From an uncultured Pseudomonadota bacterium (lineage in GTDB: Bacteria; Myxococcota_A; UBA796; SXON01): a stretch of 64,000 nucleotides of DNA. The stretch lies in contig CAIMSU010000280.1 of assembly GCA_903844155.1 (NCBI GenBank), positions 1 to 64,000 on the forward strand. Reading direction: 5' to 3'. The translations under genes were made by a program, and so were the position numbers. Position 1 is the first letter of the stretch. The number at the start of each line of letters is the position of its first letter. Shown here one piece after another: positions 1 to 64,000 of this stretch. The notes under the pieces were generated by a model that saw nothing but the letters and a program-made list of their open reading frames with translations, was not told where the DNA came from and searched no databases.

Positions 1-132
1 GCTACTTCGGCAAGTCAGCGGGCCCGCCGGGAATGATCGTGTTGGGCAGGGGGTGGAGCAGGGTTCTACCATTGGTTCACCTCGTGTCGCACTTTCGGGG
101 CCTTCAACCTGACTGGGAGGCGATGTGACTAG

Positions 133-459
133 AGATCAGTCCACCACCTCCTCCCCTGGCTCAAACCCCCCACCCAAGCCAGCGGCCAAACCGACGCCCT
201 CGACAGCACCGCAGGCGCGCTCCACAGGCTCCTCCCCTGGCTCAAGCCCCCATCGCACGACACCCCCTCCGACGAATCCGACAACGTCGACAGCACCCCC
301 CACGCCATCTACAATCTGCTCCCGTGGCTCCGCCCCACGCCCGACACCACGAGCGATGACGATGCTCCAACCTCCACTCCCGCCGTCCTCGGCCATCTGC
401 AGGACACCCCGTGCGAGGACGCCACCTGCGACGCGGGAGGCTCAGCCTGCGGCTGCTGA
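133..459 (+). other. Open frame without a canonical start: three LLPW-L-K/R-P repeats separated by Asp/Ser/Thr-rich linkers, Cys-rich C-terminus (…PCEDATCDAGGSACGC*)
   Basis: Hand translation from 148: LLPWLKPPTQASGQTDALDSTAGALHRLLPWLKPPSHDTPSDESDNVDSTPHAIYNLLPWLRPTPDTTSDDDAPTSTPAVLGHLQDTPCEDATCDAGGSACGC*. TAG at 130-132 and no ATG/GTG/TTG in frame; possibly the 3' part of a disrupted gene. Confidence 0.35.
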
Positions 460-488
460 CCGCCCCGAACCTCGGTTACACTTCGCCG

Positions 489-1124
489 ATGGAAGCCCTC
501 CAAACCCGCTACACCACCTACGCCGAGTACCTCGCCGCCGAGGAAACATCGGTCGAACGCCACGAGTGGTTCAATGGCCACGTATTCGCGATGGCCGGCG
601 GGACCGAGGAGCACGCCCTGCTTGGCGCTGCCGTGCTCGGTGAGCTTCGGAACGCGCTCCGGGGCCGCCCCTGTCGCCCCCTCTCCTCCGACATGCGCAT
701 TCGCCCCCTTGGCTCCGACGTCGCCTGCTACCCGGACGCCGTCGTCGTCTGCGGCAAGCGCATCCCCCACCCCGAGGATCGCCACACCGTCAGCAACCCC
801 ACCGTGATCGTCGAAGTGCTCTCGCCGTCGACGGAAGTGTTTGATCGAACGGAGAAGTTCGAGAACTACATGACCATGGCGTCCCTCCGCGACTACGTCC
901 TCGTCAGCACCGGCCGCAACCACATCGACCACTACGCCTGGGTGGAGGACGGCGCCTGGATGTTGCGCTCGCATGGGCCGGGCGCCACGTTCCGGCTGAC
1001 GGGCTGCGATGTCGAACTCAGCGTGGATGCCATCTACGAGGGCGTGGAGGCCGCGCGCGAAGCGGATCGCGACGGAATTCCCGAGCCGGGGCCCGTCACT
1101 GGCCGACGACCCGTGAGTCGGTGA
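489..1124 (+). CDS. Uma2 family (DUF820) PD-(D/E)XK endonuclease-like protein
   Basis: MEALQTRYTTYAEYLAAEE…HEWFNGHVFAMAGGT…PDAVVVCG…PTVIVEVLSPSTEVFDRTEKFENYM is typical of the Uma2 family; start ATG 489. Confidence 0.88.
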   Translation: MEALQTRYTTYAEYLAAEETSVERHEWFNGHVFAMAGGTEEHALLGAAVLGELRNALRGRPCRPLSSDMRIRPLGSDVACYPDAVVVCGKRIPHPEDRHTVSNPTVIVEVLSPSTEVFDRTEKFENYMTMASLRDYVLVSTGRNHIDHYAWVEDGAWMLRSHGPGATFRLTGCDVELSVDAIYEGVEAAREADRDGIPEPGPVTGRRPVSR

Positions 1125-1974
1125 TCGCCACGCCCTGATGCCTTGAATCCAGCGCCCCGATCGGCAATTGTGCCGGTCCAGCCGGCTCAGCGACGAGGAA
1201 GGACCGGCCCGCGGTCGTGATGCGCGTGCCCGTCCCCGGCAGGTCCAGCCCGACGTACAAGTGGTTGGGGATGTAATAAAGCGATTCGCCAACGTCGGGA
1301 AACGCTGACCGCACCAGCGCCAGGTACAGGACGGCCTTGCTGTCGCAGTCCCCGCGGTCGCCGTCGATGACCGCGAGCGGGCGACGGTAGGTGTCGCCCG
1401 ACAGACCGTGGGATTCGTAAGGGATCGCCTGGACAAACGTGAGGGCGCGCGCGGCGTAGGTCGACGCGGAGTCGCCGGGTCGCGTGAGGGCAGCGGCGAC
1501 GGGAGCGACGATGGCGGCGTAGTCGACGACGAGGCGGGCGTGCGCGGGCCGGATGAGCCCGTTCACCTCCTCGTAGCCGTGCTGACCGAGGAATTTTGCC
1601 CGGGCGGCCGCGCTCACGCGCTGGGCGGCAGCCGAGGCGGCGTCCGCAGCCCCGGGGTCGGGCGAGGTGGTCGAGACGGCGTAGGACAGCTCATTGCCGT
1701 GAACGGTGACGTCCACGGTCAGGTCCGGGCGAGTCGCGGCCCACGCGCGCACGGCGTCCCCGCGCGCCTGCACGAGCGCGTCCACCGGGTGTGCGCCGGA
1801 CAACGCGAGGTCCGCTTGCACTTCGGTGAGAGGGAGGTCAAAGGCGACGCTGTCACCACCCAGAACGTAGGCGTAATGCCGATCGCGCCCATGATCGTCG
1901 ACGGTTCGCGTCCGGTCCGCCGCGAGCGCAAAGGCGGTCGTTGCGAGCGTCACGAGGAGCCCGGGGGCCGTCAA
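1096..1974 (-). CDS. Transglutaminase-like domain protein (secreted)
   Basis: Signal-like N-terminus; IPYESHGL…GDCDSKAVLYLALVRSAFPDVGESLYYIPNHLYVGLDLPG resembles transglutaminase-core C/H motifs. Confidence 0.6.
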   Translation of the reverse strand: MTAPGLLVTLATTAFALAADRTRTVDDHGRDRHYAYVLGGDSVAFDLPLTEVQADLALSGAHPVDALVQARGDAVRAWAATRPDLTVDVTVHGNELSYAVSTTSPDPGAADAASAAAQRVSAAARAKFLGQHGYEEVNGLIRPAHARLVVDYAAIVAPVAAALTRPGDSASTYAARALTFVQAIPYESHGLSGDTYRRPLAVIDGDRGDCDSKAVLYLALVRSAFPDVGESLYYIPNHLYVGLDLPGTGTRITTAGRSFLVAEPAGPAQLPIGALDSRHQGVAITDSRVVGQ

Positions 1975-2693
1975 TTCACCGCGATCGTCTTGACGATCTT
2001 CGTCTTCACGTCGCTGCGGATCTCGGCCTGGAGCTTCGTGTAGAGCCCAACGTTCTCGGTGGCCTCATCGCCAAACTCGACGGTCTTGGAGTCCTGCTCG
2101 CGCACCTGGTACTTGAATACCTGGAATTCCACGTTGGAACCGTCATCAAACGTGAACCGCCAGTGGTTGCGCGTCGAGATGGTGCCCTTGGATCCGTCCT
2201 TGAGCAGGGCCGTCGACGTCGTCCGCAGCGTGCAGTCGTACATCCACGGCGTCACATCGCTGGAGTAGCTGCAGTCGATGTCGTCGGCGTAGTTTGTGCC
2301 GGGAACGACGGTGATCGTCTTGATGTCGGTCCAGACGGCCGACTTCTCGCTGGAGCCAGCGTCCACGTCCAGGTGGAGCTTCTTTGCGTCGTCGGTCCAG
2401 CCTTCGTCGCCCGAGTAGTCTTCGGTCCGCTCGACGCCCTTGACGTGGCCGGCCTTCGTCGTGCCGTCCGCAAAGGTGATGACCACGTTGAAGCTCGCGT
2501 TGTTCTCGCTCTTCGGCGGCGGCGGTTCAGCGGGCGGCGGCGCTTCAGCAGGCGCAGCGACAGGCGCGGTAGCCGGGGCAGCGGCCGGGGGAGGCGCAGC
2601 GGCCGGCTTCTTGGCGAAGGCGGACGGGGCAAAGAGCAGGATGGACGCGAGCGAAAGGCTGCAGAACACGACCGACGGGCGGGCGAGGGACAT
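1971..2693 (-). CDS. Hypothetical secreted protein, Ala/Pro-rich N-terminal region
   Basis: Signal peptide (LASILLFAPSAFA) followed by a P/A-rich linker; overlaps next gene start by 4 bp. Confidence 0.6.
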   Translation of the reverse strand: MSLARPSVVFCSLSLASILLFAPSAFAKKPAAAPPPAAAPATAPVAAPAEAPPPAEPPPPKSENNASFNVVITFADGTTKAGHVKGVERTEDYSGDEGWTDDAKKLHLDVDAGSSEKSAVWTDIKTITVVPGTNYADDIDCSYSSDVTPWMYDCTLRTTSTALLKDGSKGTISTRNHWRFTFDDGSNVEFQVFKYQVREQDSKTVEFGDEATENVGLYTKLQAEIRSDVKTKIVKTIAVN

Positions 2694-2868
2694 ACGCGGA
2701 CTCCAACGATGCTCTACTAACCATCCGCGGGCCCTCCCGATTCCGGATCACCCCTGCGGGATCCCAATCCGAAGCAGTCGCCCGGCGGATGACAGAAGGT
2801 GACGTCGATTTCGGGCTTGACCGGCGCCCGGATGGCGGGCACCATGAAGGAGTCTGGTCGAGGTTGCG

Positions 2869-3663
2869 ATGCTCCTCCTGCTCCTGACTCCTGGCTGCCT
2901 CCACGGCTTCGCGGCGCCCAGCGACGTCAGCCGGGCCATGACGACGCGGTCAGAGCTGCAGGTCGAGGTCCTCGCCCGGGTGGTCGGGCAGGGCTCCCCA
3001 GCCGCATGGAGCGCGACCGCGTCGACCGAACCCGCCGACGATACCCGCCTGTTGCCCGGCGAGTGCATCCCGGCCCGGCAACGCCTCCCGACGGCGATCC
3101 CCGCAAACGTGCGGTCGCTCGGCCTCGACGGCCCCCTCGTCGCCCCGCTGCTCCCCGCCTCTGGCACCTGGCGCACCGCGAGTGGGCTTGGGGGCGCCGA
3201 CCCCGCCTGGAGCGTCGCCGATCTCGTGTGGTCCAACGGCGATGCCCTGGGCCAGCGGCGACTGGCACGGGCCGTGCAATTCGGCCCGTCACCCGCCGTC
3301 TGGGACGTCGCGGCGGACAGCGCCGGGGTCGCGGTGAAGTGGGATCCGCTCTCCGTGGAACGCGGGAGCCTGGAGGTCACCACGTCGGCGGGCGACCTGC
3401 GGTGCGGTGTCGGCCGAGGCGGCGTCGTCCTCCCGCGCTGGGTGGTGCCCTCAACGCCCGAGGTTCGCCTGCGGAGCGTGCACGAGGGCATTGCCGAGGC
3501 GTCCCCCGGCCTCACCATGCGCGTGCGCGCGGTCATCGAGCGCGTGGTCCCCTTCGATCGGCCGCCTGACGAGGTCGCCCCAAGCGAACTCCCTCCCGCT
3601 CCGCTGCAACCGCCCCCGCTCCCCTCACCCGGCGGCGACGTCGAGGACCCCATCTACGGCTGA
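2869..3663 (+). CDS. Hypothetical lipoprotein
   Basis: MLLLLLTPGCLHGF lipobox-like N-terminus; continuous ORF. Confidence 0.55.
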   Translation: MLLLLLTPGCLHGFAAPSDVSRAMTTRSELQVEVLARVVGQGSPAAWSATASTEPADDTRLLPGECIPARQRLPTAIPANVRSLGLDGPLVAPLLPASGTWRTASGLGGADPAWSVADLVWSNGDALGQRRLARAVQFGPSPAVWDVAADSAGVAVKWDPLSVERGSLEVTTSAGDLRCGVGRGGVVLPRWVVPSTPEVRLRSVHEGIAEASPGLTMRVRAVIERVVPFDRPPDEVAPSELPPAPLQPPPLPSPGGDVEDPIYG

Positions 3664-4979
3664 AAAGGTCGCGCCCAATCCGCGCGTAACGCCGTGAATC
3701 CCTTGCCAGCCGCCTTGATGAGCGTCGTGAACGAGATGCCCCACCAGATCCCGGCCGCGCCGTACCGCGCCGAGAGCATGATCCCCAACGGCACCCGCAG
3801 CACGTTGAGCGGCATCGACCAGAGGAAGATCGGCATGGTCACCCCCGCGCCCGCGAGCACACCCTCCGCGAGCGCTTCGAGCGCGACCAGGGGCTGCGAG
3901 ATCCCGAGGATGCGGGCGTAGATCACCGCCTCGCGCAGCACCGCCGGGTCGTGCGTGAAGGCGCCGCACACGGTCGTTGCCCCAAAGTAGAAGATGACGC
4001 CGGCGAGGGCGCCGGCACCCAGGGTCCACGGGATCGCCAGCTTGGCCCCCGCGATCGCCTGATCCGGCTGTCCGGCCCCCAACCGTCGGCCGACGATGCT
4101 GGAGACGGCCTGGGAGATCCCAAGAAAGACCGGGTAGCTCATGCCCTCCAACGCCGAGAAGCCGATGCCAAGCCCCGCGTTGACCTCCTTGCCGAGCGGG
4201 GAGATCGCGGTGTTCAGCAGCGCCCAGTAGACGGCCGAGTAGGCGAGCGTGTTCACCGAGATCGGCATGCCGATCCGCACGATGCCGGCGTACTCACGCA
4301 ACACGCGCGTGGCGGGGTCCAGGAAGTGTTCCCAACCGACGCCGAACTCACGGCACAACACGTAGAGGCCGATGCCGCTGGCGACGGATCGGGCGACGAT
4401 CGTGGCGACCGCCGTTCCGCCTACGCCGTAGCCCGCGTGGATCATCAGCACGTTGCCCGAGTAGTTGAGGATTGCGGCGAGGATCTGCAACGCCATCATC
4501 GCCCGCGTACGGCCGATCGCGATGAACGCAGCGTCCACGGTGGGGCCCAACGCCGCTGGCAGCCCGCCGATGAGCAGCACCCGCAGGAACCGCAGGGCAT
4601 TGTCGGCCGTCTCACCGGTCAAGCCGAGCAGATCAACCATCGCCGGGGCAAAGACAGCCGCTAACGCTGCGATTCCGAGCCCGATCGCGCCCGCGCCCCA
4701 GAGCGACCGGACGAACACCCGTCGGCGCTCATCCAGATCGCCCGCCCCCGTCGCCCGCGCAAGCAACGGACCCGCGCCCGCCGCCACCAGACAGTGCAGG
4801 GCAAACGCGGCGATCAGCACAAAGACACAGCTCCCCATCGCGGCCTGCGCTGGCGTGCCAAGCTGGTCGGCCGCATGCTGATCGATCACCCGGAACGCGT
4901 TGTTCAGCACAGCGCTCGCCGCCGCCGGGCCCGAGAGCGTCAGCAGCTCGCGGACGGTCACCCGTCCCTCCAGGGTCAT
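3654..4979 (-). CDS. MATE family efflux transporter
   Basis: [49 protein letters not shown]…; multiple TM segments; start CAT at 4977-4979 overlapping upstream stop (ATGA). Confidence 0.85.
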   Translation of the reverse strand: MTLEGRVTVRELLTLSGPAAASAVLNNAFRVIDQHAADQLGTPAQAAMGSCVFVLIAAFALHCLVAAGAGPLLARATGAGDLDERRRVFVRSLWGAGAIGLGIAALAAVFAPAMVDLLGLTGETADNALRFLRVLLIGGLPAALGPTVDAAFIAIGRTRAMMALQILAAILNYSGNVLMIHAGYGVGGTAVATIVARSVASGIGLYVLCREFGVGWEHFLDPATRVLREYAGIVRIGMPISVNTLAYSAVYWALLNTAISPLGKEVNAGLGIGFSALEGMSYPVFLGISQAVSSIVGRRLGAGQPDQAIAGAKLAIPWTLGAGALAGVIFYFGATTVCGAFTHDPAVLREAVIYARILGISQPLVALEALAEGVLAGAGVTMPIFLWSMPLNVLRVPLGIMLSARYGAAGIWWGISFTTLIKAAGKGFTALRADWARPFQP

Positions 4980-6652
4980 CAGCGCGGCGCGATGACGGCG
5001 TAGCTCACGTCGTTGCCGCCACGGGCGGCGATGATCACCTCGCCGGCCGCTGTCACATGCACGGCAATGTCGTCGAGGCGCGCAAGCCCGGTGTCCAGCT
5101 CCACCGACGAGAATCCGGTCGCGACGTTGCCCCAGAACAGCCAGGCCGCGTGGCTGCCGTCCGTCACCGCGACGTACAGGCTCCCGTTCCCCGCGTCGAT
5201 GTCCACCTGGTCCGCGTCCGAGACTGCCAGCGTCGCGCTTGCGCCGTTGTCCTCCACGTACACGCCGCTCCCGGCCTCGCTGGCGGCGAACAGCACGTGT
5301 GTGCCGTACAGGCCGCCCTCCATGTCGTAGATGTCCCAGCCGCTCTCGGTGCCCGCGTCCACGAGGCCGCCGCCGGCCGAATACCCCACCAGCGCGATCT
5401 CCGACTGCGAGCGCTTGCTGACCCGGACCTGCGCGTCCGTGACCATCGCCAGACACGCATCGCTGCCGTACCCGGTGATGTCGTCCGTCACCACGCCCGT
5501 GCCGGAAAAGAGCTGGGCGGGCGTGCCATCCAGCCACGTCAACACCGCGCCGCCGGTGTCGCAGCCGACCACGGACAGCGACCCGTCGGCGTCCAGGCTC
5601 ATCTCGACGTCGTCGAACGTCTGGGCGGTCGACCGGGAAATGCCGGTCGCGCTGGAGGTGTTGGTCGCTACCTCGTAGCTCTCCCCGGCCAGGTACCGGG
5701 TGGTGCCCTTGTGGATGCCATACCCCCAGACCCAGTGGTCGTCGTCCGCCCAGAAGTCCACGCCGGTGTCCCAGCTCCAGCTCGCCCCCCACTCGGAGAA
5801 CAGCGTCGACGTCACGCCGCCGAGGGTGTCCCCCACGTCCAGCGACGACGTCACCGCGCCGGTCGTGTACACGCGGGAGCGATCCGTGAAACTGTCCGCG
5901 AGAAACGTGATGAGGACGGCGTCGCTGGTCTCAGCGATGCGCGGGCCCTGCACGCCGGACGCCGTGTACGTCTCGAGTGAAACGAACGTCGGGCCGTCGT
6001 CGCTGCCGTTGCAGTCGCTGTCGATGGCGTCGCCAAGCACCTCCTTGGCCTCGGGGTTCACGCGGGGATTTGTGTCGTCACAATCCACGCCGCCGCCACT
6101 TGGGTCGTCGTATCCGTCGCCGTCCTGGTCATAGTCGTCGTTGCCGGCGCAGTCACTGTCAACGCCGTCGTACCACACGTCCACCGCGGTCGGGTAGGTC
6201 GAGCCGTCGGTGTCGTTGCAGTCGGCACCTCCGTAGGCAAGCGCATCAAAGCCGTCGTGGTCCTGGTCAAAGTCGTCGTCGCCCGCACAGTCGCTGTCGA
6301 TGCCGTCGTACCAGACTTCGGGGGCGCCCGGGTAGACGCTTGGGTCGTTGGGGGCGCAGTCGCGGGAGTCGGGGACCCCGTCGCCATCGGAGTCGGGGCC
6401 GGCGGTGTCGCCGACGCCTGAAGTGTCTGGTCCGGGGCCCGTGTCCCGACCGCTGTCGCGGGTCACGTCTGTGTCGGTGTCCCCCCCGCTGTCGGGATGA
6501 CTGTCGATGGCCGAGTCAGCTGCCGTGCTGTCCGCCGCGGTGGGTGCGCTGCTGTCCTTCGCGTGGAAGCTCGGCGAACATCCAGCCAGAACAACGACGC
6601 ACAGCACCGATGGTCCAGGGATGCGGTGCGGGCCAGGGCGCGAGGAAAACAC
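4979..6652 (-). CDS. Lipoprotein with MopE-type putative metal-binding repeats
   Basis: [10 protein letters not shown] lipobox; three repeats like [49 protein letters not shown]. Confidence 0.85.
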
Positions 6653-6678
6653 GCCGCGCGCGTATCACGAAACGCGCT

Positions 6679-8640
6679 CTACCCCGCGAACGCGTCCAGC
6701 TCGTCCACCATCGCCATGCGCTCGAGGATCTCCCGCTTTCGCGGCTTGGCATCCTTGCCCATCAGATCGTTCATGAGCTGCTCGGTCTCCATCCTTCGGC
6801 CATCCGCGATCCGCACGCGGTACAGGCTGCGCTTCTTGGGGTCCATGGTCGTTTCGTACAGGGTCTTCGGGGGCATTTCGCCGAGGCCCTTGAACCGGGT
6901 CACCTCGGGCGTGCTCCGCGGCGGCAGCTTCTTGATGATGCGGTCGCGCTCGACCTCGCTCGCGGCCCAACGCGGCGCCTGCTGCCCAACGTCGATGCGA
7001 AAGAGCGGCGGACAGGCGAGGTACACGTGTCCTGCGTCGATGAGCTTGGGCATGTGACGGTAGAAAAAGGTGAGGAGCAAGGTGGCGATATGGTGGCCGT
7101 CACTGTCGGCGTCCATGAGCAGGATGACCCGGCCATACCGAAGCCGACTGACGTCGAGGTCGCGGCCGACGCCGCACCCAAGCGCGCACACGACGTTGGA
7201 GATCTCCTCGTTCTTCAGCACCTTCTCCAGCGTGCCCGCCTCGGTGTTCAGCACCTTCCCGCGCAGGGGCAGGATCGCCTGGAACTCTCGATCGCGGCCC
7301 TGTTTCGCCGATCCACCGGCCGAATCTCCTTCGACGATGAACAGCTCGGCCACGTCCGCGTCCGAAGAGGAGCAGTCTGAAAGTTTTCCGGGGAGGTTGA
7401 GGCGGTTGTTCACCGGCGACTTGCGTCGGATCTGGTCCTCGACGTTCCGGCTCGCGACCCGCACGCGCGCTGCCTGGATCACGCGCGTGACGACGGCATC
7501 CGCGGCGGTACGGTTCTGGTTCAGCCACCCTTCGAGCGCTTGGCGGATCGCCTGGTCGACGACCGCCTTGACCTCCGGGTTGTTGAGCTTCTCCTTCGTC
7601 TGACCCTGGAACTGTGGGTCGGCGACGAACACGGAGACGATGCAGACGAGGCCCTCGCGGATGTCGTCGGCGGTCAGCACCAGGCCGCGGGGTTGCATGT
7701 CGTGGGTCTCGATGTACGTGCGGACCGCCTTGTTCACCGCGTCGCGAGCACCGGCCTCGTGGGTACCACCGCTTGGATTTGGGACGCCGTTGGCGAAGCA
7801 CGCAAAACGCTCCCGCGACCCGTCCGTCCATGCCATCACGCACTCGACGCGCACGGTGCTCTCCTTGTCCGTCCCCGCCAGCGCGAGCAGCTCGCGGTCG
7901 ACCGTGAACGGCTCGGGATGCACCGGCTTGCGGTCGTCCTTCTTGCACAACAGCGTGAGGTAGTCCCGCAGGCCACCGTCGAACTTGAACTCTGAGTTCT
8001 CGCCCTTCAGCTCGTCCTTGAGCAGGATGCGCAAGCCCTTGTGGATGTACGCTGTGACCTCCAGGCGCTCGCGGACGGTGTCCCCGTCAAAGCCAAGGAC
8101 CCCGAAGATCTCGGGATCCGGCCGGAACCGGGTTGTGGTGCCGGTGCCGCGAACCTCCGCCCCCCGGACCAGCGGGCCGGTGGGTTTTCCCCGGCGAAAC
8201 GTCTGTTTGTGCTCAAAGCCGCCGCGTCGCACGGTCACGGTCATCTCTTCGGACAGCGCGTTCACCACGCTCGACCCGACCCCGTGCAGACCCGCTGATG
8301 TCCGGTAGTTCTTGCCATCAAACTTTCCGCCCGAGTGCAACGTGCAGAGGATCAGCTCCAACGCGGGCTTTTTGTGGACGGGGTGCAGGTCGACGGGAAT
8401 CCCCCGCCCGTTGTCCACCACGCTGGCGCTCCGGCCGTCCGCGTGCAGCGTCACGACAACCGAGCTGGCGTGCCCCTCCATCGCCTCGTCGACCGAATTG
8501 TCGACGATCTCCCACAGCAGATGGTGGAAGCCCTCCGAGCCGGTGCCCCCGATGTACATCCCGGGGCGCTTGCGGACGGGCTCCAGGCCTTCAAGTACGG
8601 TGATCGCGGCGGCGTTGTAGTCAGCGGGCGGCGGTGCCAT
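6679..8640 (-). CDS. parE: DNA topoisomerase IV subunit B (GyrB/ParE family)
   Basis: [23 protein letters not shown]…[15 protein letters not shown]…[30 protein letters not shown]…[18 protein letters not shown]; start CAT 8638-8640. Confidence 0.93.
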
Positions 8641-10985
8641 CAGCTCTCCTCCTTGTCGGTGGGTCCAACGGCGGCCTTGCCCAACCGGATGTCGGGGCTG
8701 CGCTTCCACACGGCAAAGTGCCCCCGTTTGAACAGGTTCTTGCCCCGCGCGGCACGACGACCGGCATAGCGCGCGGGTGTCACCACCTCCTCTCGCCCGA
8801 GCGCCGTGTACACACTTGGGCCCAACTTGGGGTCGAGCACGGGCTCGACAGCGAACACCGAGTCCGTCGTGGCCAAAGTCATGGCGACGACGCCCTTCCC
8901 GGCCCCCTTCAACACGCTCACCTCGGCCATGGGGAAGGCGAGCACGTTCCCAAACAGCGACGCGATCGCGACGTGCCCTGTGCCAACGGACACCCAGGCG
9001 TTCACGACGACATCCCGCGGTTCTACGCCTTCTTCGAGCCGCATGTACCGCCGGCCGTTCTTGGTGGACACGTCCTGGAACATCGCGAGGGCCAGGCGCG
9101 CGATGCGTCCGTGAGCGCTGACCGCGACGACGTGGGGGTGCGGCGCGTCCTCGGCCTCCAACGCCACGGTTGGGTCGACTGCCGGGAGCTGCCGCGGGTC
9201 GTTGGACACGACGGCCACGACCGCCTCCTTGTCGGCGAACCCGAAGAAGCGCTGGATCGGGTCCCCAAAGCCGTTGGTCGCCGGGATGGTGTCGACGCGA
9301 AGCGTGTAGGCGCTGCCAAGGTTCGTGTAGAAGGTGATCGTGCTCACCGTGGAGGCGCGAAGGGCCCAACCGACCGTGTCACCCTCCCGGACACGGATCT
9401 TCTCGACACCCGTGACGGAGGCCTGCCGCTTGACATACCCCTGCTGCGTGACCACCACGATCGTGTCCTCCTGCACGATGTAGGCATGCTCGGAGTACGC
9501 CGGCTCGGGCGCGGTCTGCCCGGCCAGCACGGTCCTGCGCGCGACACCGTGCTGCTTTCTCACATCGAGCAGCTCGCTGCGCACCACCCCCCACAACGCC
9601 TCGGCAGACGAAAGGATCGCCCCAAGCTTCTCCGCAGCCGCCCGTTTTTCCGCCAACTCTTCGAGGATCAGGTTGATCTCCAGCCGCGCGAGCTTGTAAA
9701 GCCGAAGCTCCAGGATCGCGTCCACCTGCTCATCATCGAGGCCAAAGCGGTCCATCAGGCGCTCGGCGGCGTCCCGCTTTCCCTCGCTGGCGCGGATGAT
9801 TCGGATCACTTCGTCCAGGATGGGGAAGACCAGCGCGTAGCCTTCCAGGATGTGGATCCGGCGCTGCAGCTCATTGATGTCAAACTCGGTGCGCTTGCGG
9901 ATCGTGTCCCGGCGAAAATCAAGCCAGTACCGCAGTGTTTCGCGCAGGTCCAGCTCGGACGGCGCGCCAACGTCAGGCCGCTCCGTCGGCACCAGCATCG
10001 TGAGGTTCACATGGAATGCGTCCTGCATCTCGGTCTGGCGGTACAGCCACGCGACCGCGGCATCCGCATCTTCAGCGCCGCGAAGCTCCATCACCACGCG
10101 CATCTCATCGCTCGACTCGTCCCGAACGTCGACCAACTGGGGAACCTTGCGCTCACCAATGGCAGCCCCGACCGCCGCCACCCACTTGGACTTCGTCACC
10201 CCAAACGGTAGCGACTTCACGATCACGTAGTGTTTGCGCCCCTTCTGCTCGCGCTCCCAGGTCCCTCGGAGCTTGACCGCACCCCTCCCCTCCGTGTACA
10301 CCGCCAGCAATTCATCCGCGGTGGACGTGATCTCCCCGCCCGTCGGAAAGTCCGGTGCTTTGACCTTTTTCGCCAGGTCCGCGACGGTCGCCTCCGGGTT
10401 GTCGATCAGGTGCACACACGCGTCGATGACCTCCCGCAGGTTGTGGGGCGGGATGCGTGTGGCCATGCCCACGGCGATGCCCTCGACGCCGTTGACCAGC
10501 ACATTGGGGAACTGGGCAGGCAGCAGCACGGGCTCGCTGTGTTGACCGTCGTAGGTCGGCCGGAACGGCACGGTCTGTTGCTTCAACTCGCTCAACAGCT
10601 CGATGGCGATCGGCTGCAGGCGGACCTCGGTGTACCGCATCGCCGCGGCATTGTCCCCGTCCACGCTCCCGAAGTTGCCCTGCCCGTCCACGAGCGGGTG
10701 CAGCAGCGAGAAGTCCTGCGCCATCCGGACCATCGCCTCGTAGATCGCGCTGTCGCCATGCGGATGGTACTTCGCCATCACCTCGCCGACGACGGCCGCG
10801 GACTTGCGGTATCGGGCATCCGGCGTGAGGCGCAGGTTCACGTACATCGCGTAGAGGATGCGGCGTTGGACGGGCTTCAGGCCGTCGCGCACGTCCGGCA
10901 GCGCGCGCGCGGTGATGACCGAGAGCGCGTAGTTGATGTAGCGTTCGCGAACCGCCTCATCGAGGGGGAGATCGACAGGGTCCAT
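8640..10985 (-). CDS. parC: DNA topoisomerase IV subunit A (GyrA/ParC family)
   Basis: [32 protein letters not shown]…[24 protein letters not shown]…[18 protein letters not shown]; no QRRGGKG GyrA-box seen; ATGA overlap with the downstream B subunit. Confidence 0.93.
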
Positions 10986-11130
10986 GCGGGACCGGGGGGT
11001 CAAGGGGGAGGGGGGACCCGGCGGGAGCCGAGCGGCGGGCCGATCCATGTATCGCGGGAACGCCCGCGAGGGGCCGGTTTTCGCGCCCGATGCTCGGAAA
11101 CGCCCTCTGCGGATCCGAGCGTTTCGCCGG

Positions 11131-12840
11131 CTACTGCATGTAGACGGTCGCGTCGGTCCAGTACGTGTTGTCGTCGCGCTTTGCATCGCCAGACGCGATC
11201 GTGATGCCGTACAGCGAGGGCAGCGGGAAGCTGATGTCGCCGAGGAGGCTGAGGATGACGTTCACGGGCAGCGCCTGGGCGAGCAGGTTCGTCGTGGCGT
11301 CGTTTGACGCGCCCCAGTCGCTCTCGCGCACGTCCATCACCACCGTCGGCGTGCCGAGCGAGAGGACCAGAGCGCCGTCCTGGATCGTCATGGTCGTGTC
11401 CACCCAGAGGGACATCGCGACGACGATGTGGTTGCCGAGGCCGCCCCCGGGCGTGTCGATGGTGACGAGCAGCTCGGAGACCTGCGCCTGCGCGTTGCCG
11501 TCCGCGCCCTGCACCATGACGGGCGGGAGGGAGGCGACGGTCGAGATCGTGCCGGAGGAGGCCTTCAACAGCACGAGCATGGCCGGGTCGAGCGAACCGT
11601 CGTCTGTGGAGAGGGTCATGTCGAGGATGCCCGCGCGCCAGGCCTGGAAAAGCACCATGTTGAGCAGGTTGTCCGAGAAGCCGGCCGCGATGTCCGCGTG
11701 GGTGTCGACGGTCGGGTCGACACCGGGCGCGCCGAGGTAGCCCGGGTAGGTCTTGGTGCCGCCGTCGTCCATCGCGACGTCCACGCCGAGGCCGATGGCG
11801 AGGCCGTTGTTGTCGATGTCCGCGCTGTTGAAGCTGAAGCCGAGGTCGAGGTTGTGGTTGAGGATGGTCGTCGAGAAGCTGGGGTCGAGGCCGGCGAGCG
11901 TCGAGGAGAGCAGGTCGGGGACCATCGTGGTGATCTTGTCGGTCAGCAGGCTCTCGACGGTGGAGCGGATGGTGTCGACGAGCAGGTAGTCGGTCACGTA
12001 GCTGGGGAGCAGCGAGGTGTTGTAGGCGAAGTCCTTGAGGTCGACCGAGCAGTCCGTCAGCGTGACCGCGATCTTGCCGTCCACGATCCCGACGGTGATG
12101 CTGGCGGTGATGACGGCGCTGGACGCGCTCATTCCGACGTCATCCGGTCCGAAATCGAAGCCGGCGGCGCTGCCGTAGGCGCTCGTGTCGACGACCAGGT
12201 TCGGGAGCGTCGCGGTGAGCGTGAGGAGGCCGCTGGACGGCGTGAGCTTGATGTCTGGCGTGTCGAAGCTGATGGAGGTGATGTCGTCGTTGATGTTCAG
12301 CGCCTCAAAACCGAGCACCGTGTAACTGTCCGTGTAGACGGGGTTCATCGCTGTGACTTGCGCGGTGAGCAGTTCCGGGGTCATGTAATCGGCGACCATG
12401 GTGCCGATCTTGTCGAGGCCGCTCTGGTTCACGCGCGCGAGGAGCGCGTTGTCCACGCCGTTGTCCGGGTTCGCGAACGTCCCGGCGAGCACGCCGTGGC
12501 GCACGAACTGGGTGTCGCCCCGCAGGTCGACGGCGGAGGCTTCGACGACGTTGACGCCGCGGTTGAGGTCGAGCTTGCCCTTCCAATTGTCGCCGGTGCG
12601 CGTGGCGTCCGACGGGCTTCCGCCCGGCGCGAGGTCGATGGCGACGCTCTGCACGTTCTGCGCTGTGCCGGTCACCTCCGTCGATCCCGCCGGCACCCAG
12701 TCGCCCGCGGTCGGCGAGGTGAGGTCGAAGACGGCGTCCGCGATGGTCTCCTGGGGGGTGCCCTTGTCCTGGTTGCAGCCAGCCAGCGCGAGGGAGACCA
12801 GGGCGAGCGGTGCGAGGATGGACAGGATGGACCGGTGCAT
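11131..12840 (-). CDS. Hypothetical lipoprotein (~570 aa)
   Basis: [27 protein letters not shown] lipobox; single long ORF. Confidence 0.7.
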
Positions 12841-12951
12841 GAGGACTCCGTTGGAGGGCGGAGCTACACGATCCGGCACCCCAATGTCAAGCGATTCCGG
12901 CGGAATTTCCCGTTTTGCCGTCTTTTTCCGGCGGACGGGGGTTGCGCGGAA

Positions 12952-13779
12952 TCAGCCCTGACCGGGCAGCTCGACCCAGATCCCGCCGGGGATGGTACGC
13001 ACCTCGCCAAGCGTGATCGTCTCGCCGGCTTCGAGGCCGCAGCGAACGGCCGGTGCGAGCTGCCAGTGCGTCGCGTCGCCGGGCGGCGTTGCGCGAACAG
13101 TGGCGCCACGTTTGAGCAGGACGGTCTCTCCGGCTTTGCCGGGAGGGTTACTACCGGCGTAGAACCAGCCAATCGTGCCGGAGCCCTTGCAGGCGGAGGG
13201 GAGGGCGTGCGCGGCGGGCGGGGCGGTTGCGACGGCGGCGACGGCCGCGTACGACGGGGCCTTTGTTGCGGGAGCGGGGGCGCGGGCGACGGGCGCGAGG
13301 GCCGGAGACGATGCCAGCGCGGGAGTCAGCTCGGCGACCTGCGGGGCAACGGGCGCGGCGACGGGGGTGGCGACGCCCTCCGCGGGGGCAGCGGCAGCGA
13401 CGCTTGCCCCCGAATTGGCAGCCGCAGCTCCAGACATTGCGGACGCGACGCCCGACATCGCCACCGCCGAACCAACGACGAACAGGATCGCGACCGCCGC
13501 TGGCACCATCGCCCACGCCCGGCTTCGGGCTCCCGGCGCAAGGCTACGCGCCGCCTCGCGGGCGTTCTCGTCGCCCGGCAGCAACCCGGAGACCCGCGTG
13601 GCCACGTCGTGCACGCGCCCCAGCCGATCCGCGGTCGCGAGCAGGTCCCGCCAGCCATGCGCGCCCATGCCCTGGGGCGTCGGAAGCCCGCAGGCTGCCG
13701 CGACCTCGACTGCGCCGTGGGGCAGCCGACGGGCGTAGAACACCGAGAGTTCGTCGAGGGTGGTGAGGTCGAGGCGCAT
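12952..13779 (-). CDS. Membrane-anchored hypothetical: N-terminal effector-associated-domain-like segment, TM, Ala/Pro-rich linker, SH3-like C-terminus
   Basis: N-term LTTLDELSVFYARRLP…HGWRDLLATADRLGRVHDVATRVSGLLPGDENAREAA; TM AWAMVPAAVAILFVVGSAVAM; C-term ETVLLKRGATVRATPPGDATHW. Confidence 0.5.
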   Translation of the reverse strand: MRLDLTTLDELSVFYARRLPHGAVEVAAACGLPTPQGMGAHGWRDLLATADRLGRVHDVATRVSGLLPGDENAREAARSLAPGARSRAWAMVPAAVAILFVVGSAVAMSGVASAMSGAAAANSGASVAAAAPAEGVATPVAAPVAPQVAELTPALASSPALAPVARAPAPATKAPSYAAVAAVATAPPAAHALPSACKGSGTIGWFYAGSNPPGKAGETVLLKRGATVRATPPGDATHWQLAPAVRCGLEAGETITLGEVRTIPGGIWVELPGQG

Positions 13780-13861
13780 GGCGGACTCCAGCCAGTTCAG
13801 GCGAAGTCAGCATACCATATTGACGCGTCAAGTCAACCCTGGTCGGCCGGGCGAGAAATCC

Positions 13862-14234
13862 TCAGGGTGCTCGCGCCTTCGGCAGGCGATCCATGACGAG
13901 CTTCCGGCACTCCTCCGCGGCCCCGCACACGCCGAGCAGCTCGTCCCGGTCCCGGCCCGGCCAGTCGAGCGCACCGCGGACCCATTGCTCCCGGCAGCTC
14001 ATCCCGTCCGCGCCGGTAAGCTCGTCGCAGAGCGTGGTCGCCTCGGCGGCGCCGGGGGCCGCGAGCGCCTCGCGCTCGACGCACGTCCTGTGGATCGCGG
14101 CCTGCCCGACGTACTGAGCGCAGGGGTCGGTCGCCGGCACGGGCCTGGCGTCGGTGCACCCCGAAAGCGGCCAGAGCATGACAGCGGCCACGGCCAGCCA
14201 AACGAGCACGACAGCGGCGAACAGGGGTCTCATG
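13862..14234 (-). CDS. Hypothetical small Cys-rich lipoprotein
   Basis: MRPLFAAVVLVWLAVAAVMLWPLSGCTDARP lipobox; start CAT 14232-14234. Confidence 0.55.
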
Positions 14235-14284
14235 CACTGGCAGTGCGAGGCCGCGCCGGAGCTATCCATCCATCTCACGCCCTT

Positions 14285-14301
14285 CGCGGGATAATCCCGC
14301 G
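14285..14301. promoter_or_regulatory. Perfect palindrome CGCGGGAT-A-ATCCCGCG just upstream of glpK
   Basis: 8-bp arms, 1-nt centre, ends 2 nt before ATG at 14304; contains GATAAT. Confidence 0.4.
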
Positions 14302-14303
14302 CG

Positions 14304-15815
14304 ATGCCGACCCGCACCTCCCCCCTCGCCCCGGGCCGCCCCGCTGACCCCTCGGGCCTCGTCCTCGCCATCGATCAGGGCACGACCTCATCGCGCGCAG
14401 CGCTCGTCGACCACGAGAGCCGCGTCGTCGCCAGTCATAGCGTCGAGTACCCCAACTACTTCCCGTCGCCCGGGCGCGTCGAGCACGACGCCGAGGAGAT
14501 CTGGGGTTCGGTCGCGGGCGCGGTCGGGCAGGTCCTCGCGAACGTCCACCCGAGCCGCATCGTCGCCATCGGCATCACAAACCAGCGCGAGACGTCGCTT
14601 TTCTGGGACGCCGCGACAGGCCGCTCGGCCCACCGCGCCCTTGTCTGGCAGGATCGCCGCACCGCCGCGCGTTGCGAGGAGTTGAAGCAGGCCGGTTGGG
14701 AGGACAAAATTCGCGCCCGGACCGGCCTCGTCATCGACCCGTACTTCTCCGGGACCAAGGCGGAGTGGATGCTCCAGAACGTCCCGGGCGTACGCGAGGG
14801 CGCAGCAACCGGCGCGCTGCGGTACGGCACGATCGACAGCTACATCGCCTGGAAATTGACTGGCGAGCACGTGACCGACCCGTCGAACGCCAGTCGGACG
14901 CTGCTCTACGACATCACCCGGAACCGCTGGGACGACGAGCTGCTCGCGCTCTTCGGCGTGCCCGCAGCGTGCCTCGCCCGCGTTGTCGACAATGCCGGCA
15001 CCTTCGGCGTCACCCGCGGGGTCGGCTTCCTGCCGGACGGCATCCCCGTCGCCGGGCTGGCGGGCGACCAGCAGTCCGCGCTGTTCGGGCAAGCCTGCTT
15101 CGGGTCCGGCGAGGCCAAGTGCACCTACGGAACGGGCGCTTTCCTCCTGATGAACACGGGCACGCGCCCCGTCCCGTCAACCCGCGGCATGCTGACCACC
15201 ATCGGCTGGCGCCTGGGCGGCGAGACCACCTACGCGCTCGAAGGCAGCGCGTTCGTCGCAGGAGCGGCGGTGCAATGGCTGCGCGACGGCTTGGGGATCA
15301 TCCAGAAGTCGTCGGACGTGGAGGCACTGGCGCGGACGGTCGAGGACAACGGCGGCGTGAGCTTCGTGCCGGCGCTGGCGGGCCTGGGGGCGCCGCACTG
15401 GCGGCCAGACGCGCGCGGGCTGCTCTGCGGGCTGACGCGCGGGAGCAACCGCGGGCACATCGCGAGGGCCGTGCTGGAGGGCATGGCGCTGCAGATCGCC
15501 GACATCCTCGGGGCGATGGAGGCCGACAGCGGGCAGCCGCTGAAGGAGCTGAAGGTCGACGGCGGTGCCGCCCAGAACGAGCTGCTGATGCAGTTCCAGG
15601 CCGACGTGCTCGGCGTGCGCTGCGTCCGGCCGACGAACCTGGAGACGACCGCGATGGGCGCCGCGTATCTGGCCGGGCTCGGCGTCGGTTTCTGGCAGAG
15701 CCTGGACGACGTTCGGGACGCGTGGGCGAAGGATCGGACGTTTGAGCCGGGGATGTCGGGCGACGAGCGTGCGAGCCGGCGGGCGAGCTGGGCCGCGGCT
15801 GTGAGTCGGGCGTGA
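14304..15815 (+). CDS. glpK: Glycerol kinase
   Basis: LVLAIDQGTTSSRAALVD…ITNQRETSLFWD…ALVWQDRRTA…PYFSGTKAEWML…GLAGDQQSALFGQACF…KCTYGTGAFLLMNTG. Confidence 0.97.
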   Translation: MPTRTSPLAPGRPADPSGLVLAIDQGTTSSRAALVDHESRVVASHSVEYPNYFPSPGRVEHDAEEIWGSVAGAVGQVLANVHPSRIVAIGITNQRETSLFWDAATGRSAHRALVWQDRRTAARCEELKQAGWEDKIRARTGLVIDPYFSGTKAEWMLQNVPGVREGAATGALRYGTIDSYIAWKLTGEHVTDPSNASRTLLYDITRNRWDDELLALFGVPAACLARVVDNAGTFGVTRGVGFLPDGIPVAGLAGDQQSALFGQACFGSGEAKCTYGTGAFLLMNTGTRPVPSTRGMLTTIGWRLGGETTYALEGSAFVAGAAVQWLRDGLGIIQKSSDVEALARTVEDNGGVSFVPALAGLGAPHWRPDARGLLCGLTRGSNRGHIARAVLEGMALQIADILGAMEADSGQPLKELKVDGGAAQNELLMQFQADVLGVRCVRPTNLETTAMGAAYLAGLGVGFWQSLDDVRDAWAKDRTFEPGMSGDERASRRASWAAAVSRA

Positions 15816-16543
15816 GGTTCGGCCTGGGAGCGCTCCTGCTCGCAGCAATCATCGCGGCTTCGACGCCTGCAGTTGCTGGCCCGCCCGTGCCGCCCCCCCC
15901 GGCGACGACGCCGGCACCCGCCCCGGCCCCCGTCTGCGAGCTCGCCGCCAGCGTGGCCGTCCTCGCGACGACCGGGTCAAAGGACGACTACCTCTGTGTC
16001 GCCGGCGACCCGGGCGCGCCGGTCGCGCTCGTGGCCGCGCTGGACGCGCTGCACGGCGACGAAAAGACGGTTGAAGGTCCGAGAAACCGTTACAGCCGCG
16101 CGCTGGCCTTGTGGCTGCTGCAACACGAGGACGACGCCTGGGACCCCATCTTCATCCGCCGCCTCTCCGCCGATGACCGCCGCCTCCTCTCCGACGGCGT
16201 CCACGCCCGCCGCGGCCGGCAATCGCCAGCGCCCGAACACGACGCGATCTTCCGGAACCTCCCCTGGTACCGGCCAGATCCCAACTACAACGACGCGCGC
16301 CTCACGCCCGCGGACAAGGCCCAGATCGCCCTCGCGGACAGACCTCCGCCAGCACCCCTCGCCCCTCCCCCGCCCGAGCCAGAAGCCCACCACGGCGCCA
16401 AAGCCGAGGATGGCGCTACGCCTTCCGCCACGAGCGGGATCTGCGGGTGCTCGGCGCTACAGGGTCGCGACGGCTGGCCGCTCGCTCCGGCCACCGTCCT
16501 CCTCGCTGCGCTCGCCCTGCTTCGTCGCCGGCGTTCCGCTTAA
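15812..16543 (+). CDS. Secreted hypothetical with MYXO-CTERM-like C-terminal tail
   Basis: Signal peptide; C-terminus [35 protein letters not shown] (Cys motif, hydrophobic stretch, Arg cluster). Confidence 0.65.
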
Positions 16544-17202
16544 TCGACGGCCAAGGCCCGTAAGTTCGCGGCGACCTTGAAAGGCGCCCCGGTCGCCGCC
16601 CGCACCTGGTCGACGGTCAGGTCCGCGGCGATCTCCGTCAGCGTCAACGCGTCCGCCCCCCTGCCGAACGTGAACACGCCGTAGTCGGTGATGAGCAGGT
16701 GGACGCACGCGACACCTGTGAGCGGGAGCGTGCAATTGCGTAGGAGCTTCGCCTCGCCTTTCGCGGTGTGCTCCATCGTCACGACAACCCGGCGGGCGCC
16801 GGCAACGAGATCCATCGCGCCGCCCATCCCCTTCACGAGCTTGCCGGGGATCATCCAGTTTGCGAGGTCGCCCGAGGCGCTCACCTGCATGGCACCGAGG
16901 ATTGTCAGGTCCACGTGACCACCGCGGATCATGCCAAAACTGTCGGCAGAGCTGAAGAAGCTCGCTCCGGGCAGCGCCGTGACGGTCTGCTTGCCGGCAT
17001 TGATGAGGTCAGCGTCGACGGCAGCCTCGCCCGGGAACGGGCCCATGCCGAGGAGGCCGTTCTCGCTGTGGAGCACGATGTCCATGCCGGCCGGGATCTC
17101 GTTGGCGACGAGCGTGGGGATGCCGATGCCGAGGTTCACGTAGTAGCCGTCGCGCAGCTCCTCGGCGGCGCGGCGGACGATGCCATCACGGGAGAGAGGC
17201 AT
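16540..17202 (-). CDS. scoB: 3-oxoacid CoA-transferase subunit B
   Basis: [38 protein letters not shown]…[28 protein letters not shown]. Confidence 0.93.
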
Positions 17203-17204
17203 GG

Positions 17205-17945
17205 TTACTCCTGGCCTTTGGCCGCGCCCGAAGGCGCCAGCACCGTGCGTTTTTCGATCCGCTTCTCGTACTGCTCGCCAACGATGAGGCGCTGCACGAA
17301 AATCCCGGGTGTATGGACCTGATCGGGGTCGATGTCGTCGACCAGCTCCTCGACCTCGGCGATGGTCACGCGCGCGGCCGTCGCCATCATCGGGTTGAAG
17401 TTCCGCGCCGTCGCCCGGTAGACGAGGTTGCCGTGCCGGTCGCCCCGCCATGCCTTCACGATCGCGAAGTCGGCATACAACCCACGCTCCATCACGTAGG
17501 GGCGGGCCGCCGCGCCCTCGCCGAACCACCGGGTGTCCTTCCCGTCTGCCACGACGGTGCCGTAGCCGGTCGCGGTGTAGAACGCGGGAATGCCCGCTCC
17601 ACCTGCCCGGATCCGCTCAGCCAACGTTCCCTGCGGGCAGAGCTCCACCTCCAGCTCGCCGGACATGAACTGGCGTTCGAACTCCTTGTTCTCGCCGACG
17701 TATGACGAGATCATCTTCTTGACCTGCCGCGTCCGTAACAGGATGCCGAGGCCGAAATCGTCGCCGGCGACCCCGCCAACCCCGGCGTTGTTCGAGACGA
17801 ACGTGAGCCCGCGGACGCCCAGCGCGCGGATGGCCAGGATGAGGTTCTCGGGGATGCCGCAGAGCCCGAAGCCGCCGGCCATGATCATCGCGCCGTCGGG
17901 GATGTCGGCGACCGCGGCCGACGCGCTGGGGAGGAGCTTGTCCAT
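17205..17945 (-). CDS. scoA: 3-oxoacid CoA-transferase subunit A
   Basis: [22 protein letters not shown]…[20 protein letters not shown]…[34 protein letters not shown]. Confidence 0.93.
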
Positions 17946-17954
17946 CGCCGCCTG

Positions 17955-18566
17955 CTAACCCGGCAACCCCGCGATCAACGCGCGCAGCGCCTGCCCCCGA
18001 TGGCTGATGGCGTCCTTTTGGACAGGCGAAAGCTCGGCCATCGTGCGACCGGGCGTGGCGTTCGGCAGGAACAGCGGGTCGTAGCCGAAGCCGCCGTCAC
18101 CCCTCGCCGCGAAGGCGATTGTGCCCTCGCAACGGCCCTCAAAGAGCAAGGGTGCAAACCGGGGTTGGCGATGGACCAGGGCCAGGACGCAGCGGAATCG
18201 GGCGGTGCGACGCTCCGGAGATACGCCCGCCAACTCCTCTAGGAGTAACGCCCGGTTTGCCTCGTCGGTCGCCTCGGGCGAGTACCGCTTCGACCACACT
18301 CCGGGCCGACCGCCCAGCGCGTCCACCTCGATCCCGGAGTCGTCCGCCAGAAAGTCGGGGCCGCCGGGGATCCCGTCCTCCATCCAGTCCGCGACGAACT
18401 CCGCTTTCTGTAGGGCGTTCGCCTCAAAAGTGTCGCCGGTCTCAGGGGGGTCGCCCGCGTCCTCCGGGAGCGGACGCCACGAAACGCCGGGCGCCATCCG
18501 CCGGAGCTCCTCGACTTTGTGCAGGTTCCGGCTGCAAAGAACTATCGAGCGCACGCCCCCAGTCAC
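17955..18566 (-). CDS. rdgB: Non-canonical purine NTP pyrophosphatase (XTP/dITP, Ham1/RdgB)
   Basis: VLCSRNLHKVEELRRM…TFEANALQKAEF…FLADDSGIEVDALGGRPGVWSKRYS…GDGGFGYDPLFLP…MAELSPVQKDAISHRGQA. Confidence 0.94.
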   Translation of the reverse strand: MTGGVRSIVLCSRNLHKVEELRRMAPGVSWRPLPEDAGDPPETGDTFEANALQKAEFVADWMEDGIPGGPDFLADDSGIEVDALGGRPGVWSKRYSPEATDEANRALLLEELAGVSPERRTARFRCVLALVHRQPRFAPLLFEGRCEGTIAFAARGDGGFGYDPLFLPNATPGRTMAELSPVQKDAISHRGQALRALIAGLPG

Positions 18567-19327
18567 CCTTCGACGACCAGCCCGTCGTACCCGCGCTCCA
18601 CGCGCACGCCTGTACGCGCGACCTTTGCCACGGCCGTCTCCGGGTCATTGTCGGGGTACAAATGCGTCATGATGACGCGCCGAGGCTTGGCGGCGTCCAC
18701 GATCGCCGCCACGTCGTCCGGACCGAGGTGGGAATCCCACGGGTCCTTGCCCGGCACGGCGCACTCCGTGACGAATACATCGACGTTCGCGGCCAATTGG
18801 ATCAGGTTGTCGCTGGGGCCTGTGTCCCCCGAGAAGAGCGTCACAAACCCATCCGGGCTCGTAAAACGCAGGTGCAAAGCGCCCGCCGAGTGGTTGGCGG
18901 GGAGCGTGTCGAGGCGGACCCCGCCGGGGAGCATGGCGGTGCCAGCGCCGTCGAGCGGGAGCTCGGTCACTCGCGTCGTCCACCGATCCGACCGGATCCA
19001 GGCGCCGTAGACCCCGTAAAGACCATCGAGGAAGCCCTGGAATCCGTCGCCCGCCCAGATCGGGTAGTCGCGCGTGCGGGGCAGCTCCACGCCGACCTTC
19101 AGCGCGAAGAGAATGGGGACGAGGTCGCCACAGTGATCGACGTGGCGATGGCTGTAAACGCCGCCGTCAAGCTCGCGAACGTCCACGCCGATGCGCTTGA
19201 GCCTCGTCATCGTGCCGCTGCCACCGTCGACCAGCACGCGCGCGCCCGCCTCCTCCAGCAAGAAGGCCGCCGAGCCGCGCTCAGCGTCGGGCACCAACGT
19301 CCCGCTCCCGATGATGGTGAACCTCAT
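18563..19327 (-). CDS. MBL-fold metallo-hydrolase (RNase Z-like)
   Basis: MRFTIIGSGTLVPDAERGSAAFLLEEAGARVLVDGGSGTM…YSHRHVDHCGDL…FVTLFSGDTGPSDNLIQLA…MTHLYPDND. Confidence 0.88.
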   Translation of the reverse strand: MRFTIIGSGTLVPDAERGSAAFLLEEAGARVLVDGGSGTMTRLKRIGVDVRELDGGVYSHRHVDHCGDLVPILFALKVGVELPRTRDYPIWAGDGFQGFLDGLYGVYGAWIRSDRWTTRVTELPLDGAGTAMLPGGVRLDTLPANHSAGALHLRFTSPDGFVTLFSGDTGPSDNLIQLAANVDVFVTECAVPGKDPWDSHLGPDDVAAIVDAAKPRRVIMTHLYPDNDPETAVAKVARTGVRVERGYDGLVVEG

Positions 19328-19339
19328 CGGCCGGCAGCC

Positions 19340-20230
19340 CTACCCATGGAACAGGCCAAAGACGACAGCGGCGGCGACCACCGTGAAGATCAGCAGGATC
19401 ACCACGCCCACGGCGATGTAGGGGAGGTAGCTCCGCGGCGCTTCGACCTCGAATTCGGGAGTCGGCGCGGGCTCCGGCTCGGGGGTGCGCGCCGCCTTCG
19501 GCTGCTCTTTGGGCGCCTCGGGTTCAACCGGAGTCGCGAACGCGCCGTTCCGCAGGGAGAGGGCGAACACGCCGAACTCCGCGATGTCCTTGCAAAGTGG
19601 CATGTTCTGCAGCATCCACTTCTCAAAGCCGTTCTCTTCGTTCGCGTTGCCCATCCGGCCCGCTTCGTAGAGCGGGAGCGGTGCGTAGTCGAGGTTCGGC
19701 TTGTCCGGGCACTCGGCAAACCGAACGCCCGCCTCGTTCTTCAGCCAGCGCTTGAGGGCGTAACGGGCGTCGAGCACGGCAAAGGGCATCCCGCCGAGCA
19801 CCTCCGCCTCCTTCGTGACGCGCTCAAAAGGGTACCGTGCGTCGTAGGCATGCGCGAGCAAGCGCACCTGCGCGGGCGGCATCGCATCCCGGGCACGCGC
19901 GAGGATCTCGGACGGAAGTTTGCCGCCCGTGAGCTGGTTCGCAAAATCGCCGCCAGGGATGCGCCCCCCGGCCATCCGGAGCTCTTCCGACAGGATCCCG
20001 TGAGCCCAGTCCGACAGGTCCGCCGGGTTCGTCACGCCGACGATCCCCTGCTGGAAGCGGGTGCAGGCGCGCTGCAGCGGCGTACGACCATGCTGATCGC
20101 CGAGCCGGGCGGCAGTCACCGCGTAGTACCAGTCAGAAAACCGCTGGGCCATCGCCTGGCCGGAGGCGGCATCGCCACTCCGCCACTGCTTGAAGAGCTG
20201 CTGCGGGGCAAGGGTGTTCAGATCGGGCAT
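19340..20230 (-). CDS. Hypothetical protein with C-terminal TM anchor
   Basis: MPDLNTLAPQQLFKQWRSGDAASGQAMAQRFSDWYYAV…; C-terminal YLPYIAVGVVILLIFTVVAAAVVFGLFHG. Confidence 0.6.
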   Translation of the reverse strand: MPDLNTLAPQQLFKQWRSGDAASGQAMAQRFSDWYYAVTAARLGDQHGRTPLQRACTRFQQGIVGVTNPADLSDWAHGILSEELRMAGGRIPGGDFANQLTGGKLPSEILARARDAMPPAQVRLLAHAYDARYPFERVTKEAEVLGGMPFAVLDARYALKRWLKNEAGVRFAECPDKPNLDYAPLPLYEAGRMGNANEENGFEKWMLQNMPLCKDIAEFGVFALSLRNGAFATPVEPEAPKEQPKAARTPEPEPAPTPEFEVEAPRSYLPYIAVGVVILLIFTVVAAAVVFGLFHG

Positions 20231-20293
20231 TTCGGCATCGTAAGGAGTAAGACAGTTTCGGACAAGCCCCGCCGGCGTGGTAGCCTGCGGCTG

Positions 20294-22454
20294 ATGCCCG
20301 TAACCCGGCTCGCCACCTGCAACCTCTGCGACTCGATGTGCGGCATCCGGGTCGACGTGGAGCCGGGCGAGGGTGGCGCGTCGGACCGGGTGACGGGCGT
20401 ACGGGGCGACCCGGAGGACCCGCTGTCGGGCGGGCATGTCTGCCCGAAGGTCGCTGGGCTGGTGGAGCTGCTCGACGACCCGGATCGCGTCCGCTCACCG
20501 ATGATCCGCGACGGGACGGCTTGGCGCGAGGCGACCTGGGAGGAGGCGCTCACCGCCGCAGTCGAGCCGTTGCGCGCGATTCGCAGGAAATACGGGCGAC
20601 ACGCCGTTGGCCTGTACGTCGGCACGCCGGTCGTCCACGCCCACTGTTCGGCGTTCGCCGCCCAATTATTGACGAGCGCGCTGGGCACCCACAACCGCTA
20701 CGACCCCAACTCCCAGGACTCCAACCCGCGGCTCTACGCCTGCATGGAGATGTACGGCGACGGGCTCACCATGCCGATCCCGGACATCGAGAACGTCGAC
20801 TACCTGCTCGTACTCGGTGCGAACCCCGCCGCGTCCAACGGCGGCCAGATGAGCCTCGGCAACGCACGCGCGCGGTTCGCGGCATTGAAGCAACGCGGTG
20901 GCCGCGTCGTCGTCATCGACCCGCGGCGCACCGAAACGGTGGCGTGGGCCACACGACACCACTTCATCCGGCCAGGGGGGGGACGCGGCGTTGCTGCTGG
21001 CGATGCTGCACGTCCTGTTCGATGGGGCGAGGGCCGGCACGATCCCGTTGCCGACCGTCGCGGCGAACGGACGGGCCGAGTTGGAGCAGGCCTGTGGTGC
21101 TTTCAGCCCGGAGTCGGTCGCCGACGGGACAGGGATTGACGCGGAGACGATCCGGGCGTTGGCGCGGGAATTCGCGGCCTCACCCCGCGCCTGCGCGTAC
21201 TCCCGGGTCGGCATTTCGCAGTCCGAATTCGGTCCGACGGTCGCGTGGCTCGTCGAGTGCCTGAACATCGTGACCGGCAACCTCGACCGGGCGGGTGGCT
21301 CCGTGTTCCCGACGCCGCCCGCGGACATCGGCCCCTCCGCACGCGTGATGATCGGCAATCGCTGGGGAAGATGGCGCTCCAGGGTTCGAAAACTGCCCGA
21401 GCTCTATGGGGCGTTGCCGTCGACGGCGATGGCGGAAGAGATGGAGACGCCCGGGCCCGGTCAGATTCGTGCGATGCTCGTCCTCGCGGGCAACCCGGTC
21501 TCGGCGACGCCCAATTCAGGGCGAATGGACAAGGCCTTTGCCTCGCTCGAACACGTCGTCAGCATCGACTACTACCGCAACGAGACGTCCAGGCACGCCA
21601 CCGTCCTGCTCCCGAGTCGGCACGTTTTTGAGACGGGGATGTTCGACGTCATCCTCTCCCGCTTCGCCGTCCACACCGCCGCCCGCTACTCGCCCCCGAT
21701 CGTCAACACCACCGACAATACGCGCGACGACTGGGAGATCGCGAGCGAGCTGGCGATCCGGCTCCGGCTCCCGCGCTGGACCTGGGGAATGGCGCGACGG
21801 CTCGTTCGGGACTGGCCCGAGCAGACCATCGACTTCCTGCTGCGTACGGGGCCCTTCGGCTGGTCGCACGGGCTCTCGCTCAAGAAATTGCGGGCGAACC
21901 CGCACGGCGTTGACCTCGGACCGCTCGTGCCGGGAAGGGTCAAGCTGCGGACCCCTGACGGCCTGCCGAACCTTGCCCCCGCCCGCTTCATCGGTGATCT
22001 CCAAAGGGTGAACGCCTGGATCGGGCGGCACTGCGCGCCCACCGGCCCGACGCCACCCGCGCTCACCATGATCGGTCGGCGGCACGTTCGCTCAAACAAC
22101 TCGTGGATGCACAACCTGAAATCGCTCACGCGGGGGGCCGATCGCTCCCAGATGTGGATGCACCCCACGGACGGGCTGGTTCGCGGGTGCGTCGACGGCG
22201 GCGACGTGCGCGCCACCAGCCGCGTCGGCGAGGTGGTCGTTCGCCTCCGACTCACGGACGAGATGATGCCCGGGGTCGTGTCCCTGCCGCACGGCTTCGG
22301 GCAGGCATCCGTGGCGGACACTCTCCGCGTCGCGGGGAAACTCCCTGGTGTCAACGCCAATATCCTGACGGACGACCAGCTCGTGGAACCCCTCATCGGC
22401 ACCTCCATCCTCAACGGCCTCCCCGTGACCGTCACCCCGGCCTATCAAAAGTGA
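20294..22454 (+). CDS. Molybdopterin-dependent oxidoreductase, frame interrupted at a G8 tract (20975-20982)
   Basis: N-term MPVTRLATCNLCDSMCGIRV…GVRGDPEDPLSGGHVCPKV…VVVIDPRRTETVAWATRHHFIRPGG in frame 1; continues GGDAALLLAMLHVLFDGARAG… in another frame after 20982. Confidence 0.9.
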
Positions 22455-22473
22455 CGACGTCGCTTTTGATAGG
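22441..22473. other. Stem-loop on the stop/start junction: 15-bp stem (one T·G), GAC triloop
   Basis: CCTATCAAAAGTGAC-GAC-GTCGCTTTTGATAGG; outer 11 bp perfect. Confidence 0.6.
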
Positions 22474-25204
22474 TCGCGGGGCTGGCCTGCCGTGCGTCAT
22501 GTTGGTCGCCATCGCTTGCCAACACAAGCCCGCCGCGTCGCCCGCAGAGTGCCCCTACACCACCGACGAATGCACCCTCCGGGCCTCGCTCGGCATCCCC
22601 GCAGACGCCCACTCCGTCATCGTCTTCGGGCAGTCGTCCCACCTCGACATCGACTGGCAGAAGACGTTCGACGACTACTATTCCACCTATGTCGAGGCCG
22701 ACCTGCTCGCCGCGCGCCAGTTGATGGACGCGGACCCGCGCAACTACTACTCGATCGCCGAGATGGCGTACTTGCAACACCATGTCGAGGTCCATCCGGA
22801 GGAGCTTCCGGCGTTGCAAGCCGATGTCGCCAACGGGAAGCTCCACATCGTTGGCGGCGGGATGACCAGCCCCGACACGCTGCTCGCCGAGACCGAACTG
22901 CTCACCCGCGACCTGCTGTACGGCTCGATGTTCGCCGAGGACACGCTCGGCGCGCACCCCACCGCCGCCTGGCTACCGGACTCCTTCGGACAATCGGGCA
23001 CGGCGCCCGATATGTTGGCCGCGGCCGGCTACCAGTCTGTCGCCTTCTCCCGCATCGACGGCGGCCAAACCGTCCTGGAGCAGATCAACCACCCCGATGA
23101 TCCGCCGCCCGACGGCTCTACCGTCGCTGCGTTGCTCGCGGCCGGCTCTGCGGATTTCGTCTGGCAGGGCACAGGCGGCGGCAGTGTCCTGGCACACTAC
23201 ATGGCAGCGCCCCGCCTGTACTGTCAGGGCGACAACATCGACTACAACGAGATCATGGAGATGCCGGGCGGGCACATCGGCCCGAAGGATGACTCGGCCG
23301 ACTTCACGGACAGTCGGATCGACCAATACATCGGAGAGCTGACACCCTGGTCGCCCGACCTCGCGCCAGACGAGGGCGGGCTGCACTTGATGTTCGTCCC
23401 GATCGGCTGCGACTTCGAGCCGGCGAACGAGCAATTACTGGCGTACCTCGACGGCTACAACGAACGGCAGTACCCTGCGAGCGGCGTCTGGGCGGTCGCC
23501 GCGCCGTTCGACGACTACGCCGCGCTCGTCGCCCCGCACGAGGATGCCCTACCGACGGTGACGGGCGAGCTATCGCCTTACTTCATGGGCTTTTACGGCA
23601 CGCGCGCGGACATCAAGCGCCGGGTGCGCGAGGCCACGCGCCCGTTCCTGACCGCGGAGGCGTTCGCGACCGTCCTCACCGACGGCGCCGACATTGTGAA
23701 GGCTGCAGCGCCCGAATTCTCGCTGCTCACCCGGGCCGACCACCACGACTTCATCACCGGCACCTCGACGGACGACGTCGCGAAAAACGAGCAGATGCCG
23801 CTGCTGGACGAGGCGGAGGCCGCGGGAAACGCAGAGCTGCAGCAGGTCGTCGACGAGCTGGCGAGCCGGATCCCGGTGATGGACGGGGCGGTGGGGAGGG
23901 TGTTGGTGTTGAATGCGACGTCCGGGACGCAATCAGGCGTGGTCCAATTTTCGGTCCCGCTCGTCGATGGCGCCGCGCCGACGCTGGATCTCGTCTCGTC
24001 AACCGACCAGGTCTGGCCAATGGAATTGGCCGGGACGGACGGAGTCAACGCGACCTTTCGGGCGGAGGTGAGCGTCTATGGCTACGGCTGGTCGACGTTC
24101 GACCTGCTGCCCTACGCCGCGCCGAACCTCGACCCGGGCGTCTCCCTGGACCTCCTCGACGCCGACGGAAACGCGGTCAGCGCCGCCCTCGCGACGCGCG
24201 TGGTCCTTCGGAGCCACCGCGTCTCCGTGGCGTTCGACCGCGACGACGCGACTGGCGCGTTTTCCATGACGTCGCTCGACGACGGCGCCGAGCAGCTCGC
24301 GGGACCCTCGTTCACCCTGCAAACCTACGACGATCAAGGCGGACTCTGGCGGCTTGGCAACGAGATGGACGGGTGCGCGCTGACACCCCGGGCACTCGTC
24401 GCCTCCGCCGACACCGTTTCGGTGCTGACCGACTCGGCGCTCGAGGTGGGGGTCGCCTTCACCTCGACCGACGGCGATGTCCGGGAAGTGCGGTTGGACG
24501 CCGATGCCGGGTACGTCGACTTCGCGCTGACGCTGTCTGCGGACGAGGGGACCACGCGAACCGCGGCGTTTGCCCTGGCGGACGTCGCCGACCCACTCCA
24601 GACGTCGTCGCCCGGCGGCTACGTGGAGCGCGCCGCCCAGCGGGTCTACGACCCGACATTCTGGCCAGCAGTCGCGTGGACGCGGGTCGGGACTTTCGGC
24701 CTGCTTCTTCGACAATCCACCGGTGTCCGGATGAGCACACCAGGACAGATCGAGCTCCTCGCGGCGCGGGACGCGCGCCAGGAGCAGTGCGACATGGAGG
24801 GGGGCACCGGGACCGACACGGGCGCACACCGCATCGAATGGCGCTTTCAGACCGAAGCCGAGCCGGGCGACGAGGAGATCGCGGCGCAGCAATTCGATCG
24901 GCCGCTCGACGCTCATGTCGTCACCACCGCGCCCTCGACGCCTCAGGATCTGCCCGAGGCCGCTGGCGTTGCCGGTGCCGGGATGCAAGGCGTCGTCACC
25001 GCCCTGAAGCCCGCCGAGCGAGGCGCCGGCGCGATCCTCCGCGTACAGGTCCAGGGTGCCACGACGGTTGACCTGCCCGCGGGGACAACGACCGCGACTC
25101 GCACCGACCTCGTCGAACGCGACATCGCACCGCTCACCGTCACGGACGGCACGGTGACGCTCGACCCCGCCGACGGTGCCTTGCAGACGATCCGGGTGCA
25201 GTGA
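22451..25204 (+). CDS. Glycoside hydrolase family 38-like alpha-mannosidase, predicted lipoprotein (start could also be ATG 22499)
   Basis: GQSSHLDIDW; AAWLPDSFGQSGTAPDMLAAAGYQ; ADHHDFITGTSTDDV; YGYGWSTFDL; lipobox-like MLVAIAC. Confidence 0.8.
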   Translation: MTTSLLIGRGAGLPCVMLVAIACQHKPAASPAECPYTTDECTLRASLGIPADAHSVIVFGQSSHLDIDWQKTFDDYYSTYVEADLLAARQLMDADPRNYYSIAEMAYLQHHVEVHPEELPALQADVANGKLHIVGGGMTSPDTLLAETELLTRDLLYGSMFAEDTLGAHPTAAWLPDSFGQSGTAPDMLAAAGYQSVAFSRIDGGQTVLEQINHPDDPPPDGSTVAALLAAGSADFVWQGTGGGSVLAHYMAAPRLYCQGDNIDYNEIMEMPGGHIGPKDDSADFTDSRIDQYIGELTPWSPDLAPDEGGLHLMFVPIGCDFEPANEQLLAYLDGYNERQYPASGVWAVAAPFDDYAALVAPHEDALPTVTGELSPYFMGFYGTRADIKRRVREATRPFLTAEAFATVLTDGADIVKAAAPEFSLLTRADHHDFITGTSTDDVAKNEQMPLLDEAEAAGNAELQQVVDELASRIPVMDGAVGRVLVLNATSGTQSGVVQFSVPLVDGAAPTLDLVSSTDQVWPMELAGTDGVNATFRAEVSVYGYGWSTFDLLPYAAPNLDPGVSLDLLDADGNAVSAALATRVVLRSHRVSVAFDRDDATGAFSMTSLDDGAEQLAGPSFTLQTYDDQGGLWRLGNEMDGCALTPRALVASADTVSVLTDSALEVGVAFTSTDGDVREVRLDADAGYVDFALTLSADEGTTRTAAFALADVADPLQTSSPGGYVERAAQRVYDPTFWPAVAWTRVGTFGLLLRQSTGVRMSTPGQIELLAARDARQEQCDMEGGTGTDTGAHRIEWRFQTEAEPGDEEIAAQQFDRPLDAHVVTTAPSTPQDLPEAAGVAGAGMQGVVTALKPAERGAGAILRVQVQGATTVDLPAGTTTATRTDLVERDIAPLTVTDGTVTLDPADGALQTIRVQ

Positions 25205-25240
25205 ACATCGGCGACCAACCATATGACGCCTTGATCGCCA

Positions 25241-26095
25241 TCAGTTCCCGCCAAGCCCCGCCAGCAACTCCCGCAACGCCAGTGCCCGTCCGGCCAGCGC
25301 GCGCCGGACGAGGGCTTGAAAATCCGTGACGCTCAACCCCGCAAGCACCGCGGTGTCATCGTTCGAAACCACCACGCCCAACGCCCCAAGCGCCTGTACG
25401 CGCCCATCCGCGAGCCCCTCGACGCGACCCTCGACGCGACCCTCGACACGACCCTCGACCCGCCCGGCGACGCGCCCTTCTTCCCTTGCCTTTTCCATCA
25501 GCCCGGTCATTCGAACCTCCATCCTTTGAAGTGTAGCCGACTTCAGCTTGAGCGCGCGCCCGAGCTGCAACAACGTGGCGATCTGGTCGCCGCGCTTGGC
25601 CCTGGCGAGCGTCTCGCCCGCGGTCACGAGGGCCGCTTCCCGGTCTCGTGCCAGCACGGTGAGCAGCCCGAGCTCGGCCAACCGCGGATCCGTCAGCACC
25701 TCCTGGTGATCCCGCATCCGCACCACCGTGATTCCCAGGCTCATGGCTCCGAACACGAGCTGACTTGGGAATGGTCGCCGCGCGCCGTCTGCCGCGAGGA
25801 TCACGATGGTGATGACCGGCACGCGATATTCGTGTTGGAGTAGCGCGTGATAGAGAAGGAGCGAACGGGTAAACTCGGCGTCGGGACTGCGCTCGAACTC
25901 GATGTGGACCAGACACCGGCCAGCCGGAAGCTGGACCCACGCCACGAAGTCCGCTTGCACCGAGGCATGCAACCCGAGCGGAAGGGGTTCGACGGCGGTG
26001 CACCCAGACAGCCCCGCCAGACCGAGGATCGCGGCGGGCTCGCGCGCGACGGCGTCCTTGAAGGCGTCGTCGAAGGGCTGGTGGTCCGAGGACAT
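25241..26095 (-). CDS. Rpn-family (PD-(D/E)XK nuclease, transposase-like) protein with GRVE repeat
   Basis: FDDAFKDAVAREPAAIL…QADFVAWVQLPAGRCLVHIEFERSPDAEFTRSLLLYHALLQHEY…PVITIVIL…EGRVAGRVEGRVEGRVEGRVEGLADGR. Confidence 0.65.
   Translation of the reverse strand: MSSDHQPFDDAFKDAVAREPAAILGLAGLSGCTAVEPLPLGLHASVQADFVAWVQLPAGRCLVHIEFERSPDAEFTRSLLLYHALLQHEYRVPVITIVILAADGARRPFPSQLVFGAMSLGITVVRMRDHQEVLTDPRLAELGLLTVLARDREAALVTAGETLARAKRGDQIATLLQLGRALKLKSATLQRMEVRMTGLMEKAREEGRVAGRVEGRVEGRVEGRVEGLADGRVQALGALGVVVSNDDTAVLAGLSVTDFQALVRRALAGRALALRELLAGLGGN
25417..25476. repeat. 12-bp tandem repeat (about 5 units) coding for (GRVE)n
   Basis: cctcgacgcgac x2, cctcgacacgac, cctcgacccgcc, cggcgacgcgcc. Confidence 0.85.
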
Positions 26096-26151
26096 CGCCT
26101 TGGGGTTCGCACACCGCGTGCCACCGGAAACTCGGCGTTGTTCCGGCGGGG

Positions 26152-26167
26152 TGACGGACGTCCGTCA
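26152..26167. promoter_or_regulatory. Perfect 16-bp palindrome TGACGGACGTCCGTCA upstream of the Rpn-like gene
   Basis: Direct reading; a related GTCAGACTTCCGTCAC lies just downstream on the + strand. Confidence 0.45.
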
Positions 26168-26250
26168 GCCGGGGTGTCAGACTTCCGTCACCTTTCCGTC
26201 GACAAGGGGGTAGCCAAAAAATCGGCACGGTCCTCCCGCACGGCTGGCGT

Positions 26251-26874
26251 TCACTCCGTCCTCGCCCGTAGCCCCCGTCGCCCGTCCGCCTCTGCCGCCA
26301 GCCATTCCGCTGTGAACCTACGCTTTTCATCGTCCCCAAGGTCATCGCCGACGAGCGATCGTCGCCGGTCCGCCACAGCTCGTAGGAGGATCGCCCCGGA
26401 AACGGAGACGTTCAGCGACTCCGTCAGCCCACGCATCGGGATCATCACGGCGCCGTCCGCGAGCGAGCGCGCCTCGGCGCTCACACCCCGCACCTCACTC
26501 CCGAACAGCACGGCCACAGGCCCATCGACCGGCAGCGTCTCGGGTGTGTAGGCGTCGTCGGCGAGGTCGGCGACGTAGACCTTGAAGCCGCGAGCGTGCA
26601 GCTCGGCGATGCTCTCGGCAACGGTCGGGAACGTTCGCAGGTGCACCCAGCGCTCCGCTCCGCGTGCCGCACCGACGCTCGGCCGAAAGTACGCGGTGAT
26701 CAGGTGGACCTCGTGGACGCCGAACGCCTCGCAGCTCCGGATCAGCGCAGAAGCGTTGTGTCGCCTACGCACGGCCTCCATGACGCAGACCACCGACCCC
26801 ACGCGGCGATCCAGCGCGCGCTGCACCTTGGCGGCACGCTCCGGGGTCACGGTCCGCACCTCGTCCTCGATCAT
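26251..26874 (-). CDS. TrmH/SpoU-family RNA 2'-O-methyltransferase
   Basis: ERAAKVQRALDRRVGSVVCVMEAVRRRHNASALIRSCEAFGVHEVHLI…VAVLFGSEVRGVSAEARSLADGAVMIPMRGLTESLNVSVSGAILL; start uncertain (26928 possible). Confidence 0.92.
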   Translation of the reverse strand: MIEDEVRTVTPERAAKVQRALDRRVGSVVCVMEAVRRRHNASALIRSCEAFGVHEVHLITAYFRPSVGAARGAERWVHLRTFPTVAESIAELHARGFKVYVADLADDAYTPETLPVDGPVAVLFGSEVRGVSAEARSLADGAVMIPMRGLTESLNVSVSGAILLRAVADRRRSLVGDDLGDDEKRRFTAEWLAAEADGRRGLRARTE

Positions 26875-26939
26875 GCCGACCGCTAACCCGCGGTCGCGCA
26901 GGGTCCTGGAGTGGGCTACGCGCGACATCTGGGAGTCCC

Positions 26940-27233
26940 ATGGAACTGACCGGAAAGCAGAAGCGTCACCTGCGCGGACTCGCACACCACCTGCACCCGA
27001 CGGTGTACGCGGGAAAGGAGGGCGTGAGCGAGGCGGTGGAGCGCAAGGCGACGCAGGAGCTGGAGGCGCATGAGCTCATCAAGCTGAAGCTCGGTGACGG
27101 GTGCGCTGACGACAAAAAGGAGGCGGCGGAGCGCGTCGCGGCCTACTGCAACGCCGCTGTCGTGCAGATCATCGGGAAGACCATCATCCTTTACCGCCGA
27201 CGAAAAGCGGACCCGGCGATCGTCCTCCCGTAG
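26940..27233 (+). CDS. yhbY: YhbY-family RNA-binding protein
   Basis: LTGKQKRHLRGLAHHLHPTVYAGKEGVSEAV…ALEAHELIKLKL-type CRM domain. Confidence 0.92.
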   Translation: MELTGKQKRHLRGLAHHLHPTVYAGKEGVSEAVERKATQELEAHELIKLKLGDGCADDKKEAAERVAAYCNAAVVQIIGKTIILYRRRKADPAIVLP

Positions 27234-27236
27234 CCG

Positions 27237-29168
27237 CTACGACTTCTTGGTGGCCTCGGGCTTGCGGGAAAAAAGCTCGGAGAACTGGGTCTTCAGCGAC
27301 TTCGCGGGTGGGGCCGGTGCGCGGGCAGCGTTCAGACGGTCCTCGCGAAGCGCGTCGCGGTTGTTCGGGTCGCGCTCGAGCGCCCGTTTGTAGCGCAGCA
27401 GCGCGTCCGGGAGCCGTCCTTCGATCTTGAGCAGGTTGCCGGCCGTTGACTGGACCTCACCCTGCAGGACGGGGTCGGTCACGATCAACGCGTCGAGCTG
27501 CTCGAGCGCCTTGGCGATCGGCAGGCGCTTTGCGTAGTACCCGCTTTGAGCGGCGAGAAAAAGGTAGGGCCAGGTCTTCGGGTCCAGCTTTGCTGCGAGC
27601 GCGAGATGCGGGTCGGCCGACCGGAACTCCCGCGCCCGCCAGAGCACCTCGCCCTTGCGGAACGCGATGCGCGCGGCGGTGACCTCACGGTCGTTCGCGT
27701 AGATGTTCCCAACTTTCTCGGCGTCCTTCTTCTTCTTCAACTCGGCGATGGCTCCGGGCGTACGCAGCGCGTCGTAGGCAGAGTTCACCACCGCGAAGCA
27801 CTGCTCGGCGAGCGCCTTTACCGCAGGCGGGGCGCCCGGGAAGGTGTCCGGATGGTAGGCGCGGGAGATCTCACGGAACGCGTGGATGACGTCCTGCTCG
27901 GTCACGTCCACCTTGTCCGCGAGGTCCAGCACTTCGATCGGCGAACGGCTGATCAGCCTACGGCTCGCCTCGCGCAGCGCGTCCACGCGCGGGTCGACGA
28001 TGGGCGCCTCCTGGGTGGTCATGTCCGACGGCAAGTAGTCGTCGCTCTGCAGCAGACCGAGGGCGTTGAGCAGATCGATCGCGCGCAAACCGGCCGTCCT
28101 GCGGGCATCATCGCCGTTGGCGACGTCGTCGAGCAGCGCGCGCAGCGATCGGGGCGAGGACGCAGTGCGGTGCACCTTGAGGGTGAGCGGGTCCAGTCCC
28201 CAGGTCGTGTCGGGCGTGTCCCCGGGGATCCGACGCTGGATCGGCAGGCGCGACCGCCTAGACCAGGCAGATTCCAGCCTCGCGAGGCTCTTTCTCGCGA
28301 TCTGTGCCCCGCACCACCGCGCGACGCGGCCGGGAAGCACAAGCCCCCCGCCCTGTGGGGTCCACCCGGCATCCCACCGTACATCCCCGTCCGGGTCGTC
28401 CGCCAGCGCACAAAGCCAGGTCGCCAGCCCCTCCGTGGCAGCGTCCAGGCAGGCCGTGAGCTCAGCCCCCTGGCTCAAGCCGATCTGGATGCCGGTCTGA
28501 AGATCGGCGATATCCGCCGGAAGCTGGGCCGATCGGAACAGGCCGGGGATGCCGTCGACGGCCACGACGTCCCCGCCGCGCACGCCAATTGCCACGGAGC
28601 CACCCGGGCCGGTCCAGCGGAGCTGACCGGTCGCCCGTTGCCGGTAGGCCACGAACAAAAGCCGCATGGGCCCCAGGGTATGCGCGGGTCCCCCAGCCCA
28701 TTGCAACCAGCCGGGCTGGCTGTCGTCCTCCTGCGCGCCAGGCAGTCGCATCACCGTGTTGCTCGCGCGCGGCGGGGTGCTCGGGGCCCGCGAGTCGGTC
28801 GCAGCCGGCGCGACCAGCCGCTCCAGCGTTCGAACGAGCATCGCCCGGTCGAGGGGCTTTCGGATGAAGCCCGTCGGCTGGAACCCGCGCCGCGCCGCGT
28901 CCTCGAACACCCCGAGCTCGTCGTTGGAGCTGACGAGGATGACCGGGGTTCCGGGCGCCCACTTCACCACCCCCTTGCCGAATTCGATGCCGTCGATTCC
29001 CGTCATCGTCACGTCCGTCAGCACGATCTGGAAGCGACTGCGCTTGAACAGGGCAAGCCCCTCCTCCCCGCTGGCGGCCGTCTCCGCGTCGTGCCCGCAC
29101 GATCGCACGATGTCCGCGAGCATCGTGCGCGTCAGCGCTTCGTCGTCAACTACCAGAACGCGGGCCAT
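27237..29168 (-). CDS. Response-regulator receiver domain fused to a C-terminal J-domain and TPR-like region
   Basis: MARVLVVDDEALTRTML…QIVLTDVTMTGIDGIEF…FIRKPLDRAML (REC); IHAFREISRAYHPDTFPG (J-domain HPD); C-terminal TPR-like ALLRYKRALERDPNNRDALRE. Confidence 0.82.
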   Translation of the reverse strand: MARVLVVDDEALTRTMLADIVRSCGHDAETAASGEEGLALFKRSRFQIVLTDVTMTGIDGIEFGKGVVKWAPGTPVILVSSNDELGVFEDAARRGFQPTGFIRKPLDRAMLVRTLERLVAPAATDSRAPSTPPRASNTVMRLPGAQEDDSQPGWLQWAGGPAHTLGPMRLLFVAYRQRATGQLRWTGPGGSVAIGVRGGDVVAVDGIPGLFRSAQLPADIADLQTGIQIGLSQGAELTACLDAATEGLATWLCALADDPDGDVRWDAGWTPQGGGLVLPGRVARWCGAQIARKSLARLESAWSRRSRLPIQRRIPGDTPDTTWGLDPLTLKVHRTASSPRSLRALLDDVANGDDARRTAGLRAIDLLNALGLLQSDDYLPSDMTTQEAPIVDPRVDALREASRRLISRSPIEVLDLADKVDVTEQDVIHAFREISRAYHPDTFPGAPPAVKALAEQCFAVVNSAYDALRTPGAIAELKKKKDAEKVGNIYANDREVTAARIAFRKGEVLWRAREFRSADPHLALAAKLDPKTWPYLFLAAQSGYYAKRLPIAKALEQLDALIVTDPVLQGEVQSTAGNLLKIEGRLPDALLRYKRALERDPNNRDALREDRLNAARAPAPPAKSLKTQFSELFSRKPEATKKS

Positions 29169-29335
29169 GGAGTCCTGACGACGGTTGACGTCGTCGCTGG
29201 GGAGCATAATCTTTCCCCCGACGCTTCGGTGCCACCAAGGGGTGTCTCCCGTCAGGAAGCCGCCAGCTTTTTCGGTCCCTGCTCCCCGATCCCAGCCTCA
29301 AAGTCCAAAAACCCGCATCCCCAACGGAGTTCCCC

Positions 29336-29665
29336 ATGGCCAGCCCGAACGTGAAGATGATCAGCGACGCCGAGTTCCAATCCCAGGTGATCGAGAGCGA
29401 GGTACCCGTGCTCCTCGACTTCACGGCCGTGTGGTGCGGCCCCTGCAAGGCCATCGCCCCGCTGCTCGACGACCTCGCGGACGCGAACCTCGGCAAGATC
29501 AAGGTCGTGAAGATGGACATCGACCAGAACGGCAAGACCCCGATGCAGTTCGGCGTCCAGTCGATCCCCACGTTGCTCCTCTTCAAGGGCGGCAAGGTGG
29601 TCGACAAGCGCGTTGGCTCCTTGCAGAAGGCGGCGCTCGCGGCGTTCGTCGGCCCGGTGCTCTGA
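29336..29665 (+). CDS. trxA: Thioredoxin
   Basis: VPVLLDFTAVWCGPCKAIAPLLDDLA…QFGVQSIPTLLLFKGGKVVDKRVG. Confidence 0.96.
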   Translation: MASPNVKMISDAEFQSQVIESEVPVLLDFTAVWCGPCKAIAPLLDDLADANLGKIKVVKMDIDQNGKTPMQFGVQSIPTLLLFKGGKVVDKRVGSLQKAALAAFVGPVL

Positions 29666-29702
29666 CCGGCGCGGGTTAGTCCGCGCGCTCTGCGGAGTCC
29701 CC

Positions 29703-31331
29703 ATGCCCCACGTCCACGGCGGTCAACTCGTCGCCCAGGCCTTCGCAAAAGAAGGTGTCACGCACGTTTTCACGCTGTGCGGCGGCCACATACAGCACAT
29801 CTACGACGGGTGCCTGAACGAGGGCATCCGGGTCGTTGACTTCCGGCACGAGCAGGCGGCCGGGCACGCCGCCGAGGGCTGGGCGCGCGCGACGGGGAAG
29901 CCCGGAGTGGCGCTTGTGACGGCCGGTCCGGGGGTGACGGACGCGGTCACCGCCGTGGCGAACGCCCACCGGGGCGGCGTGCCGATGATCCTGATTGGCG
30001 GCCAGGGACCGCGCTTCTACTCGGGGATGGGGTCCCTGCAGGAGATGGACCACGTCACGCTGATGCGGAGCATCACGAAGTGGAGCGCGACCGTGCCGGA
30101 AACCCGTCGCATCCCCGATTTCCTGGCGATGGCGTTCCGGAAAGCGACGACCGGCGTGCCGGGTCCGGTGTTCCTGGAGATGCCGCTGGACGTGCTGATG
30201 CTGATGGAGAAGTCGGAGGACCTGACCTACCCGCAGGACTACCGCACCCACCACGTGACCGGCGGAGATCCGGAGGCGATCAATGCCGCCGCAAACGCGC
30301 TTTCAAAGGCGAAGAGCCCGGTTGCGGTGGTCGGCACGCAATGGTGGTGGAGCCCGTACAAGGACGCGATCGAACACTTCGTCGACGCCTACGATCTCCC
30401 GGTCTTTCTCAACGGAGGCGCGCGGGGCGCGCTCCCGCCCGACGACCCGCGCTTCTTCCGCCTCTGCCGCTCCAAGGCCCTCGCAAACGCCGATGTCATC
30501 GTGATCTTCGGCACGCCGTGGGACTTCCGGCTCAACTACGGGCAGGACATCCCGGCCACTACGACGGTCATCCATGTGGACCTCGACGGGGACGTCATCG
30601 GGCACAACCGCGGCGCCAACGTCGGGATCGTCGGCGACACCGGGCTCGTCATGCGTCAGCTCGCGGAGGCCGCCTCGCGCGTGAGCGACGGCAAGTGGGT
30701 TCACACGGTTCGCGGCTACGAAACCAGCCGCCTCCACAAGATGCAGGCGGACCTGAACAGCGACGCGATGCCGATCCACCCGCTGCGCTTCTCCAAGGAG
30801 CTCGCAGCCGCGATCCCAGCGAATTCCACGATCGTCTGCGACGGGGGCGACATCGTCGGCACCGCCGCCAAGGTCGTGGACGTCACCCGCCCCGGCCACT
30901 GGATGGACCCCGGGCCGTTGGGAACCCTCGGCGTTGGACCAAGCTTTGCAATGGCCGCCAAGCTCGCGCGGCCGGACGAACCCGCCTTCATCATCTACGG
31001 CGACGGCTCGTTCGGCCTCAACGGCATGGAATACGAGGCCGCCGCCAGGCAGAACATCCCGTTCGTCGGCGTGATGGGCAACGACGCCGCGTGGACCCAG
31101 ATCCGCCGCGGACAAGCACAGATCTTCGGCAACGACCGCCTCCCCGCCACCGGCCTCGCGTACACGCGCTACGACCTCATGGTCGAGGCGCTCGGCGGTC
31201 ACGGCGAGTACGTCGAGCGGCCGGAGGACATCCGCCCGGCCATCGAGCGCGCGCTGGAGAGCGGAAAGCCGGCGTTGGTGAACGTGAAGATCGGCGCGTC
31301 GTCCTTCCGGGACGGGGCGATTTCGGTTTAG
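29703..31331 (+). CDS. Thiamine-pyrophosphate-dependent enzyme (acetolactate synthase/2-hydroxyacyl-CoA lyase-like)
   Basis: GGQLVAQAFAKEGVTHVFTLCGGHIQHIYDGC…DFRHEQAAGHAAEGWAR…TAGPGVTDAVTAVANAH…IYGDGSFGLNGMEYEAAARQNIPFVGVMGND. Confidence 0.9.
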   Translation: MPHVHGGQLVAQAFAKEGVTHVFTLCGGHIQHIYDGCLNEGIRVVDFRHEQAAGHAAEGWARATGKPGVALVTAGPGVTDAVTAVANAHRGGVPMILIGGQGPRFYSGMGSLQEMDHVTLMRSITKWSATVPETRRIPDFLAMAFRKATTGVPGPVFLEMPLDVLMLMEKSEDLTYPQDYRTHHVTGGDPEAINAAANALSKAKSPVAVVGTQWWWSPYKDAIEHFVDAYDLPVFLNGGARGALPPDDPRFFRLCRSKALANADVIVIFGTPWDFRLNYGQDIPATTTVIHVDLDGDVIGHNRGANVGIVGDTGLVMRQLAEAASRVSDGKWVHTVRGYETSRLHKMQADLNSDAMPIHPLRFSKELAAAIPANSTIVCDGGDIVGTAAKVVDVTRPGHWMDPGPLGTLGVGPSFAMAAKLARPDEPAFIIYGDGSFGLNGMEYEAAARQNIPFVGVMGNDAAWTQIRRGQAQIFGNDRLPATGLAYTRYDLMVEALGGHGEYVERPEDIRPAIERALESGKPALVNVKIGASSFRDGAISV

Positions 31332-31447
31332 GGGCGTGGCGGTGGAAAACGGAGAACGGCCAAGCACCCCTGCCACTCTTGCCAACGCGGGCCTCGCGCG
31401 GCACTCCTCCTCAGCGCGCGTGGCAGGCCTGGCAGCCGGCCCCGATC

Positions 31448-31524
31448 GATGTTCCAAAACTGCGGAGACCACTTCTGGTACCTCTCCGATGTACCACAAG
31501 TGGTCTCCGCAGTTTTGGAACATC
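31448..31524. repeat. Long intergenic foldback: 34-bp inverted arms (1 mismatch), 9-nt loop
   Basis: Left 31448-31481 gatgttccaaaactgcggagaccacttctggtac; right 31491-31524 gtaccacaagtggtctccgcagttttggaacatc. Confidence 0.95.
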
Positions 31525-31577
31525 CCTGATGCCCGCGGGGGAGCACGAAAACCCGCGAGCTGACCGCGACGAACGCT

Positions 31578-32714
31578 CTATATCGAAAACTCCTTCTCCT
31601 TCGCCACCTTCGCCTCGTACCCCTTGTCCGTCCACTCCTTGGCGCGTGCATCGGCCCAGGTCGCGCTCTCGGACGAGGCCTTCTCGGGCGTCTCCGTGTA
31701 GATCACCGGCCAGTCGCCGGCGTCCATCGTGCACTTCGTGAGCTTCGGCTTCTCCGCGCGTAGTGGCGGCTCGATGTCGGCGATGATGCTCCAGTGCGTC
31801 CCACCCTCGGTCAGCGTCGTGTAGTGGATGACCGCGGTTTTCTTGCCGCTGCACGTCCCCGACTCCACGCTGGCAACCCCGTACAGGAATTTGCCGCCCG
31901 CCTGGACGCGGTCCGGGTAGATCGTCGGCAACAGCGAGGCCGCGGCCTTCTCAGCGCCCGAGTTCGCCAACTGCGTCGCCACGCCCTTCGCCTGGTCGGG
32001 CCCGGTCTTCTGGGCAACACCAACGAGGGCGTCCTCAAGCCCCTTGTGGGCCTCTGCCGTCATGTCCTGCCCGAGGCCGGGCGCCATCGCGTTCGTCATC
32101 GCCTCGAGCAGCGGGTTGAACGGCCCGCCGTTGCCCGCAGCCGCGATGGCCGCAGCAGAGAGCGTCGGCAGCGCGTCGGCCTTCTCCTTCTTGCCGTAGA
32201 TGTTGGCGAGGCCCATGTACTTTTCGTCGAATTCCTTGGCGGGCGGGGCCTTGACCTTCGCGTCCACCCACGTCCAGAGCTTGGGGTCGTCGCAGGCCTG
32301 GTAGGCCGAGCTCCACTGCTTGAAGTCGACGTCGCGCAGGGCGGCGTAGGCACCCTGGAGGAAGGTCGTGCTGAGCGGATGGTCCTTGCAGGCCGCGCCG
32401 ATGTTCGTGGCGACCTCGTCCCGCGCGTCGTAGTCCGGGATCTTGCCGATGGCCGACCACGCTGGCGTCCAGAGCTTCGCGTCGATGGCGACCTGCACGA
32501 GCGCGGTGACCGCATCCGTGTCGCCAGCCTTCGCCAGGAACGTCAGGAAAGAGCCCTCGGCAACCTTGGGATCGCACGCGATGAGCGCCTGATACGCGGG
32601 GGCGACGGCATCCGGCGTGAGCGCCGCGACGCCCGCGAGCTGCGCATCACAGGCGGCATGCGCAGGCGCGACGAGGGTGAGGACGGCGCTGACGAGCAGA
32701 CTGGTGAATGGCAT
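31578..32714 (-). CDS. Hypothetical secreted protein
   Basis: MPFTSLLVSAVLTLVAPAHAACDAQLAG signal peptide; long ORF. Confidence 0.65.
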   Translation of the reverse strand: MPFTSLLVSAVLTLVAPAHAACDAQLAGVAALTPDAVAPAYQALIACDPKVAEGSFLTFLAKAGDTDAVTALVQVAIDAKLWTPAWSAIGKIPDYDARDEVATNIGAACKDHPLSTTFLQGAYAALRDVDFKQWSSAYQACDDPKLWTWVDAKVKAPPAKEFDEKYMGLANIYGKKEKADALPTLSAAAIAAAGNGGPFNPLLEAMTNAMAPGLGQDMTAEAHKGLEDALVGVAQKTGPDQAKGVATQLANSGAEKAAASLLPTIYPDRVQAGGKFLYGVASVESGTCSGKKTAVIHYTTLTEGGTHWSIIADIEPPLRAEKPKLTKCTMDAGDWPVIYTETPEKASSESATWADARAKEWTDKGYEAKVAKEKEFSI

Positions 32715-32879
32715 GCAGACTCCGGCGGTCGAGGGGCTAACACCCGGGGAGCGGCCCGGCATCGCCGATCAAACCCGCCGGCACGCCGATCCACGCCCCT
32801 GCGGGGTCACGTTTGGTCTGCGGACGACCCGCGAATACCCGGCTATGCTCGCGCGTCCAAGCCCAGACCGGAGTCTGTC

Positions 32880-33260
32880 ATGCTGCTCGTCCTCTCGCTC
32901 GCCCTCGCTGCCACCACACCTGCCGCCTCGCCTGCCGCCGCTGCGAGCAGCGCGCCCGCGGTGACAGCCACCACGACGACAACCACGACGACAGCCACCA
33001 CGTCGACGACGACGACCACCGCGCCCATCGTCCCGGCCACGGACGCCAACGGCGCGCCGCTCTGCGTGGTCGTGCCCGCCAGCACGACGGGCACCGCTGC
33101 GGCGAGCACCGCCACGCCGAGCGCCACTGGGACCCCCGCCGCGACGACCGCCTCCACCCTCCCGCCCTGCGGACCGGACGGCAAGCCCGCGCCAACCGCC
33201 AAGAAGAAGCTGCAGAAGTCCAACACCAACCGGATGGAGGCGGAGGAGACGCGCGAGTAG
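32880..33260 (+). CDS. Hypothetical secreted Thr/Ala-rich low-complexity protein
   Basis: MLLVLSLALAATTPAASPA…TTTTTTTTATTSTTTTTAP; ORF with signal-like N-terminus. Confidence 0.5.
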   Translation: MLLVLSLALAATTPAASPAAAASSAPAVTATTTTTTTTATTSTTTTTAPIVPATDANGAPLCVVVPASTTGTAAASTATPSATGTPAATTASTLPPCGPDGKPAPTAKKKLQKSNTNRMEAEETRE

Positions 33261-33264
33261 CCCC

Positions 33265-34659
33265 GTGGCCCTGCCTGAGCTCATCACGGACCCGGCGATC
33301 ATCGCGGGGTATCTCTCCGACGCGTCGAACACGCACGGCTCGGCCGACGCCCTCCTACGCCCGACCTCCACGCTGGAAGTCGCCGCGATCATCCGGCATT
33401 GTCAGGCGAACGTCATCCCGCTGACGGTCACCGCCCGGCGCACATCGACCACCGGCGCGCCCGTCCCCGAGGGCGGCTGGCTGCTGTCGACCGAGAAGCT
33501 GGCGACCCTCCACGCGCCCGACGACGTCGACGCCGGCATGCTCCTCGGCGAGTATCAGGCGGCGATCGAGGCGCAAGGCCTGTTCTTCCCGCCGGACCCC
33601 ACGAGCCGCCATGAATGCAGCGTCGGTGGGGCCGTCGCGTGCAACGCCTCGGGCGCACGGACGTACGCGTACGGACCCACCCGCCCGTGGATCCGCAAGG
33701 TGGAAGCGGTGCTTGCCGACGGAACCGTCGTGCAGGCCGACCGCGAGACGCCTTGTCCCTGGCCCGTGCCGGCATGGTCGGAGCCGCACGTAAAGACGGC
33801 CGCGGGCTATTTCCCGGCGACGAACCTGCTCGATGCGCTCATCGGTGCGGAGGGGACTCTCGGCGTCGTCACCCGCGTGTGGACGCGCCTGATCCCGCTG
33901 CCAAGGCACGTGCTCGCGATCTTCGCCTTCTTCCCGAGCCGGGCGTCGCTCCTCGATTTTCTCACTGAAGCACGGGCCACACGCACGCGGATCACCCCTG
34001 GTGGCGCCCGGGAGGACGGAGGCGCTGGCCTGCGGCCCCGCTGCATCGAATACTTCGACAGGCGCTCGCTGGACCTGATCCGCTCTCGCGTGCCCGTCAG
34101 CGAGGCCGACAGCGCCGTGCTTTTTGAGATCGAGCACGACGGCGAACCGCCCCTCGAAGCCTGGATCGACGCCCTCCAACGGCACGGCGCGCTCGTCGAC
34201 GACACGATCGTGGCCGAAGACGAAGCCGGCCTCGCCCGCCTCCACGCCATTCGCCACGCGCTCCCGGCCGAAGTCAACGAGATCATCGCCCGGAACGGCG
34301 TCCGCAAGGTCGGGACCGACTTTGCCGTCCCCGACTCGGCACTCCCCGAAATGCTGGCGTTGTACGACGATACGGGCGGCATGCCGGCCGTGTGCTTCGG
34401 TCACCTCGGCGACAACCACCTGCACCTCAATTTCCTGCCGCGAACCCAGGAAGAGTGGGCGCAAGCGAAGGATCGCTACATGACGCTTGCCCGGCGTGCC
34501 GTAGCCCTCGGCGGCACCGTGAGCGCGGAGCACGGCATCGGCCGACTCAAGCGCGCCCACCTCGCCATGATGGTTGGCGACGAGCAGATCGCAGCATGGC
34601 GCGCCTTGCGGAAGCTTGCGGATCCGAGCGGGATTCTGGGGCGCGGGGTGATGGTGTAG
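33265..34659 (+). CDS. FAD-binding oxidase (GlcD/D-lactate dehydrogenase-like)
   Basis: LEVAAIIRHCQANVIPLTVTARRTSTTGAPVPEGG…PPDPTSRHECSVGGAVACNASGARTYAYGPTRPWI…HIGRLKR-type C-term (SAEHGIGRLKRAHLAMM). Confidence 0.9.
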   Translation: MALPELITDPAIIAGYLSDASNTHGSADALLRPTSTLEVAAIIRHCQANVIPLTVTARRTSTTGAPVPEGGWLLSTEKLATLHAPDDVDAGMLLGEYQAAIEAQGLFFPPDPTSRHECSVGGAVACNASGARTYAYGPTRPWIRKVEAVLADGTVVQADRETPCPWPVPAWSEPHVKTAAGYFPATNLLDALIGAEGTLGVVTRVWTRLIPLPRHVLAIFAFFPSRASLLDFLTEARATRTRITPGGAREDGGAGLRPRCIEYFDRRSLDLIRSRVPVSEADSAVLFEIEHDGEPPLEAWIDALQRHGALVDDTIVAEDEAGLARLHAIRHALPAEVNEIIARNGVRKVGTDFAVPDSALPEMLALYDDTGGMPAVCFGHLGDNHLHLNFLPRTQEEWAQAKDRYMTLARRAVALGGTVSAEHGIGRLKRAHLAMMVGDEQIAAWRALRKLADPSGILGRGVMV

Positions 34660-34681
34660 CCCGCCCGCGCCCGTTTCTTGA

Positions 34682-34695
34682 TACCCGGCCGGGTA
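34682..34695. promoter_or_regulatory. Perfect 14-bp palindrome TACCCGGCCGGGTA upstream of the 34707 gene
   Basis: Direct reading; 11 nt upstream of the GTG start. Confidence 0.35.
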
Positions 34696-34706
34696 CCGGA
34701 GCCAAG

Positions 34707-35891
34707 GTGACCCAGACCGAGATCGACCTCCTCGCCGAGAGCGCCCTGCAAGCCCTCGGGCGAGATGACCCGCGCAAAGCCCGCGAATTGCTGATGGAGG
34801 CGATCACCGCTGCCCCGAATCGCGCTGATCTGGTCCATGCGTTGGGCGTCGTGCAGCTTCAGCTCGGCGAAGCGCACCTCGGCCTCCCGCTGGTCGAGCA
34901 GGCCATCGCGATGGCGATGGCGCTCGGCGGGGCGGACGCGGCAAAAGGAAGGGAGATGCTCGATGGTTTCGAACTCTCCCTCGCCGCGGCCCACGAAGAT
35001 CTCGACCACCCTGAGGAGGCCGAGGCGGCGTACCGACGCATCCTGGCGCGCACCGGCAACCCCCGTGCATCCCACCAGTTGGCGCTCCTCCTCCTGGCCT
35101 GGGGCCGGCTCGACGAGGGCCTGGACACGTTGGACCATTACGTGACCGCCGACGCGGACGATCCAGACGCCCAGCGCGGCCTCAAGGCGCTGGCCGGCGA
35201 GATCCGGCTCTGGATCGCCCGGAAATTGCACCCGAAGAACCTGCTGCAGGCGCACCGGGACGAGTACGTTGCGATGTTCGACGACTACCTGAAGGGCCCG
35301 GCCAAAGGCTGGGTCGCAGAGCCGGCAAAGATGCGGCGCGGACCGGACGGTCGCCTCGTCCCGATCGTGCCGGAGGGCGCCAGGCCATACGCCGGCGTGC
35401 GCGTGGATCTGGTCAACCCGGCGACGAACCAGATCGGCCAGGTCGGGGATCAGCCCATGGTCGTGCAGATCGCCGAGTTTCCGGCGCTCTCGCAGGCGCC
35501 TGTACAGCTCCGCTGGGAGCACGAGGAGTTTGACCTGCGCGTCTCCACGCAGTGCCCCTGGGATCAGCTCCCGATCCAGATCCTCTTCAAGAACGGCGCC
35601 GGTGCGGAGGGCGCGCTGGACGCTGCTGACGTTGTCCTCGGCGCTTGGTACGTCGCGGGCTTCGACGGCGCTTTTGGCACGCCGGAGGGCCACCGGTTGC
35701 ACGACATCAGCTATCCGACCGCCGCGCGCGCGTGGCATGACGGCTTTCTCGGCGTGACCTACGACGTCGACATGGGCCGCGCGGAGCTTCGCGCCATCGA
35801 CGACCTCGTACAGCGCCTCGCGCACTTGAACGCGCACCACCCGATCGACCGGGTCCTGCTCGGGCGCGGCTACCTGCCCGTCCCCGGATGA
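34707..35891 (+). CDS. TPR-type hypothetical protein
   Basis: N-terminal helical repeats (ALQALGRDDPRKARELLMEAITAAPNRADLVHALGVVQLQLGEAHLG…); GTG start. Confidence 0.6.
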   Translation: MTQTEIDLLAESALQALGRDDPRKARELLMEAITAAPNRADLVHALGVVQLQLGEAHLGLPLVEQAIAMAMALGGADAAKGREMLDGFELSLAAAHEDLDHPEEAEAAYRRILARTGNPRASHQLALLLLAWGRLDEGLDTLDHYVTADADDPDAQRGLKALAGEIRLWIARKLHPKNLLQAHRDEYVAMFDDYLKGPAKGWVAEPAKMRRGPDGRLVPIVPEGARPYAGVRVDLVNPATNQIGQVGDQPMVVQIAEFPALSQAPVQLRWEHEEFDLRVSTQCPWDQLPIQILFKNGAGAEGALDAADVVLGAWYVAGFDGAFGTPEGHRLHDISYPTAARAWHDGFLGVTYDVDMGRAELRAIDDLVQRLAHLNAHHPIDRVLLGRGYLPVPG

Positions 35892-36730
35892 GCCCGCTGG
35901 ACGAACTGTACCTCTCGATGGAGGTGATGGCCGGTGTCTTCGGGGCGTTGTTCGGTAGCTTCCTGAATGTCTGCATCATCCGGATGCCTGAGGATCGCTC
36001 TGTCGCCTGGCCGGGTTCGGCCTGCCCCCACTGCGGCAAGCCGGTCCGCCCGTACGACAACGTCCCGATCTTCGCCTGGTTCTGGCTCGGCGGAAAGTGC
36101 CGCGACTGCAAGACGCCGTTCTCAGCGCTCTACCCGACCATCGAAGCGCTGTTCGCCTGCCTCATCGTCCTGCTCTTCCGCCGCGTGATCCCGGATGTCG
36201 TCGCCATCGACCCTGCCCACCTCGTCGCGATGGTCTGGTACGGCTGGCTCCTGTTCGCGCTCGTCGGGCTCACGTTCATCGACCTCAAGCACAAGATCAT
36301 CCCCGATGCGTTCAGCATCTACAGCGTCCCCGTGGGCATCGCCGGGGCGGCGCTCTGCACGCACCTCGGCTTCAAGTACGCGCCGACCTGGGAACAATCG
36401 GTGGTGGGCGCGGCGACGGGGGGGCTGGGGCTGGTGGCGATCATGGCGCTCTACAAGCTCGTCCGCAAACGCGAGGGCATGGGCCTCGGGGATGCGAAGC
36501 TGCTCGCGCTGTTGGGCAGCTACTTTGCGGCGATTCCCGCGCTTCTGGTCATCATCGTGGCGGCGAGCGTGCTTGGCAGCATCGTTGGTGTCGGGACGAT
36601 GATTTACAAGCGGGGGAGCCTTTCGCTCGCGCTCCCCTTCGGCCCGTTCCTCGCCATCGGCGCCGTCGCCTGGCTGTTCTTCGGGGACCAGCTCGCGTTT
36701 GGGCCTGGCGCGCTGAAATGGGCGTTCTGA
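35888..36730 (+). CDS. pilD: Prepilin peptidase (A24 family)
   Basis: GALFGSFLNVCIIRMPED…CPHCGKPVRPYDNVPIFAWFWLGGKCRDCKTPFSALYPTIEAL…FIDLKHKIIPDA…GMGLGDAKLLALLG. Confidence 0.95.
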   Translation: MSPLDELYLSMEVMAGVFGALFGSFLNVCIIRMPEDRSVAWPGSACPHCGKPVRPYDNVPIFAWFWLGGKCRDCKTPFSALYPTIEALFACLIVLLFRRVIPDVVAIDPAHLVAMVWYGWLLFALVGLTFIDLKHKIIPDAFSIYSVPVGIAGAALCTHLGFKYAPTWEQSVVGAATGGLGLVAIMALYKLVRKREGMGLGDAKLLALLGSYFAAIPALLVIIVAASVLGSIVGVGTMIYKRGSLSLALPFGPFLAIGAVAWLFFGDQLAFGPGALKWAF

Positions 36731-36757
36731 CCGCGGCCCTTGCGATAGCTTCGCCCC

Positions 36758-37606
36758 ATGCTCCTGCTCGTCGCCGTCGCCCTCGCCGCCCCCCTCCCAC
36801 CCTACGCCTACAGCCACCCGACCGCCGCATCCGAAGACGACCTCACCAGCTACACCTTCCCGAAGTGGCCGGTGCGGACCACGGTCTACGCCGCCTCTGG
36901 CGAGGTTGCGGTCTACGACGCCGTCGGCGGGAAGTCGCTCGGGCTGATCCCGTTCGGGCAGGCGCTCAGGGTCGAGGAGGTCGGTGCCAGTGCGACCGTC
37001 GCCGACAAGGTGGACGCCTGGTACCGGGTGAGCGGACCGAAGAATGGCTGGGTTCATGGCGGGGATCTGACGCCCTACCGATGGGAGGTGGACCTCGACG
37101 GGGACGGTGAGAAGGAGGTGGCAACAGCGACCTGGCTCGGCGACTTCACCGTCCGCGTGCGCGTTTTCGAGCCCTCCGTCAGCGCCGGCGGGGTCATGCA
37201 GTTGGACGTGGACGCCGCGGGAGGGGGCTACCTCTCGCAGAACGGCGCCGAACTGCAGGCGGAGATCGTCCCATACTCGACCGCCGGCATCGCCATGATC
37301 CACCTGCACCTCGGCGTGGAGGCCTGCGCGGACTTCCGTGACGACTGGATCTCCTACACGAGCGAGGGCGCGGGCCGCATCGGCACCGAGCACGTTGCCC
37401 TTTCGCTCGCAGGGCTCTCTGACCCTCCCAACTCATCGACGTTTGAGGTGGCGTTTTCAGGAAAGCGCAAGACCGCGTACGTCACCCGCACAACCGCGAA
37501 GGGCGACGCCAGCGCGAAGCCGACGAACGACGTCGCCACCACCCGGTACGTCCTTCGCGACGGTCTCTACCTCGTCGAGAAGGATGGAGAAGTCCAGCGG
37601 GAATGA
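36758..37606 (+). CDS. Hypothetical secreted protein, SH3-like segment
   Basis: MLLLVAVALAAPLPPYAYSHPT signal; VYDAVGGKSLGLIPFGQALRVEEVG…KNGWVHGGDLTPYRW. Confidence 0.55.
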   Translation: MLLLVAVALAAPLPPYAYSHPTAASEDDLTSYTFPKWPVRTTVYAASGEVAVYDAVGGKSLGLIPFGQALRVEEVGASATVADKVDAWYRVSGPKNGWVHGGDLTPYRWEVDLDGDGEKEVATATWLGDFTVRVRVFEPSVSAGGVMQLDVDAAGGGYLSQNGAELQAEIVPYSTAGIAMIHLHLGVEACADFRDDWISYTSEGAGRIGTEHVALSLAGLSDPPNSSTFEVAFSGKRKTAYVTRTTAKGDASAKPTNDVATTRYVLRDGLYLVEKDGEVQRE

Positions 37607-37609
37607 GGG

Positions 37610-38389
37610 TTATGGTGAATTGCGACGAGGCTCGTAGTCCACCCGCACCAGGTACAGTCCGTCGGGCGGTGCCGTGCGCCCCGCCTCGTCCCGGGTCCCC
37701 TCGGCGCCCCGGTGCAGCAGCGCGCGGACCGAGCCCACGTCGCGCCTTCCCAGCCCCACTTCGATCGCCGTGCCGACGAGGATGCGGATCTGGTAGCGCA
37801 GGAAGCCCGGCCCGCTGAACGTGAGCGCGTGAACCTCGCCGTGCGGTCCGTCCATCATCGACCGCTCGGCTTCCCACACGGTCCGCACCGGCGACCGCTT
37901 CGGTACACTCGGGGCCTGGAACACCGAGTAATCCCACGTTCCGCGGTACGAAGCCAGCGCTTCGTCCACGAGGGCCCAGTTGATCGGCCCAGGCAAGCGC
38001 CACGCAAGGCCCTGCCAGAGTGGCGAGCGCGTCGGCGACTCGCGGATCAGGTAGCGGTACGTCTTGCCGGTGGCGGAAAACCGGGCGTGGAAGCCTGGGA
38101 GCGCAGGCTCTGCCGCCAGCACGGCGATGTCGGGCGGGAGCATCGCGTTGAGCGCCATGACGACCTGCTCCGGTGTACGGGCCTTCTCAGCACGGAAGCT
38201 GGCAACCTGCGCGAGCGCGTGCACCCCCGAGTCCGTGCGCCCGCTCCCGTGCACGCAGATGTGCTCGCCACCGAAAAGCCTCGCGACAGCGGTCTCAAGC
38301 TCGACCTGGACGGTCCGCACCCCCGCCTGGGTCTGCCAGCCGCAAAGCGCGCGTCCGTCGTAGCTGACGGTCAACTTCCACGTTTGCAT
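37610..38389 (-). CDS. truA: tRNA pseudouridine(38-40) synthase
   Basis: LTVSYDGRALCGWQTQAGVRTVQVELETA…HGSGRTDSGVHALAQVASF…FLRYQIRILVGTAIEVG. Confidence 0.95.
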   Translation of the reverse strand: MQTWKLTVSYDGRALCGWQTQAGVRTVQVELETAVARLFGGEHICVHGSGRTDSGVHALAQVASFRAEKARTPEQVVMALNAMLPPDIAVLAAEPALPGFHARFSATGKTYRYLIRESPTRSPLWQGLAWRLPGPINWALVDEALASYRGTWDYSVFQAPSVPKRSPVRTVWEAERSMMDGPHGEVHALTFSGPGFLRYQIRILVGTAIEVGLGRRDVGSVRALLHRGAEGTRDEAGRTAPPDGLYLVRVDYEPRRNSP

Positions 38390-38394
38390 CAACG

Positions 38395-39033
38395 CTACTG
38401 GACGCCCGCGATCCGGCCCACGCCCACGCGTGTGCGCGCGAAGGAGAGCAGCGGCATGTCCCACGGGCTGTCCCCGATCGCGAACACCGGTCTGCACCCC
38501 AGCCGCACCCACGCCGCTGTGACCTTCCCGCCCGCGATGGTGACCGGCGGGACGATGCGGTCCGTCAGCCGGTCGCCGCTCCAGGCCAGCTCCAGCCCGA
38601 TGACGCGCTGCAGACCAACCCGCGGCGCGACCGCCTCGCCAAGCACGGCGGCGCTTCCGGTCAGCATCCACACCCGGTGCCGGGTGGCCAGCCGCGCGGC
38701 CAGGGCTACGGTCTCCTCGCAGACCCGCACCTTGCCCTCGGCAAACGCCCGATCCACGAGCCCGCGGGCCTGTTCCCGGCTCAATCCCGACAGCGCCTGC
38801 GCCGTGATCTCCGCCTGAATGATCGACCCGCGAGTGCGGGCTTCGGGATCGTCCGTGGCGACAAGCGCGTGGTACGCCGGCCAGTCCCACCCGCTTGGCG
38901 CCAGCACCTCAACGGCTGACTCCCCGATGTCGCCGTGGATGAGCGTGCCGTCAAGGTCGAACAGCGCCTCGCCGGGCGGCAGCGCCATCGCCCGATCCCC
39001 GGCAGCCACAAGCGCCGTTTCAAGCTCGGTCAT
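38395..39033 (-). CDS. HAD-IB family hydrolase
   Basis: EALFDLDGTLIHGD…RVWMLTGSAAVLGEAVAPRVG…KVTAAWVRLGCRPVFAIGDSPWDMPLLSFA. Confidence 0.9.
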   Translation of the reverse strand: MTELETALVAAGDRAMALPPGEALFDLDGTLIHGDIGESAVEVLAPSGWDWPAYHALVATDDPEARTRGSIIQAEITAQALSGLSREQARGLVDRAFAEGKVRVCEETVALAARLATRHRVWMLTGSAAVLGEAVAPRVGLQRVIGLELAWSGDRLTDRIVPPVTIAGGKVTAAWVRLGCRPVFAIGDSPWDMPLLSFARTRVGVGRIAGVQ

Positions 39034-40046
39034 GGGCGGGACTCGGGGGGTGGGGCGAGCAGCCGGTCCACCTCGAGCTGAGCGCGGGCCTCGGCATCGG
39101 CCTCGAGGCCTGCCTCCTCGAGGCGACCGATGTCCTCGGCGAGGTGTTCGACGGCGCCGTCCGCCATCACGGGATCCATCGAGCGCGCCAGGCCGGAGAG
39201 GTCCCTCAGGGCGCGATCGACGGCCTCCAGCAACGGGCCCGAGTCCGGCGAGGCGGTCTCCGGGCCAGCGTCCGCGCCGTCCAGGGTAGCCTTGGACGCG
39301 AAGTGATCGCCGAGCCACGTGAGGTTGTCGCACAGCCGGTCCATGTCGTCCATCAGGGCCGTGTAGGCAGCGGCCGTCCGCTCCTGTTCGACATCGACGA
39401 GGGCATGCATCTCGACGTCGGCCTCGGCGCTCAGCGGCAGCTCCGGACGGATGGAGGGGAGGTCCTCCGCGCGCTGCTTGAGGACGTCCAGGTAGAACTT
39501 CACCGCTGCGGCGGCTGCGTGGAACGCCTGCTGGGCGCTGCGCAGGTCGAGGTCCGGTGCCTGGGGATCGGGCATGGGGCCGAGGTCCGGCCGACGGCGG
39601 GCCGAGATGGCGAGGTGCGCACGGAAAAGCAGTACGGCCCTGGTCTTCCACACCATGCCAAGGACGCGGCGCATGGACGCAGCGCGGGCGTCGAGCAGCG
39701 CCAGGTCCTGCCGGTACTTTCCAACGAGCTCGTCCCGGCCCCCCTTCGCCTGCATTTCGGCCCCTCGATCGCCCACAAGCTGCATCTGGTCCTGGACCGC
39801 CCGCTGGCGCTCGGCGAGGCGCCGCTCCAACGCCTCCAGCTTGCGCGGATAGGCGAGAAGATCAGCCCCTTCCTCCTCAACCACGAGCTGCGGCGGCCGT
39901 GCGGTCAGGTGCGGCGCCGCCCGCCGGGGACGCAGCGACGCCACCTTGCGCGCCGCGCGCGAGGCGATGAGGTACGCGGACAGCCCTCCCGCCGCGACGA
40001 GCGCGATCAGGAACCAGACGAACGTGACGAGGAGGTCGGGGAGCAC
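39030..40046 (-). CDS. Hypothetical membrane-anchored coiled-coil protein
   Basis: N-terminal TM LLVTFVWFLIALVAAGGLSAYLIA then E/R/A-rich helix; start codon (GTG 40046) inferred. Confidence 0.5.
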   Translation of the reverse strand: MLPDLLVTFVWFLIALVAAGGLSAYLIASRAARKVASLRPRRAAPHLTARPPQLVVEEEGADLLAYPRKLEALERRLAERQRAVQDQMQLVGDRGAEMQAKGGRDELVGKYRQDLALLDARAASMRRVLGMVWKTRAVLLFRAHLAISARRRPDLGPMPDPQAPDLDLRSAQQAFHAAAAAVKFYLDVLKQRAEDLPSIRPELPLSAEADVEMHALVDVEQERTAAAYTALMDDMDRLCDNLTWLGDHFASKATLDGADAGPETASPDSGPLLEAVDRALRDLSGLARSMDPVMADGAVEHLAEDIGRLEEAGLEADAEARAQLEVDRLLAPPPESRP

Positions 40047-40059
40047 GGGTGGGTTTGTA

Positions 40060-41718
40060 TCAAGAAACGGGATCCGAGATCGGCGCGGTGTCGAACTCCA
40101 CCCGGTCGGCCGGCACGGCGCGGCCATACAGCCACCCCTGCACAAAACCGACCCCAAGCTCGGCGAGGCAGGCTCGCTGGGCCTCGTTCTCGACGCCCTC
40201 CCCGACGCAGTCCATCTCCAGGCTCCGAGCGAGGTCGGCCACCGCTCGCACCAGGCCGCGTCGACGGGGGTTCTGGTAGACGTCCGTCACGAAGCTGCGG
40301 TCGATCTTCAGCCCGCGAAACGGCAACTCAAGGAGGTAGCCGAACGAGGACCAACCGGTGCCGAAGTCGTCGAGGACGAGCTTCACGCCGGTGTCTGCGA
40401 GCGCCATGATGCCCTCGGTCATGTCCGGCGACATGTCGAAGAACACGCTCTCGGTCAGCTCGATCTTGAGCATCGCCGCCGGCACCCCGCACTCCTTCAA
40501 AAGCGCGAGCAGCGCAGCCACATGCCCCGGATCACAGAGCTGCAACGTCGAGATGTTCACCGACATCGTGAGATCGTCGTGGCCCTGCGCGCGCCAGCGG
40601 GCGAGCTGACGGATCGACTGCTGGAGCACGCTCCCGCCCAGGGCCTGAATCAGTCCGCGCGCCTCCGCAACAGGGATGAATTCCACTGGCGAAACGACGC
40701 CAAGCTCGGCGTCCGTCCACCGGGCCAGGGCCTCAAACCCCGTGAGCCGCCCGTCGCTCGCGTGGTGGATGGTCTGGTAGTGGACGACCACGTCACCGAC
40801 CTCGATCGCGCGTCGCAGTCGCCGCTCGATCATCATCGCCCGGGAGACCTGTCCGCGAAGGGAGGTGGCGTACCGCACGAGCCGGTCGCGGCCGGAGGCT
40901 TTTGCGTGGTGCAACGCGAGCTGCGCATCGGCCAGGAGGGCCTCCGCGGCGACGCCGTCGTCGAACTCCCGCACGCCCACGCTGGCGGTCAGCGCGAAAC
41001 CGTCGGACGTCCGGAATTGCGGCAGCGCGTGGCGAATGGCCTCCAGCTCCCGCGGCGTCGTGGCTGCCAGGACGGCAAACTCATCATCCCCGATGCGCGC
41101 GGCTGTGCCGTTCTTGCCGACGAGCTGCTCCAGGCGACGGGCAAAATCGGACAGCACGCGGTCGCCAGCCGACCGACCGAGCGCGTCGTTCACGTGCCGG
41201 AAGTGGTCGAGCCCGATCACCGCGCACAGGCCCCACTCTCCCCGAGCGAGCGTCTGCTCCAGCCGATCGAGGAACAGCGCCCTGTTGGGCAGCCCGGTGA
41301 GCGCGTCGTGCACGCTGTTGTGGCGCAGCCGGGCATCGGCGTTCGCTCGTGCGGTCACGTCCACGACGCTCCCCACCAGCACCTGCCGCCCCAGGCTGTC
41401 CCTCGCGCCAACCAGCGTGAGCAGCGCCGTGACGACCGTGCCGTCCGGCCGAAGGTAGCGTCGTTCGAGGGTTACTGGCTGGCCGGCGCCCTGCTCCCTG
41501 CGGAACGCCAGGCTGGCGGTGTCCGCGGGATCCGAGACGTCCGAGAGGTTTCGCGCGAGCAACCAGTCGGCGCTGCGGCCGACAAACTTGCAGAAAGCCG
41601 GATTGACGCGCAGGATCGAGCCGTCGGCAGCCGCGACGAGGATGCCCGACGGCGCCTCGTCAAAAAACAACCGCTGGTCTTCCAGCGAGAGCTCGGTTGG
41701 CGTGGCAACCCGCGACAT
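40060..41718 (-). CDS. PAS-GGDEF(degenerate)-EAL protein, predicted c-di-GMP phosphodiesterase
   Basis: PAS N-term; GGDEF site reads ARIGDDEFAVL; EAL motifs intact: FEALARW, VNIS, IELTES, DDFGTGWSSFGYL, LKIDRSFV, EGVEN. Confidence 0.92.
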   Translation of the reverse strand: MSRVATPTELSLEDQRLFFDEAPSGILVAAADGSILRVNPAFCKFVGRSADWLLARNLSDVSDPADTASLAFRREQGAGQPVTLERRYLRPDGTVVTALLTLVGARDSLGRQVLVGSVVDVTARANADARLRHNSVHDALTGLPNRALFLDRLEQTLARGEWGLCAVIGLDHFRHVNDALGRSAGDRVLSDFARRLEQLVGKNGTAARIGDDEFAVLAATTPRELEAIRHALPQFRTSDGFALTASVGVREFDDGVAAEALLADAQLALHHAKASGRDRLVRYATSLRGQVSRAMMIERRLRRAIEVGDVVVHYQTIHHASDGRLTGFEALARWTDAELGVVSPVEFIPVAEARGLIQALGGSVLQQSIRQLARWRAQGHDDLTMSVNISTLQLCDPGHVAALLALLKECGVPAAMLKIELTESVFFDMSPDMTEGIMALADTGVKLVLDDFGTGWSSFGYLLELPFRGLKIDRSFVTDVYQNPRRRGLVRAVADLARSLEMDCVGEGVENEAQRACLAELGVGFVQGWLYGRAVPADRVEFDTAPISDPVS

Positions 41719-41818
41719 AGCGCCAGTCTACGCCATCCTCGCGCCGCACGCAGCATCGAAATACGTCGGACGCGGAGTTGGATACCGTGGCGAAGATCGG
41801 CGTAGCGCGGGGTCGGAG

Positions 41819-42700
41819 TTGAGGCAGGGGCTGCTCTTCGGAGCGTTGATGCTCGGCGGCGCTGGCGTTGTGGCCACGAGCCAGCCGCAGGCCGACGTCA
41901 CGCGCCGGTCGAGGGCTGAGGACAAGGCGTTGGTCTTCGCGCCCAACGGCCCGATGCTCAAGGCTGCCTCGCTCGACCAGCACGAGCCCGTTGCGGACAT
42001 GCTCTGGATGCGCTCCGTGCTCATCTTCGGCGAGAGGTGGAAGGTCGACCCCGATCCGACGTGGATCGCGTGGCTGCGAGGCACCGTGTTGGCCGTGACG
42101 GACCTGGACCCGACCTGGCGGTCGCCGTACTTTTACGGGGGCTCGCTCCTTCGGGTGCTCGGCGACATCGACGGGAGCGACGCGGTGTTCAAGCGAGGCG
42201 CGGAGGCGTTGCCGGACGATGGCTACTTTGCCTTCAACTACGCGATGAACATGTATCTCTACCACGCCGATCCCACCGGCGCGGCAGCCTGGATGGAGCG
42301 CGCGTCGACCGGGAAGTCCGCCGCGACCTGGTACGCCTCGGCCGCCGCAGCGCTGCGCCGCGACGGCGGCGACCTCGAAGGCGCGATCCGCTACCTGGAA
42401 GAGCAGCGGAAGGCGGAGAAGACGGACGCCGAGCGTGCCGACACCGACTACCAGCTCGGTCGGCTGTACCACGACCGCCTCGCAAAGCAGTTCCTCCCGG
42501 CCTGCGAGGCCTACGCCGCCGCCAACCACGCGCCCCCACCCTCCGCCGAGGCGTTCTTCCATTGGGCCGGCACCGCGACCCCGACAAACCCACGCGGCGA
42601 CGCGTGGATCGTCGGTGCCGACGGCTGCATCCGATCCGAAGCCGCCGAGCACGAGCGCGTTCGGCGACTGCTCAAGGCGGAGCGGCCCTACCTGCAGTAA
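41819..42700 (+). CDS. Hypothetical TPR-like protein with N-terminal TM
   Basis: LRQGLLFGALMLGGAGVVATS; repeats around FKRGAEALPDDGYFAFNYAMNMYLYHADPTGAAAWMERA; start uncertain (TTG 41819 or ATG 41849). Confidence 0.55.
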   Translation: MRQGLLFGALMLGGAGVVATSQPQADVTRRSRAEDKALVFAPNGPMLKAASLDQHEPVADMLWMRSVLIFGERWKVDPDPTWIAWLRGTVLAVTDLDPTWRSPYFYGGSLLRVLGDIDGSDAVFKRGAEALPDDGYFAFNYAMNMYLYHADPTGAAAWMERASTGKSAATWYASAAAALRRDGGDLEGAIRYLEEQRKAEKTDAERADTDYQLGRLYHDRLAKQFLPACEAYAAANHAPPPSAEAFFHWAGTATPTNPRGDAWIVGADGCIRSEAAEHERVRRLLKAERPYLQ

Positions 42701-42704
42701 GCGC

Positions 42705-43166
42705 CTACGCCAATGCAGCCTTGACCGCGGCGTAGTCCGGCTCGATCCCGGGGTTCGCGCCAATCCACTCCCAGGTCACAGTGCCCTCCTCGTTCACGAT
42801 GAACACCGCGCGCTTGGAAACTGTCAGGCCAGCCACGCCCGCAAAGTTCTCCAGCGCGATGCCGTAGGCGTTCGTCGCCTCACGCGCCACATCGGAGAGC
42901 AACGGGAAGTTCAGGTTGTTCTTCGCTGCGAATGCGTTGTTCGAGAATGGCGCGTCGACGGAGATGCCGAGCACGGTCGCGTTCAGCCCGTTCAACTCCG
43001 CCATGGAGTCGCGGAACGTGCATGCCTCCTTCTCGCAGACCCCGGTGAACGCGGCCGGGTAGAACATCAGCACGACCTTCTTCCCGCGGAGGCTCTCCAA
43101 AGAGACCTTCTGACGGGCGTTGTCGGTGAGCGTGAACGTGGGGGCGGGCTGTCCGAGGAGGCTCAT
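42705..43166 (-). CDS. Peroxiredoxin (AhpC/TSA family)
   Basis: MSLLGQPAPTFTLTDNARQKVSLESLRGKKVVLMFYPAAFTGVCEKEACTFRD. Confidence 0.94.
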   Translation of the reverse strand: MSLLGQPAPTFTLTDNARQKVSLESLRGKKVVLMFYPAAFTGVCEKEACTFRDSMAELNGLNATVLGISVDAPFSNNAFAAKNNLNFPLLSDVAREATNAYGIALENFAGVAGLTVSKRAVFIVNEEGTVTWEWIGANPGIEPDYAAVKAALA

Positions 43167-43303
43167 GGTCGTGGATCCGAGGGGTTGGAGGGAGCCCCCC
43201 GACGTGAGGGGCCGCCGAGCTTAGTCGGCCGGCGTCTCAAGCGTCGGGCAAAACAAGGGGGATCCGCTACGGGCGCGCGCAAAAGGGGGCGATAGGTCAA
43301 CCG

Positions 43304-44467
43304 ATGCCCACGACATCACCATCGTCGTCCGCCGCGCTCGGCCCCGACTGGGACGCGTGCGCGGGGAGCGACGACCCCTTCGTCTCCCGGGCGTTCTTCG
43401 AGGCGCTGTTCGAGAGCGGCTCGGCGACGCCGCAGTCGGGCTGGACTTTTGACCCCGCCACCGTCGCCAGCCCCGGACCGACTGGCCATATTGTTGGCAT
43501 TGCTCCGGTCTTTCGCAAGTCACACTCCATGGGCGAGTACGTGTTCGACCACTCCTGGGCGCAGGCCTGGAACGCACGGGCGCCCGCCAACCGGCGGTAC
43601 TACCCAAAACTGCTCGTCGGCGTCCCCTTCACGCCCGTCCCTGGCCCACGCCTGCTCGTACGCCCGGGCGCCCCCGCCGACACGCGCGACCGGCTGATCG
43701 CGGCGATCGAGGCGGTAGTTCACCGGGACTCGCTCTCGTCGGCCCACGCCAACTTCCTGATCGAGCAGGACCGCGCGGCGTTTGAGCAGCGGGGCTGGAT
43801 CCTGCGAGCCGGGTACCAGTTCCACTTCACCAACCCGGGCCACGCGAATTTCGAGGCGTTCCTGGCGACGTTGCAGAGCCATCGACGCAAGGACATCCGA
43901 CGCGAACGTCGACTCGCCCAGGCCAGCGGCCTCGACCTCCGCACGCTCCGGGGGTCGGAGCTGACCGCGGATCACTGGCGCCAATTCCACACGCTCTACC
44001 TCGCGAACTCGGACCGCAAGTGGGGCCAGGCCTACCTCGGCGCGACGTTTTTCCAGCGAATGGCCGCGAAGCTCGGGGATCGGGTCATCCTCACCGCCGC
44101 GATGGATGGGTCCAACCTGGTCGCCGCCGCCCTGCATCTCCGCGGTATGCACACGTTGTACGGTCGGAATTGGGGAGCGCTGCGCCAGATCCCGTTCCTG
44201 CATTTTGAGCTCTGCTACTACATGGCCCTCGATCTTGCGTTCGCCGAGGGAATCCCGCGGGTGGAGGCTGGCGCGCAGGGCGAGCACAAGCTGCAGCGCG
44301 GCTACCTGCCGGCGCCAACGTGGAGCGCCCACTACATCGCCGAGCCCCGATTCCGGGCCGCGGTCGCGACGTTCTGCGCGGAGGAGCGAGCCGCGGTGCT
44401 CGCGATGATCGCGGACGTGGACGGGCCATACCGCGAGGCGGCTGGGTTCGAGGGGCCCAGGGAATGA
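43304..44467 (+). CDS. DUF482/GNAT-like (FemAB-type) acyltransferase
   Basis: DDPFVSRAFFEALFESGS…PVFRKSHSMGEYVFDHSWAQAW…YYPKLLVGVPFTPVPGPRLL…FRRKDIRRER-type; GAQGEHKLQRGYLPAPTWSAHYI. Confidence 0.88.
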   Translation: MPTTSPSSSAALGPDWDACAGSDDPFVSRAFFEALFESGSATPQSGWTFDPATVASPGPTGHIVGIAPVFRKSHSMGEYVFDHSWAQAWNARAPANRRYYPKLLVGVPFTPVPGPRLLVRPGAPADTRDRLIAAIEAVVHRDSLSSAHANFLIEQDRAAFEQRGWILRAGYQFHFTNPGHANFEAFLATLQSHRRKDIRRERRLAQASGLDLRTLRGSELTADHWRQFHTLYLANSDRKWGQAYLGATFFQRMAAKLGDRVILTAAMDGSNLVAAALHLRGMHTLYGRNWGALRQIPFLHFELCYYMALDLAFAEGIPRVEAGAQGEHKLQRGYLPAPTWSAHYIAEPRFRAAVATFCAEERAAVLAMIADVDGPYREAAGFEGPRE

Positions 44468-45066
44468 TCCGGTTCGACGCCGTCATTGTGCTCGGCAAGG
44501 AGATGCGACACGACCCCGAACGCGCGCTGCGCGAACTGCGGGCCAGGGCCGCGGCCGCCAGCGCCGTCAGCCGGCACACAGCGGCGACGATCGCCACGTT
44601 GGAAGCGCGCTTGAAGGGGCAGCACCGCACTGGAAGCGAGGTCGTCGCCGACCTGCTCTCGGAGCTTGGCGCAGACCCGTCGCGCGTGTATCGGGAGGAC
44701 CAGACCCGCTCGACCCGCGAGGAGGTGGCTCGTACGCTGGATCTGGCGATTTCCCGGCGATGGACCCGCATCCTCGTCGTCACCGCGCGCTACCACATCC
44801 CGCGCGCGCGTCGCCTGTACGCAGACGAGCTGGCGCGTCTACCAACCGCCCCCACCATCGCCGTCCACTGCCCTGCCGCGCTGCTCCGCGCCTGCAACCC
44901 CACGGAGCGCGCCTGGATCCTCGCCGGCGAACCGGACGCCGCGACCATGCAGCGGGAGTGCCGGGCGGAGCTGGTTCTCTCGACCCTCGCGCGCGTCTTG
45001 CGCCCCCTGCCCTTCCGCCGCGAGGTGGAGGTCTACGCCGGGGCCCGGCTCAGGGGCGCGGGCTGA
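44464..45066 (+). CDS. DUF218/YdcF-ElyC-like protein
   Basis: FDAVIVLGKEMRHD…GSEVVADLLSELGADPSRVYREDQTRSTREEVARTLDLA…RILVVTARYHIPRARRLY. Confidence 0.75.
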   Translation: MIRFDAVIVLGKEMRHDPERALRELRARAAAASAVSRHTAATIATLEARLKGQHRTGSEVVADLLSELGADPSRVYREDQTRSTREEVARTLDLAISRRWTRILVVTARYHIPRARRLYADELARLPTAPTIAVHCPAALLRACNPTERAWILAGEPDAATMQRECRAELVLSTLARVLRPLPFRREVEVYAGARLRGAG

Positions 45067-45096
45067 CCGGGGGCCAGCGCCGGCATCGGTGGCGTA

Positions 45097-46755
45097 CTAC
45101 GCCCGATCCCGCTCGATCGCTCGCGCCGCCTGCACGCCCGACCCAAGCGCCCCGGTGACCCCGTGGCCGGTCCGCGTGTTGGCGCCCGCGAAGTACAGGC
45201 CCGGGATCGGGCTGCGCGCGCCCGGCCGGTTCTGGAGGAATTGCGACGGCGTCGCCGCGAGGCCGTAGCCGCTCCCGGCGCTGGCCCCGGTGAACCGGCT
45301 GTGCGTGACCGGCGTGGCGCTCTCGATGTGAACGATCGCAGCCGTGGACCCCGGGAAAAGCCGCTCCAGCCTGCCGACGAGGTCGGCCTCGACCGTCGAC
45401 TTGTGGCGCTGGTAGGCCTCCTGCGCCCGGTAGCGGGGCGTGGCTACATCGCCTGGTATTACGCCCCAAACGTCCGACGCACCGGGCACCAGCGCCATCA
45501 CCTCTACCGTCTCCACGCCCGCCGGGGCGTGCCCGGGTGAATCGGGATCCTTCCGGGTCGCGCTGGTGATGTAGCAGCCGCGCACCGGCGGCGGGCCCTC
45601 GCCCGTGCCCACCCGCGCGAGGCCCTCCGCGTAGAGCGCGTCAAAATCATAGTGGTCGAACTGCCAATAGTTCGTCGCGCCCATCCCGAGCGACTTCAGG
45701 TCGGCCTTGACCGCGAGGCAGGTGAGGAAGATGGCACCCCCCATCTCCCAACCCGCCGCCTGTTCCCGCAACGCCGGAGCGACCGCCTCGTGCGGCAGCA
45801 GCTCGCCGATGGTGCGCTTCAAATCAGCGTTGCTGACGACCACGTCCGCAGCGAGAACGGCGGCAGGCTGCTCGCGCGGGTCATGGGGGCCACGCCAGTA
45901 CACCCCCGTCGCCCGTCCCGACTCGACCCGGATGCCGGTGACGGGGTGACGCAGGTGGATTGTGCCGCCTGCGCCCTCGATCACCGCGGCCAGCCGGTCC
46001 GCGATGACCTGCCCACCCCCGCGCGGGTAGTACGCGCCGCCAAGGTAGTGTGCGACCAGTCCGGCGTGCAGCATCAGGCTGACCTTGCCCGGCGGAAGCC
46101 CATAATCCCCGTTCTGCCCCGCGATGACCGCCCGGAGCCTGGGGTCGCGCGTGCAGGTGTCCAGGAACGCGCCGAGGGTCGCGCCCTTGTTCCACGCGGC
46201 GACCCGGGCCCGCGTCGCGGCCTCCCACGCCATGCGCCACCCCTTCGGCGCGTGCGGACGGCCCAGCACCCCGACCTCGCGCACGAGGCGAATATAGCGG
46301 TCAATACCGGACTTCTCGCCCGGAAAGGCGGCGACGAGGCGGTCGCGGTAGAGCTCGATGCTCGCGGGGATGCGAAAGCGCAGGTCCGGAAAGATGAGCT
46401 CGTCAAACCCGTCGGGATCGAGCGGGAGCCACTCCACGTCGACCCCGACCTCCGCGAGCATGGTCGGAATGCGGCCACCGGGCCCGCAGTCACCGACGTA
46501 GTGCAGGCCGATGTCGAAGGTGACGGGCCCACCAACGAAGCCCTCGCCGGCACGCAGGGACCGCCCGAACATCGTGCAGCACCCACCCGCGACGTAGTGG
46601 GCGTCGAGCACAGCGACCTTTCTTCCCGCCCGCGCCAGCCGAGCCGCCGTCATCAGCCCGCCGAGCCCGGCCCCGATGATGGCGACGTCCACGCGCTCCG
46701 GGACCGGGGTGGCGACGCGCGCGCGCGTGGAGGCGGTCGGGAGGGCGACGGACAT
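45097..46755 (-). CDS. FAD-dependent oxidoreductase, CrtI/retinol saturase (RetSat)-like
   Basis: VDVAIIGAGLGGLMTAARLARAGRKVAVLDAHYVAGGCCTMFGRS…FDIGLHYVGDCGPGG; C-term GLYFAGANTRTGHGVTGALGSGVQAARAI. Confidence 0.88.
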   Translation of the reverse strand: MSVALPTASTRARVATPVPERVDVAIIGAGLGGLMTAARLARAGRKVAVLDAHYVAGGCCTMFGRSLRAGEGFVGGPVTFDIGLHYVGDCGPGGRIPTMLAEVGVDVEWLPLDPDGFDELIFPDLRFRIPASIELYRDRLVAAFPGEKSGIDRYIRLVREVGVLGRPHAPKGWRMAWEAATRARVAAWNKGATLGAFLDTCTRDPRLRAVIAGQNGDYGLPPGKVSLMLHAGLVAHYLGGAYYPRGGGQVIADRLAAVIEGAGGTIHLRHPVTGIRVESGRATGVYWRGPHDPREQPAAVLAADVVVSNADLKRTIGELLPHEAVAPALREQAAGWEMGGAIFLTCLAVKADLKSLGMGATNYWQFDHYDFDALYAEGLARVGTGEGPPPVRGCYITSATRKDPDSPGHAPAGVETVEVMALVPGASDVWGVIPGDVATPRYRAQEAYQRHKSTVEADLVGRLERLFPGSTAAIVHIESATPVTHSRFTGASAGSGYGLAATPSQFLQNRPGARSPIPGLYFAGANTRTGHGVTGALGSGVQAARAIERDRA

Positions 46756-46763
46756 CCCGCATC

Positions 46764-46791
46764 GTAGCCCGCCGACCCGGCGCCGGGCTAC
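46764..46791. promoter_or_regulatory. Inverted repeat GTAGCCCG-N12-CGGGCTAC in a divergent promoter region
   Basis: 8-bp perfect arms between divergent starts 46755(-) and 46800(+). Confidence 0.35.
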
Positions 46792-46799
46792 TCTGTCGC

Positions 46800-47396
46800 A
46801 TGACCACGCTCCCCCTACAATGCGCCTGTGGCCAGCTTCGTGGCACCCTCGATGCCACCGCACAACCCGGTGCCCGAGCCGACTGCTACTGCGACGACTG
46901 CCAGGCCTACGCCCGTCACCTTGGCAGCCCCGGGATCACCAACGCGCATGGCGGCACCTCCGTCGTCCAGACCTGGCCCGCGCGCATCCATCTCACCGAA
47001 GGCGTCGATCAACTCGCGCTCGTCCGCCTTTCCGCGAAGGGCTTGCATCGGTGGTACGCCGGCTGTTGCCGCACGCCCGTCGCCAATACGACTGGCTCCG
47101 CCCGCGCCCCCTTCGCCGGCCTGATCCGCCAGGTCATCGTCACCGAAGAGGACCTCCTGGACGGGCTCTTCGGCCCAGCTCACGGCGTTCAAGGCCGGTT
47201 CGCCCGCGGGGGCTGCCCTCCCGGCGCCGTCCCGTCCGCCACCGTCTCCATCCTGGTCGCCGCGACGGGCATCCTCGCGCGGGGCTGGTGGGCGGGCGCG
47301 CACACCCCGTCGCCGTTCTTCCGGCCGGACGGAACCACGGTCATCCCGGCGCGGGTGCTGACGGTCGAGGAGCGGGCCGCAGCGTACGCGCGCTGA
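46800..47396 (+). CDS. DUF6151/GFA-like zinc-binding protein
   Basis: LQCACGQLRGTLDATAQPGARADCYCDDCQAYARHLG…HRWYAGCCRTPVANT. Confidence 0.7.
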   Translation: MTTLPLQCACGQLRGTLDATAQPGARADCYCDDCQAYARHLGSPGITNAHGGTSVVQTWPARIHLTEGVDQLALVRLSAKGLHRWYAGCCRTPVANTTGSARAPFAGLIRQVIVTEEDLLDGLFGPAHGVQGRFARGGCPPGAVPSATVSILVAATGILARGWWAGAHTPSPFFRPDGTTVIPARVLTVEERAAAYAR

Positions 47397-47400
47397 GCGG

Positions 47401-48645
47401 TTACGGCGCGTTCATCCCGGTCTTCCACCACAATTTGCACTTCACCGGCAAGTGCGCCCGGTCCAGCGCCTCGCAGGCGTTGGTGTACGTGCAGGCGCGG
47501 ATGGGCTCGGCCAGCCGCCCGCGGGCCTTCTCGGGCCAGTCCGGGTCGGCGAGCAGCCCCCGGGCCATGCCGACGAGGTCGAGATCCCCGCCTTGCAGCG
47601 CGGCTTCGGCGAGGTCGACGGTGTTGATCTTGCCCGCGCCGACAACGGGGGTGGTGAACCCGGCGGCGCGGATGGCGGCCCGGATCGCACGCGGGAGGGG
47701 GAGGTTGACGCCGTCTGGCGATTCGCGCGTTGGCATGCAGGTGAGGCCGCTGGGGCCGGTGTAGGGGTAGGCCGCAGCGCCGATCTTCGGGCGTTGGGCG
47801 TCCTCAAATCGACCGCCGCGGCTGACGGAGATCACGTCCACACCGGCTTGCGCGAAGGCGACCGCGATGCGTGCAGCCTCGTCGACGGTCGTGCCGCCGG
47901 GAACGTCGTCGCTGCCGAGCATGCGGAGGCCGACGGCGAAGCGCGGGCTGACCGCGGCGCGGACGGCCGAGATCGTCGCCAGCGGCAGATGAAGCCGGTT
48001 TTCGAAGGATCCGCCGTACAGGTCCGTTCTCCCGTTGGTCGCCGAGAGGAAGCTTGCCAGGGTGTAGGCGTGGGCGTAGTGCAGCTCCACGCCGTCGAAC
48101 CCGGCGGCCTCAGCCCGAACCGCCGCGCGCGCAAAGTACCCAGGAAGCGCCTCGATCTCCGTGACCGTCAGGTCCTCGATCTGCTGCCGGTACCCGAACG
48201 CGTAGTCCCGCCATTCCCGCGCCGTCAGCGTCGCCCGCAGCCGCTCCTCGTCCCAGCCCCCGCAGCCTGGATACTGCGCCTCCAACCTTGCCAACGCCCG
48301 CACCGGGTCCCGCCGCGCGATCTTCAGGAAGTCGATGATCTGCGGCACGATCCGGACCGGACCCGGCGCCACCGCCCGCATCTCCGCCACCAACGCCGCC
48401 AATGGCGCGATGTACCGGTCGTGCGAGAGCCTCAGCAGCGGCCCGGACGCCACGTCCCGCACGCCCATCGCCTCCAGCACGATCATCCCGGCGCCACCGC
48501 GCGCGTAGCGCACGTAGCGGTCGCGCACGGCGTCCGTCACCTCCCCCGATTCGTTGGACAGCCACGTGACCATCGCCGGCAGCCACACACGGTTCTCGAC
48601 CGCGATCGGCCCGAGCGCGAGCGGTGAAAAGAGGAGGCCGGACAT
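47401..48645 (-). CDS. NADH:flavin oxidoreductase / old yellow enzyme family
   Basis: LLFSPLALGPIAVENRVWLPAMVTWLS…GFDGVELHYAHAYTLASFLSATNGRTDLYGGSFENRLHLPL…VVGAGKINTVDLAEAALQGGDLDLVGMARGLLADPDWP. Confidence 0.93.
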   Translation of the reverse strand: MSGLLFSPLALGPIAVENRVWLPAMVTWLSNESGEVTDAVRDRYVRYARGGAGMIVLEAMGVRDVASGPLLRLSHDRYIAPLAALVAEMRAVAPGPVRIVPQIIDFLKIARRDPVRALARLEAQYPGCGGWDEERLRATLTAREWRDYAFGYRQQIEDLTVTEIEALPGYFARAAVRAEAAGFDGVELHYAHAYTLASFLSATNGRTDLYGGSFENRLHLPLATISAVRAAVSPRFAVGLRMLGSDDVPGGTTVDEAARIAVAFAQAGVDVISVSRGGRFEDAQRPKIGAAAYPYTGPSGLTCMPTRESPDGVNLPLPRAIRAAIRAAGFTTPVVGAGKINTVDLAEAALQGGDLDLVGMARGLLADPDWPEKARGRLAEPIRACTYTNACEALDRAHLPVKCKLWWKTGMNAP

Positions 48646-48675
48646 CGCCGCAACGTAGTACGGTTACCAAGGCCG

Positions 48676-49992
48676 ATGCTCGCCCACCTGCTGGCCTGGC
48701 GTGACACGACCGAGCGCCTGCGTCGAAACGCCACGCAGACGCGCGGTGATCTTCAGGCCGACCGCCTGACCCGGTTTCGCGCCCTCATCATGCACGCCGG
48801 CCAGCACTCCAGCTACTACGCCGCGATCCTGCGGGAACGGCACCTCGATCCCGGCACCTGCGTCCCGACCGACTTTCCCGTCCTGACCAAGCGCCTCGTC
48901 CGAGACCACTTGGACGCCATCGCCACCGACCCCCGCATCACCCGCGCCGCACTCGACGCCTTCCTCCGCGATAACCCGGCTCCCGAGGCCCGTTATCTCG
49001 ACGAGTACGTCGTGCTGCACTCCTCCGGGACGTCGGGCGAGGTGGGGACGATGGTTTACGCAGGCGTGGACTGGGTGCGGGCGACGGCCGGCCTCGCCCG
49101 AGCCACCAGTGCGGAGGAGCCGCGATTCGCGTTCCACGGCGCGTGCGGGGGTCACTTTGCGGGCGTGTCGTTCGCGCTCGCCGCGCAGCTCCACCCGTCG
49201 CCCCCCGAACTCCTGATCCTCGACGTCCAACGCCCCCTCCACGACGTCGTCAACTCCCTCAACGTCTTCCAGCCCGACATCCTCTCCGCCTACCCCTCCG
49301 GCGCCACCACGCTCGCGGGCGAGGCCGTTGCCGGCCGCCTGCACATCCGGCCGCGCGCCATTCATTGCTCCGGCGAGACGCTCACAACCGCGCAGCACGC
49401 CACGATCGAGGCTGCTTTTGGATGCCCGTGCCTCAACCTGTACGCCGCCACCGAGACCGGCCTGCTCGGCGCTTCCCGCTCCGGTGACCCGGGAATGACG
49501 CTGTTTGACGACGACGTCATCATCGAGCCCGCCGGCGACCACCTCCTCGTCACGCCGCTGCACAGCCGCGCGCTCCCGCTCATCCGATACCGGCTGGATG
49601 ACGAGGTTCGCTGGACCGATCACCGGAGCCCCTACGGCCCCTACCCGGTCGTGGAGCCGCTGGTCGGCCGCTCGGAGTGCGCGCCTCGATTCCGCGGGCT
49701 CGACGGCGCGCTGCACGCCATAAGCCCGCATGTCATCAACGAGATCCATGTGCCCCGCCTCGCGCGCTTCCAGTTCCGGCAAGTCGACGAGCGCAGCTTC
49801 CAGTTCGCCGTCTGCCTCGACCGCGACGCCACCGGCGCCACCGTCCTCGCGATCGAGGCCCGCCTGCACGCCATCCTCAGCGCCCAGGCGCTCGACCACG
49901 TCCGCTGCACGGTCACCGTCGTCGCCGACCTGCCTGTCGACCCCACCAGCGGCAAGTTCCGGCTGATCACCCTCGCTCAACCGCTTCCGTAG
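48676..49992 (+). CDS. Adenylate-forming enzyme (phenylacetate-CoA ligase/CoF390 synthetase-like)
   Basis: FPVLTKRLVRDHL…YVVLHSSGTSGEVGTMVY…LSAYPSGATTLAGEAV…AIHCSGETLTTAQHATIEAAFGCPCLNLYAATETGLLG…LPLIRYRLDDEVRW. Confidence 0.88.
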   Translation: MLAHLLAWRDTTERLRRNATQTRGDLQADRLTRFRALIMHAGQHSSYYAAILRERHLDPGTCVPTDFPVLTKRLVRDHLDAIATDPRITRAALDAFLRDNPAPEARYLDEYVVLHSSGTSGEVGTMVYAGVDWVRATAGLARATSAEEPRFAFHGACGGHFAGVSFALAAQLHPSPPELLILDVQRPLHDVVNSLNVFQPDILSAYPSGATTLAGEAVAGRLHIRPRAIHCSGETLTTAQHATIEAAFGCPCLNLYAATETGLLGASRSGDPGMTLFDDDVIIEPAGDHLLVTPLHSRALPLIRYRLDDEVRWTDHRSPYGPYPVVEPLVGRSECAPRFRGLDGALHAISPHVINEIHVPRLARFQFRQVDERSFQFAVCLDRDATGATVLAIEARLHAILSAQALDHVRCTVTVVADLPVDPTSGKFRLITLAQPLP

Positions 49993-50049
49993 CGACCAAC
50001 CCAGCCGCCGCCCGAGGATTCAAGGCACCAAAGTCGTTAGGCCGAACCG

Positions 50050-52116
50050 ATGCCCGTGCCCGCCTGCATCACCGGCGTCGGCATCGTCTCGGCGCTGGGA
50101 CGGAGCCTGGCGGCGACGACGGAGGCGCTCGACCGGGCCGTGGTCACAGGAATCCGGCCGATCACGCGCTTTGACACCGCCGCTTTCGGGGGCCGCGTGG
50201 CCGGCGAAGTGACCGGGGAGCTGGCCTCGAGGAGCAGCGCCGACCGCAGCATCGCCTTTGCGGTTCAGGCCGCTGCGGAGGCCTGGCGCGACGCCGGCCT
50301 GCCAACCGGACTCGACGTGCCCGTCGTCGTCGGCAGCAGCGCCGGACCGCACACCTTCGAGGACGCTTCCGACGCGCTTGAGGGGGTGCTCGCCTCCCGC
50401 GCGCGTCACGCCGCGGCCCACGTCGCTCTCCCAGACACCGTCGCTCGCTCGCTCGACCTGACCGGGCCGCGCTTTGCCCCGGCGACCGCGTGTGCCTCCG
50501 GAAACGTCGCCTTTGCCCTCGGGCTTGACCTCATCCGCATGGGCTGGCCGGTCGTGCTCGTGGGTGGCGCCGAGTCCATCTCCCGACGTCGCCTCGCGGG
50601 CTTCTTCGCGCTCGGGGCGCTCGCGAGCGGTCCTTGCGCGCCGTTCAGCACGCCAATCGGCATGACGCTCGGCGAAGGGGCTGCCTTTCTCGTCCTCGAA
50701 TCCGCGGCGCACGCCCACGCCCGCAGCGCGCGACCGCGCGGTTGGCTGCTCGGCTACGGGCTCTCCGCAGACGCCTGGCACGCCACAGCACCGGATCCGC
50801 GAGGCGCCGGCATGGCGCGGGCCATGCGCGCCGCGCTCGCGAACTCCAGCTTGAACCCCGAGGATGTCGACGCCTACGCGGCGCACGGCACCGGCACGGA
50901 GGCCAACGACGCCGCGGAATGGCAGTCACTGCAGACGGTCTACGGTGCGCGGATACCTGCGATCTTCGCCGTGAAAGGGGCGCTCGGGCATGCGTTCGGG
51001 GCGAGCGGACCGCAACAGGCGGTGTTCGGGTTGCTGGGGTGGGAGCGTGGCTGGCCGGGCACCGCCGGCTGGGCCGGACCGCGGACAGACGGGCCCGACG
51101 CGCCGCCGATCGTGGTCGCCGGAGCGACCCCGACCCCGCACAAAAGCACGTTCGTATCGCAGAACGCGGCGTTTGGTGGTGCGAACGCAAGCGTCGTCTT
51201 CGGACGGACCGCCCGAGGGGAAGCCGTCGCCGTCCAACCCGTCTACGTCGAGGCGGTCGGGCGCAGCCATCCCGTCGACGACGTGGCCGCGCTGCGGAGC
51301 GTGCTTCCCCGCGTCGACCCCCGCGGCCTCGACCGCCCGGCGGTGCTGCTCACGCTGGCGATCGGCCGGGCGTCACGGTCGGGGGCTTTCCCTGTTGGAA
51401 CCGGCCTGATCACCGGGGTCTCCCGTCGCCCGCTCGCCTCGGGCGACCAGTTTCGCGAGAGCCTCCGCGTCGCCGACGGCGCCCGTGGGTCGGCCAGCGC
51501 GTTCTCGCGCACCGTGATGAACGCGAGCACGGGTGCGGCCGCCCTCGCCCTCGGCCTACGCGGACCGGGTGCAACGCTCGCGGATGGGCCCGGCGCTGGC
51601 CTCCACGCGCTCGCGTGGGCCTGGTGGATGCTGGCGACGCGGCCCGAGATCGAAGCCCTCGTCGCCGCCGCCGTCGACGAACGCTCGCCCGACGAGGTGC
51701 CCGTCGACCCCGACGATCCCGAGGGGCCGCCGCTGGAACGGGCGCACGCGGAGCGCGCCGCCGCCCTGCTGCTCGGGCGTGCCGGAGGCGTTCGCATCGA
51801 CGGCGTCGGGTTTTCCGGGCCCGGGGCGCCGGCGGAGGCGCTGGCGAGGGCAGCGGGTGCGGCCCCGTTGGCACGGATCTACGGCACCGGCGTCGGCCCG
51901 ACGGGTCGGGCGGTCGAGGCGGCGCTGGCGAACCAGGCCGGATGCGCGCTGATGCCGTTCGTCGGAGCGTTTGGCGAGGCGACCGGCGCCTTGTCCATCT
52001 TCATCGCCGCGATTGAGGCGGGGGAGCCGGGGCGGAGCGCGGTGGTCGCGTGGTCGGCCCGGGCTGGTACGACGGTGGTGGTGTTCAGCCGTCACCCGGC
52101 AGATGGCCCGCCGTAA
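50050..52116 (+). CDS. Beta-ketoacyl synthase fused to a second KS-like (chain-length-factor-like) domain, 688 aa
   Basis: KS: ITGVGIVSALG…GPRFAPATACASGNVAFALGLD…AHGTGTEANDAAEW…KGALGHAFGASGPQQAV; second half RTVMNASTGAAALALGLRGPGATLADGPGAGLHALAWAWWML lacks the active-site Cys. Confidence 0.88.
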   Translation: MPVPACITGVGIVSALGRSLAATTEALDRAVVTGIRPITRFDTAAFGGRVAGEVTGELASRSSADRSIAFAVQAAAEAWRDAGLPTGLDVPVVVGSSAGPHTFEDASDALEGVLASRARHAAAHVALPDTVARSLDLTGPRFAPATACASGNVAFALGLDLIRMGWPVVLVGGAESISRRRLAGFFALGALASGPCAPFSTPIGMTLGEGAAFLVLESAAHAHARSARPRGWLLGYGLSADAWHATAPDPRGAGMARAMRAALANSSLNPEDVDAYAAHGTGTEANDAAEWQSLQTVYGARIPAIFAVKGALGHAFGASGPQQAVFGLLGWERGWPGTAGWAGPRTDGPDAPPIVVAGATPTPHKSTFVSQNAAFGGANASVVFGRTARGEAVAVQPVYVEAVGRSHPVDDVAALRSVLPRVDPRGLDRPAVLLTLAIGRASRSGAFPVGTGLITGVSRRPLASGDQFRESLRVADGARGSASAFSRTVMNASTGAAALALGLRGPGATLADGPGAGLHALAWAWWMLATRPEIEALVAAAVDERSPDEVPVDPDDPEGPPLERAHAERAAALLLGRAGGVRIDGVGFSGPGAPAEALARAAGAAPLARIYGTGVGPTGRAVEAALANQAGCALMPFVGAFGEATGALSIFIAAIEAGEPGRSAVVAWSARAGTTVVVFSRHPADGPP

Positions 52117-52546
52117 GCGTGCCTCGCGCGACCAGCGCGGCGCCGACGGAGGCCTCGACGCGGAAGCTGCGGACGCCCGCGAGCTGGGTCCCAAGCCACA
52201 CGCGGTACTCCAGGTGCGCCGGGGGCAGGACCGGCGCGATCAACCGGACGTTCACGGCTGCGAGCACCGAACGACCGCCTCGACCGGATGCCTCAGCTCC
52301 TGCCAACAGCGCGCTGAGCGCCGCGCATGCCTGCGCCAGCCCCTCGATCGTACAGACGCCCGGCCAGATCGGCTCGCCCGGAAAATGCCCAGCCACGATC
52401 GGATCGTCTGGTTCAACCTCCAGGCTCCCGTGGAGGAACGGCTCGTCCATGGACCAGGCGTGGATCCGTCCCAGGAACCGGAACGGCGCGCGATGGGGGA
52501 TCAGCCGCTCAACAGCCTCATCGCCCCAGTCCACCTGCTCGATCAT
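52085..52546 (-). CDS. FabZ/FabA-like 3-hydroxyacyl-ACP dehydratase (hotdog)
   Basis: LIPHRAPFRFLGRIHAW…IVAGHFPGEPIWPGVCTIEGLAQACA. Confidence 0.85.
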   Translation of the reverse strand: MIEQVDWGDEAVERLIPHRAPFRFLGRIHAWSMDEPFLHGSLEVEPDDPIVAGHFPGEPIWPGVCTIEGLAQACAALSALLAGAEASGRGGRSVLAAVNVRLIAPVLPPAHLEYRVWLGTQLAGVRSFRVEASVGAALVARGTLTAGHLPGDG

Positions 52547-53895
52547 CGCGCCCTCACGAGTCGGGCAGCACGCGCACCGGAGTGCATCACCGCGGTCTGG
52601 CCCGGACCCGGCGCGACCCAGGCCCCCGCGAGCGTCAGGCCAGGAATCGGCGTTCGAGCGGGCATCGGGGCGCCCGCTCCCATCCCCATCGCCGCGCCCC
52701 CCGGGCTCCCCGTGTAGTACGCCCAGGTGCCCGGGTGGGCGAGCGTCGAGACGGCCACGCAGCGCTCCGCACCGGGCAACAACCCCGTCAGCACGCCCAT
52801 CAACCGCGCCTTCGCCGCCTGCCTAAAATCGCCGTCGTCATCCCCGGACGGCGCCGCGGCAACCGCGCAGGCGACCGTCCGACCCGGGCCCGCCCAGGCG
52901 TCGTCCCCGACGCTCGGGATCGTCACCGAGCATTGCCCGTTCGCGTCGACAACGCGGGTCTCGTACGCCTGCCCGGCGGTGTGGTCCCCGTCCAGCCCGA
53001 CAAACAGCCGGTAGAACGAGCCGGACAGCGGGAGTCCCGCGATCCGCGTTCGCCACGCGTCAACCCCCTCCGCCGTCGCCAGCAGCTCCGCCAGCCTCGG
53101 CAACGGGAGCCCGGCGATGACGTCCGACGTCGCGATCACCTCGCCCCCATCGACCTCCACGCCCTCGACCCCTCGCCCACCGACGCGGATCCCGGTGACC
53201 GCCGCGGCCACGCGAACCTCGCCGCCTCCCGCCTCGATCCGGTCGACCAGCGCCGTCGTCAGGGCCCGGCTCCCGCCCCGCAACCGCCACCCGCCGAGCA
53301 CGTGGTACGCGTGGAAAAGCATCAGGAACGTGCCCGCGGGACAGGTGCGCGGGCTTCGTCCCACGTATCCAGTAATTCCGCCGACAACCTCGATCAGCAC
53401 CGGCGAACGTAGCCACTCGTTCAGGCGATCGGCGGCCGTCCCGACGACCCGGAGCGGCGCTCCCGCGTAGACCGCGGCGTGGGCCTCCGCGGCGGCCCGA
53501 AACAGCTCGCGCAAGCCGGCTGCATCCCCGGGAAAGCGCGTGGCGAGCAGATCGTAGAGGGCGTCACCGTTCTGCGGGAGGAGCAGGTCGGCGCCGGGGA
53601 CGAGGTCGCGGCGCAGGAAGGGGTCGCGGTAGAGGTCGAGGGCGTCGCTGATGCCGAGGGCGTCGAGGAGCGGGCGGTTGGCCTGGCCGGGGCCGACGGC
53701 GTCGAGGTGATGGAGCGAGGCGTCAAAAGTGAAGCCGGCGCGCTCGAAGGTCACGGCGAAACCGCCAGGTTCGGTGTGCCGTTCGAGCACGATCACGCGG
53801 TCGCCGGCGCGGGTGAGGAGCGCGGCGGCTGCGAGGCCACCGAGGCCAGCGCCGATGACGACGATGGGGGGCCGAGACGGGCGCTGCGCAAACAC
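52543..53895 (-). CDS. CrtI-like FAD-dependent dehydrogenase (phytoene desaturase family)
   Basis: PPIVVIGAGLGGLAAAALLTRAGDRVIVLERHTEPGGFAVTFERAGFTFDASLHHLDAVGPG; C-term PGLTLAGAWVAPGPGQTAVMHSGARAARLV. Confidence 0.9.
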   Translation of the reverse strand: MFAQRPSRPPIVVIGAGLGGLAAAALLTRAGDRVIVLERHTEPGGFAVTFERAGFTFDASLHHLDAVGPGQANRPLLDALGISDALDLYRDPFLRRDLVPGADLLLPQNGDALYDLLATRFPGDAAGLRELFRAAAEAHAAVYAGAPLRVVGTAADRLNEWLRSPVLIEVVGGITGYVGRSPRTCPAGTFLMLFHAYHVLGGWRLRGGSRALTTALVDRIEAGGGEVRVAAAVTGIRVGGRGVEGVEVDGGEVIATSDVIAGLPLPRLAELLATAEGVDAWRTRIAGLPLSGSFYRLFVGLDGDHTAGQAYETRVVDANGQCSVTIPSVGDDAWAGPGRTVACAVAAAPSGDDDGDFRQAAKARLMGVLTGLLPGAERCVAVSTLAHPGTWAYYTGSPGGAAMGMGAGAPMPARTPIPGLTLAGAWVAPGPGQTAVMHSGARAARLVRAR

Positions 53896-54082
53896 TTCGC
53901 CGGCATCTATCTGGAATCACGTGGATCCGAAAGCGTGTCGGCCCCCACGCGGCCGTTCGCCGCACGAACCGTGCCGGCTGGCGTCTTCGCCGGCTGGCGG
54001 GGTTCGTGGCCTCGGGACGGCAGAAAATAACCGCCGATGCGGGCGGGAGGTTCGCCGAGCGCCGGCATCGGCGACGCGCACC

Positions 54083-55102
54083 CTAAGCGTACGGGTCGGG
54101 CAGGCTCGCGGGGTCCGGCGGGCGGCGGGAGGGCCGGACGAGCAGGCTGCGATTCAGCAGTAAGGGCGCCGACACCGTCATCACCGGCCCGGAGGGCACG
54201 CTCAGGACGTCGAGGCCGGGGTGCGCGAGACGCAGCGGCAACAGCCCCATGCCGATGCTGCCGCCCGACGCTCCAAACCACGGCGCCGTCTGGAGGACCT
54301 CGCCGACGACGTCGCCGTCGAGCCGAAGTGCGTCCCCCGCGGCCAAGCCGAGCGGACCGCGCAGCCCCACCGTGCGTCGCAGCCCGCCCGCTTCGCGCCT
54401 CGCCGCCAGCGCCGGCATGCCGAGCACGTCGCCCTTCCGGCGGCTCAGCCGCGCCTGGAGCTGAAGCTCAAGCGGCGTGAAGCGCGCAGCGAATGGAGCG
54501 TGGATGTCAAAGAACCAGTTTTCAAGCGCACAGTGGGTGAGTGCGGCTGGATCGACGCGCACGACATCGCCGAGCTGGCTGAGCGTGGCATCGACCGCGT
54601 CGTGCGGCACCAGCAGCGTGTAGCCGTACTCGCCCGTGCGACCCGCCCGAACGCAGCGCACGTCGCCGTCCAGGCGCGCGAGCGAGAGGTAGGGCATGCC
54701 GCCGATCCCCCGTTCCCCGACCGCCTCGAGCGCCTCCCAGGCGTACGGCCCGTCGACGGCAATCGCGGCGTGGGTCGCGGCCAATCCGGCAAGCTGGACG
54801 TCCTCGCCGTCCTCGCAGAAGCTGCCGAGGTGTGCCAGGAGGGCGGGTTCGTCCAGCCCTTCCACAAAAAGCCAGAAGTCCGCGTCCTCGGCGCCGACCA
54901 GCACATCGGCCAGCACGCTGCCATCGGCCCGAAGCAGCAGGGTCGCGCGGAGCTGGGCCTCCCGGAGGTGCAATTCGCAGGGGAGGACGCGGTCGAGAAA
55001 CGCCCAGGCGCCTTCGCCCGTCACCCGCACGACCGCCGGGGATGGACGGGAGACGGCAGCGCGCTCCCGGATCGCGCGGACCTGGCGTTGGAGCTCCGTC
55101 AT
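54083..55102 (-). CDS. GcvT/YgfZ-like (aminomethyltransferase folate-binding family) protein
   Basis: VVRVTGEGAWAFLDRVLPCELHLREAQLRATLLLRADGSVLADVLV…VRAGRTGEYGYTLLVPHD…ENWFFDIHAPFAARFTPLELQLQARLSRRKGDVLG. Confidence 0.75.
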   Translation of the reverse strand: MTELQRQVRAIRERAAVSRPSPAVVRVTGEGAWAFLDRVLPCELHLREAQLRATLLLRADGSVLADVLVGAEDADFWLFVEGLDEPALLAHLGSFCEDGEDVQLAGLAATHAAIAVDGPYAWEALEAVGERGIGGMPYLSLARLDGDVRCVRAGRTGEYGYTLLVPHDAVDATLSQLGDVVRVDPAALTHCALENWFFDIHAPFAARFTPLELQLQARLSRRKGDVLGMPALAARREAGGLRRTVGLRGPLGLAAGDALRLDGDVVGEVLQTAPWFGASGGSIGMGLLPLRLAHPGLDVLSVPSGPVMTVSAPLLLNRSLLVRPSRRPPDPASLPDPYA

Positions 55103-55395
55103 CAGGCCCCCGCCGCGAGCAGCCGGTCGACGAGCGTGTTCAGGGTACGCATCGCCCGGGCACTTTCGGCCGGGGACGCATCGCGGTCGATGACGATCAC
55201 GCCAAAGCCCGCCTCCAGGCGAACGATCAGGTCGAGCGCGTCGATCGAATCGAGCCGCAGGCCACCGCCGAACAGCGGCGCGTCCGGATCCAGCTCGTCC
55301 GGCTCCTGGGCGAGCTGCAACACGTCGATGACGACGGCGCGGACCTCGTCCAGGAGCGCCTCACGCCGGGCAAGGCCCGGTTGCCACAGGGTCAT
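55102..55395 (-). CDS. Acyl carrier protein
   Basis: ALLDEVRAVVIDVLQLAQEPDELDPDAPLFGGGLRLDSIDALDLIVRLEAGFGV (DSxD phosphopantetheine-site serine). Confidence 0.9.
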   Translation of the reverse strand: MTLWQPGLARREALLDEVRAVVIDVLQLAQEPDELDPDAPLFGGGLRLDSIDALDLIVRLEAGFGVIVIDRDASPAESARAMRTLNTLVDRLLAAGA

Positions 55396-55399
55396 GGCG

Positions 55400-56359
55400 C
55401 TACGTCGGTACCGGAAGCGCGGTTTCCGACTCGGCCGAGCCGTGCTCAGGCGGCACGGAGCTCTTGCCGACGAGGAAGATGATGAGCCCGGTCAGAATCA
55501 CGATCAACGCTGGAATCCCGACGAAGACGACCGCGGTCGCGAGTCCGTTCGTGCCGCCGGCCGCGGTCAACACGATGGCGGCCGTCAGGAAGACGCCGCC
55601 GGCAACGCCCATCATGATGAGCCCGGCCCTCTCCAGCCGTTTGCCGTGACGCGCAGCTTCGGCGTCCTGATCGTCGCCGCCCCCGTCCGCCCCGTCCGCC
55701 GCCAACCCCATCGCCTGTCCGGTCGCGGCGCTCCGAACCTCCGCCGGGTCGAGTCCCGCAGCGCGCCACCGCTCATCGACGGTACCGACCGCCATCGCCG
55801 TCTCCGCCTCGCTGGACTGGTGACGCATCCGCCAATGCACGGCCTCAACGTGGTGGTCGAGCGCCTCCACCCAGTTGGCCGGGATGCCGAAGGCCTCGGC
55901 AGCCTCCGCGAGCTTGACCCGGAGGTCGAGGCCGATCTCCGGGCGCTCACGCAGCGTGGCGTCGATCCCCGACAACGGGTGCTCGTTCTTGAGGAAGTGG
56001 GAGAGCCTGCCGCCGATGAGGCCAGCCCGCGGCGCCTCCTCTGCCAGCAGCGCCTGCGCTTCGGGGTGCGCCTGCGCGTGGACGTCCAGCTCCCGGAACG
56101 CGGCGGTGGCCGCAAACGTCGCCATGAGCTGGGGAATCGTGTCGGCCGCGAGCCCTTTGGAGGCGAGGTAGCCCTGCATCTCCGCGGGGACGCGGCGGGC
56201 GCGGATTGCGGCGAGCTGGGCGCGGATGTGGTTCACACGCGCTGGCACATCGCGCTCATCGCGCTGATCGATGCCGGTGACGGGCGCGGCGAGCGCTGGG
56301 CCGGACGCCGCCAGTCCGAGCGCACCGCCGATGAGGGTCAGGATTTCACGACGTTGCAT
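55400..56359 (-). CDS. Hypothetical exported protein with two C-terminal TM segments
   Basis: MQRREILTLIGGALGLAASGPALAAP signal; LIMMGVAGGVFLTAAIVLTA / AVVFVGIPALIVILTGLIIFLVG. Confidence 0.6.
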   Translation of the reverse strand: MQRREILTLIGGALGLAASGPALAAPVTGIDQRDERDVPARVNHIRAQLAAIRARRVPAEMQGYLASKGLAADTIPQLMATFAATAAFRELDVHAQAHPEAQALLAEEAPRAGLIGGRLSHFLKNEHPLSGIDATLRERPEIGLDLRVKLAEAAEAFGIPANWVEALDHHVEAVHWRMRHQSSEAETAMAVGTVDERWRAAGLDPAEVRSAATGQAMGLAADGADGGGDDQDAEAARHGKRLERAGLIMMGVAGGVFLTAAIVLTAAGGTNGLATAVVFVGIPALIVILTGLIIFLVGKSSVPPEHGSAESETALPVPT

Positions 56360-56420
56360 GGATTCCTCTGATTGGGCTATGTATCCGGTGGTGGACCTCC
56401 GGCGCGCTTACGCTCACCAA

Positions 56421-57485
56421 ATGCCAAGCCGCGTCAGAGAGCCCTGGAACCCCGCCCGGCTCGCCGACCTCGCCCAGGCCCGAGCACCCGGCACCCTCGC
56501 GGACGTAGACGCCCTCGACATCCTCTGCCGCTCGCTGCGCGACGACGCCCGTCTCACCCCCCTCGCTGCGCGGCCCATCGAGCAGCTCATCGTCTCTGGC
56601 CTCGTCGCCCGGCTGCGGCTGGACGCCCTGACGGCCGACGACGAGGCTCCGAAAACCCCTCCCATCATCGTCTGCGGCTTGCCTCGCTCCGGCACCACCT
56701 TCCTGCACCGCCTCCTCGCCCTCGCCCCGGCAGCCCGCGTCGTGCCCTTCTGGGAGCTGCATTCTCCCGTTGCCGGCGTTGGACCGGACCATCGCCGGAC
56801 CGATGCCCGCGCAGCGCTCGGCTGGCTGGCCCGGTCAGACGCCGCGCCGGGTCGACCGATGCGCGACGATCTACCGGACGAATGCGGCTTGCTCCTTCGC
56901 CTCGCCGCTCACTCGCAGCTCTACTGGGCCCTCGCTCCGGTTCACGGCTACCTCGACTGGCTCCTCCATGCGGACCCCGCGCCCGCCTACGCCGCCTACC
57001 GCCGGGTACTCACCCACCTCGAACGCCAGCAACCCGGCCGCCTCACGCTGAAGTACCCGGCCCACGCCCTGCACCTCGACGTGCTCACCGCGGCCCTCCC
57101 CGGCGCACGCCTGGTCGTGATGCACCGCGATCCCGACGAGGTCGTGCCCAGCAGCCATCGCCTTGTTTGCCAGTTCCACGCACGACTAAGTCCGGATGCC
57201 GACGCCCAGCGAAGCATCCAGGGAAACACGCGACGTCTCGCCTTGCAAGCCGAGCGCACCGCGACGAATGCCGGGTCCGCGGCCGTCCACATCGGGCACC
57301 GGGCGCTGATGGCCGACCCCGTCGCGGTGGTCGAGCGCGTGCACGCGCGACTGGGGTTGGAGCCGCCCGACCGCGCGAAACTGACAGCGTTCATCGCGGA
57401 ACATCCAAGGCCTCCACGAACGACCCAGACCCGCATCACACCTGGCTTCGAGGCCTACCGCGACCGGTTCGCACCGTTGTTTTGA
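56421..57485 (+). CDS. Sulfotransferase family protein
   Basis: PPIIVCGLPRSGTTFLHRLLALAPAARVVPFWEL (PAPS 5'-phosphosulfate loop); ARLVVMHRDPDEVVPSSHRL. Confidence 0.9.
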   Translation: MPSRVREPWNPARLADLAQARAPGTLADVDALDILCRSLRDDARLTPLAARPIEQLIVSGLVARLRLDALTADDEAPKTPPIIVCGLPRSGTTFLHRLLALAPAARVVPFWELHSPVAGVGPDHRRTDARAALGWLARSDAAPGRPMRDDLPDECGLLLRLAAHSQLYWALAPVHGYLDWLLHADPAPAYAAYRRVLTHLERQQPGRLTLKYPAHALHLDVLTAALPGARLVVMHRDPDEVVPSSHRLVCQFHARLSPDADAQRSIQGNTRRLALQAERTATNAGSAAVHIGHRALMADPVAVVERVHARLGLEPPDRAKLTAFIAEHPRPPRTTQTRITPGFEAYRDRFAPLF

Positions 57486-57502
57486 GCCGGTTAGTCACCC
57501 CC

Positions 57503-57832
57503 ATGCCTTCGCGTGTCTTTGTGGCCCATCGCCTGCTCGTGGCGGGGTCGTTCGCCCTCGTGGCCGGCTGCGGCGTCTCCCAGTCGACGTTTCAGTCCGA
57601 TTACGCTGCCAAATACTGCGCGCTCCAGTTCCAGTGTGAGGACACCGCCGCGCTCTCCGCGCTCGGCTGGACCGACGAGGCCGCCTGCGTCTCGGACCTG
57701 TCGGCGGTGGACACGGCCTCCACGTCGTACGACAAGAAGGCCGCCAAGGACTGTCTCACCGCGCTCGACGCCGTGACCTGCGACGATCTGGCCTCCAACA
57801 CCTTCCCCGCGATCTGCCTGCAAGTGCAGTGA
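57503..57832 (+). CDS. Small Cys-containing lipoprotein
   Basis: MPSRVFVAHRLLVAGSFALVAGCGVSQ lipobox; conserved-looking Cys spacing. Confidence 0.6.
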   Translation: MPSRVFVAHRLLVAGSFALVAGCGVSQSTFQSDYAAKYCALQFQCEDTAALSALGWTDEAACVSDLSAVDTASTSYDKKAAKDCLTALDAVTCDDLASNTFPAICLQVQ

Positions 57833-57851
57833 TCGCCTCCACGGAGCCTTG

Positions 57852-58181
57852 ATGCCGTCCGCCCACCTGTTCCTGGCCGCTTCCCTGCTCACCTGCCTTG
57901 CCGCCTGCGCGCCGGATGTGCCCGGCGCGTGTGCCAGCTACGTCGACGCGCTCAACACCTGCACAGCGACCGCGAACGGCGTGACGGACGGCAGCACGGA
58001 CGCGGACCCCACCATCGCCTGCGCCGCCTGGGACAAGGTCTCCGGCTCTGCCGTCAAGCCCTCCGTCGACTACCTGGACTGCCTGCAACAGGCCTACGCC
58101 GAGGCTCAGGCCGCTGGGACTTGTTCGACCACCGAAGCCGAGGCCGCCATCGACCTCTCCGGCTGTGTGCCGCCAACCTGA
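57852..58181 (+). CDS. Small Cys-containing lipoprotein
   Basis: MPSAHLFLAASLLTCLAACAPDVPG lipobox. Confidence 0.6.
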   Translation: MPSAHLFLAASLLTCLAACAPDVPGACASYVDALNTCTATANGVTDGSTDADPTIACAAWDKVSGSAVKPSVDYLDCLQQAYAEAQAAGTCSTTEAEAAIDLSGCVPPT

Positions 58182-58247
58182 CCAACCGGCGCCCCTGCGC
58201 GTTATGCGGCGCCCCCCTCTCGCCCCTCGCCTTTCGGAGTCCGCCGC

Positions 58248-59501
58248 ATGCCCCTCGTCCCCGTCCACGGTGGTGGTCCCCTCACCAACCGAATCCTCCC
58301 GTTGACCGCCAAGAAGGCGCTGCTCGCCGATGCGCTTGGCATGACGAAGATCGCCGTGACGGACGCGGACCTTTCGGTGGTGTACCGCATCGCCGACGGC
58401 ACCCTGTCGCCGCTGCAGGGGTTCATGGACGAAGCGACCTACAACCGGGTGCTCGACCAGAAGAACATCGTCGGGCACGACGGCAAGGCCTACGCTTGGA
58501 CGATCCCGCTCTCCCTGGCGATCACGGACGCCGAGGCGCAGCGCCTCAAGCCGGGCGTCCGCGCGGCGCTGGTGAACGCGAACAACGAGGTGTTCGGCAC
58601 CATCACCGTTTCGAGCGTGTTCGCCTGGGACAAGAAGCGCTTTGTCGAGAAGGTCTACGGCACCTCCCGCCTGGACCACCCCGGCGCCCGGATCGTGACG
58701 GACGACGCGCGCACCACGCTCGTGGGCGGCGAGATCAGCGTACTCCCGGCGCGGCGCAATCCGGACTACGGCGACCTGCTGAATTCGCCCGCGCGAACCC
58801 GGCAGCTCATCGAGGAGCGTGGCTGGGAGGCGGCGCTCGCGTTCCAGACGCGCAACCCGCTGCACCGCGCGCACGAGTACGCCCTGGTTTACGGCGTCGA
58901 GCAGCTCACCCGGTCCGGAAAATACGCCGGCGTCGTGCTGAACCCGCTCGTCGGCCAGCTCAAGAGCGACGATGTGGACGCTGCCACTCGCGTTCGGACC
59001 TACCGCATCCTTCGTGACGGGCGGCTGCTCGGGCAGGGCGACAGCGACACAGCGCTCTGGGCGGACGTCGGGCACGACCTGAACGACGTTTTTGAGCTCG
59101 TCTGCCTGGACATGAAGATGTTCTACGGCGGGCCCTCCGAGGCGGTGATGCACTCGATCTACCGTCAGAACCACGGCTTTTCCCACATCGTCATCGGCAG
59201 GAAGCACGCGGACGCGCCCTACGACGACAAGGCCGCGATCTGGGGCGATTTTGACGCCCAGCAGATCTTCGAGAACCTCCCCGGCATCCTCCACACGCAG
59301 CCCGTAAAGGTCGGTTTTGCCGCCTACTACGACCACCTCGGCCGCGTGGACCTGACGGAGCGCCACCCCGGCGTCGCCCCCTACAGCATCTCCGGCACGA
59401 AGCTCCGCGAGCAGCTCGTTGCCGGCGAGCGGCCAGACGCGCGCATCATCCGCGGCGAGGTCGCGGACGTGCTCTCCGCGGCGTACCGCGCGAAGGGGTA
59501 G
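58248..59501 (+). CDS. sat: Sulfate adenylyltransferase (ATP sulfurylase)
   Basis: ADGTLSPLQGFMDEATYNRVL…LAFQTRNPLHRAHEYAL…NPLVGQLKSDDVDA…HIVIGRKHADAPYDDKAAIWGDFDAQQIF…ISGTKLREQL. Confidence 0.95.
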   Translation: MPLVPVHGGGPLTNRILPLTAKKALLADALGMTKIAVTDADLSVVYRIADGTLSPLQGFMDEATYNRVLDQKNIVGHDGKAYAWTIPLSLAITDAEAQRLKPGVRAALVNANNEVFGTITVSSVFAWDKKRFVEKVYGTSRLDHPGARIVTDDARTTLVGGEISVLPARRNPDYGDLLNSPARTRQLIEERGWEAALAFQTRNPLHRAHEYALVYGVEQLTRSGKYAGVVLNPLVGQLKSDDVDAATRVRTYRILRDGRLLGQGDSDTALWADVGHDLNDVFELVCLDMKMFYGGPSEAVMHSIYRQNHGFSHIVIGRKHADAPYDDKAAIWGDFDAQQIFENLPGILHTQPVKVGFAAYYDHLGRVDLTERHPGVAPYSISGTKLREQLVAGERPDARIIRGEVADVLSAAYRAKG

Positions 59502-59505
59502 CGTC

Positions 59506-59826
59506 TTGTTCATCATCCTTGCGATCCTGCTGATGCCCTCGCTGTTCGGCGGCGTCGGCACGGGCATGATGATCATGGAGACGCACCCGCACCCCGAAAA
59601 CGTGCGCTACGTCGAGCTCCTGGACGTGATCCTCGGGCTCACCTGGATCCCGGTCGCCGGCATTGCGGCCTGGCTCAGGTCCCGGGGCGGAAGCATCAAG
59701 GTGAACCCGAAGGCGAGCCTCAAGACGCTGCCCACTACCGTGATCCGGCTGTTCGCGTGGGGTACGCCGATCGCGTTTCTGGTGGGGTTGGCTTCGGGGA
59801 TCTGGTTGGCGGGCGACCCGGGATAA
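59506..59826 (+). CDS. Small membrane protein (2-3 TM), TTG start
   Basis: LFIILAILLMPSLFGGVGTGMM…VELLDVILGLTWIPVAGIAAWL…GTPIAFLVGLASGIWLAGDPG. Confidence 0.5.
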   Translation: MFIILAILLMPSLFGGVGTGMMIMETHPHPENVRYVELLDVILGLTWIPVAGIAAWLRSRGGSIKVNPKASLKTLPTTVIRLFAWGTPIAFLVGLASGIWLAGDPG

Positions 59827-59836
59827 CCAGCCACCG

Positions 59837-60649
59837 ATGGCCGGCGTCTACACCCTGCGAATCCCGCGCCACGCCTGCACGCCGCGTGACACGGCGCGCG
59901 CGGGCGACCTCTGGCGGCTGGTCCAGGACGCGGCCGTGAACGACGCTGCGGACCGGGGCTGGCCGCCGAGCCGGTTTCGTGCGCTGGGGACCGGCTTTGT
60001 GGTTCGCGAGATGCACGCGGTGCACGAGCGGGAGGCGATGTACGGCGAGGACCTGCGCATCACCACGCAGATCGCCAACCACCGGCGCGAGGTGCTGATG
60101 CGCCGGGAGACGCAGATCGAGGGGGTGATGCGGGCGACGGCGGACTGGGTGCACGTCGGACGGGAGGGCGGGCCGACGAGGGCATCGCCGGAGCTGATTG
60201 GGGCGTTCCCGGTGGACGCCTCCGCCCCGGAGTTACCCGAGTTCGAACCTGGGACGTCGCCGGGTAGCGTGGCCTTGCCTGACTTCGCGTTTTCGCCGTG
60301 GTGGACCGAGATGGACCCGCTCGCGCACACCAATCACCCCCGCTATGTCGACTGGGCGGACGAGGTCCTTGCGCGCGCGCTGCACGCCTGCGGCCTCGAT
60401 CCCATCGGTGTCGTGCCGTTCGCCGAGCGGGTACGCTTCCGACTTGGCGCGCGGGCGACGGACACGGTGACCGTCTCTGGGACGACAGCGTTTCTGACGC
60501 TTGCGGATGGGCGACCTGCGCTCAGCTGCCAGCTTCGCGCGAGGCGACAGGGCCAGCGGGGCGATGAGGTCGTCGCCGACCTGGAGATCGTCCGCGCTCA
60601 CCTCGACGACGCAGTGCCGGCGCGGCTCGTGGAGGCGCTGCGTGGGTGA
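59837..60649 (+). CDS. Acyl-ACP thioesterase-like (double hotdog)
   Basis: YTLRIPRHACTPRDTARAGDLWRLVQDAAVNDAADRGWPP…GTGFVVREMHAVHEREAMYGEDLRITTQI…MDPLAHTNHPRYVDWADEVL. Confidence 0.8.
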   Translation: MAGVYTLRIPRHACTPRDTARAGDLWRLVQDAAVNDAADRGWPPSRFRALGTGFVVREMHAVHEREAMYGEDLRITTQIANHRREVLMRRETQIEGVMRATADWVHVGREGGPTRASPELIGAFPVDASAPELPEFEPGTSPGSVALPDFAFSPWWTEMDPLAHTNHPRYVDWADEVLARALHACGLDPIGVVPFAERVRFRLGARATDTVTVSGTTAFLTLADGRPALSCQLRARRQGQRGDEVVADLEIVRAHLDDAVPARLVEALRG

Positions 60650-63134
60650 GCACCGGTCCCGCTCCCTGTTTGCCGTGGCCGTCATCCTCCTCGCCGCCTG
60701 CACGCCCTACCGCCCCTACCCGTTGCTCAAGATGGACCTTGCCCGGCCCGACCATGGCCCAGCGCCGGAGGCCTTCGAGCCCTCCGGCGTCGCCGTTCTG
60801 GCAGACGGCACCGTCGTCATCAGCTCAGCCGGCCCCGCCAACGTGCTGTACGAGCCCGAGTCCGCAGGCCGCGGCGCCTCGCTCGCGCCGGTCGGGTTCA
60901 ATCTACCGCTGCGGGATCCCCGGCTTGATTGCCCGACATGCCGACGTCCCCCGTTCCGCGCCACCGCACGCCTGACGCCGCACCCCGTGAGCTGGCTGCC
61001 CTACGCCGGCCGCGACCTCCCGCCGTTGGACGTGGAGGATCTCGCGCCGTTCGGGGGCGACGAGGTGCTCGGCATCACGGCGTACAGCACCATCGGCCGG
61101 CGCACCGGCTACCGCAAGGACAACACCGCGTTGCCGCGCCAGGAGACCGAGCGGATCTTCGTGCTGGAGCGCATGGCGGATCCACCCGTAGAAAGCGGAG
61201 AAGTCGGGCACTGGGAGGAGCGGCGGGTGCCCGAGGTGGACCGCATGCGCGACGCCCTCTCCGACTGGGGACGCTCGCACTGCGACGGCGACATGCGCGT
61301 GCAGGGCCTCGCCTGGAACCCGGTCGACGGGGTTGCGTACGTGGGTCTCAGGCGCTGCGATGGGCCTGTGGTGCGGGTCTTGTCGTACGACTTGCGGGCG
61401 TCGGCGGCGGGCCAGGCGGTGGATCTGGTGGTCGCGGCGGAGGGCGTGGACGGCGGCGCGGGGCCCGAGGAGGGGATCACCGGCCTTCACTGGGCGGAAG
61501 GGGGCGCGCCGGGCGAGGCCGGAACGCTGTGGGCCACGACAGCGTGGGACTCCTGGGGTCACGAGACGGAGCCGGCATGGGGCGGACGGCTGGCGAAGGT
61601 GGAGGACGGCCTGCTTCGGCCGGTCGGCTCTGGTTTTCTCGACCGCCCCTCCGCGGTCTGCATCCCAGCGCGCGACCCGCTGGCGACGAGCGGAGAGCCC
61701 GATCAGGCCGCCGTGGTGCTGTTCGACGACGACACGCAAAAGCCGGAAGCCCCGGTCGTCACGTTCGTCGCAACGCCACTCCCCCGACCAGCCGGAGGCG
61801 CATGGGCGGGGCTGGCGAGCTTGACGGACCTGGGCGAGGGCTTGCCGTTGGGCCTCAACGGTTTCGACTTGCGTTGGTACGAGCGGGATCATCGCCTCGC
61901 GCAGTTTGACGTCGTCCTCGACCGGCGGCCCGACGGCACCCCGGGCGCGTGGACGCGCGCGATCGGCGGGCTCTGGCAGATGCGCGTCGGCGGCTCGCTC
62001 GGCCTGATCGCCTCGGCCACCCACCTCTCGCGCTGGGTCGGACACGACCGTCAGGCGGTAGCGCTGACTGACTGGAAGGACAGCCCAAACCTACGCTTTC
62101 ATGCGTTTCGCGCCGATGTCTCGGTCGTCCCCCGCGACCGCGAGCGGGTGGAGACGGGGGTGTCGGCAGAGTCGGCGCCCACCGCGGGTCCCCCCTCCGT
62201 CGCCCGGCTTGTGAAGGATCTACGCCCCGACTACACCGTCACCGTGCCCCTCCCCACGCCCGCCTCGCCCGACGCTGGCCTCGTGCTGCAGGGCTTTGAG
62301 ATCGACACGGCCGCGCGAGCCGACCGCGGCATCTGCCTCGCCGCGATGAGCCTCGGGGCGACGTGGCACTCGCCCGCGCATGACGCCGTCGACCTGCGCA
62401 CCATGCTGATCGGCGGCCTGTGCAACGACTTTGACACCCGCGGCAGCGGCCTGCAGCACGGACGCACCACGGACGTCGCCGGTGGCGTGACCGTCGCCGT
62501 CCGCTTTGCTGTGGTCGAAGGGGGGAAAGCGACGCCGTGGTCCTCGACCGTCGCCGACCAGGACCTCCCCGCCCCGCGCGACGCGCTCGGGAACAAGATC
62601 GCCGACCCGACCGCCGTCACCGACGACGTCGCCGCCCGGGCCCACGTCCACTGCGTGCGCCTCGCCGACAACGCCGACCTCGCGCCGGGCGACCCGTCCT
62701 GGCGGCACCTCGACATCACCTCGGCCGGTGACAGCACCTACGCCGGCGCTTTGTCCGGCTTCACCCTCGCGTTGGACCCCGTCGGGTTCGCGGGCCAGAC
62801 GTCCGAGCTGCCGCTCACGGAAGCGCAGGCGCTCAACCGCAACGCCTACATCCATCGGTACCTGCTGCGTGCGTTCGGCGGCACCGGCGCGGTCGTCGAA
62901 GGCGGCATCACCCACGGCATCCACCGCACCGGCTTCATGCGGGACAACCAGACGCCCTCCGCGCTGCTGCTTGAGGCGGATCTGACTGGGTTTGCGGGCG
63001 AGCCCGGACAGACCTGGGACATGCTCGCACCCTCGCGCCGCGCCGACCCGAACCTGGAGCCGGAGGACGGTTTTGTGCGCTGGGCCGTGGCGTTGCCGCG
63101 GTCGACGGAGGCGAAGTGCTCCAGCGCGGAATGA
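60642..63134 (+). CDS. Large hypothetical lipoprotein (~830 aa)
   Basis: VGEHRSRSLFAVAVILLAACTPYRPYPLLKMD lipobox; GTG start inferred; continuous ORF. Confidence 0.65.
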   Translation: MGEHRSRSLFAVAVILLAACTPYRPYPLLKMDLARPDHGPAPEAFEPSGVAVLADGTVVISSAGPANVLYEPESAGRGASLAPVGFNLPLRDPRLDCPTCRRPPFRATARLTPHPVSWLPYAGRDLPPLDVEDLAPFGGDEVLGITAYSTIGRRTGYRKDNTALPRQETERIFVLERMADPPVESGEVGHWEERRVPEVDRMRDALSDWGRSHCDGDMRVQGLAWNPVDGVAYVGLRRCDGPVVRVLSYDLRASAAGQAVDLVVAAEGVDGGAGPEEGITGLHWAEGGAPGEAGTLWATTAWDSWGHETEPAWGGRLAKVEDGLLRPVGSGFLDRPSAVCIPARDPLATSGEPDQAAVVLFDDDTQKPEAPVVTFVATPLPRPAGGAWAGLASLTDLGEGLPLGLNGFDLRWYERDHRLAQFDVVLDRRPDGTPGAWTRAIGGLWQMRVGGSLGLIASATHLSRWVGHDRQAVALTDWKDSPNLRFHAFRADVSVVPRDRERVETGVSAESAPTAGPPSVARLVKDLRPDYTVTVPLPTPASPDAGLVLQGFEIDTAARADRGICLAAMSLGATWHSPAHDAVDLRTMLIGGLCNDFDTRGSGLQHGRTTDVAGGVTVAVRFAVVEGGKATPWSSTVADQDLPAPRDALGNKIADPTAVTDDVAARAHVHCVRLADNADLAPGDPSWRHLDITSAGDSTYAGALSGFTLALDPVGFAGQTSELPLTEAQALNRNAYIHRYLLRAFGGTGAVVEGGITHGIHRTGFMRDNQTPSALLLEADLTGFAGEPGQTWDMLAPSRRADPNLEPEDGFVRWAVALPRSTEAKCSSAE

Positions 63135-64000
63135 CGATGCTCGCCGTCGCCCTCGCCCCGACCCTCGCCCTCGCCGAGAGCCCCGATCGCGCCGACCCGT
63201 TCGGCCCGGATCTGCGCTGGCAGCCGATCGTGGAGGTCCGGGGGCGCCTGGAGACGACCGGATCCCCCATCCCGGACTCCCGGACTGTCGGGCAGGTCGC
63301 GCGCGTAGGGATCGAGGCGGATCGCGGAATTCTCTCCGCGCGGGTGAGCCTGCAGGAGGTGCGCGCGTGGACGGGCGACGAGGCCGGGCTGACGGTGGCT
63401 GGGTCGTTCGCCCCGGAGCTCGCCGAAGGATGGGCCCGACTCGACGGCCAGCTCTCTGGAAGCCTTGGCGGGAGGCTCACAATCGGCCGACAGCCGATCG
63501 CCATCGACGACGGCCGCATCGTTGGACAACGCGCCTGGGACCTCGACGGCCAGTTCCTCGACGCGATCCGGTTCGAGCTGATGGCCGCGCCGCTCTCCTT
63601 TGACGTCATCAACGCCCGGCGCTTCGACGCCGACCCCACGACCAACGCCGATCCCTTCGGTGCGGGCGTGACCATCGTGCGCGCTGGCGTTGCCCGTCCC
63701 GGCCCCAACGTCGACGGCAAGCTCGACCTGCTCTCCGTCGTCGACGCCCGAAAAACCGCCGCGCTGACGAGCACAACCGGGCTCTACGGCACCCTCTCCA
63801 CCGGCCGCACCCTCGGCACCGGCGAGGCCTACGTGCAGAAGAACACCGACGGCGACGCGTCCCTCGTCTCCCTGGAGCTCGGCTATGTGCTCGGCCGACG
63901 CCGCGCCTGGGTCACGCGCATTCGCTACACCACCGCGACCGGCGCTCCCGGCGAGTCCGGCGCTGCCGCGTTCCAACCCGTGCTCGGCGACACCCACGAT
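63131..64000 (+). CDS. Alginate-export-like outer-membrane porin (3' truncated by window edge)
   Basis: Hand translation from ATG 63131: MTMLAVALAPTLALAESPDRADPFGPDLRWQPIVEVRGRLE…RLTIGRQPIAIDDGRIVGQRAWDLDGQFLDAIRFELM…; open to 64000; absent from the ORF track. Confidence 0.7.
   Translation, partial: MTMLAVALAPTLALAESPDRADPFGPDLRWQPIVEVRGRLETTGSPIPDSRTVGQVARVGIEADRGILSARVSLQEVRAWTGDEAGLTVAGSFAPELAEGWARLDGQLSGSLGGRLTIGRQPIAIDDGRIVGQRAWDLDGQFLDAIRFELMAAPLSFDVINARRFDADPTTNADPFGAGVTIVRAGVARPGPNVDGKLDLLSVVDARKTAALTSTTGLYGTLSTGRTLGTGEAYVQKNTDGDASLVSLELGYVLGRRRAWVTRIRYTTATGAPGESGAAAFQPVLGDTHD

Follow-up and report, generated by a model that had tools for sequence, protein, structure and literature searches.

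The 64,000-nucleotide stretch of DNA analyzed here (the window) carries a gene cluster of the type II fatty acid/polyketide synthase kind, in which a homolog of the aminomethyltransferase GcvT is paired with a discrete acyl carrier protein (ACP). This pairing recurs phylum-wide and is more than chance. According to an explanation to which, taken as a whole, we give about an even chance, the window locus is a derived copy of an operon distributed across the Myxococcota.

Gene Organization of the Locus

The cluster core consists of the genes for an AMP ligase, a fusion of a ketosynthase (KS) with a chain-length-factor-like half (KS-CLF), a FabZ-type dehydratase (DH), the CrtI-like enzyme CrtI_B, the GcvT homolog, the ACP, a Tat-signal membrane protein and a sulfotransferase (Table 1). 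All gene types named in the initial annotation of this region were present where it had placed them. The genes at 52085-56359 had also been described as tightly packed; this held for most of them, with overlaps of 4 bp (DH/CrtI_B) and 1 bp (GcvT/ACP) and a spacing of 4 bp between the ACP and membrane protein genes, but not for CrtI_B and GcvT, which are separated by 187 bp.

Table 1. Features of the cluster and its flanks in the window.
Feature	Position	Strand	Remarks
CrtI-like enzyme CrtI_A	45097-46863	-	upstream flanking gene
OYE homolog	47401-48645	-	flanking gene
Cluster extent (8.97 kb)	48634..57603		empty site between OYE and ATP-sulfurylase side in sister species (G088, contig C64)
Adenylate-forming ligase, PaaK/F390-synthetase-like	48676..49992	+	NCBIfam DVU_1553 family, E=6.4e-16, below cut-off
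KS-CLF fusion: FabF-like ketosynthase half and shortened KS-like half	50050..52116	+	
FabZ-type dehydratase (DH)	52085..52546	-	Pfam FabA, E=2e-14
CrtI-like FAD oxidoreductase CrtI_B	52543..53895	-	
Inner sub-block CrtI_B-GcvT-ACP-membrane protein	52549..56360		contiguous on G088 contig C52
GcvT homolog, aminomethyltransferase fold (GCV_T)	54083..55102	-	
ACP, DSI phosphopantetheine motif	55102..55395	-	
Tat-signal-like (RR motif) membrane protein	55400..56359	-	C-terminal hydrophobic hairpin
Sulfotransfer_3 sulfotransferase	56372..57485	+	Pfam E=2.9e-30; start uncertain, ORF open from 56271
ATP sulfurylase	58248-59501	+	flanking gene
4HBT/acyl-ACP thioesterase	59837-60649	+	flanking gene

In the KS half of the fusion, Cys148, His279, Lys309 and His314 were invariant across 19 relatives. 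The second half, which the initial annotation had taken for a KS-like domain, is indeed KS-like by profile (best E=2e-21), matched the actinorhodin CLF (1tqy_B, E=2e-14) and is without the active-site Cys, like a chain length factor. An active KS and a Cys-less CLF, the pair that defines the highly reducing type II PKS/FAS of the KS-CLF type, were thus both found. The identity of the KS-CLF was 70-71% in a sister species (genome G088) and 33-40% across the phylum. The ligase, for which no Pfam match was obtained, is a putative enzyme of starter-unit or acid activation; its gene also lies directly upstream of KS-CLF in the sister species (locus L039; 59-63% identity), and no ligase was seen at the other loci of the relatives, the linkage being confined to the genus. 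CrtI_B is a putative desaturase, isomerase or saturase of the chain. The membrane protein was 56% identical in G088 and about 15-22% elsewhere, where its gene mostly adjoins KS-CLF; its structure model is all-helical, with an N terminus and a C-terminal part of low confidence, and a fold search with this model gave no match.

Neither a KR nor a malonyl transferase was found among the ORFs scanned at the window locus, in agreement with the initial annotation. The window operon carries the ACP and the DH, whereas the operons of the relatives mostly have all four, and because the KR and the malonyl transferase are absent, the window copy is not self-sufficient. FabG-like KR candidates are present in the window genome. 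A dedicated malonyl transferase was not found there, and the malonyl transferase of locus L060, used as query, matched only AT domains inside very large ORFs.

Conservation of the Operon in Myxococcota

When GcvT homologs were searched for and their neighborhoods compared, operon-type GcvT of the main clade was found in 26 of 379 Myxococcota genomes. The conserved gene order is membrane protein, KS-CLF, ACP, GcvT, KR, malonyl transferase and DH, sometimes with a propeller lipoprotein next. The ACP gene lies directly upstream of the GcvT gene in the window, in each of the 25 main-clade loci for which the upstream stretch is available, and also in 9 loci of an outlying clade. In two genomes (L058 and L061) ACP and GcvT form a single ORF, and the structure model of the fusion had a pLDDT of 93.5. 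One locus, L075, has no ACP, and the tree places its GcvT with canonical GcvT. KS-CLF is found directly upstream in 20 loci, and the KR, malonyl transferase and DH genes occur in about 21 loci each (the first two, and the Trp-halogenase-like FAD neighbor, were assigned by Pfam). Matches to the KS-CLF fusion of at least 488 bits were obtained in 21 genomes, all of which have operon-type GcvT; given that the census KS profile was built from these same loci, the co-occurrence counts as support and not as an independent test.

Around this core the neighbors vary. FAD enzymes stand near many copies of the GcvT homolog, and a CrtI-like gene lies directly downstream of it in L041, L043, L054 and L060. 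Several copies of the outlying clade stand beside a second ACP and a PlsC-type acyltransferase, the latter in L066 and L070 only, and L070 also has a Ketoacyl-synt_2 protein; these are genes of the kind found in polyene-lipid clusters. Conservation of the neighborhood among relatives was the check that the initial annotation had proposed for its cluster. The core is kept across the phylum, which supports a type II cluster of the FAS/PKS-like kind that counts a GcvT-like gene among its core members, and the KS and ACP genes are not mere duplicates of FabF and AcpP.

The GcvT Homolog

In addition to the operon GcvT homolog, the window genome encodes a YgfZ-like protein and a canonical GcvT. In the tree, the proteins of the operon type group together in a single clade, distinct from the glycine-cleavage GcvT and the YgfZ of the same genomes (support 0.98). 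Asp66, Arg152 and Glu158 were present in 36/36 operon-type proteins, and position 194 is Glu in 27 and Asp in 9; these residues align with the folate site of GcvT. By our reading of the alignment, Asp66 would be the position that is mutated in the PDB entries titled ETD97N and D552A. The T. maritima GcvT was the best PDB match both in sequence (E=1.9e-44) and in fold (E=9e-27). GcvT and its homolog have in common the fold, the folate-site Asp/Arg/Glu and a swinging-arm carrier partner, which is the ACP here. The homolog differs from GcvT in its separate clade, in an identity of about 25% and in its scores against the curated NCBIfam GcvT models, which lie far below the cut-offs (60 bits against 459, 56 against 300 and 46 against 236). 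A tblastn search of plasmids gave distant matches only (24-28% identity).

A non-catalytic role of the homolog, as an ACP docking or scaffold protein, or a YgfZ-like role as a helper for iron-sulfur proteins, appears unlikely. The low identity to true GcvT would fit such a role, and Trp122 and Arg218, which are specific to the operon clade, hint at an altered one. On the other hand, Asp66, Arg152 and Glu158 are invariant as in GcvT, whereas the YgfZ-like proteins of the same genomes lack this folate-site pattern and branch elsewhere, and no iron-sulfur protein was recognized in the core operon. Assignment to YgfZ was rejected on the separate clade and the differing residues.

In dimethylglycine and sarcosine oxidases, the GcvT domain captures one-carbon units on tetrahydrofolate, and the homolog might likewise scavenge formaldehyde or an iminium from a partner flavoenzyme (the CrtI-like or halogenase-like FAD enzyme). 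After GcvT itself, dimethylglycine dehydrogenase/oxidase and sarcosine oxidase are among the nearest folds in the PDB, and the FAD enzymes near many copies could supply such a partner, but most core operons, L047-L049 among them, are without a CrtI-like or halogenase-like flavoenzyme, and the ACP is always adjacent; we regard this scavenger role as quite unlikely. The constancy of the ACP-GcvT pairing, together with the two fusions, suggests instead that the ACP, or the cargo it carries, is what the homolog acts on.

Extent of the Cluster and Comparison with a Sister Species

The contig C64 of the sister species is collinear with the window at 38-64 kb except for two gaps. The first corresponds to 45.05-47.40 kb of the window (CrtI_A and a DUF6151 gene), and the second to 48.63-57.60 kb, where the OYE side and the lipoprotein/ATP-sulfurylase side are only ~150 bp apart in G088. 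Because of this empty site the cluster is placed at ~48.63-57.60 kb. The boundaries of the initial annotation, 45097-60649, are therefore too wide, and its 15.5-kb extent was discarded. The OYE, ATP-sulfurylase and thioesterase genes adjoin one another in G088, with ~150 bp in place of the 8.97 kb of the window, so that these genes and CrtI_A are flanking genes and not members. As candidate members, CrtI_A, OYE, ATP sulfurylase and thioesterase were also rejected on their lack of linkage to the KS and GcvT genes in the relatives checked, where present.

In G088 the cluster is held elsewhere and is split: contig C6 carries the ligase, KS-CLF, DH and sulfotransferase genes, and contig C52 carries the membrane protein, ACP, GcvT and CrtI_B genes. 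The outer sub-block on C6 has only ~120 bp where the window has the inner sub-block. That the two halves lie on different contigs was counted against our preferred explanation.

The sulfonation genes named in the initial annotation fared differently. The sulfotransferase was retained as a member, being linked to the cluster in 4 genomes of the order (the window, L039, L054 and L060), while the ATP sulfurylase was unlinked in the relatives checked. The Sulfotransfer_3 domain scored 106.6 bits against a gathering cut-off of 27, which identifies the domain of PAPS-dependent sulfotransferases and makes the activity putative; a PDB search with the protein gave no match. At L060, CysNC and CysD, the enzymes of PAPS synthesis, are encoded ~2 kb past the malonyl transferase gene, with one gene between, on the opposite strand.

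The cluster DNA is ~70-72% identical between the window and G088. The dS values were 0.74-0.99 for the cluster genes and 0.76-1.00 for the flanking OYE and ATP-sulfurylase genes, and dN/dS was about 0.16-0.28 for KS, GcvT, ACP, DH and CrtI_B and about 0.16-0.42 across all cluster genes measured, the sulfotransferase value being left out of both comparisons. The cluster genes are under purifying selection. Recent horizontal gain is not favored, given that the dS of the cluster genes is in line with that of the flanking genes. Because of the DNA identity and the similar dS, the cluster is probably no new acquisition but was already present in the common ancestor of the window genome and G088, with a later relocation and a splitting or joining of its parts. 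The only repeat found at the insertion site was a 10-base match, and no sign of a mobile element was seen.

These values also bear on the possibility that the window holds a duplicated FAS locus that is decaying, or serves housekeeping, and has no specific function. The absence of the KR and malonyl transferase, and a gene order that is rearranged with respect to the other relatives, would agree with decay; the intact ORFs, the invariant active sites, the low dN/dS and the retention of both sub-blocks in the sister species make it highly improbable.

Comparison with Known Systems

The closest known kinds are the polyene-type type II PKS, the ladderane candidate clusters and the cispentacin enzymes. 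With the polyene-type (aryl polyene) PKS, the operon has in common a KS and a CLF, a discrete ACP, KR, DH and malonyl transferase, with no enoyl reductase seen in the core. The KS half matched the structures 6kxd, which we take to be the ishigamide KS-CLF, and 6qsp, presumably an APE-type KS. Peculiar to the operon are the KS and CLF in one short polypeptide, the GcvT homolog paired with the ACP and the Tat-signal membrane protein. The PUFA synthase PfaC also holds KS and CLF in one chain; unlike PfaC, the fusion described here stands outside any multidomain megasynthase. No starter ammonia lyase or MMPL exporter was recognized in the core, and none of the aryl polyene features (ammonia lyase/aromatic starter, KR, MMPL exporter, acyltransferase) was found among the ORFs scanned at the locus.

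With the anammox ladderane FASII, the window cluster has in common FabF paralogs, ACP, FabZ and CrtI/phytoene-desaturase-like enzymes; CrtI-like enzymes occur in the ladderane candidate clusters according to the ladderane paper, from which the terms "glycine cleavage" and "aminomethyl" are absent (PMC2649909). Radical SAM proteins, a feature of the ladderane clusters, had no match in those ORFs that were scanned in the window between 39 and 64 kb. The likeness to the cispentacin type II PKS-like enzymes consists of weak matches below cut-off (AmcB 20 against 80, AmcE 33 against 140 and AmcF 185 against 325 bits), and the term "glycine cleavage" is absent from the cispentacin paper (PMC10698177).

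It is very doubtful that the locus is an ordinary aryl-polyene, ladderane-like or cispentacin-like cluster in which GcvT is incidental. In its favor, the KS and the ACP gave scores with polyene-type and AmcF/AmcB models, CrtI-like enzymes are shared with the ladderane candidates, and a PlsC-type acyltransferase and a Ketoacyl-synt_2 protein occur in outlying relatives. Against this, GcvT and ACP are the most constant pair, the cispentacin models remain far below cut-off, and the ORFs scanned yielded no radical SAM, ammonia lyase or MMPL gene.

Proposed Function

The reading that we prefer, with the chances for and against it evenly poised, is that of a highly reducing (polyene-type) type II synthase. 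One-carbon chemistry that depends on folate would alter or shorten the chain carried by its ACP, and in this taxonomic order the chain would also be sulfated. The KS-CLF would add malonyl units to the chain on the ACP. KR and DH would render this chain (poly)unsaturated, the KR and malonyl transferase of the window copy being supplied from elsewhere; the unsaturation is proposed because no dedicated enoyl reductase was seen in the core operon. For the GcvT homolog, the phosphopantetheine arm of the ACP would take the part that the lipoyl arm of the H-protein plays for true GcvT, and the homolog would transfer a one-carbon unit from tetrahydrofolate to the chain or in the opposite direction. 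In this order the CrtI-like flavoenzyme would adjust double bonds and the sulfotransferase would sulfate the product, destined probably for the cell envelope; both enzymes would be order-level additions. We infer the polyene-type chain, the folate-dependent step and its direction, the sulfation, the destination and the product from these gene sets. The folate step in particular is deduced from family membership and linkage, and the GcvT fold may serve here without catalysis.

To our knowledge, carbon branches in fatty acids and polyketides are made via S-adenosylmethionine, branched extender or starter units, or HMG-type enzymes. We propose tentatively, at somewhat less than even odds, that the GcvT-family enzyme catalyzes tetrahydrofolate-dependent one-carbon addition, removal or branching on ACP-held acyl chains, and that this reaction is central to a conserved lipid-type pathway of Myxococcota, which would yield a new class of chains. 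The enzyme function is possibly new. The operon recurs over many families of a phylum noted for natural products, yet a literature search found no description of it, nor of a GcvT homolog in such an operon, and it offers a clean and testable target. If the proposal is true, a folate enzyme paired with the ACP, and twice fused to it, would represent a novel means by which such chains are edited.

Upstream insert, further KS clusters and the membrane protein

Relative to the collinear contig of the sister species (G088:C64), a second insert was found at positions 45051-47400 of the window, and a 76% orthologue of its CrtI/RetSat-like FAD gene was located in G088 on C95, away from C64.

Genes within the second insert
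Gene	Window position
CrtI/RetSat-like FAD gene	45097-46863
DUF6151/GFA-like gene	46800-47396

Additional KS clusters were observed in the same genome as the window (G000), namely L096 on C234, with at least two KS-type genes, and L097 on C159, with a consecutive DH, CrtI-like gene and KS.

The Tat-signal-like membrane protein (window 55400-56359) and its relatives form a fast-evolving family (alignment A3), the genes of which usually neighbor the KS-CLF. The structure of the window protein was predicted to be all-helical, and no PDB match was found for this model.

Chromosomal setting and variants of the operon

The operon was adjoined by a Trp-halogenase-like FAD enzyme in five loci (L050, L057, L058, L059 and L061), its gene usually lying on the opposite strand; the Pfam check was made on the L057 copy. 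In L046, from the same-family genome G215, the ACP, GcvT, KR, malonyl transferase and DH were present, and an adjacent KS-CLF was absent. In L047-L049 (G371, G294 and G340, large genomes of one genus), a leucyl-tRNA synthetase gene adjoins the operon, which thus occupies a stable position on the chromosome.
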